A stretch of 37,184 bases of DNA from assembly GCA_947628425.1 (NCBI GenBank), contig CANQZV010000006.1:1-37184 (forward strand), read 5' to 3'. Made by a program: the position numbers and the translations under genes. Below, piece after piece: positions 1 through 37,184 of this stretch. The notes under the pieces were generated by a model, which saw only the letters and a list, made by a program, of their open reading frames with translations, did no database searches and was not told the origin of the DNA. The DNA is from an uncultured Clostridia bacterium (GTDB taxonomy: Bacteria > Bacillota > Clostridia > TANB77 > CAG-508). The first letter of the stretch is position 1, and each line of letters starts with the position of its first letter.

Positions 1-90
1 TTTCCTTATTTTTATATAAAATTTTTCATTTTGTGGAAAACATATCGGGATTTTTTCAAAAAATACCGAAACTTAAAAAATAAAAATATA

Positions 91-119
91 TTGAAATTTA
101 TCTAATTATATGTTAAAAT
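91..119 (+). promoter_or_regulatory. Putative sigma-A promoter upstream of the polysaccharide operon
   Basis: TTGAAA (91-96), 17-nt spacer, TAAAAT (114-119). No other gene lies between it and the CDS at 532, which implies a leader of about 400 nt. Confidence 0.5.
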
Positions 120-396
120 AGTAAAGAAAGTCGTAATATATACTATTATAAACTAAGTATAAAATATATTCTATTTTAAAGAAAAAATATTACAAATTAT
201 TTAAACTACAATGCATTTAAAAAAGAATTTTATTTACAACTGTAATGAGAAAAGAAAATGTAAGTAAGTGCTATAAATGCAATGGTGAAGAAATAAAAAG
301 TAGAAAACTAAAAATCATTTGTGAAAATAATAATATTATTCTAACCATTCAATGAATATAGCATTAGATGAATAAAAAAAATGAAAACAGATAGGT

Positions 397-425
397 GAAT
401 GCATTAACTAAAGGTTAGTGCATTT
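397..425 (+). promoter_or_regulatory. Leader hairpin ahead of the polysaccharide operon
   Basis: ATGCATTAAC-TAAAG-GTTAGTGCAT (399-408/414-423), extendable by one pair and a wobble. No U-run follows, so it is not a classic terminator. Confidence 0.45.
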
Positions 426-531
426 GTGTAGAATATCGCAAGTTTATTCTGAAAATTTATAAGCAAAAATGTAAAAAATATTTAAAGGCAGTATAATCCA
501 AAATTTAAAAAAATGAAAAGGGATGAAATAA

Positions 532-1158
532 ATGTACATAAAATTTAAAAGGGGATTTGATGTAATTTTAGCAATAATTTTGTTAATTATTTTATTTATT
601 CCAATGTTGATAATTTCTATTTGTATAAAAATAGAAGATGGCTCACCTGCAATATTTAAACAAGTGCGTATGGGTAAAAATTTGAAACCATTTAATATAT
701 ATAAATTCAGAACAATGAAAACACAAAGGGAAGAATTAAACAGTGAAATGACTCATGAAGAAATGGTAACAAAAGTTGGAAAAATATTAAGAGCTACAAG
801 TATAGATGAATTACCACAATTAATAAATATATTAAAAGGTGAAATGAGCTTTATTGGACCAAGACCATGGATACCAGAATATTATGAATGGTTTACAGAT
901 GAACAAAAAAGAAGAAGCAATGTAAGACCAGGAATTACAGGACTAGCTGCTGTAAAAGGAAGAAATGGAATAAATATTTTTAAAAAAATAGAATATGATC
1001 TACAGTACATAGAAAATATGAGTTTATGGTTAGACATTAAAATTTTTGTATGGTCAATTATAGCAGTATTTAAGAAAACAAATGCAGAAATATCAGAAGA
1101 TGGAATAAAAGATGAATTAACAGAATTAAGAGAACAAAAAGAAAAAATACATATTTAA
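532..1158 (+). CDS. Undecaprenyl-phosphate sugar phosphotransferase (bacterial sugar transferase family, WcaJ/PglC-like)
   Basis: 208 aa. N-terminal TM then KFRTM, TSIDELPQLINILKGEMSFIGPRP and RPGITGLAAVKGRN, the hallmark motifs of the bacterial sugar transferase family. Confidence 0.95.
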   Translation: MYIKFKRGFDVILAIILLIILFIPMLIISICIKIEDGSPAIFKQVRMGKNLKPFNIYKFRTMKTQREELNSEMTHEEMVTKVGKILRATSIDELPQLINILKGEMSFIGPRPWIPEYYEWFTDEQKRRSNVRPGITGLAAVKGRNGINIFKKIEYDLQYIENMSLWLDIKIFVWSIIAVFKKTNAEISEDGIKDELTELREQKEKIHI

Positions 1159-1233
1159 TATTAAAATTTATGAAATACTGTAAAATGATATTGATAAAGC
1201 TAATAGACAGAAGAAAGAAAGGAATAGTAAAGT

Positions 1234-2415
1234 ATGAAAATCTTAGTAGTGTGTCAGTATTATTATCCTGAACCTGTAAGAATAACAGATATTTGTGAAG
1301 AGTTGGTTACTAGAGGCAATGAAGTAACAGTTTTAACCCAAATTCCCAATTATCCGATGGGCGAATTCTATAATGGATATGATGTAAAAAAAAATAGACA
1401 AGAGGTAATTAATGGAGTAAATGTTCACCGCTGTTTTACTATTCCGAGAAAAACAGGTTTTATTAATAGAATTTTAAATTATTATAGTTTTTCGATATCA
1501 TCTACACTATATATAAATAAGCTAAAGAAAGACTTTGATGTAATATTTGTTAATCAATTATCTCCTGTAATGATGGCTAGAGCAGCAATAAAATACAAGA
1601 AAAAGTACCATAAAAAATTAATTTTATATTGCTTGGATTTATGGCCGGACAGTTTAGTATCTGGTGGTGTAAAAAAAGGATCTATAATATATAATATTTA
1701 TAAAAATGTTTCCAAAAGAATATATAAAAAAGCTGATAAAATATTAATAACTTCAAAGTCCTTTAAACAATATTTTAATGATATGTTTGAAATAAATGAT
1801 ACATATATTGATTATCTACCACAATATGCTGAATCATTATTTGATAATAAAAAATGTAGTAAAGTACCAGACGATAAAATAAATTTAATTTTTGCAGGGA
1901 ATATAGGAAAAGCACAAAGTATGTCAACAATACTAGAAGCAGTGGAAAAAACTCAAGATATAAAGGAATTGTATTGGCATATCATTGGAGATGGTTCGGA
2001 ATATGATTATTGTCGTAAAGCTATTATAGATAGGAAATTAGAAAATATAGTAATGCATGGAAGAAAACCAATAGAAGAAATGCCAAGATATTATAAAATG
2101 GCTGATGCAATGATTGTAACTCTTAGTGGTGAATCAGAAATATCAATGACACTTCCAGGAAAGGTTCAAACATATATGGCAGCTGGCAAGCCGATTATTG
2201 GTGCAGCTAATGGAGAAACTAAAGAAATAATCGAACAGGCCAAGTGCGGCTTTTGTGGAGAAGCAGATAATAGTGATGAACTTGCAAAAAATGTAAGACG
2301 ATTTATAAAGACAAAAGACAAAAAGAAATTAGAAAAAAACTCATTAAATTTTTATGAAAAAAATTTTACTAAAAAAATATTCATAAATAAATTAATGAAA
2401 GAATTAAAAAATTAA
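1234..2415 (+). CDS. Glycosyltransferase family 4 (WbuB-like)
   Basis: 393 aa. N-terminal VCQYYYPEPVRITDICEELVTRGNEVTVLT and C-terminal PGKVQTYMAAGKPIIGAANGET. Confidence 0.9.
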   Translation: MKILVVCQYYYPEPVRITDICEELVTRGNEVTVLTQIPNYPMGEFYNGYDVKKNRQEVINGVNVHRCFTIPRKTGFINRILNYYSFSISSTLYINKLKKDFDVIFVNQLSPVMMARAAIKYKKKYHKKLILYCLDLWPDSLVSGGVKKGSIIYNIYKNVSKRIYKKADKILITSKSFKQYFNDMFEINDTYIDYLPQYAESLFDNKKCSKVPDDKINLIFAGNIGKAQSMSTILEAVEKTQDIKELYWHIIGDGSEYDYCRKAIIDRKLENIVMHGRKPIEEMPRYYKMADAMIVTLSGESEISMTLPGKVQTYMAAGKPIIGAANGETKEIIEQAKCGFCGEADNSDELAKNVRRFIKTKDKKKLEKNSLNFYEKNFTKKIFINKLMKELKN

Positions 2416-2445
2416 ATAATTAAATAATTAAGAACGAGAGGTAAT

Positions 2446-3504
2446 ATGATGACTAAATTTGCAGGAAAAACTTTAATGATCACAGGTGGAACCGGTTCAT
2501 TTGGACATACAGTATTAAAACATTTTTTAAAAACTGATATTGGAGAAATAAGAATTTTTTCGAGAGATGAAAAAAAACAAGACGACATGCGTCATCAACT
2601 ACAAGCAAATTATCCAGGATATTATAATAAAGTTAAATTTTATATTGGAGATGTAAGAAACATACAAAGTGTTAGAGATACTATGGTTGGAGTAGATTAT
2701 ATATTCCATGCTGCAGCATTAAAACAAGTTCCATCATGTGAATTCTATCCTATGGAAGCTGTTAGAACCAATGTTATTGGAACTGATAATGTATTACATG
2801 CTGCTATAGAAGAAAAAGTTGAAAGAGTGGTTTGTTTGTCTACAGATAAAGCAGCTTATCCTATTAATGCTATGGGAACCTCTAAGGCTATGATGGAAAA
2901 AATTATTTTTGCTAATGCTAGAGTTGCAGCTCAAAGAAATGGACCTGTTATTTGTTGTACTAGATATGGTAATGTTATGTGCTCAAGAGGTAGTGTTATT
3001 CCGTTATTTATTGCTCAAATAAAAGAAGGTAAACCAATTACTATAACAAATCCTGATATGACCAGATTTCTAATGAATCTAGACGAAGCAGTAGATTTAG
3101 TTAAATTTGCTTTTGAAAATGCTAATCCAGGAGATTTATTTATACAAAAAGCAGATGCATCAACTATTGGAGATTTAGCAAAAGCTGTTCAATCTTTATT
3201 TGGAAATACAGGTATAAATATTATTGGTACAAGACATGGAGAAAAATTATATGAAACATTAATGACAAAAGAAGAAAGATTGCGTAGTGAAGATATGGGC
3301 AACTACTATAGGGTTGTTGCTGATAATAGAGATTTAAATTATGACAAATTTGTAGTTCAAGGACAAGTAAAAACAATGGCAGGTGAATCATATACAAGCC
3401 ATAATACTAAAAGGCTTGATATAGAAGAAATAATTAAAAAACTCCTTACAACAGAATATGTACAAGAAGAATTGAAAAGAATTGAAGAAGAAAAAAATAA
3501 ATAA
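2446..3504 (+). CDS. capE: UDP-N-acetylglucosamine 4,6-dehydratase/5-epimerase (CapE/FnlA/WbjB family)
   Basis: 352 aa. Rossmann TGGTGSFG, HAAALKQVP; followed by CapF- and CapG-like genes. Confidence 0.92.
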   Translation: MMTKFAGKTLMITGGTGSFGHTVLKHFLKTDIGEIRIFSRDEKKQDDMRHQLQANYPGYYNKVKFYIGDVRNIQSVRDTMVGVDYIFHAAALKQVPSCEFYPMEAVRTNVIGTDNVLHAAIEEKVERVVCLSTDKAAYPINAMGTSKAMMEKIIFANARVAAQRNGPVICCTRYGNVMCSRGSVIPLFIAQIKEGKPITITNPDMTRFLMNLDEAVDLVKFAFENANPGDLFIQKADASTIGDLAKAVQSLFGNTGINIIGTRHGEKLYETLMTKEERLRSEDMGNYYRVVADNRDLNYDKFVVQGQVKTMAGESYTSHNTKRLDIEEIIKKLLTTEYVQEELKRIEEEKNK

Positions 3505-3525
3505 TTCATTTAGGAGAAATATTAT

Positions 3526-4635
3526 ATGAAAGTATTAATAACTGGTGCAAATGGATTTATTGGTAAAAATTTAATTTTTCATTTGCAAGAAATGGACAAT
3601 ATAGAGATTATTAAATTTGATAAAGATGATAATTTTGACATACTAAAAGATAATATTAAAGATATTGATTTTATATTTCACTTTGCAGGAATAAATAGAC
3701 CAAAAAATAAAAAAGAATTTTATGAAGGAAACTTTGATTTTACTAAAGAATTGATAGATTTAATTAACAAAAACAACAGAAAAATTCCATTTGTATTTTC
3801 TTCAAGTATACAAGCTGAATTAAATAATGACTATGGTAAAAGCAAATTAATGGCAGAAGAATATATAAGAGAAAATGTTAAAAATAGCTATATATTTAGA
3901 TTTCACAATGTATTTGGAAAATGGTGTAAACCAAATTATAATTCAGTAATTGCTACTTTTTGTTATAACATATCACATAATTTAGATATAACTATTAATG
4001 ATGAAAATGTAGAATTAGAACTAATTTATATAGATGATATTTGTTATACTTTAAAGGATTTATTAATTGGTAAAAAAGATAATATGGAATATAAAAATGG
4101 GATTTATTATATTAATCCTAGATATAAAGTTACACTCGGTTACATAGTAGAATTATTAAAGGAATTTAAAAATGATATGAATAGTATTTTTGTTCCTAAC
4201 ACAGGAGATGAATTTACTAAAAAATTATTTGCAACATATGTTAGTTATATGCCACTTGAAGAGGATGTTTTTTCTCAAAAAAAACATGTAGACCAAAGAG
4301 GTAACTTTATTGAACTTGTTAGAACGATGAAAAATGGACAGTTTTCTATATCAATGTCTAAACCAGGAGTGGTAAGAGGTAATCATTATCATCATACAAA
4401 GATGGAAAGATTTATTGTGGTTAAAGGAAAAGCGAAGATAACCTTAAAAAGTATTATAGATAATACTGTAAAAGAATTTTATGTTTCGGATCAAGAAATT
4501 CAAATAATTACTATTCCTGTAGGATATACTCATAACATTGAAAACATCGGTGATGATGAGATGATATTAATTCTATGGGCAAATGAACTATATGATGAAA
4601 ATAATCCAGATACATATTATAAAGAAATAAAATAA
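3526..4635 (+). CDS. capF: CapF/FnlB/WbjC family reductase: SDR domain plus C-terminal cupin
   Basis: 369 aa. TGANGFIGKNL at the N-terminus; C-terminal DQRGNFIELVRTMKNGQFSISMSKPGVVRGNHYHHTKMERF cupin typical of CapF. Confidence 0.92.
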   Translation: MKVLITGANGFIGKNLIFHLQEMDNIEIIKFDKDDNFDILKDNIKDIDFIFHFAGINRPKNKKEFYEGNFDFTKELIDLINKNNRKIPFVFSSSIQAELNNDYGKSKLMAEEYIRENVKNSYIFRFHNVFGKWCKPNYNSVIATFCYNISHNLDITINDENVELELIYIDDICYTLKDLLIGKKDNMEYKNGIYYINPRYKVTLGYIVELLKEFKNDMNSIFVPNTGDEFTKKLFATYVSYMPLEEDVFSQKKHVDQRGNFIELVRTMKNGQFSISMSKPGVVRGNHYHHTKMERFIVVKGKAKITLKSIIDNTVKEFYVSDQEIQIITIPVGYTHNIENIGDDEMILILWANELYDENNPDTYYKEIK

Positions 4636-4644
4636 GGGGGATTT

Positions 4645-5826
4645 ATGAGAATAGATTATTCAAATGTTGAATTTAAGGACAATGGAAAACTAAAATTATT
4701 AATTATAGTAGGAACAAGACCAGAAATAATTAGATTGAGTGCTGTTATTAATAAATGTCGAATATATTTTGATACTATTTTAGCTCATACTGGACAAAAT
4801 TATGATTATAATTTGAATGAGATTTTCTTTAAAGATTTAAAAATAAAAAATCCTGAAGTTTATATGGATGCTGTTGGTTCTGATTTAGGAGAAACAATAG
4901 GGAATATTATAGACTGTTCTTATAAATTAATGAGTACTATTAAACCTGACGCTTTATTAATTTTAGGAGATACTAATAGTTGCTTAAGTGCTATTGCTGC
5001 AAAACGACTTCATATTCCAATATTTCATATGGAAGCTGGAAACAGATGTAAAGATGAATGTTTACCAGAAGAAACAAATAGAAGAATTGTAGATATTATA
5101 TCAGATGTGAATTTAGCATATTCAGAACATGCTAGAAAGTATTTACATGAATGTGGACTGCCAAAAGAAAGAACTTATGTTACAGGAAGTCCTATGGCAG
5201 AGGTACTAGAAAATAATTATGAGGAAATAAAAAAATCAGATGTTCTTCAAAGATTAAATTTAGAAAAGAAAAAATATATTTTACTTTCTGCACATAGAGA
5301 AGAAAATATAGATACTGATAAAAATTTTAATTTATTGTTTACGGCTATAAATGAACTCGCAAAAAAGTATAATATGCCAATATTATATTCATGTCATCCA
5401 AGGAGTAGGAAAAAAATTGAATCAATTAGATTTAAGTTGGATAATAGAGTAATACAACATGAACCGTTAGGATTTCATGATTATAATAATTTACAAATGA
5501 ATGCATTTTGTGTTGTTAGTGATTCTGGAACATTACCAGAAGAAAGTAGCTTTTTTACAAGTAAAGGATATTCATTCCCAGCAGTATGTATAAGAACTAG
5601 TACAGAAAGACCAGAAGCATTAGATAAAGCATGTTTTATTTTAGCAGGAATTGATAAAATAAATTTATTACAGGCTGTAAATACAGCAGTTGAAATGAAT
5701 AAAAATGGAGATATCGGTATTCCAGTACCAGATTATATAGAAAAAAATGTAAGTAGTAAAGTAGTTAAACTAATTCAAAGTTATACTGGTATAGTAAATA
5801 AAATTGTTTGGAAAAAAAAGGAGTAA
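4645..5826 (+). CDS. capG: UDP-N-acetylglucosamine 2-epimerase (CapG/FnlC family)
   Basis: 393 aa. IIVGTRPEIIRLSAV, HTGQNYDYNLNEIFF, HMEAGNRCKDECLPEETNRRIVD, SDSGTLPEESSFF. Confidence 0.93.
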   Translation: MRIDYSNVEFKDNGKLKLLIIVGTRPEIIRLSAVINKCRIYFDTILAHTGQNYDYNLNEIFFKDLKIKNPEVYMDAVGSDLGETIGNIIDCSYKLMSTIKPDALLILGDTNSCLSAIAAKRLHIPIFHMEAGNRCKDECLPEETNRRIVDIISDVNLAYSEHARKYLHECGLPKERTYVTGSPMAEVLENNYEEIKKSDVLQRLNLEKKKYILLSAHREENIDTDKNFNLLFTAINELAKKYNMPILYSCHPRSRKKIESIRFKLDNRVIQHEPLGFHDYNNLQMNAFCVVSDSGTLPEESSFFTSKGYSFPAVCIRTSTERPEALDKACFILAGIDKINLLQAVNTAVEMNKNGDIGIPVPDYIEKNVSSKVVKLIQSYTGIVNKIVWKKKE

Positions 5827-5833
5827 ATTATTA

Positions 5834-6688
5834 ATGAATGATATAACAGCTATAATTTTAACTAAAAATGAAGAAGTAAATATAGAACGATGTATAAATT
5901 CAATTAGAGACTTTGTGGACAGAATTTGTGTAGTTGACAGTGGTAGTATAGACAAAACAGTAGAAATTGCCAAAAATCTCGGAGCAGAAGTATATACACA
6001 TATTCCATTTGAACATTATGCCAAACAATTTAATTGGGCGCTAGATAATTTAGAAATAAATACAAAATGGATTTATAGAATTGATGCTGATGAAGTAGTA
6101 ACAAATAAATTAAAAGAAGAAATAATCATGGAATGTAAAAAACATTATAATGATGATGTGAATGGAATGATTATGAAGTTTAAAATATATTTTATGGGAA
6201 GATTTTTAACACATGGCGGAACTTATCCATTTTACAATCTAACTATATTTAAAAATGGAATGGGAAGATATGAAAACAGATCTATGGGAGAACATATTGT
6301 TCTAAAAGAAGGACACACTATAGATTTACAAAACGACTGCTTACATTATGATTTTAAGAATTTAAATGCATGGATTGATAAACACAATTGGTATGCAACT
6401 CGTGAAGTGAATGATTATTATGCTACTGTATGTAATAAACAAGTTGAAACATTATTATATCATGAAGCAGAAAAAACAAAAAAGTTAAGAGATGGAATAT
6501 ACTATAAATTACCCAAATTTTTTAGAGCAAGATTATATTATTGGTATAGATATTATATTAAAATGGGTTTTTTAGATGGAACAGCAGGAAAAATTTATGC
6601 TTTTTTACAAGCATATTGGTATAGATATTTAGTAGATGCAAAAATATATGAAAGGAAATTAAATGAAAAAATTAGTTCAAATAAATAG
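5834..6688 (+). CDS. Glycosyltransferase family 2
   Basis: Start placed at ATG 5834 (RBS AAAGGAG), not at 5804 as in the ORF track. AIILTKNEEVNIERCINSIRDFVDRICVVDSGSIDKTVEIAKNLGAEVY. Confidence 0.9.
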   Translation: MNDITAIILTKNEEVNIERCINSIRDFVDRICVVDSGSIDKTVEIAKNLGAEVYTHIPFEHYAKQFNWALDNLEINTKWIYRIDADEVVTNKLKEEIIMECKKHYNDDVNGMIMKFKIYFMGRFLTHGGTYPFYNLTIFKNGMGRYENRSMGEHIVLKEGHTIDLQNDCLHYDFKNLNAWIDKHNWYATREVNDYYATVCNKQVETLLYHEAEKTKKLRDGIYYKLPKFFRARLYYWYRYYIKMGFLDGTAGKIYAFLQAYWYRYLVDAKIYERKLNEKISSNK

Positions 6689-7904
6689 TATATGTGGTTG
6701 TTCCACAGGGAACATAATGGAATCTATAGCTGAATATGCAGACAATAATGATTATGAAGTTTATAATTTTTATAGAAATGGAAAACCATCAAATAAGAAA
6801 TATGACATTTGTTTTGAAAATAAATTAGAGTTCTATATTCATATATTTTTAGCAAGAATAGGTTTAAATGGGCATGGATCGTATTTTTCCACAAAAAAAT
6901 TAATAAAATATTTGAAAAAAATCAATCCAGATATAATTCAACTTCATAACATTCATGGATATTATATTAATTTAAAATTATTATTTGATTATTTAAAAAA
7001 TGACTATACTGGAAAAGTATTCTGGACAATTCATGACTGCTGGGCACTTACTGGACATTGTTGTTATTTCTCAGAGATTAATTGCCAAAAATGGCATAAT
7101 GGATGTAATAATTGTCCTCAACTTTATAGATATCCAAAAGAATATATAGACACTACAAATAAAGAGTACATATTAAAAAAGGACAATTTTACTAATGTGA
7201 AAAAAATGACAATAATTACTCCTTCAAAGTGGCTTGAAGGAGTGATTAAGCAGTCATATCTAAAAGAATACAATACAAAAGTAATAAATAATGGAATAGA
7301 TTTTAATGTTTTTAAAAATTACCCTAATAATGAACTTAAAGATACTTATTTAAAATATAAAATTCCAAATGAAAAGCAAATATTACTTGGTGTTGCTATT
7401 GGGCTCGATAAAAATAAAGGGTTATATGACCATATTGAGATTGCTAATAGATTAAATGATAATCAAGTACTTGTATTAGTTGGAATTGATAAAAAAATAA
7501 TGAATACGATTAAAACAAATGTAAAAAATTTAGATAGAGTAATTATGCTACCAAGGACTAATAATCAAATTGAATTAGTAAAACTATACAATATAGCAGA
7601 TTATTATCTTAATTTAAGTATAGAAGAGACTTTTGGTATGACTACTATTGAAGCAATGGCTGTTGGAACTCCAGTTATAGTATATAATAAAACAGCAGTA
7701 CCTGAATGCGTGACTAATGATTCTGGTATCATAATAGATAATTATGATAATAGAATAAATTTGATAATGAAAGTAATTAATAGTAGTTATAAGTTTGATA
7801 AGCAAAAAATAATTAATAATGCTAAGCAATATAGTAAAGAAAAACAAAGTGAAATGTATTTGGAATTGTATAATTCTAAAGGAGAAGAATATTATGAAAA
7901 ATGA
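6663..7904 (+). CDS. Glycosyltransferase family 4
   Basis: 413 aa. DIIQLHNIHGYY, WTIHDCWALTGHCCYF, SIEETFGMTTIEAMAVGTPVIVYN. Confidence 0.9.
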   Translation: MKKLVQINSICGCSTGNIMESIAEYADNNDYEVYNFYRNGKPSNKKYDICFENKLEFYIHIFLARIGLNGHGSYFSTKKLIKYLKKINPDIIQLHNIHGYYINLKLLFDYLKNDYTGKVFWTIHDCWALTGHCCYFSEINCQKWHNGCNNCPQLYRYPKEYIDTTNKEYILKKDNFTNVKKMTIITPSKWLEGVIKQSYLKEYNTKVINNGIDFNVFKNYPNNELKDTYLKYKIPNEKQILLGVAIGLDKNKGLYDHIEIANRLNDNQVLVLVGIDKKIMNTIKTNVKNLDRVIMLPRTNNQIELVKLYNIADYYLNLSIEETFGMTTIEAMAVGTPVIVYNKTAVPECVTNDSGIIIDNYDNRINLIMKVINSSYKFDKQKIINNAKQYSKEKQSEMYLELYNSKGEEYYEK

Positions 7905-9162
7905 TATCAATATAAAAAAGATTATTGTATTTCATCCAATGAAGCAACATTCATATAAAACAGCTGAAGCTTTAGCTAAAAATGGAATGTTATATCAGTA
8001 TTGTACAAGTATATATTACAATCCAAAATCTTTTTTATATAAATTTTTATCTATATTTTTAGGTGAAAAAAATATGGAAAAGATGTTGAGTAGAAATTCA
8101 GATATTCTTACGCCATATGTAAAAACATATTCAACATTATTAGGATTAATTTTTTTATTAGTAGAACGATTAGACAAAAATAGTAATGATAAATATATTA
8201 CAAAAATGCAATATTTATTAACGAAAAATATTGGTAAAAAAGTTGCTAAAGTAGCGATAAAGAATAAAGTTGATATAATAATTACTTATGATACATGGTC
8301 TTATGGATTAATAAAAGAATTACGTAAACGTAAATCAAATATTAAAATTGTATTAGATTACTCATCATTGTATGCTGAAGAAATATTAAATATACTTCAA
8401 ACTGATATCAATATAAATAAAAACATAAATAGAAATATGTATGACCGATCACTAAGTGCATTTAAACCAAATTTAATCAATTTATATAGATATGAAAAAG
8501 ATAATTCTGATTTTTTCCTATCACCATCAAGTGTTGTAGATAAATCATTAATCAAATATGGAGTTGATACAAAAAAAATCTATAGATGTACTTATGGAAC
8601 TAATTTTAATAGAGTATTATTAAAAAAGAAAAGCAATAAACAAATTACATTTATATATGTAGGAAGATTAAGCTATGCTAAGGGTGTCCATTATTTAATT
8701 AATGCATTTAATAAAATATATAGAGAAGATGTTAAACTGATATTAGTAGGAAATGATATTGATAACATGTCCAAATTTGTCAAATCTAAAAATATTGAAA
8801 TAATAGGTGAGGTACAACATAGTAAACTTTTTAAGTTATTAGAAAAATCAGATGTTATTATATCAGCTTCACTATATGATAGCTTTTCAATTGCACTATT
8901 AGAAGGTGCATCATATAATTTACCAATAATTTGTACTTATAATGTAGGAGTGTCTGATTACATAGTTGACGGTAAAAATGGATTTGTTATTAAAATTCAA
9001 GATAGTGAAGAAATCAAGAAAAAAGTTGAATATATTTTAAATAATAAAAATGAAATGCTATACAAAATGAGTAAAGAATCAGGAAAAATAACGGATAAAT
9101 TAACTTGGGATAATTATTATAAAAATATTCAGTACTCACTTGTAAAAATATGTAAAATATAA
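7894..9162 (+). CDS. Glycosyltransferase family 4
   Basis: Start placed at ATG 7894 after AAAGGAGAAG. FIYVGRLSYAKGVHYLINAF, SLYDSFSIALLEGASYNLPIICTYNVGVSDYI. Confidence 0.88.
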   Translation: MKNDINIKKIIVFHPMKQHSYKTAEALAKNGMLYQYCTSIYYNPKSFLYKFLSIFLGEKNMEKMLSRNSDILTPYVKTYSTLLGLIFLLVERLDKNSNDKYITKMQYLLTKNIGKKVAKVAIKNKVDIIITYDTWSYGLIKELRKRKSNIKIVLDYSSLYAEEILNILQTDININKNINRNMYDRSLSAFKPNLINLYRYEKDNSDFFLSPSSVVDKSLIKYGVDTKKIYRCTYGTNFNRVLLKKKSNKQITFIYVGRLSYAKGVHYLINAFNKIYREDVKLILVGNDIDNMSKFVKSKNIEIIGEVQHSKLFKLLEKSDVIISASLYDSFSIALLEGASYNLPIICTYNVGVSDYIVDGKNGFVIKIQDSEEIKKKVEYILNNKNEMLYKMSKESGKITDKLTWDNYYKNIQYSLVKICKI

Positions 9163-9179
9163 TAAGGAGAATTAGTTAT

Positions 9180-10106
9180 ATGAGCAAAATAACAATCGTA
9201 ACAGCCTTTATTAACATTAATAGAGATAATTGGAAAGAATTTGGAAGAACAGAAGAACAATATTTTAATTATTTTAAGCTTTGGGCAAAATTAAAAAATG
9301 ACATAATTGTATATGTTGAAAATAGTGATTTAGCAGAAAGAGTATTGGAATATAGATCATCTTTAGGATTAAAAGATAAAACAAAAGTAGTGATAGTAAA
9401 TGATTTCACTAATATTGATCAACAATTATATAATAGCATAAAAAATACAGCTCAAAATAAATATCATAAAATATTTAGAACAAAACCTAATAATCCTGAA
9501 GTATGGAATTATGATTATGATTATATTATGATGATGAAAATGTGGTGTGTAAGCAATGCTATTGAAAGAGGTATTGCTGAAGGAATGATTGCTTGGGTAG
9601 ATTTTGGATATTTGCATGGCGGAGATGATATTAGTTCAAAATCAAATTTTAATTTTGAATGGGAATATGAATTTAATCAAAAAATGAACTTATTTTCAAT
9701 TCAAAAACTTGATGAACGTCCTATTTTTGAAATCGTGCAAAGTATGAACACTTATATAATGGGGACTATAATTGTTGGTCCTGAAATGTTATGGCCAACA
9801 TTTTGGAAAATGATGAGAAATAATATGTTATCACTTAATAAATGTGGTTTAGTTGATGATGATCAATCAATAATTCTAATGTGTTATAGGGAAAATAGAG
9901 ATATGTTTTGTATTAATGAATCATCTTGGGGATTACCAATAAAGCAATTTGGTGGAAATGATTACTTAATTTTAAAAAAGATATCTATGAAAGAAAAACT
10001 AAAAATGAATTTAAAAAAGCCATTTAAAAAGGTTAAAAAAATATACAATAATTATAAGTATTCAATTCGAATTTTTAAAGAATTACAAAAAATTAATATA
10101 AATTAA
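9180..10106 (+). CDS. HtrL/YibB-family protein (putative glycosyltransferase)
   Basis: 308 aa. ITIVTAFININRDNW...YFNYFKLWAKLKNDIIVYVE, IAWVDFGYLHGG. Confidence 0.75.
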   Translation: MSKITIVTAFININRDNWKEFGRTEEQYFNYFKLWAKLKNDIIVYVENSDLAERVLEYRSSLGLKDKTKVVIVNDFTNIDQQLYNSIKNTAQNKYHKIFRTKPNNPEVWNYDYDYIMMMKMWCVSNAIERGIAEGMIAWVDFGYLHGGDDISSKSNFNFEWEYEFNQKMNLFSIQKLDERPIFEIVQSMNTYIMGTIIVGPEMLWPTFWKMMRNNMLSLNKCGLVDDDQSIILMCYRENRDMFCINESSWGLPIKQFGGNDYLILKKISMKEKLKMNLKKPFKKVKKIYNNYKYSIRIFKELQKININ

Positions 10107-10140
10107 TACAAAAGAATGAATAATAGGAGGAAAGGTTACT

Positions 10141-11256
10141 ATGATTGAATATGTAGTGATGTTTATACTGAGTATAATTTCATTTAAAATTGCATTAATA
10201 TTCAAAAATAAGAAAACATTATTTTACATCTTCTCATGTATTGGTATAATATTACCATGTATGTTAGCAGGATTAAGAGATACTTCTATTGGAACTGATA
10301 CAAAACATTTTGCAATGTATGGTTTTAAATATGCATCATCTTATGAAAGCTTATCTGATTTTTTGATGTTTTTTCAAAAGGGAGAATTTTTATATTGGAT
10401 TATATGTTGGATTTCTGCAAATATTTTTCACAATATAGGTGTTAGCTTCTTTATATATGAATTACTAGTTGTTCTTCCAATATATGTAGCACTAATCAAA
10501 ATTAAAAAATCTGATAACACCGTTATTTTTGGTATGTTGCTATTTTATTTATTATGTTATAATCAATCATTGAATTTAGTGCGTCAGTCAATTGCATTGT
10601 CTTTTTCCATTTTAGCGTTAGTTTTTTTAGAAGAAAAGAAATATTTTAAAGTTATATTTTTTACTATTGTTGCATTTTTATTTCATATGTCAGCAATTAT
10701 TATGTTTATAATTTATGCAATTTATTTTGTATTAAATTTAAATTTAAAAAAATGTAAAATAATAGTTGAATTAATTATGGCGATTATTTTTATATTTTTA
10801 TTAATAAATTATGAAACAATATTAACTTATATGGGAGAAATGTTTAAAGATGGAGTAGGCATATATTCTGAATATTTAGATAGTGAATTTTATAAAACTA
10901 ATTCAGGTAACTTCTTTTTGGTAGAATTTGTAATAAATTGCATACTTATTTTACTTATGATAATTTTTAAAAACAATATTAAAGAATATACTAAAAATTA
11001 CGATTTTTACTTTTTTATTTTATTAATAGCCTTTTCTAGTAATTATTTAAGCAATATAATTCAATCTTCGGAAAGAGTTATGTATTATATAAAATATCCT
11101 TTATACTTTATTATTTTTTCTAGATTGCCATTTTACTTAAAAAATAATAATAAAATAATTATTACAAGTTCAATATTATTATATTCTTTATATTTTTTTA
11201 TATTTAATATTGTTATACATAATGCAAACGAAACGGTACCATACATTTTTAGATAA
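10141..11256 (+). CDS. EpsG-family / Wzy-like polysaccharide polymerase
   Basis: 371 aa polytopic membrane protein. GLRDTSIGTDTKHFAMYG, NQSLNLVRQSIALSFSILAL, VAFLFHMSAIIMF. Confidence 0.85.
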   Translation: MIEYVVMFILSIISFKIALIFKNKKTLFYIFSCIGIILPCMLAGLRDTSIGTDTKHFAMYGFKYASSYESLSDFLMFFQKGEFLYWIICWISANIFHNIGVSFFIYELLVVLPIYVALIKIKKSDNTVIFGMLLFYLLCYNQSLNLVRQSIALSFSILALVFLEEKKYFKVIFFTIVAFLFHMSAIIMFIIYAIYFVLNLNLKKCKIIVELIMAIIFIFLLINYETILTYMGEMFKDGVGIYSEYLDSEFYKTNSGNFFLVEFVINCILILLMIIFKNNIKEYTKNYDFYFFILLIAFSSNYLSNIIQSSERVMYYIKYPLYFIIFSRLPFYLKNNNKIIITSSILLYSLYFFIFNIVIHNANETVPYIFR

Positions 11257-11280
11257 TTTATTATTAGGAGAGATAGAAAA

Positions 11281-12297
11281 ATGATTGACTTAAGTATAAT
11301 AATTCCTTTTTATAATACTGAGAAAAATGTTTTAAAACAATGTTTAAATTCAGTTACGAATTATAAAAAATTAAACTATGAAATAATTATAATAAATGAT
11401 GGGTCTAAGAAGTATTCAAATGTTGAATATGAAGAACTTATAAGTAAATTTTACAATACCAGTAATATTAACTATATTTATAAAAAAAATGAAGGAGTTA
11501 GTTCTGCAAGGAATCTTGGAATTAAATTGGCAAAAGGAAATTACATTACATTTGTAGATTCTGACGATATTTTTTTATTTGATAACTTGGACTTAAATTC
11601 TATAAAAGATAATTTTGATATTATTATATATGATTTTAATATTTATAGAAATGGTAACCTTTATCAAAAAAAGAATTTGATTTTAAAAAACGAGAAAATA
11701 AATTTAGATATATTAAGAAAAAAATTTATAATTAGTGATGATTTTAATGAACCATTTGCAAAAATTATAAAAAAAGAATATTTAATAAATAACGAAATAT
11801 ACTTTGATGAAAATCTTATAACAGGAGAAGATGCAATTTTTAATTCTAAATTATTATGTTATAATCCAAAGATTTATCATAATAGTAAAACAATATATAT
11901 ATATAATCAAGATATTAATACATCACTTGATAGATGGTGTAGATTACCCGAGAAAACTTTAGAAAGCACATTATGTTTATGCAAGCAAAAATATGAGTTT
12001 TTAAAGAAATACTTTACTGGGAAAGAACAAGAAAAACTATATGAAATTTATATTAATTATTTGATTGATGTGCTATTTAGTTCTGCACTTGCATTATGTA
12101 AAAGTACAAAAAATAGTATGGACTATGTTGTCCAAATAAGTAGTTTTATTAGAAATAAAAATATAGATATAACAAGCATTGATTTTAAACATAAAATTAA
12201 ACTCAAATTAATGGAATACAAAAGAGGACAATTATTTAAATTTTATTTATTAAAACATTCTCATAAGAAAAAAAATATTCATTCAAGCTTATTTTAA
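11281..12297 (+). CDS. Glycosyltransferase family 2
   Basis: 338 aa. DLSIIIPFYNTEKNVLKQCLNSV, NEGVSSARNLGIKLAKGNYITFVDSDD. Confidence 0.92.
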   Translation: MIDLSIIIPFYNTEKNVLKQCLNSVTNYKKLNYEIIIINDGSKKYSNVEYEELISKFYNTSNINYIYKKNEGVSSARNLGIKLAKGNYITFVDSDDIFLFDNLDLNSIKDNFDIIIYDFNIYRNGNLYQKKNLILKNEKINLDILRKKFIISDDFNEPFAKIIKKEYLINNEIYFDENLITGEDAIFNSKLLCYNPKIYHNSKTIYIYNQDINTSLDRWCRLPEKTLESTLCLCKQKYEFLKKYFTGKEQEKLYEIYINYLIDVLFSSALALCKSTKNSMDYVVQISSFIRNKNIDITSIDFKHKIKLKLMEYKRGQLFKFYLLKHSHKKKNIHSSLF

Positions 12298-12299
12298 TA

Positions 12300-12710
12300 A
12301 AAATCTTGGAAATGATTTGTTTTTGTCTATATTATCAAAAAGATATAGCTGAAAATTTTATTTATTTTCATATTTACATTGTCATTCTTATAAAAATTAT
12401 AAAATTAATAGATGATTTTACTTTTTATTTATTAATAAGATATCAAAATTACTTTCAAAAAATCATAACTATTATATAAATCACTTAATAAGAAATGCTG
12501 ATATAAATATAATGATTGATGGCAGTATATTTATTCAAAATAATAAAAAGTTGAAAAGTAAGAATTTTTACAAAGATATTTTAGTTAAGCAAAATACTAA
12601 AAATGTATGTATTTGACTCAAATTTTGAACCTTATGACAATGATTATTTTTTAAATGATTATGAAAATAAAATAATAGAACTAATTGAATGTTTTGACAA
12701 AAAAATATAA
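12300..12710 (+). pseudogene. Remnant of a polysaccharide pyruvyltransferase-family gene
   Basis: Conceptual translation INKISKLLSKNHNYYINHLIRNADINIMIDGSIFIQNNKKLKSKNFYKDILVKQNTKNV / (frameshift near 12605-12615) / DSNFEPYDNDYFLNDYENKIIELIECFDKK resembles the GGSIFIQ...SNFGPY region of that family. Upstream part is full of stops. Confidence 0.6.
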
Positions 12711-12739
12711 TGTAACTTTAATTTTTTTTAAGCAAGAAG

Positions 12740-13563
12740 GTGATGAGAAAGCAATTAGAAGAATTATGGAAGTATTCTATCCCATTAATTCCAAATCAAT
12801 TATCTTGGTGGATAATTAATTGTTCTGATAGAACAATTATATCAAGCCTTTTAGGAATAGCTGCTAATGGTGTTTATGCTTTTGTAAATAAATTATCTTC
12901 TATAGTTATAATATTTTTTAATATATTTAATTTAACCTGGGCAGAATCAGCATCTGTTCATATAAAAGATGACAATAGTTCAGAATATTTTACAAAAGTA
13001 TTCAATCTTATTTAAAAAATCTTTGTATCAGTATGTCTTTTAATAATTGCGGTTATTCCAGTAATCTTTAAAATTCTTGTACCTGGTGAAGATTTTTCAA
13101 ATGCATATTATCAAATTCCAATACTATTGATTGCTATATTATTTAACATTACTGTTTCATTTTTTGGTTCAGTATATGTTGCATTAAAAAAAAACAAAGG
13201 AAGTTTCAAAAACTTCGATTTATGCAGCAATAATCAATATAGTTGTAAATCTTGCATTAATTAAATATATAGGATTATATGCTGCATCTTTATCAACTTT
13301 AATAGCTTTTTTAATGATGTCAATTTATAGATATATCGATGTTCAAAAATATATATTAATTAAAATAGATAAAAAAGATTATGATAACTTATATTATATT
13401 TTTTATGATAGCATTGTTAATATATTATATTAGGAGTAATTTTATCTGTTTATTTTTTGTCTTTTCAACTATTATCTTCAATACTTTATATAATAAAGAA
13501 AATATTGCTTGGATAATTAAATCACTGAAAAAATATATTAATACAAAATATAATCTACTATAA
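12740..13563 (+). pseudogene. Truncated, multiply disrupted Wzx-type flippase (polysaccharide biosynthesis protein)
   Basis: LWKYSIPLIPNQLSWWIINCSDRTIISSLLGIAANGVYAFVNKLSSI matches the second half of Wzx-like MOP flippases. In-frame TAA at about 13015, a frame change in the A-run near 13190 (..VALKK / TKEVSKTSIYAAIINIVVNLALIKYIGLYAASLSTLIAFLMM..), and another near 13385 into the 13381-13563 ORF. N-terminal half absent. Confidence 0.85.
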
Positions 13564-13619
13564 ATGTTTATAATTTTATAAACTTGTAAGAATTACAAAT
13601 ATTTTTTGAAATGCTAAAA

Positions 13620-13656
13620 ACCGTGTAATTTTAAAAATGAATTATACAGTCTTTTT
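13620..13656 (+). terminator. Terminator-like hairpin after the flippase remnant
   Basis: ACCGTGTAATT / AATTATACAGT (one mismatch, one wobble) followed by CTTTTTG. Confidence 0.55.
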
Positions 13657-13824
13657 GTGATGCACAGCTAATTATCTATGGGTATTATGCATTCTTTGAA
13701 TATACTAATAATATAAATTGTAATTATATAAATTTTCAGTTTATTTTGAGCAATTTATCTATGAAATTCTTTCAATTTCATTATAAATTTTATTTAAGCA
13801 ACATATTAACAATATATAATGAAG

Positions 13825-13856
13825 AAATAGATGTCTAATATAAAGACATCTATTTT
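13825..13856. terminator. Bidirectional hairpin at the 3' end of the XRE gene
   Basis: AAATAGATGTCT ... AGACATCTATTT, perfect 12-bp arms; overlaps the stop codon of the minus-strand gene. Confidence 0.6.
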
Positions 13857-14206
13857 TTAGAGTTAATAATGTAATTGATAAGGTCAGTAACCATTTCTTT
13901 GTCATTTCCTTCAAATAAGTTAAGAGAGTCAATAATATAATTGTCAGTTTTAGAGTCTGGTAAATTAATGATTCCTGAAAATAAAGCATTAGCATCTACA
14001 TTAAGAGCAGAACATATATCAACTAAAGTTTGAATACTAAGTCCAGTCTTACCATTTTCAGCTAAACTAATGAAGTTAACAGATTTTTGTAAGTCACTAG
14101 CCAGACTTTCCTGACTAAGTCCTCTAAGTAAACGAATTTGTTTAATATTTTTTCCTAGAGTTACAATAACACTAGATTTAATTATTTGATTTTCCATATA
14201 ATACAC
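13850..14206 (-). CDS. XRE-family helix-turn-helix regulator
   Basis: 118 aa. LGKNIKQIRLLRGLSQESLASDLQKSVNFISLAENGKTGLSIQTLVDICSALNVDANAL. Confidence 0.9.
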   Translation of the reverse strand: MYYMENQIIKSSVIVTLGKNIKQIRLLRGLSQESLASDLQKSVNFISLAENGKTGLSIQTLVDICSALNVDANALFSGIINLPDSKTDNYIIDSLNLFEGNDKEMVTDLINYIINSKK

Positions 14207-14232
14207 CTCTTAATTTAATTGTACCTAACAAT

Positions 14233-14282
14233 AATACTTTATAGAAGAAAACAATACTTTAAAATATAACAGTAATACTTGA
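14233..14282. repeat. Three phased direct repeats (AATACTTT/G) upstream of the XRE gene
   Basis: AATACTTT at 14233 and 14253, AATACTTG at 14274; spacing 20 and 21 bp. Confidence 0.55.
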
Positions 14283-14529
14283 AAAGATAAAGTAATTATG
14301 ATACAATAGCAATTAAGAAGATAATAATATATTAACTATCAGGTATTATTATAACAGAATAATATACGAAAATATACAAATTGAAAAACTGGTTGCAAAA
14401 ATAAAAAATTGCTTAATTAATTAACTGAGAAAACATATCAATGAAAATAGTATCCATTATAAATATTTACGTTTATATAAATTAAATATAAAAAGTAATA
14501 GAAAACATAATTTTGAAAGGATTGATTAA

Positions 14530-15645
14530 TTGAAAAAAAGAAATTCAAATATAGAATTGTTAAAAATAATTGCAATATTTATTATTGTTATCAATCATGT
14601 TACAATGACTTTAACTACAAACAATATATACTCATCCCAATATCTACTTCCTGAAATAGCAACGTCAAATATACAACATTTGATAATATTCTTTTTTAGA
14701 TATTTTGGTTCATGGGGAAATTGTATATTTTTAGTTTGTTCTGCATGGTTTTTATTAGAACAACCAAAAATTAAATTACAAAAGGTTATAAAGATTATAC
14801 TTAATGTATGGGTAATAAGTATACTAATATTAGTTGGAGTTATGCTTCTGCCTAATATAAATGTTGATTCTAAGTATATATTATATTCTTTATTTCCAAA
14901 TATTTTTGCAAATAACTGGTTTGTTACATGTTATATATTATTATATTTAGTTCATCCATATTTAAATATAATAATTAAATCATTAAGTAAAAATCAATTA
15001 TTAGTGTTTAACATAGTAACATTTATTTTGTATATGTTAATTGGATCGATTAAATCTGATTTACTATTTAATAATCAGCTTATTATGTTTATTGTTATAT
15101 ATATGTATGTTGCCTATGTAAAATTTTATATGAGAGATTTTCATACAAATATGAAAAAAAATGTGTATTTATTTATAATCTCATCATTATTTATACTTCT
15201 AAGTTATTTAGCTTTAAACTGGTTAGTATTAAATATTGGTCATTGGCAAAATAAAATAATTCATTTTAACACATTATCAAACCCATTTATACTATTATCA
15301 GCAATATCAATATTTAATATATCTAATAATTTTAAAGAAAGAAATATTAAAGTTATAAATTATATATCAAGTATTACTTTACTGATTTATATTATTCATG
15401 AAAATATACTATTATTGAGATATATAAGACCATTATATTATATAATTATATATAATACATTTGGATATAATTATATAATAGTCTGGTTGTTGCTATTTGC
15501 TTTTTTATGGTTTGGAATTTCATTAATTATATCTATATTTTATGAAAAAAGTATAAATAAACTGATAGAAAAAATAAGTATCTATTTTTCTAATTTATTC
15601 GAAAAAAACATGGTAAAATTTTTCAATAGAAAAAGTAATACATAA
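14530..15645 (+). CDS. Acyltransferase family 3 membrane protein (OafA-like)
   Basis: 371 aa. TTG start after GAAAGG. RNSNIELLKIIAIFIIVINHVTMTL, WFVTCYILLYLVHPYLNIII; about 10 predicted hydrophobic segments. Confidence 0.85.
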   Translation: MKKRNSNIELLKIIAIFIIVINHVTMTLTTNNIYSSQYLLPEIATSNIQHLIIFFFRYFGSWGNCIFLVCSAWFLLEQPKIKLQKVIKIILNVWVISILILVGVMLLPNINVDSKYILYSLFPNIFANNWFVTCYILLYLVHPYLNIIIKSLSKNQLLVFNIVTFILYMLIGSIKSDLLFNNQLIMFIVIYMYVAYVKFYMRDFHTNMKKNVYLFIISSLFILLSYLALNWLVLNIGHWQNKIIHFNTLSNPFILLSAISIFNISNNFKERNIKVINYISSITLLIYIIHENILLLRYIRPLYYIIIYNTFGYNYIIVWLLLFAFLWFGISLIISIFYEKSINKLIEKISIYFSNLFEKNMVKFFNRKSNT

Positions 15646-15908
15646 TTTTTTAGATAAAATATGAAATTTTGCATTCTTAATATCATCAATATATAAAGAC
15701 CTTAAAACTAATGGAAAGCTAAAGGTTTTAATAATAAGAAATATTTTACCATATCTTGAGTATATAATTCATGATCGGACTATAATGATATATAATATTA
15801 TCATGATTACTATTTTTTAAAAAATAAAATATTAAAAAGTGATTATGTATTAATTCATCATAGTAAATTATATAAAGCAAAAAAATACATTGCAAAAAAT
15901 GTAAAAAA

Positions 15909-17132
15909 ATGGAAGGATTATTTGAAGGAAATATTCCAATATTGTATTTTATAGCAGTATTATACATATTGCTTTTAGATAAACTAAAGCTAAACCAAAA
16001 AATATTAATTATTTACATTTTTTCTTATATTATTAAAGCATGTAATATATTGAGTTTTACAAATTTATTGATAATATCTAATATTGACTTTTTTATATAT
16101 TTAGAATATTTAACAGATGATAAAGTTAAGACAGATATTATATCCAATTTTATATATAGAATAACTGATTATTTTTATAAAAAGATTTTTGAGTATAGCT
16201 TATTATATTTCGTACTTGCATTATTTGTTAATACAGCTTATTTTAAAGGATGTTGTAATACAGTATTTAGTTTTATATTGCCTAGCATAGATATTACTAT
16301 ATATTGTAATTGCTTTATATATGCTATATACATTATATTAATAATTATATCTGTTACTTTTTTAAGTATGGAAATATATGCAACCAATACCTTTACAGAT
16401 ATGAAAAGAAAATTAGATAAAGTCACAACTTGGACAGCTTTGGAAATAGATGATATAACTAGAGAAAAACTTTATATGTTATCAAGCATTGAAGATAAAA
16501 GTTTTTTTATTAGAGAAAATTCTTACAGCTTTTTTAGTATAGAATTTATAAAATATAAATTGAATAATTTGAAAACAGCAATTGTTTATTTAAATAATAA
16601 ATCTAAATTAAAAAACAATTTCATTATAAGAATAAAAAAGGCATGTAAATTTATTTTTAGCAAAATAAAAAAACTACGATATATAAAAAAATATTTAAGA
16701 GGTTATTCAACAATTGAAATGCAGTTAATTAGAACAATAGGAATAAAAAATGGATATGGAAAAACACTTTACAGAAAAATATATGAAATAATTTATTCAA
16801 AAATATTCTTTGGAAGTTATAGAAAATACTGTAAAGACAATAAATATAGAGTAATTTGCTCATATAAAGAATATTTAATTTATTGCTATATAAATATAGC
16901 GGATATTAAAATTAATGGTGTAACATATTCGAATATGATAGAAGCATGGAACAAAGATAGTATAAAAGATGTTTCTTTTGAGGAATTTCTAATATCTATT
17001 TTAGGTTTGTCTTGGAGAAATATTAATGATGATATTTTAAGAAATTATTCTATAACTATAAAGAATTTTGATATACAAGAAGATGAATTGAAAAATAACA
17101 TAAAAGAAATTTCCTCAAAAGCAAAAGGTTAG
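15909..17132 (+). CDS. Multi-TM membrane protein with divergent GT51 (peptidoglycan transglycosylase)-like domain
   Basis: 407 aa. N-terminal hydrophobic segments, then MLSSIEDKSFFIREN, YLRGYSTIEMQLIRTIGIKN, TLYRKIYEIIYSKI, YKEYLIYCYINIADIKINGVTYSNMIEAW, aligning by eye with GT51 motifs EDxxFxxH, RGxSTIxxQ, RKxxE and the ILExYLN block. Start uncertain: no clear RBS at 15909. Confidence 0.6.
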   Translation: MEGLFEGNIPILYFIAVLYILLLDKLKLNQKILIIYIFSYIIKACNILSFTNLLIISNIDFFIYLEYLTDDKVKTDIISNFIYRITDYFYKKIFEYSLLYFVLALFVNTAYFKGCCNTVFSFILPSIDITIYCNCFIYAIYIILIIISVTFLSMEIYATNTFTDMKRKLDKVTTWTALEIDDITREKLYMLSSIEDKSFFIRENSYSFFSIEFIKYKLNNLKTAIVYLNNKSKLKNNFIIRIKKACKFIFSKIKKLRYIKKYLRGYSTIEMQLIRTIGIKNGYGKTLYRKIYEIIYSKIFFGSYRKYCKDNKYRVICSYKEYLIYCYINIADIKINGVTYSNMIEAWNKDSIKDVSFEEFLISILGLSWRNINDDILRNYSITIKNFDIQEDELKNNIKEISSKAKG

Positions 17133-17188
17133 TAAAATATAAGGTAGAAAGATTAATTCTAAAAAAAAAAGAAAGAAGGTGTGCAGAT

Positions 17189-17716
17189 ATGAATAAAGTT
17201 AATCCTAATGATGTTGCAAAATGGTTTTGTAGTAAAAATATAATTGAAAACCAAAATTCTGAAGATGGAAATATGAAGTTGCAAAAATTATTATTTTTTG
17301 CACAACTAATTTATATGGAAAAACATAATGGAGAAACAATGTTTGATGAAAGGTTTAACGCTTTTAAAAATGGAATGGTTTTAGAAAGAATTAGAAAAGA
17401 ATATAAAAATAATTATAAACAATTTATTGTAAATGTAAATGATTTAACATTTGATGAAGAAATATTGGAAAGTCTAAAACTTACTGTAAATATATTTGGT
17501 GATGCATCTGCACAAGAACTTTCAGAATTATCACATGAATTTGATGGTTGGAATAAATATTTTAAAAAATCGACTACAACATTAGGAAGATATATAAAAA
17601 AATTATCTATAGTTCCATATGATGAAATTAGAAAGGAACTATATAAAATAAAAAAAGTTTTAGATGCCTATGAAGTAACCTCAAAATTTAATTATAATGG
17701 AGCAGAAGATTATTGA
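17189..17716 (+). CDS. Panacea-domain (DUF4065, SocA-like) putative antitoxin
   Basis: 175 aa. VAKWFCSKN...MKLQKLLFFAQLIYMEKHNGETMFDERFNAFKNGMVLERI...ELSELSHEFDGWNKY. RBS GAAGGTG. Confidence 0.8.
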   Translation: MNKVNPNDVAKWFCSKNIIENQNSEDGNMKLQKLLFFAQLIYMEKHNGETMFDERFNAFKNGMVLERIRKEYKNNYKQFIVNVNDLTFDEEILESLKLTVNIFGDASAQELSELSHEFDGWNKYFKKSTTTLGRYIKKLSIVPYDEIRKELYKIKKVLDAYEVTSKFNYNGAEDY

Positions 17717-17841
17717 TTGAAAAGAGACAAATTCTTAATTTTCTTCCACCTAAATTAGATGGTAATTTCATTAGTGATAAAAGAAGGTACATGATAGTTA
17801 CAAAAAATAATAATAGTATTGAAATGATTAATATATCATAA
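17713..17841 (+). pseudogene. Short ORF resembling the N-terminus of a PemK/MazF-like toxin, truncated by a stop
   Basis: TTG start overlaps the Panacea stop (TTGA). LIEKRQILNFLPPKLDGNFISDKRRYMIVTKNNNSIEMINIS* and, in the same frame past the stop, IDGKSAKLLKTK, which resembles continuation of a PemK-like fold. Confidence 0.4.
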
Positions 17842-17878
17842 ATAGATGGTAAAAGTGCAAAATTATTAAAAACAAAAG

Positions 17879-17910
17879 CTACTTTTGTAATTTTCAAAAG
17901 TAGTTCTTAT
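17879..17910 (+). terminator. Rho-independent-like terminator
   Basis: CTACTTTTG / CAAAAGTAG, perfect 9 bp, followed by TTCTTATTTT. Confidence 0.7.
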
Positions 17911-17931
17911 TTTCTATATTAAAATTTATAA

Positions 17932-17960
17932 TTGACAGTTGATATACGATTACCTATAAT
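17932..17960 (+). promoter_or_regulatory. Consensus sigma-A promoter for recD2
   Basis: TTGACA, 17-nt spacer, TATAAT (17955-17960), 39 nt before the ATG. Confidence 0.8.
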
Positions 17961-17998
17961 AGTAGTATCAAATATTTAAAATTAATTAAGAGGAAAAA

Positions 17999-20209
17999 AT
18001 GGAATTAATAGGAGAAATTGTCGATATTATTTATCAAAATGAAATAAACAGCTATACAATTGCTACCCTAGAAACAGAGAGTGAAGTTTATACTGTGGTA
18101 GGATACTTACCATTTATTCATATTGGAGATACTTTAAAAGTTGTTGGTAAATTTATAACACACCAAGAATATGGAAGGCAATTTAAAATAGATACGTTTG
18201 AAAAAATTATTCCACAAACTTTAGATGCTTTAGAAAGGTATTTAGCAAGTGGAAATATTAAAGGAATAGGTCCAGCAACTGCAAGAAAAATTATTAAAGA
18301 ATTTGGAGAAGAAACTGTTGCTATTTTTAAGTTTGAACCTGAAAAATTATCTAAAATAAAAGGTATTACCAAAGATAAAGCTATTGATATGGCTAATAGT
18401 TTTAATGAAAATTTAGAATTATGGCAAATTGTAGGTTTCTTAGAAAATTTTGGAATACCAGCAAGTTCTGCTCAGGGAATTTATAAAAAATTAGGTTCTG
18501 ATACAATAAGAAAAATAGAAGAAAATCCATATATTTTAATAGATTTAGCAAGAGGTATAGATTTTAAGCAAGTAGATAAAATGGCTTTAGATCTAGGTAT
18601 GGAATATACAAATCCTCAAAGAATTTCTAATGGTATTAAATATGCTTTAACAATTATTACATATAATGGACATACTTGTGTTCAAGAACAAAATTTAATA
18701 GATTTTATGAAAAATTTATTAGATATACCTGAGAACTTAATTCAAGCCGAACTAGTTAATTTAAAGGCAAAAGAAGAAATTGTTATAGAAGAAATAGATA
18801 ATCAAAAATGGATTTTTTTATACCCATATTACAAAGCAGAAAAAAATGTTGCAGAAAAATTATTAGTGTTAGATAATGCAAAAAATATAAAAGAAATTTC
18901 TAAAATAGAAAAGGAAATTAAATTGTTGCAAAAAGAATCAGATATTGAATTATCTGAAAAACAGTTAGAAGCAATTAAAGCGGTAAATGAGAAAAATGTA
19001 TGTATTATAACTGGTGGTCCTGGAACTGGTAAAACTACTATTATTAAGTCTATTATTAAATTATATAAAGAAAAAGGAAAAAAAGTAGCTTTGTGTGCTC
19101 CTACAGGTAGAGCAGCAAAAAGAATGGAAGAAGCTACAGGAAATGAAGCTAAAACTTTACACAGATTATTAGAAATTGGAAAATTAAAAGATGAATTAGG
19201 AATAGAGAATATTGATTATAATGTTACTCCGATTGATGCAGATGTAATTATTATAGATGAAATGTCTATGGTTGATATTTTTCTAATGAATTATTTGTTA
19301 AACGGTGTATATCTAGGAACAAAATTAGTTTTAGTAGGAGATGTTGATCAGTTACCATCAGTTGGTCCAGGTAATGTTTTAAAAGATATTATAGAGTCAA
19401 ATAAATTTACTACAGTTAGATTAGATAAAATTTTTAGACAAGCTGCTAAAAGTAAAATTATATTAAATGCGCATAATGTTAACCAAGGAAAAACTTTTAT
19501 ATCTTCCTCAAATAATAAAGAACTAAAAGATGATTTCTTTTATATTAATGAGGCAAAACAAGATAATATATTATATCAAATTCTATCATTATCTAAGGAT
19601 AGATTAAAAAATTATGGAGATTATGATTTTTTTAAAAATATTCAAGTTATTACGCCAACAAAAAGGGGAGTTTTAGGAACTAAAGAATTAAATAAATTAT
19701 TACAACAAGAATTAAATCCAAAATCAGAAAATAAAAAAGAAAAAATTGTAGGAAACACTATATATAGGCAAGGCGACAGAATAATGCAAATTAGAAATAA
19801 TTATGATATCTATTGGGAAAAAAATGAACCAAATTTTGAATATGGAAGTGGAGTATTTAATGGTGAATTTGGAACTGTGTATAATATTAATGAAGAGGAA
19901 AAACAAATAGAAGTAATATATGATGATGATAAACATGTATGGTATACATACCAAGACTTAGACCAAATTGAACATGCTTATGCAATTACCGTACATAAAT
20001 CGCAGGGAAGTGAGTTTGATGTTGTAATTCTGCCAATTAGTTCATCTTCACCAATGTTACTAACAAGAAATTTATTATATACAGCTATTACAAGAGCAAA
20101 AAAACTTTTAATTATAATAGGTTCACATTATATAATTGAAAATATGATATCAAATTATGAGCAAAAAAAGAGAAATACAGGCTTAAAATATAAATTAATA
20201 AATAGTTAG
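17999..20209 (+). CDS. recD2: SF1B DNA helicase RecD2
   Basis: 736 aa. LASGNIKGIGPATARKIIKEFGEET, TGGPGTGKTTIIKSI, IIDEMSMVD, GDVDQLPSVGPGNVLKD, AYAITVHKSQGSEFD. Confidence 0.95.
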   Translation: MELIGEIVDIIYQNEINSYTIATLETESEVYTVVGYLPFIHIGDTLKVVGKFITHQEYGRQFKIDTFEKIIPQTLDALERYLASGNIKGIGPATARKIIKEFGEETVAIFKFEPEKLSKIKGITKDKAIDMANSFNENLELWQIVGFLENFGIPASSAQGIYKKLGSDTIRKIEENPYILIDLARGIDFKQVDKMALDLGMEYTNPQRISNGIKYALTIITYNGHTCVQEQNLIDFMKNLLDIPENLIQAELVNLKAKEEIVIEEIDNQKWIFLYPYYKAEKNVAEKLLVLDNAKNIKEISKIEKEIKLLQKESDIELSEKQLEAIKAVNEKNVCIITGGPGTGKTTIIKSIIKLYKEKGKKVALCAPTGRAAKRMEEATGNEAKTLHRLLEIGKLKDELGIENIDYNVTPIDADVIIIDEMSMVDIFLMNYLLNGVYLGTKLVLVGDVDQLPSVGPGNVLKDIIESNKFTTVRLDKIFRQAAKSKIILNAHNVNQGKTFISSSNNKELKDDFFYINEAKQDNILYQILSLSKDRLKNYGDYDFFKNIQVITPTKRGVLGTKELNKLLQQELNPKSENKKEKIVGNTIYRQGDRIMQIRNNYDIYWEKNEPNFEYGSGVFNGEFGTVYNINEEEKQIEVIYDDDKHVWYTYQDLDQIEHAYAITVHKSQGSEFDVVILPISSSSPMLLTRNLLYTAITRAKKLLIIIGSHYIIENMISNYEQKKRNTGLKYKLINS

Positions 20210-20247
20210 TAAGTTATAAATTAAAAATTTAATTTATAACTTACTAA
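20206..20247. repeat. Perfect 20-bp inverted repeat with 2-nt loop after recD2
   Basis: TTAGTAAGTTATAAATTAAA (20206-20225) / AA / TTTAATTTATAACTTACTAA (20228-20247). Confidence 0.85.
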
Positions 20248-20253
20248 AACATA

Positions 20254-20282
20254 TTGACAAAATAACAATAGTATGATATTTT
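20254..20282 (+). promoter_or_regulatory. Putative promoter of the toxin-antitoxin pair
   Basis: TTGACA, 17-nt spacer, TATTTT; RBS GGTGGTG follows. Confidence 0.55.
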
Positions 20283-20302
20283 AAATAAAAGGTGGTGAAA
20301 AT

Positions 20303-20500
20303 ATGTTAAAAACAAAATTAATAAAGAATTCTTATTCAAAAACAAAGTATAATAAAGAAATTAATAAAAATAAAAATTTAGAAATGTATATTATTAAATT
20401 AATAGATGAGGCAGAAGAATACCTAAAAAATGGAGGTAAAACTATTACTTTAGAAGAATGGAGAAGGGAGATAGAAAAGGAATATAATGTCGAATTATAA
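20303..20500 (+). CDS. Putative antitoxin of a RelE/ParE-type TA pair
   Basis: 65 aa, charged. IIKLIDEAEEYLKNGGKTITLEEWRREIEKEYNVEL; overlaps the downstream toxin-like ORF by 14 nt. Confidence 0.65.
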   Translation: MLKTKLIKNSYSKTKYNKEINKNKNLEMYIIKLIDEAEEYLKNGGKTITLEEWRREIEKEYNVEL

Positions 20501-20825
20501 AGTAATTTTATCTAGTGAATTTAAAAGAGATATTTTTAAATTAAGTAAACATTTAGAACATTCTAAAATAAAATTTGTTACTAAAAAAATATATTCAGAC
20601 ATAAAAAATTTACAATATATGCCTAGAATACATAGAAAAGTAGTATATTACAAAGACACATCAGGAGAGTACCGAAGAATAATATCTGGAAAATATATAA
20701 TTATTTATAAAATTAAAAACAATGAAATTATAATCTTAAGAATTTTTTCTCAAAAACAAAATTATTTAAATCCAAAAAAGTTTATTTTAAAAGAAAAATC
20801 CCAAAAGTATAAAATATTAATATAA
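20487..20825 (+). CDS. RelE/ParE-superfamily toxin
   Basis: 112 aa. YKVILSSEFKRDIFKLSKHLEH...LQYMPRIHRKVVYY...GEYRRIISGKYIIIYKIKNNEIIILRIFSQKQN. Confidence 0.82.
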   Translation: MSNYKVILSSEFKRDIFKLSKHLEHSKIKFVTKKIYSDIKNLQYMPRIHRKVVYYKDTSGEYRRIISGKYIIIYKIKNNEIIILRIFSQKQNYLNPKKFILKEKSQKYKILI

Positions 20826-20839
20826 AAAAGGAGTTTAAT

Positions 20840-21499
20840 GTGAATAAATTACACTTTATTAATAGTGTTTTAAACATAATTTTTCCTAATGTATGTGGAA
20901 TATGTAATTGTTTATGTAAGGAAGATTTATGTAAAAAATGTGAAATAAAATTAAATAAAATAGCAAAAATAAGAGTAGATAAATATAAAAAGTTTTATTT
21001 TAGAAAACATTTATTTATTTTTAAGTATGAAGGAATTATTAGACAAAAATTATTGGAATATAAATTCTACGAAAAAACATATATTTATAAAAGTTTTGTG
21101 AATTTTATATTAAAAAATAAAAAAATTTGTGATTTTTTGAAAAATTATGATATAATTATTCCAGTTCCAATACATAATAAACGAAAAAGAGAAAGAGGTT
21201 ATAATCAAAGCGAAGTAATAGCAAAACAAATTGCAAATTCCTTTGAAAATTTAATATGTGTAACAGATGTACTTTACAAAAAAAAGTATACTAAACCACA
21301 AAGTTTAAAAACAAAGGAAGAAAGAAAAAAGAATGTTATTGGAGTATATGAAATTAAAAATAAAGAAAAAATAATAAATAAAAAAATTTTAGTATTAGAT
21401 GATATTTATACAACAGGAAGTACACTTAATGAATGTTGTAAAGCATTAAGGCAAGCTAATATAAAATTTGTGGATGTTATAACAATTGCAAAAGATTAA
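20840..21499 (+). CDS. comF: ComF family protein (phosphoribosyltransferase fold)
   Basis: 219 aa. Zn-ribbon CGICNCLCKEDLCKKC, IIPVPIHNKRKRERGYNQSEVIAKQIA, KKILVLDDIYTTGSTLNECCKAL. Confidence 0.9.
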   Translation: MNKLHFINSVLNIIFPNVCGICNCLCKEDLCKKCEIKLNKIAKIRVDKYKKFYFRKHLFIFKYEGIIRQKLLEYKFYEKTYIYKSFVNFILKNKKICDFLKNYDIIIPVPIHNKRKRERGYNQSEVIAKQIANSFENLICVTDVLYKKKYTKPQSLKTKEERKKNVIGVYEIKNKEKIINKKILVLDDIYTTGSTLNECCKALRQANIKFVDVITIAKD

Positions 21500-21609
21500 A
21501 GTTTAAAATTATAAGTTGTAAATAATATCCTATAAATTTAATTTTGAACTTAATATTTCAAATATTAAATATCTTTATTTATAATAAAAACAGAAGAAAG
21601 GAATTAAAT

Positions 21610-23565
21610 ATGGAAGAGTTAGTTGAAAGTATATTAGATTATGTTAGATCAGATTATACAGATTATGCTATTATGATTAATGGTGAATGGGGAAGTGGAA
21701 AAACATATTTCTGGAACCATAAAATTAGAAATAAAATAGAAACAATGCATATTAATGGCAAGCAATTTACTACTATTTATATGTCTTTATATGGTATTTC
21801 TAACTTAGAGGAAATTAGTAAAAAAATATTTATAGAAACAACACAATTAATGGATAAAAACTTAAAAAAATTTATGAATAGCAATAATCAAACTAATATC
21901 CCTGAATATGCGAAAACAGGGTTAGATATGGCAAACTTTTTTGGTGTTACGCAAAATGGAGATAGAATTGATTATGCAGATTTCTTTTCAACCGATGATA
22001 AAATTTTATGTTTTGATGACTTAGAAAGAGCAAATGTTGATGTTATAGATATTCTTGGTTATATTAATAATTTTGTTGAACATGACCATATTAAAACAAT
22101 TATTATATGTAATGAAAAAGAACTTGCTACAAAATTAAAAAGTAGTAATCTAGAAATGAAAACATTTATTGCTACTTATTTATTAGATAAAGAAGGTGAT
22201 TTATCTAAAGTATCAGATAAACCTATTGTAGAAAAAATTCAAGATAAAATTGAATATGTATTTGACAAAGCTAATGATTATGAAAGAATAAAAGAAAAAT
22301 TAATAGGTGAAACATTTGAATATGCACCTGAATTTACTTATATTATAAATGGATTATTAATGCGTTATGAAAATGATCCAGAGTTAATTAGGTTTTTAAG
22401 AGAAAATACAAGACTAATTATTTCTACATTTAATAAAAGTGGAACAAGAAACTTAAGAATTTTAAAGCATGCTTTAAATGATTTTAAAAAGATATTTGAC
22501 ATGGTAAATAAAAACTACCCAAATACAAACCAAAGAGTATTACAAACAATGTTAATATTTACAATTGCAGTTTCTTTTGAAATAAAAGCAGGTAAAATAA
22601 CAAAAGATAAATTTATTAATATTAAAGACAATGAAGAGTACAAATCTATTTTAGTATCATCAAGAGTTTTAATGGATAATAGGCAATTTTATATTAAAGA
22701 ATTTGATAATAATTATTATTATAATTTTAAGTCAGAATATAGATTTTTCAAATTTATTGAAATTTATGTACGAACTAGAATATTTGATATGAAAGTATTT
22801 AAAGAAAATATGGAGGTAATTAGAAACACAGTAGATACTGCAAAATTACCTGGATATAAAAGGCTTTTAACAGAAGAATATTGGAAAATTGATGATGACG
22901 AATTTGGAGGAGTTATAGAGGAAGTAATTGAAAATTTAAAAACTGGAAAAATTAATTTAATAGATATGGTTAAATTATTTGGATACTTTAGTTATTTTAT
23001 AAAAAAAGATTTAATAGATTATGAAATGAAAACCATAAAAATGCTATTTTTCAACGGAATGAATGTAGCTGCTCTTACTTCTGAATACTGTCCAAATATT
23101 GAAGAGGAATTAGATAAAGTTGCATTTATTGAGCATGACCAAGATATGGAAGAAATACTAAAACATTTTCATCAATTAAATAGTAAATTAAAAGAAAAAA
23201 TGTACAAAGAAAAAGCAGAAGAAATTTTTAAATGTATTCCAATGAAAATGGAAATGTTTTATGAAAGATTTGATAATGAATGTATGAAAGAGCCTATTTT
23301 TAAATATTATGATCCATTCCAAATGTTTCAAAGAATATCTTGTGCAAGTAATGAAGATATAGTTACAATTAAAGAAAAATTATTAAATAGAGCAGAATTA
23401 TATAGTAATAAATTAGAGCCAGAAATGAAAAATATAAAACAATTGAAACAAATTATAGATGACTATACAAAATCTAAAGATAATAGCATAAAATTAGTTA
23501 TGTTAAAAGATTTTTCTAAAGCAATTGGAACAATAATAGAAAAAGCAAATTCTTCTAATAATTAA
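21610..23565 (+). CDS. KAP-family P-loop NTPase
   Basis: Start placed at ATG 21610 with RBS AGAAAGG, not at 21544. Walker A INGEWGSGKTYFW, Walker B ILCFDDLERANVDVIDILGYINNFVEH, then a large alpha-helical C-terminal region. Confidence 0.8.
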   Translation: MEELVESILDYVRSDYTDYAIMINGEWGSGKTYFWNHKIRNKIETMHINGKQFTTIYMSLYGISNLEEISKKIFIETTQLMDKNLKKFMNSNNQTNIPEYAKTGLDMANFFGVTQNGDRIDYADFFSTDDKILCFDDLERANVDVIDILGYINNFVEHDHIKTIIICNEKELATKLKSSNLEMKTFIATYLLDKEGDLSKVSDKPIVEKIQDKIEYVFDKANDYERIKEKLIGETFEYAPEFTYIINGLLMRYENDPELIRFLRENTRLIISTFNKSGTRNLRILKHALNDFKKIFDMVNKNYPNTNQRVLQTMLIFTIAVSFEIKAGKITKDKFINIKDNEEYKSILVSSRVLMDNRQFYIKEFDNNYYYNFKSEYRFFKFIEIYVRTRIFDMKVFKENMEVIRNTVDTAKLPGYKRLLTEEYWKIDDDEFGGVIEEVIENLKTGKINLIDMVKLFGYFSYFIKKDLIDYEMKTIKMLFFNGMNVAALTSEYCPNIEEELDKVAFIEHDQDMEEILKHFHQLNSKLKEKMYKEKAEEIFKCIPMKMEMFYERFDNECMKEPIFKYYDPFQMFQRISCASNEDIVTIKEKLLNRAELYSNKLEPEMKNIKQLKQIIDDYTKSKDNSIKLVMLKDFSKAIGTIIEKANSSNN

Positions 23566-23578
23566 ATAATAATATAAA

Positions 23579-23630
23579 ATATGCACAAAAATTGATTATT
23601 TAAAAATCTATTTTTGTGCATATTTTTTCT
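23579..23630 (+). terminator. Strong rho-independent terminator
   Basis: ATATGCACAAAAAT / ATTTTTGTGCATAT (14 bp perfect) then TTTTTTCTTTTTTTT. Confidence 0.9.
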
Positions 23631-23681
23631 TTTTTTTCAAATAATAGAAATATAATATTTAATTAAATTAGGAGGAAAATT

Positions 23682-24236
23682 ATGAAAGCAACAGGTGTTG
23701 TAAGAAGAATAGATGATTTAGGAAGGATTGTTATTCCTAAAGAAATAAGAAAAGTATTAAGAATTAAAGAAGGTGACCCAATAGAAATTTTTACAGGGAG
23801 AGAAGGAGAAGTAATTTTAAAAAAATATTCTCCAATTGGAGAATTATCAGAATTTGCTGCAGATTATGCGGATATACTTGCAAAAACAACAGGACATATT
23901 GCATGTATTACAGATAAAGATAGCGTAATTGCTGTATCGGGAGGAGCTAAAAAAGAATTTTTAGAACAAAATATTTCTAAAGAATTAGAACAACTAATGG
24001 ATGATAAAGAAGTGTATACAAGCAATGAAAATAATGAAATTGCAATTCCAATTATAAAAAATGATAATCAAGAAAGAAGATTTAATTCACAAGTAATTTA
24101 CCCAATTATATCTCAGGGTGATGTAATTGGAAGCGTAATATTATTATCTAAAGAACAAAATAAGAAAATGAATGAAACAGAAATAAAAGTAGCACAATCT
24201 GCTGCCGGATTTTTAAGCAGTCAAATGGAAATATAG
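23682..24236 (+). CDS. spoVT: Stage V sporulation protein T (AbrB-like transcriptional regulator)
   Basis: 184 aa. MKATGVVRRIDDLGRIVIPKEIRKVLRIKEGDPIEIFTGREGEVILKKYSPIGEL plus GAF-like C-terminus. Confidence 0.93.
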   Translation: MKATGVVRRIDDLGRIVIPKEIRKVLRIKEGDPIEIFTGREGEVILKKYSPIGELSEFAADYADILAKTTGHIACITDKDSVIAVSGGAKKEFLEQNISKELEQLMDDKEVYTSNENNEIAIPIIKNDNQERRFNSQVIYPIISQGDVIGSVILLSKEQNKKMNETEIKVAQSAAGFLSSQMEI

Positions 24237-24277
24237 AAAATGACTGGTTTGGCAATTTTCCAAACCAGTCATTTTTT
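24237..24277 (+). terminator. Rho-independent terminator after spoVT
   Basis: AAAATGACTGGTTTGG / CCAAACCAGTCATTTT, 16 bp perfect, then TT. Confidence 0.9.
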
Positions 24278-24322
24278 GTCGAAAACTTCTTATAAATCGA
24301 TAAAACTTCTCTAATTTTGCTA

Positions 24323-24351
24323 TTGGAAAATTTTACCAAAAGTATTATAAT
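24323..24351 (+). promoter_or_regulatory. Putative promoter of the spoIIA operon
   Basis: TTGGAA, 17-nt spacer, TATAAT; 33 nt upstream of the spoIIAA TTG start. Confidence 0.5.
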
Positions 24352-24384
24352 CTTTTTATTAAATTACAAAGGAGGAGTTTTATA

Positions 24385-24705
24385 TTGGATGTTAGTTATT
24401 TAAAACAGGACAAGCTGCTGATTATTAAGTTTACAGAAGAAATTGATCATCATACTACAGAGAAAATAAGGAGGAGAGCCGATTATGAAATTGAAAGATA
24501 TATTCCTAGAAAAATTATATTTGATTTTGATAAAGTTTCTTTTATGGACAGTGCAGGAATAGGTTTATTATTAGGAAGGTATAAAAACGCAACTGCATTA
24601 GGAAGTAAAGTGGAATTAGAAAATGTAAATAAGAATATATATAAAATACTAAAGATGAGTGGAATAACAAGATTAATACAAATTAAAGAAAAGGGGTGTG
24701 CATAA
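24385..24705 (+). CDS. spoIIAA: Anti-sigma F factor antagonist SpoIIAA
   Basis: 106 aa STAS domain. [25 protein letters not shown] start after AAAGGAGGAG. Confidence 0.93.
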
Positions 24706-25181
24706 TGTTGAGTAAATATGATAATGAAATGAGATTAGAATTCTTAAGTAAATCAGCTAATGAGGCCTTTGCCAGAATAACTGTTGCAGCATTTGCATCA
24801 CAATTAGACCCAACAATAGATGAAATAGCAGATATAAAAACTGCTGTATCTGAAGCAGTTACAAATTGCATTATACATGCGTACGAAGACACTCAGGGAA
24901 TAATTAAATTACATTGTATTATACAAGATAATTCTATTATTATAGAAATTTCTGATAACGGAAAAGGAATTGAAGATGTAAATATTGCTAAAGAACCTCT
25001 TTATACTTCAAAACCAAATTTAGAGAGGTCAGGAATGGGATTTACAATTATGGAAAGCTTTATGGATAAATTAAGTGTTGAATCAGTATTAAATTTGGGC
25101 ACAAAGGTTACAATGGAAAAAACAATTAAAAAAGCCAAAAACATATTAGAGGAACAAGAAAATAAATGTACTACAGCCTAG
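24705..25181 (+). CDS. spoIIAB: Anti-sigma F factor SpoIIAB (serine kinase)
   Basis: ATG overlaps the spoIIAA stop (TAATG). [46 protein letters not shown] (GHKL ATPase motifs). Confidence 0.95.
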
Positions 25182-25200
25182 AAAAAGAGAGGTTGTATAA

Positions 25201-25923
25201 ATGTATAACGAAAACATTAAGAATATAAAACTAGCTCAAGAAGGTAAAAAAGATGCAATGGAGGATTTAGTTAAAAATAATTCTGGACTAGTTTGGAATA
25301 TTGTAAAAAGATTTATAGGGAGAGGGTGTGAAGCAGAAGATTTATATCAAATAGGTACAATTGGTTTAATAAAAGCAATACAAAGATTTGATGTAAACTT
25401 AGAAGTACAATTATCTACTTATGCTGTTCCATACATACTAGGAGAAATAAAAAGATTTATAAGAGATGATGGAATTATAAAAGTAAGTAGGCAAACAAAA
25501 GAATTATCTTATAAAATTAAACAACTTCAAAAAGAATATTTAAACAAAAAAGGTGAAGATATTAATATTAGTCAATTATCAAAAATATTAGGAGTTACAA
25601 AGGAAGAAATTGCAGTTGCAATAGAGTCTACAAACCCTGTAGACTCTATTTACTCAAATGAAAATTCAGATGATAACCAAAGGATGTTAGTAGATAAAAT
25701 TGCGAATAATCAAGATGAATATTCTAATTTATTAGATAGTATAACAGTAAAGGAATTAATTAATAATTTAGATGATAGAGAGAAAAAAATTATATTGTTA
25801 AGATTCTATAAAGAACAAACTCAAAGCCAAGTAGGAAAAATACTAGGGATAACTCAAGTTCAAGTATCAAGAATAGAAAAAAAAGTATTAGAAAAAATGA
25901 GAGCTAAATTGGAGGCAGTATGA
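25201..25923 (+). CDS. sigF: RNA polymerase sporulation sigma factor SigF
   Basis: 240 aa. GRGCEAEDLYQIGTIGLIKAIQRFD, STYAVPYILGEIKRFIRDDGIIKVSR, REKKIILLRFYKEQTQSQVGKILGITQVQVSRIEKKVL. Confidence 0.95.
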   Translation: MYNENIKNIKLAQEGKKDAMEDLVKNNSGLVWNIVKRFIGRGCEAEDLYQIGTIGLIKAIQRFDVNLEVQLSTYAVPYILGEIKRFIRDDGIIKVSRQTKELSYKIKQLQKEYLNKKGEDINISQLSKILGVTKEEIAVAIESTNPVDSIYSNENSDDNQRMLVDKIANNQDEYSNLLDSITVKELINNLDDREKKIILLRFYKEQTQSQVGKILGITQVQVSRIEKKVLEKMRAKLEAV

Positions 25924-26928
25924 GAAAAATTATAATTTTATTTTTTTTTGTTATAATTCTAATATTTATTTTACCATTATTACTAACAAATAAAAAAAAG
26001 TTACTAGAGGTAGGAGCAAAACATACCTCAGTTCGGACAAACAGAGGATTTACAATTGCAAATAGAAGAATACGATTATAGTAAATACAAAGATGTAAAT
26101 TTATTACATAAAAAAACAAATAAAGTAGAAAAAATAAATTTAGATGAATATATTGCAAATGTTGTTTCAGCTGAAATGCCTGTTAATTATGATATTGAAG
26201 CTTTAAAAGCGCAAGCAATTGTTGCTAGAACTTATACTATTTATAAAATAACTACTTCTAAAAAACACAATAATGCAGATATTTGCGATGATAGTACATG
26301 TTGCCAAGCATGGATTTCAAAAGAAGATAGATTAAAAAAATGGGATAATTCAGTTGCACAAGCAAATTGGAATAAAATTATTCAAGCTGTAAATGATACT
26401 AAAGGAAAAATAATAACTTATAATTCGAAACCCATAAATGCTTTTTTTCATGCCAATAGTGGAGGAAAAACAGAAATACCTTTTTACGTATGGGGAGGTC
26501 AAGGATACCCATATTTACAAGTTGTAGAAACTGCAGGAGAAGAAAATTATTCTCAATATAAATCTGAAGCTGTTTTTACAAAAAATGAATTTGAAAAAAA
26601 AATAAAAAAAGAACATAGTAATTTTAAAATAAATTATAAAGATGATGATTGCATTAAAATAATAGAAAGAGATAATAGTAATAGAGTGGTAACTGTAAAA
26701 ATAGGTAATTTAGAATTGTCTGGAGTTGAAACAAGAACTTTATTAGGATTAAAATCAGCAAATTTTGAAGTTCAGATAGAAAAAAATTCTATTAAATTTA
26801 ATGTTATAGGTTATGGGCATGGAGTAGGAATGAGTCAAACAGGAGCAGATGCTCTTGCAAAACAAGGAAAAAAATATGATGAGATTATAAAACATTTTTA
26901 TAAAGATGTTGAAATAAAAGATATATAA
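25920..26928 (+). pseudogene. spoIID: spoIID (stage II sporulation protein D) split by a frameshift
   Basis: ATG 25920 overlaps the sigF stop (ATGA) and encodes the TM start MRKIIILFFFVIILIFILPLLLTNKKKLLEVGAK; the rest (IPQFGQTEDLQLQIEEYDYSKYK...VVSAEMPVNYDIEALKAQAIVARTYTIYKI...GYGHGVGMSQTGADALAKQGK) is in the +1 frame. The frame switch must lie within 26014-26078. Confidence 0.8.
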
Positions 26929-27014
26929 AATATTAAAAAGATTATTTTTATTTTTGTATAAATTTTCATAAAAAGGAAATACTTAAAAATATAAAAAACA
27001 TAAGGAGGCTTTTT

Positions 27015-27827
27015 ATGAGAAGAGAGCAAAGAAAAAATAATAACAAATCAAATTCGAATACATTAATTTATATTTCTAGTGGTGTTTTAGCAGTTGCTAT
27101 TATTGCTTTTATTATTACATTTATTGTATACTCTAATAAATTAAATTCTAATTCTTCAGGTATATTAGATACAGAATATTTATCTAGCAATAATGAAAAT
27201 ATTATAGAAAATACTACATCAGCAAGTTCTAGTATGGGTAAAACCGTAGATGAATCTCAAAATGATATTCAAAATAATAATGAAGTTGAAAATAATATAA
27301 ATGAAGATAAAAGTAAAACTACAAACAATGTAGAAAATGAAAGTAAAAGTAGTCAGAATAAGGTTAATAATAAAACAGTAGAAACTAATGTTACACAAAC
27401 TGAAGATGAAAAAGAACCTAAATTTCAAAGTCCAATAGAAAGTTCAGATATAATAAGAGAATTTGCAAAAGATAATTTAATTTATTCAAATACTTTGAAA
27501 GAATGGATAACACACTTAGGAATAGATATAAAAGCTGAAAAAGCAACTGTTGTAAAAGCAGCAGCAGATGGTACTGTTAAAGCAATTAAAAACGACCCTA
27601 GATATGGTTTAACTATTATTATAGAGCATAGTAAGGGATACCAAACTTTATATGCAAATTTGCTAACAACAGAGTTTGTATCTGAAGGAGAAAAAGTAAA
27701 AGCAGGCCAAACAATAGGAACAGTTGGGGATACAGCTGTATACGAAATTGTAGACGATACGCATTTACATTTTGAAATTTTAAAAGATAATGAAAATATA
27801 AACCCAAATGATTATATAAAATTTTAA
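27015..27827 (+). CDS. spoIIQ: SpoIIQ-like membrane-anchored M23 peptidase
   Basis: 270 aa. Single N-terminal TM, low-complexity linker, then THLGIDI, KNDPRYGLTIIIEHSKGYQTLYANL, VKAGQTIGTVGDTA, THLHFEI. Adjacent to spoIID. Confidence 0.8.
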   Translation: MRREQRKNNNKSNSNTLIYISSGVLAVAIIAFIITFIVYSNKLNSNSSGILDTEYLSSNNENIIENTTSASSSMGKTVDESQNDIQNNNEVENNINEDKSKTTNNVENESKSSQNKVNNKTVETNVTQTEDEKEPKFQSPIESSDIIREFAKDNLIYSNTLKEWITHLGIDIKAEKATVVKAAADGTVKAIKNDPRYGLTIIIEHSKGYQTLYANLLTTEFVSEGEKVKAGQTIGTVGDTAVYEIVDDTHLHFEILKDNENINPNDYIKF

Positions 27828-27852
27828 AAAATTATTAAAATAATAAAAATTC

Positions 27853-27882
27853 AAAAAGAGTACTTGAAAAGTATTCTTTTTT
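27853..27882 (+). terminator. Rho-independent terminator
   Basis: AAAAGAGTACTT-GAA-AAGTATTCTTTT followed by TT. Confidence 0.75.
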
Positions 27883-27924
27883 GATATAAAATAATAAAGT
27901 CTTAATAAGACAAATATTTTTTAC

Positions 27925-27943
27925 GGATACAGTAATTGTATCG
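27925..27943 (+). promoter_or_regulatory. Small inverted repeat just upstream of the gapA RBS
   Basis: GATACA-GTAAT-TGTATC (27926-27942), 7 nt before GGAGG. Confidence 0.4.
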
Positions 27944-27958
27944 GAATGGAGGAATTTT

Positions 27959-28975
27959 ATGTCAGTAAAAGTGGCCATTAATGGATTTGGACGTATAGGA
28001 CGTCTTGCGTTTAGACAAATGTTTGGAGCAGAAGGGTATGAAATTGTTGCAATAAATGATTTAACAAGTCCAAAAATGTTAGCTCATTTATTAAAATATG
28101 ATTCAGCACAAGGAAGGTATGAAAATGCTGAAACAGTTGTAGCAGGAGAGGATTCAATAACAGTAAATGGAAAAACTATAAAAATATATGCAGAAAAAGA
28201 TGCAAAAGATTTACCATGGGGAGAAATTGGAGTAGATGTTGTTCTAGAATGCACAGGTTTCTATACAACAAAAGAAAAAGCACAAGCTCATATAGATGCA
28301 GGAGCTAAAAAAGTAGTAATATCAGCACCAGCAGGAAATGATTTACCAACTGTTGTATATGGTGTAAATGAAAAAATATTAACACCAAATGATAAAATAA
28401 TATCTGCAGCATCTTGTACAACAAACTGTCTAGCACCAATGGCTAAGGCTTTAAATGATTTTGCACCAATACAATCTGGAATAATGACAACAGTACATGC
28501 ATACACAGGTGATCAAATGCTTTTAGATGGTCCACATAGAAAAGCAGATTTAAGAAGAGCAAGAGCAGCAGCTGTTAATATAGTACCAAACTCAACAGGT
28601 GCAGCAAAAGCAATAGGGTTAGTAATACCAGAATTAAATGGTAAATTAATAGGATCTGCACAAAGAGTTCCAGTACCAACAGGATCAACAACAATATTAG
28701 TAGCCGTAGTAAAAGGTGAAGATATTACAGTAGAAAAAATAAATGCAGCAATGAAATCACAATCAAATGAATCCTTTGGTTATACAGATGAATTATTAGT
28801 ATCATCTGATATAATTGGAATGAGATATGGATCATTATTTGATAGTACACAAACAATGGTAACAAAAGTAGATGAAGGTTTGTATCAAGTACAAGTAGTA
28901 AGTTGGTACGATAATGAAAATTCATATACAAGTCAAATGGTAAGAACTATTAAGTATTTTGCAGAATTAGGATAA
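27959..28975 (+). CDS. gapA: Type I glyceraldehyde-3-phosphate dehydrogenase
   Basis: 338 aa. [56 protein letters not shown]. Confidence 0.97.
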
Positions 28976-29007
28976 AAACAAGAATAAAATTTAGTTATTC
29001 TATATAG

Positions 29008-29034
29008 GGCGAACGACGCTGTTCGCCTTTTTAT
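29008..29034 (+). terminator. Rho-independent terminator between gapA and pgk
   Basis: GGCGAAC-GACGCT-GTTCGCC then TTTTTAT. Confidence 0.85.
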
Positions 29035-29154
29035 CTAATAATAAATTTATATTACACAAAAAAACTACTATTGTAAATTTAAAAATACGCGATAAGTGAG
29101 AAAATAAAAAATATTAATCATGTCGCATTTGTTCAAGAAAATGGAGGTTTTAAT

Positions 29155-30339
29155 ATGAACAAAAAAACAGTTAAAGATATTGATGTTAGAGGAAAAAAAG
29201 TATTAGTTAGATGTGATTTTAATGTTCCTCAAAGAGAAGATGGAACAATTACAGACAATAGAAGAATCGTATCAGCTTTAGATACAATTAATTATTTATT
29301 AGAAAATAATGCAAAAGTAATTTTGTGTTCTCATTTAGGAAGACCAAAAGGTGAGTTCAAAAAAGAATTTTCACTAAAACCTATTGCAGATGAACTTCAA
29401 AAATTACTAGGTAAAGAAGTAAAATTATCATCAGATGTAATAGGGCCTGATGCAGAAAAATTAACTTCTAATATGAAAGAAGGAGAAATAGTTTTATTAG
29501 AGAACTTAAGATTTCATAGAGAAGAAACAGATAATGACCCAGAATTTGCTAAGAAGTTAGCATCTTTTGCTGATATATATGTTAATGATGCATTTGGAAC
29601 TGCTCACAGAGCGCATGCATCAACTGCAGGAGTTGCAGCATACTTACCAGCAGTATCAGGATTTTTAATTGAAAAAGAGATTAATTTTATGGGAAATGCT
29701 TTAGAAAATCCTAAAAGACCTTTTGTGGCTATATTAGGAGGAAAAAAAGTGTCTGATAAAATTGGCGTTATTGAAGCTTTACTTGAAAAAGTAGATACAC
29801 TTATAATTGGAGGAGCAATGGCATATACTTTCTTTAAATCAATGGGATATGGAGTTGGTGATTCAATTTGCGAATTAGATAAATTAGATTTAGCGAAAGA
29901 AATTATGCAAAAGGCAAAAGATAAAGGAATTAAATTAATGCTTCCAGTTGATACACATGTTGGAAAAGAGTTCAAGCCAGATACAGAAAGCAAAATCGTA
30001 AAGTATACTGAAATACCAGATGGATGGGAAGGATTTGACATAGGAACAGAAACAATTAAAATGTATGTAGAGGAGCTAAAAAATGCAAAAACAGTTGTAT
30101 GGAATGGTCCACTAGGATTATCTGAATTTGAAAAATTTGCAACAGGAACAGATACAATTGCAAAAGCATTAGCAGATTCCGATGCAATTACTATTATAGG
30201 TGGAGGAGATTCAGCTGCTGCAATTGAAAGAATGGGAATATCAAATAAATTTTCACATATATCAACAGGTGGAGGAGCATCTTTGGAATTTTTAGAAGGT
30301 AAAAAGCTTCCTGGAATTGAATGTCTTTTAGATAAATAA
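29155..30339 (+). CDS. pgk: Phosphoglycerate kinase
   Basis: 394 aa. [58 protein letters not shown]. Confidence 0.97.
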
Positions 30340-30360
30340 TAAAAGAAAGGATGAATATTT

Positions 30361-31113
30361 ATGAGAAGAAAAGTAATAGCAGGAAATTGGAAAATGAATA
30401 TGCTTCCTAATGAGACAATTGAATTTATTGAAAAATTTGAACCATTGGTTAAAGATACTAAAAATGAAATAATATTATGTGTACCATATACAGACTTATT
30501 TTATGCTTTACTTTCTGCACAAAATACAAATATTAAAATAGGTGCACAAAATATGCATTTTGAAGAAAAGGGTGCATACACAGGAGAAGTATCAGGAAAA
30601 ATGCTAAAAACAATTGGTGTAGAATATGTTATTATTGGTCATTCAGAGAGAAGACAATATTTCAATGAAACAGATGAAACGGTTAATAAAAAATTAAAAG
30701 CTGCTTTTGAATATAAATTAAAACCAATTGTATGTGTAGGAGAAACCTTAGAGGAGCATGAAAATAATAAAACTGTTGAAATAATTACACAACAAACAAA
30801 ATTAGCTTTAGAAGGGCTAACAGATGAGCAGGTTAAAAATACTATAATTGCGTACGAACCAATATGGGCAATTGGAACAGGAAAAACAGCTACTTCTAAA
30901 GATGCAAATAATAGTATTAAAGAAATAAGAAAAGAAATTGAAAAAATATATGGAAATGAAGTAGCAAATAGTGTTATAATACAATATGGTGGAAGTGTAA
31001 AATCATCAAATGCTAAAGAATTATTTACAACATCAGACATTGATGGTGGTTTAGTTGGTGGAGCAAGCTTAAATCCAGAAGAATTTGCAAAAATAGTTAA
31101 CTATGATTTATAA
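30361..31113 (+). CDS. tpiA: Triosephosphate isomerase
   Basis: 250 aa. RKVIAGNWKMN, VIIGHSERRQYF, IAYEPIWAIGTGKTAT, GGLVGGASL. Confidence 0.97.
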   Translation: MRRKVIAGNWKMNMLPNETIEFIEKFEPLVKDTKNEIILCVPYTDLFYALLSAQNTNIKIGAQNMHFEEKGAYTGEVSGKMLKTIGVEYVIIGHSERRQYFNETDETVNKKLKAAFEYKLKPIVCVGETLEEHENNKTVEIITQQTKLALEGLTDEQVKNTIIAYEPIWAIGTGKTATSKDANNSIKEIRKEIEKIYGNEVANSVIIQYGGSVKSSNAKELFTTSDIDGGLVGGASLNPEEFAKIVNYDL

Positions 31114-31159
31114 TACAATAATGTAATGCGTATAAAAAGAAAAGAGGTTAAAAAACAAC

Positions 31160-32689
31160 ATGAACAAAAAATTAACAATGCTAATGATATTAGATGGTTT
31201 TGGCAAAAATGAAAATGAAAACGGAAATGCAGTTAAATTAGCCAATACCCCTAATATTGATGAACTAATGAAAAAAAATCCGACTACAACAATACATACT
31301 AGTGGTTTGGCAGTTGGGTTACCAGATGGACAAATGGGAAATTCAGAAGTTGGTCATACTAATATAGGTGCTGGAAGAATTGTTTACCAAGAGTTAACAA
31401 GAATTACAAAATCAATTGAAGATGGAGATTTTTTTAGTAATGAAGAGTTATGCAAAGCAATAGAAAATTGTAAAGAAAATAATTCTAAATTACATATTAT
31501 GGGTCTTTTATCTGATGGAGGTGTTCATAGCCACATGCGTCATCTTTTTGCAATATTAGAACTTGCAAAAAGAAAGGGTCTTGAAGATGTTTATGTACAT
31601 TGCTTTTTAGATGGTAGAGATACTCCACCAGCATCTGCAGAAAGTTATTTATTGAAATTAGAAGAAAAAATGAGAGAAAAAGAAATTGGTAAAATTGCAA
31701 CAATTTCTGGCAGATTCTATTCAATGGATAGAGATAAAAGATGGCAAAGAATTAAAAAAGCATATGATGCTATGGTAAATGGAATAGGTGAAAGAGCTAA
31801 CTCCGCAGTTATGGCAATTGAGTCCTCATATCAAAAAGAAGTTTTTGATGAATTTGTCGAACCAACAGTTATTTATAGTGGAGAGCAACCAGTAGCAAAA
31901 ATTGAAAATAACGATTCAGTGATATTCTTTAATTTTAGACCAGATAGAGCAAGAGAAATAACTAGAACTATGGTAGATAATGAATTTAAAGAATTTGAAA
32001 CTAAAAAACTTAATTTGTATTTTGTATGTTTTACTCAATATGATGAAACAATGCCAAATGTAAAAATAGCTTTTAAACCAACTATACTTAAAAATACATT
32101 TGGTGAATATATTAGTAATAAAGGATTAAAACAGTTAAGAATAGCAGAAACAGAAAAATATGCACATGTTACTTTCTTTTTTAATGGAGGAAATGAACAA
32201 CAATATAAAGGAGAAGATAGAATTTTAGTTCCATCTCCTAAGGTAGAAACATATGACTTGAAACCAGAAATGAGTGCATATGAAGTAACAGATAAAGTAG
32301 TAGAAAAAATAAAAGCTAATGAATACGATGTAATTATTTTAAATTTTGCAAATCCAGATATGGTTGGACATACAGGAAATTTAGATGCAGCAATTAAAGC
32401 AATAGAAGCTATTGATGAATGTGTTGGAAAAATTTTAAATGCAATTAAAGAAGTAAAAGGCGTTCTTCTAATGACTGCTGACCATGGTAATGCAGAGCAA
32501 ATGATAGATTATAAAACAGGAGAACCACATACAGCACATACAACAAATCCAGTTCCTCTAGTTTTATATGGAATAGAAGATGCAAAACTTAAAGAAGGAA
32601 AATTAGCAGACTTAGCACCAACAATGTTAGATATTATGGGACTTGAAAAGCCAGAAGAAATGACAGGAGAAAGCCTATTAGAAAAATAA
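31160..32689 (+). CDS. gpmI: 2,3-bisphosphoglycerate-independent phosphoglycerate mutase
   Basis: 509 aa. [61 protein letters not shown]. Confidence 0.97.
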
Positions 32690-32740
32690 AAATATTGTTA
32701 TTAGCATTTAACAAAATGCATAATGTAAGGTAGGTAAATT

Positions 32741-33406
32741 GTGATAATAAATCCAAAGATTAAAGAAATTTATACACAAATACAAAAGCAATTATTTTAT
32801 ATGATTCCTGAAAAATGGGATAAAGTATTTCTTTATTCTTCTATATTAGAAAGAAAAAATCATTCTGAAACTGGGGAAATGTTCTTTTATTATATACCAA
32901 AAGGAGTATTAAGAAAAAGGCCTATTAATGTATATGAAATTCCAAATAAATTTAATATAGATGAAGAAGAATATTTTAAACTAGCAGATAAATTATATTT
33001 AGAAATTAAAAAATTAAAAGATGAGTGTATTAAACTAGGAGAAGAAAAATGGTATAGTATTGTTATTTCTATTGCCAATTTTAAGTTTAATGTTGAATAT
33101 AATTATGAAGATTTAAATGATTCTAAATTTAATAGTTATGAAAGACATATTATTTTTAGATATAAATATTTAGATTATCCATATTCTAGTTATACAAAAG
33201 AAGAAAAGAAGGTTATAAATGAATATTTGCAAGAATGTAAATATAATAAAGAAAAAACAAAGTTATATTCTGAAGCAATGTATGAAGCACCATTTCAGAC
33301 AATAAAAGTAAATAGTAAAGATAGTAATATTAGGTTTGTTAAAGAAGATGAAATGGAAATTTTAAAAGATAAAAAAGATATTAAAAATCAAATATTAAAA
33401 TATTAA
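32741..33406 (+). CDS. YezG/DUF600-family (immunity-protein-like) protein
   Basis: 221 aa. IYTQIQKQLFYMIPEKWDKVFLYSSILE...GEMFFYYIPKG...EEKWYSIVISIANFKFNVEYNYEDLNDSKFNSYERHIIFRYKYL. GTG start. Confidence 0.7.
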   Translation: MIINPKIKEIYTQIQKQLFYMIPEKWDKVFLYSSILERKNHSETGEMFFYYIPKGVLRKRPINVYEIPNKFNIDEEEYFKLADKLYLEIKKLKDECIKLGEEKWYSIVISIANFKFNVEYNYEDLNDSKFNSYERHIIFRYKYLDYPYSSYTKEEKKVINEYLQECKYNKEKTKLYSEAMYEAPFQTIKVNSKDSNIRFVKEDEMEILKDKKDIKNQILKY

Positions 33407-33521
33407 ATAAAAGGTAGGTAAGTAATAGACTTACCTACAAATATGTGTGTTATTATTATTAATTATATTAATATTAATATATAAAATTTACAATATTTAT
33501 GAACTAAGAAAGGAGAAAAAA

Positions 33522-34214
33522 ATGATTTATTCAAAAGAAGTAGAAAATATGTGCCCTGTTGCTAAAGGAGTAGACCATGGGCCAGCACCAATACCAGAAG
33601 AGGGAAAGTGGATAAAATCAAAAGAAATTAAGGATATATCAGGCTTAACACATGGTATAGGATGGTGTGCACCTCAACAGGGAGCATGTAAATTAACACT
33701 AAATGTAAAAGAAGGGATAATACAAGAGGCCTTAGTTGAAACAATTGGATGTAGTGGTATGACACACTCAGCAGCTATGGCAGGTGAAATTTTAGTTGGA
33801 AAAACGATATTAGAAGCACTAAATACAGACTTAGTATGCGATGCTATTAATACTGCTATGAGAGAGTTATTCTTACAAATTGTATATGGTAGAACACAAT
33901 CTGCATTTTCAGAAGGTGGTCTTCCTATAGGAGCTGGATTAGAAGACTTAGGAAAAGGACATAGAAGCCAAGTTGGTACAATCTATAGTACGGCAATAAA
34001 AGGTCCAAGATATCTTGAACTTGCCGAAGGATATATTACAAAAATTGCTTTAGATAAAGATAATCAAATTATTGGTTACAAATATGTTAATTTAGGAAAA
34101 ATGATGGAAAATATTAAAGCAGGTATTGAACCAATGGAAGCAATTGAAAAAGCTTCTGGAAAATACGGAAGATTTGATGAAGCAGTTAAGGTTATTGATC
34201 CAAGACAAGAATAA
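33522..34214 (+). CDS. NifU/iron-sulfur-cluster-scaffold-like protein (partner of GGGtGRT protein)
   Basis: Start placed at ATG 33522 with RBS AAAGGAG, not at 33447. HGIGWCAPQQGACKLTLNVKEGIIQEALVETIGCSGMTHSAAMAGEILVGKTILEAL. Confidence 0.7.
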   Translation: MIYSKEVENMCPVAKGVDHGPAPIPEEGKWIKSKEIKDISGLTHGIGWCAPQQGACKLTLNVKEGIIQEALVETIGCSGMTHSAAMAGEILVGKTILEALNTDLVCDAINTAMRELFLQIVYGRTQSAFSEGGLPIGAGLEDLGKGHRSQVGTIYSTAIKGPRYLELAEGYITKIALDKDNQIIGYKYVNLGKMMENIKAGIEPMEAIEKASGKYGRFDEAVKVIDPRQE

Positions 34215-34245
34215 ATTGTATTAAATAATAAGGAGGAATAAAATC

Positions 34246-35247
34246 ATGGCAGTAACGTTTGAAAGTTATGAAAGAAGAATTGATCAAATTAAACCAGTAA
34301 TGGAAAAATATAAAATAAAAGATTTTGAAGATGCATTAAATATATGTACAGAAAAAGGATTTAACCCATACGATATCGTAAAAGGTGTTCAACCAATTTG
34401 TTTTGAAAATGCATGTTGGGCATACACATTAGGAGCTGCAATTGCAATTCAAAAAGGATGTAAAAAAGCAAGTGAAGCTGCAAAAGCAATTGGAGAAGGA
34501 TTACAAGCTTTTTGTATACCAGGATCAGTTGCTGATGATAGAAAAGTTGGATTAGGACATGGAAATTTAGCATCTATGCTATTATCAGAAGAGACAAAAT
34601 GTTTTGCATTTTTAGCAGGTCATGAAAGTTTTGCTGCAGCAGAAGGAGCAATTGGTATTGCAAAATCTGCAAATAAAGTTAGAAAAGAACCATTAAGAGT
34701 TATATTAAATGGATTAGGTAAAGATGCTGCTCAAATTATCTCAAGAATTAATGGATTTACATATGTAAAAACTGATTTTGATTTCTTTAAAGGAGAAGTA
34801 AGCATATTAGAAGAAATAGCATACTCTGATGGTGAAAGAAGTAAAGTAAGATGTTATGGAGCAAATGATGTTAGAGAAGGTGTAGCAATTATGCATATGG
34901 AGGGAGTTGATGTTTCAATAACAGGAAACTCTACAAACCCAACAAGATTTCAACATCCAGTTGCAGGAACTTATAAAAAAGAATGTATAGAACAAGGAAA
35001 GAAATATTTTTCAGTTGCATCTGGTGGTGGAACAGGAAGAACATTACACCCAGATAATATGGCAGCAGGTCCAGCATCTTATGGTATGACAGACACAATG
35101 GGAAGAATGCATTCAGATGCACAATTTGCAGGAAGTTCATCAGTACCAGCACATGTAGAAATGATGGGATTAATAGGAATGGGAAATAATCCTATGGTTG
35201 GTGCAACAGTAGCTGTTGCAGTAGCAGTAGAAGAAGCAATGAAATAA
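34246..35247 (+). CDS. GGGtGRT protein (conserved, function unknown)
   Basis: 333 aa with the signature SVASGGGTGRTLHPDNMAAGPASYGMTDTMGRMHSDAQFAGSSSVPAHVEMMGLIGMGNNPMVGATVAVAVAVEEAMK. Confidence 0.85.
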   Translation: MAVTFESYERRIDQIKPVMEKYKIKDFEDALNICTEKGFNPYDIVKGVQPICFENACWAYTLGAAIAIQKGCKKASEAAKAIGEGLQAFCIPGSVADDRKVGLGHGNLASMLLSEETKCFAFLAGHESFAAAEGAIGIAKSANKVRKEPLRVILNGLGKDAAQIISRINGFTYVKTDFDFFKGEVSILEEIAYSDGERSKVRCYGANDVREGVAIMHMEGVDVSITGNSTNPTRFQHPVAGTYKKECIEQGKKYFSVASGGGTGRTLHPDNMAAGPASYGMTDTMGRMHSDAQFAGSSSVPAHVEMMGLIGMGNNPMVGATVAVAVAVEEAMK

Positions 35248-35259
35248 TATTAAAGAATA

Positions 35260-35286
35260 AATACCTCATTTAACTGAGGTATTTTA
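35260..35286 (+). terminator. Rho-independent terminator
   Basis: AATACCTCA-TTTAAC-TGAGGTATT then TT. Confidence 0.75.
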
Positions 35287-35310
35287 AATTTATTATATTG
35301 AAATAAAAAT

Positions 35311-35386
35311 TACGAACATTTTTTTGAAAATTTTTTAAAAAAGTATTGACAAAACAAAAAAATGTTCGTATAATAATATACGAACA
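35311..35386 (+). promoter_or_regulatory. Consensus sigma-A promoter with three TACGAACA-type operator half-sites
   Basis: TTGACA 35346-35351, 17-nt spacer, TATAAT 35369-35374. Half-sites TACGAACA (35311), TGTTCGTA (35363) and TACGAACA (35379) form a 16-bp and a 10-bp perfect inverted repeat; the latter covers the -10. Confidence 0.85.
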
Positions 35387-35424
35387 AAGGTTTTTAAAAT
35401 ATATTAATAAAAGGGGGCAAAATT

Positions 35425-36105
35425 ATGAAAAATATAATAACTTACACAGTAAATAAAAATTTCGATAATGAATTATATTTATCAGTACAAAATGGCGAGG
35501 TGGTTATAAAAGCTCCCTGGTATTATAGCAAAGGTCAAATTCAAAATATTATAGAAGAAAAGAAAAATTGGATAATAAAAAAACTAAAAGAATATGAAAA
35601 AAATAAAGAAAAAGAATATATTAGAAATGAAGTGGTAAGGCTTTTAGGAGAAGATTGCAAAGTAAAAATAAATTATAAAAATTTAAAAAAACCTATACTA
35701 ACTGTAGAAGGAAAAAATATAAAAATTAGCTTGCCAAATAAATACAAAAAATTAAATAGAGTAGAAGTTTTAGAAAAATTAATAGAAAAATTATATGATG
35801 TAGTAGCAAGTAAAGAAATAGAAATAATAATGGAAAAAGTAAGAAAACAACTTGGTTTTGCACCTGAAGATTATATAATTAAAAGATTAGAAAATAAAAT
35901 GGCAGATTGTATACCAGAAAAAAGAATAATTTTAATTAATCCAAATATAGTACAATATAATAAGGAAACAGTTGAATATATTTTAATACATCAATTTTGT
36001 CATTTGAAATATAAAACACATTCAAAAAAATTTAACGAATTAATAAATTCAAATATAAGAAGTATAAAACAATATAATAAAATAATGGAAAAAATAAAAT
36101 TTTAA
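35425..36105 (+). CDS. YgjP/DUF45-family metallohydrolase-like protein
   Basis: 226 aa. DYIIKRLENKMADCIPEKRIILINPNIVQYNKETVEYILIHQFCHLKYKTHSKKFNELI; the canonical HExCH is HQFCH. Confidence 0.82.
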   Translation: MKNIITYTVNKNFDNELYLSVQNGEVVIKAPWYYSKGQIQNIIEEKKNWIIKKLKEYEKNKEKEYIRNEVVRLLGEDCKVKINYKNLKKPILTVEGKNIKISLPNKYKKLNRVEVLEKLIEKLYDVVASKEIEIIMEKVRKQLGFAPEDYIIKRLENKMADCIPEKRIILINPNIVQYNKETVEYILIHQFCHLKYKTHSKKFNELINSNIRSIKQYNKIMEKIKF

Positions 36106-36180
36106 AGTATTATTATTTAAATTTTAATAAATATGTGTTATAATAGATTTATTATAAATCTCAAGAGAGGAGGACAATAG

Positions 36181-36465
36181 ATGAGCAGTGAAAAATTAAA
36201 ACGGGATGAAAAAATTTTGCTTGTATTGCTAGTAGCATATTTATTTTGCTTTTGGTTGCAAGTTACATTTGCATTCACAGCTAGCTTACATTTGGCAGTT
36301 TTGAATTCTGTTATAATTTTAGGAGTTGTTATAGCTGCAGTATATTATGCAACTAAAACAGATCCTAACTCAAAACGCATAACTATTGGAGAGATAATTA
36401 CAACTTTACTTGCTTGGATTATACCAAATGGTATAGCGTTAATAATTTATAGGGTACTACTGTAA
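36181..36465 (+). CDS. Small membrane protein of unknown function
   Basis: 94 aa, about 3 hydrophobic helices; RBS GAGAGGAGG and downstream terminator support expression. Confidence 0.65.
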   Translation: MSSEKLKRDEKILLVLLVAYLFCFWLQVTFAFTASLHLAVLNSVIILGVVIAAVYYATKTDPNSKRITIGEIITTLLAWIIPNGIALIIYRVLL

Positions 36466-36469
36466 GTCT

Positions 36470-36502
36470 AAAAAGGGGGGAGAAAAATTCTCCTCTTTTT
36501 TT
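36470..36502 (+). terminator. Rho-independent terminator
   Basis: AAAAGGGGGGAGAA / TTCTCCTCTTTTTTT. Confidence 0.65.
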
Positions 36503-36628
36503 ATATAAACTCTTATTATATAAAAACGTTATAATTATTATTAGTATTGAAATTTGTAAAATAATAATTATAAAAATAGTGGAAATATAAAATAAAATAT
36601 GATATAGTATAAAGGTACAAAAATATAT

Positions 36629-36694
36629 TGGGGTATCGCCAAGCGGTAAGGCATCGGACTCTGACTCTTGTCGTTATACCTCGAATAATAAATT
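36629..36694 (+). pseudogene. Degenerate tRNA-Gln
   Basis: TGGGGTATCGCCAAGCGGTAAGGCATCGGACTCTGAC matches the 5' half of a tRNA-Gln through the anticodon loop; anticodon 3' stem, T-arm and 3' acceptor strand are degenerate or missing. Confidence 0.7.
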
Positions 36695-36794
36695 TTGTAA
36701 TACTTGAAATATAAGGCTTAGATGTTCTATAATAATTAAAAAATCGTAGAACATCTAACCAAATATCTAACCAATTAAATATCTTTAAAAATAT

Positions 36795-36870
36795 TGGGGT
36801 GTCGCCAAGTGGTAAGGCAATCGGCTCTGACCCGATCATTTCGTAAGTTCGAATCTTACCACCCCAGCCA
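36795..36870 (+). tRNA. tRNA-Gln (anticodon CUG), CCA encoded
   Basis: Full cloverleaf: acceptor TGGGGTG/...CACCCCA, D-arm GCCAAGTGGTAAGGC, anticodon stem-loop ATCGG-CTCTGAC-CCGAT, T-arm GTAAG-TTCGAAT-CTTAC, CCA 36868-36870. Confidence 0.93.
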
Positions 36871-36875
36871 GTATC

Positions 36876-37184
36876 TTAGTCTGTAAATGTAAGCACATTT
36901 GATAATACATTTGCAGATTTATTTTTTGTATCTTTTTCTAAATGGGCATAGATATTAGCAGTAGTAGAATAAGTAGAATGACCTAACCAATCTTGTATTT
37001 CTTTCATAGGTATTCCTTTAGCAAGCAAAAGACTCGCACAAGAATGCCTTAAATCGTGAAATCTAATTTTTCTCAAAATATCTTTATTTTTATTCATTAT
37101 TAAAGTAAAATGGTCTGTTACATACTCTGGTCTAAATAATTTGCCCATAGAATCTACACAGATATAATCTAAATATTTTTTATT
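36876..37184 (-). CDS. Tyrosine recombinase/integrase, C-terminal part (continues past window edge)
   Basis: RKIRFHDLRHSCASLLLAKGIPMKEIQDWLGHSTYSTTANIYAHL. The frame stays open from the listed Met (37148) to the window end (NKKYLDYICVDS), so the N-terminus is outside. Confidence 0.92.
   Translation of the reverse strand, partial: NKKYLDYICVDSMGKLFRPEYVTDHFTLIMNKNKDILRKIRFHDLRHSCASLLLAKGIPMKEIQDWLGHSTYSTTANIYAHLEKDTKNKSANVLSNVLTFTD

Follow-up and report, generated by a model that had tools for sequence, protein, structure and literature searches.

The window, by which we mean the whole 37,184-nt stretch of DNA analyzed here, contains a gene for a 407-aa membrane protein whose C-terminal domain resembles glycosyltransferases of family GT51 (hereafter, the GT51-like gene). 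It is followed on the same strand, after 56 nt, by a gene for a Panacea/SocA antitoxin-domain protein (PanA), which matches the Pfam family SocA_Panacea above its cut-off (E = 4.3e-11), and then by a truncated ORF and a hairpin (Table 1). A sequence-only reading of this DNA had described the N-terminal hydrophobic segments, the GT51 motifs and the Panacea-domain protein, and all of these are indeed present; the position at which it closed the region, 17841, is where the truncated third ORF stops, an ORF that it had omitted. A short flippase-like ORF at positions 12740-13015 appears to be a remnant, as would fit a capsule locus in decay.

Table 1. Features of the GT51-like gene and the neighboring Panacea module, in window coordinates
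Feature	Coordinates	Strand	Basis or remark
GT51-like multi-TM protein, 407 aa	15909..17132	+	homology, AlphaFold2 models, Foldseek, dN/dS
Hydrophobic segments (about five), aa 9-154	within 15909..17132		
GT51-derived domain, aa ~160-407	within 15909..17132		
Motif 1, E195-D196 (SIEDKSFF), counterpart of the GT51 catalytic Glu	16491..16496	+	HMM alignment, 21-member alignment
Motif 2, RGYSTIEMQLIR (canonical GGSTITQQL)	16698..16733	+	HMM alignment, 21-member alignment
Motif 3, RKIYE, ending in E293, the second of the conserved Glu residues	16773..16787	+	HMM alignment, 21-member alignment
Panacea/SocA antitoxin-domain protein (PanA), 175 aa	17189..17716	+	Pfam; different module from the GT51-like gene
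Truncated remnant of PanA's partner, 42 aa, TTG start	17713..17841	+	4-nt overlap with PanA; homologue in genome G003
Terminator-like hairpin after the PanA-remnant module	17877..17905	+	pattern match only

The match of the 407-aa ORF to the Pfam family PF00912 (Transgly) lies below the family cut-off (E = 0.0025), and such a sub-threshold match was obtained for 8 of 16 members of the GT51-like family. GT51 ancestry was therefore tested at the family level, by HMM-HMM alignment (hhalign) of the GT51-like domain with canonical GT51 sequences from the window's relatives; the window's own genome also has a canonical GT51 gene (contig C1:35853). The alignment scored 38.8 (P = 5.3e-5), compared with at most 20.8 in 100 column-shuffles and 17.1 with a reversed profile, and the motifs of the two families were all collinear in it. 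Searches of the PDB by sequence, with either the single protein or a four-sequence profile, did not find GT51. AlphaFold2 models of the protein were built on 12 to 15 sequences, and a Foldseek search with the full-length model gave nothing significant, its hits being dominated by GPCRs and other unrelated helical membrane proteins. Isolating the GT51-like domain solved this problem: the top ten PDB hits for the C-terminal domain model were all GT51, the best with a weak E value (0.017) and a probability of 0.98. As the HMM-HMM score exceeded those of the shuffles, the motifs were collinear and the Foldseek top ten consisted of GT51, the GT51 observation is better than chance, and GT51 ancestry of the C-terminal domain is supported.

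Conservation of the catalytic motifs within the family was counted in a 21-member alignment, from which the locus L062 (Enterococcus italicus) was left out because its GT51-like gene is partly masked with N. E195 and D196 of motif 1, R264-G265 and Q272 of motif 2 and K290 are each present in 21 of 21 members, and R275 of motif 2 is likewise invariant; E293 is kept in 20, the one outlier having Asp. The motif-1 catalytic Glu corresponds to E233 of Escherichia coli PBP1b (PMC4632607). The full canonical motif set (ED..F..HxG; ILExYLN) is absent: the HxG of motif 1 is replaced in the family, with a conserved R202 nearby, and the motif-4 Glu is replaced as well. Given these two losses, the activity of the domain may be altered. 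A divergent member in the Enterococcus family (L122, 6091-7329) retains the canonical QQ of motif 2 and has no motif-3 Glu; it is possibly an intermediate or decayed form. In Roseburia-type members (L054, L052 and L069), the protein is extended at its C terminus by about 200 aa; this added region has no Pfam match and, by eye, looks papain/NlpC-like (C..F.. and H.Q..).

The distribution of charged residues suggests an unusual orientation. The mean number of Lys plus Arg residues is 2.0 in loop 1, 4.4 in loop 3 and 3.9 in the stretch after TM5, versus 0 in the N-terminal tail and 0.6 in each of loops 2 and 4. By the positive-inside rule, this distribution indicates an N-out, C-in topology with the GT51-like domain toward the cytosol, so that the domain is predicted to face the side of the membrane opposite to that of canonical GT51.

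The family is rare and horizontally scattered in Bacillota. Searching genome contigs with the single protein from the window gave no match, and tblastn found one faecal contig and one copy on a Lactococcus plasmid; an alignment-based search of the genome contigs recovered 15 loci, to which whole-genome searches added several. Carriers make up 2 of 392 genomes in the window's class, 6 of 397 in the family of the Anaerostipes genome containing L061 and 7 of 107 in the family of the Enterococcus genome containing L051, and each of the 12 carrier genomes tested has a single copy. In a FastTree phylogeny, the window copy groups with L049, which is embedded in a restriction-modification (RM) operon. 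Comparison of the GT51-like gene with that of G003, a genome of the same genus, gave a dN/dS of about 0.25 for the C-terminal 131 codons, indicating that the gene is maintained; on this value and the open frames in 21 members, a decaying pseudogene was rejected. Searches of viral contigs found no relative, and a phage origin was rejected. The sole "phage" record matched, MT836124, contains TRAP-transporter-like and restriction-like genes, and we read it as bacterial DNA.

By locus counts, the GT51-like gene is recurrently sited within or next to known defense operons. At three loci (L049, L056 and L059), it falls after hsdS and before hsdR in a type I RM operon, with hsdM upstream. The likely GTG start of the L049 gene is 1 nt past the hsdS stop, with hsdR about 10 nt further on, whereas extra small genes separate hsdS from the GT51-like gene at L059. 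Identity is 50% between the proteins of L056 and L059 and 30% between either of them and that of L049; the hsdS-hsdR position has thus probably been occupied by two lineages, and these RM loci may represent no more than those two. At L052, the GT51-like gene is the third gene after rdrA and rdrB, with successive overlaps of 4 and 8 nt; RdrA and RdrB were identified by PADLOC (E = 8.7e-15 and 3e-30, respectively), and RdrB also matches the solved RADAR deaminase 8fnw (3.5e-30). Elsewhere, a GmrSD-like gene adjoins the GT51-like gene (L047), DRT2 lies 2.6 kb from it (L121) or RhuM (PDC-S05) shares an island with it (L074). Roughly half the loci lack a clear defense neighbor, among them L053, L055, L057, L060, L063, L073, the plasmid locus L048 and the window itself.

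Some of these neighborhoods have further features. In the Enterococcus loci L051 and L062, a Ser/Thr kinase gene comes next after the GT51-like gene and is followed by a gene for a conserved hypothetical protein of 94 aa (L051, 8348-8632; L062, 5352-5633 and 8774-9058), of which L062 has two copies, the second lying upstream. At L074 (3519-3827 and 7800-9779), the island, which carries a transposase fragment besides RhuM and the GT51-like gene, seems to have entered uvrB at its 5' end, so that a fragment of 102 aa from the start of uvrB now lies on the far side of the island.

The sequence-only reading had proposed that the GT51-like protein is a toxin neutralized by the neighboring Panacea protein, which would make the two a new PanA-PanT pair. 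Their shared strand and close spacing agree with this proposal, as does G003, where the two genes are again near each other and in the same order; Panacea is, moreover, hyperpromiscuous as an antitoxin domain, and some of the known PanT toxins act on membranes (PMC8832971). However, synteny assigns PanA a different partner. In G003, an intact 138-aa ORF that matches phrog_13386 lies directly 3' of PanA, and its first part matches the window's 42-aa remnant. In genome G079, PanA is accompanied by an intact, weakly homologous ORF of 142 aa, and in G024 by a 52-aa remnant of the partner. The ORF that PanA overlaps in the window is therefore intact in two of these genomes, G003 and G079, whereas G024, like the window, has a decayed form. 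A galE-like gene separates the GT51-like gene from PanA in G003, and the dS values between the window and G003 differ for the two genes (0.32 versus 0.67). A search for the GT51-like gene in 58 relatives (including G024 but not G079) returned only the window and G003, and none of the GT51-like loci outside the window's genus has Panacea nearby, contrary to the recurrent linkage to Panacea/DUF4065 expected of a pair. The PanA frame is open in the window even though its partner toxin is broken. As a broken partner of its own adjoins PanA here and galE intervenes in G003, the GT51-like gene is only a neighbor: PanA in the window belongs, as antitoxin, with a different toxin gene that has decayed, and we regard a toxin-antitoxin pairing of the two as very improbable. 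Of the earlier proposal, then, the GT51-derived multi-TM protein stood up to profile and Foldseek comparison and the pairing with Panacea fell to synteny. Adjacency to Panacea does not make a gene its toxin where the true partner has decayed.

A 563-aa frame at 1426-3114 of L029 (G030 C4), beside hsdR and hsdM, combines a Panacea domain with HsdS-like sequence, and on this reading Panacea is fused to, or inside, a type I RM operon. In the window (21544-23565) and in L036 (6069-8075), a protein that reads as a KAP-type P-loop NTPase is encoded near PanA.

We consider it probable, with moderate confidence, that the 407-aa ORF belongs to a rare membrane family in which a GT51 domain behind about five TM segments serves as a component of antiphage defense, with Panacea as a neighbor. 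GT51 homology, conserved catalytic residues, defense contexts and purifying selection were all observed computationally. The protein is possibly a growth-inhibiting membrane effector, acting in an antiphage setting rather than in a Panacea toxin-antitoxin module. In the mechanism that we consider most likely, the partner system or infection itself would trigger the GT51-like domain, which would then bind or polymerize lipid II, or a similar undecaprenyl-PP-linked sugar, at the inner leaflet. Misplaced polymerization, or the holding of the lipid-linked sugar, could halt envelope synthesis or damage the membrane, and the resulting arrest or damage would stop phage spread. More tentatively, and in our view unlikely in this full form, the family could represent a class of abortive-infection effectors, namely, cytosol-facing GT51 lipid II polymerases that RADAR or restriction complexes would activate during infection and that, by making glycan at the wrong membrane face, would destroy the lipid II or undecaprenyl-phosphate cycle of the cell.

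The main rival to an inner-leaflet lipid II effector is an idle GT51 domain that does not polymerize but serves as a sensor of lipid II or undecaprenyl-PP, or as an anchor bringing the restriction enzyme or RADAR to the membrane. The loss of the motif-1 HxG and the motif-4 Glu fits an idle domain, and the coupling of the family to quite different effector enzymes is what might be seen with an accessory membrane subunit, such as the accessory proteins Csx27 or SLATT that occur in RADAR variants (PMC7699616; PMC11676413). Yet both acidic catalytic residues persist in 20 to 21 of 21 members, which is beyond what binding alone requires, and stand-alone copies are at odds with an idle recruiter; we see this role as a minority possibility, albeit one to be taken seriously. 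Less probable still is an envelope-modifying or immunity protein, for example, for bacteriocin immunity or as a capsule-linked polymerase, that travels on mobile elements and merely sits beside defense genes. The window copy within a capsule locus, the Lactococcus copy on a plasmid and the many solitary loci would suit such a protein, but the stop-start coupling inside hsd and rdr operons is unexpected for a random passenger, and the capsule link is absent from loci outside the window's genus.

The GT51-like family appears to be undescribed as a phage-defense component in PADLOC, NCBIfam and the literature searched. PADLOC and PHROGs profiles gave no match among the members tested, and NCBIfam gave one weak match, to PBP_1a, among 16 members. 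Literature searches for Panacea together with a transglycosylase, GT51 or lipid II in phage defense found nothing relevant, and the Panacea and RADAR papers examined do not mention a GT51 partner; for PMC8832971 and PMC10440598, the text searched names no GT51, transglycosylase or lipid toxin. If the defense reading is true, the peptidoglycan precursor cycle joins the targets of antiphage defense, and a cell wall enzyme domain is a modular membrane part common to two unrelated systems, type I restriction and RADAR.

Compared with the GT51 enzymes (monofunctional MGT and class A PBPs; PF00912), the family shares the collinear ED, GxST..Q and RKxxE motifs, the YL..Y and GL signatures, the two acidic residues and, by Foldseek, the fold family. 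It differs in the number of TM segments (about five, against one), in the predicted cytosolic location of a domain that acts outside in canonical GT51 proteins, in the lack of a transpeptidase domain, in scoring below the Pfam gathering threshold and in its accessory distribution. The anticodon nuclease PrrC is an effector embedded in a type I RM operon. Like PrrC-type effectors, the GT51-like gene is an extra gene in an hsd operon, and by analogy it may provide a second line once restriction is blocked; unlike PrrC, it encodes a membrane protein, lies between hsdS and hsdR and has no nuclease homology. With respect to the PanA-PanT pairs (PMC8832971; PMC10440598), the window's PanA is a normal Panacea protein whose partner, of the 138-aa type (phrog_13386), is the broken ORF that follows it, whereas the GT51-like gene has no Panacea linkage elsewhere. 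RADAR is known with accessory Csx27 or SLATT (PMC7699616), and L052 resembles these variants in that a membrane-protein gene has been added to the rdrA-rdrB operon. The GT51-like protein is nevertheless distinct from both, since its domain is unrelated to theirs and it occurs also within type I RM operons and alone.
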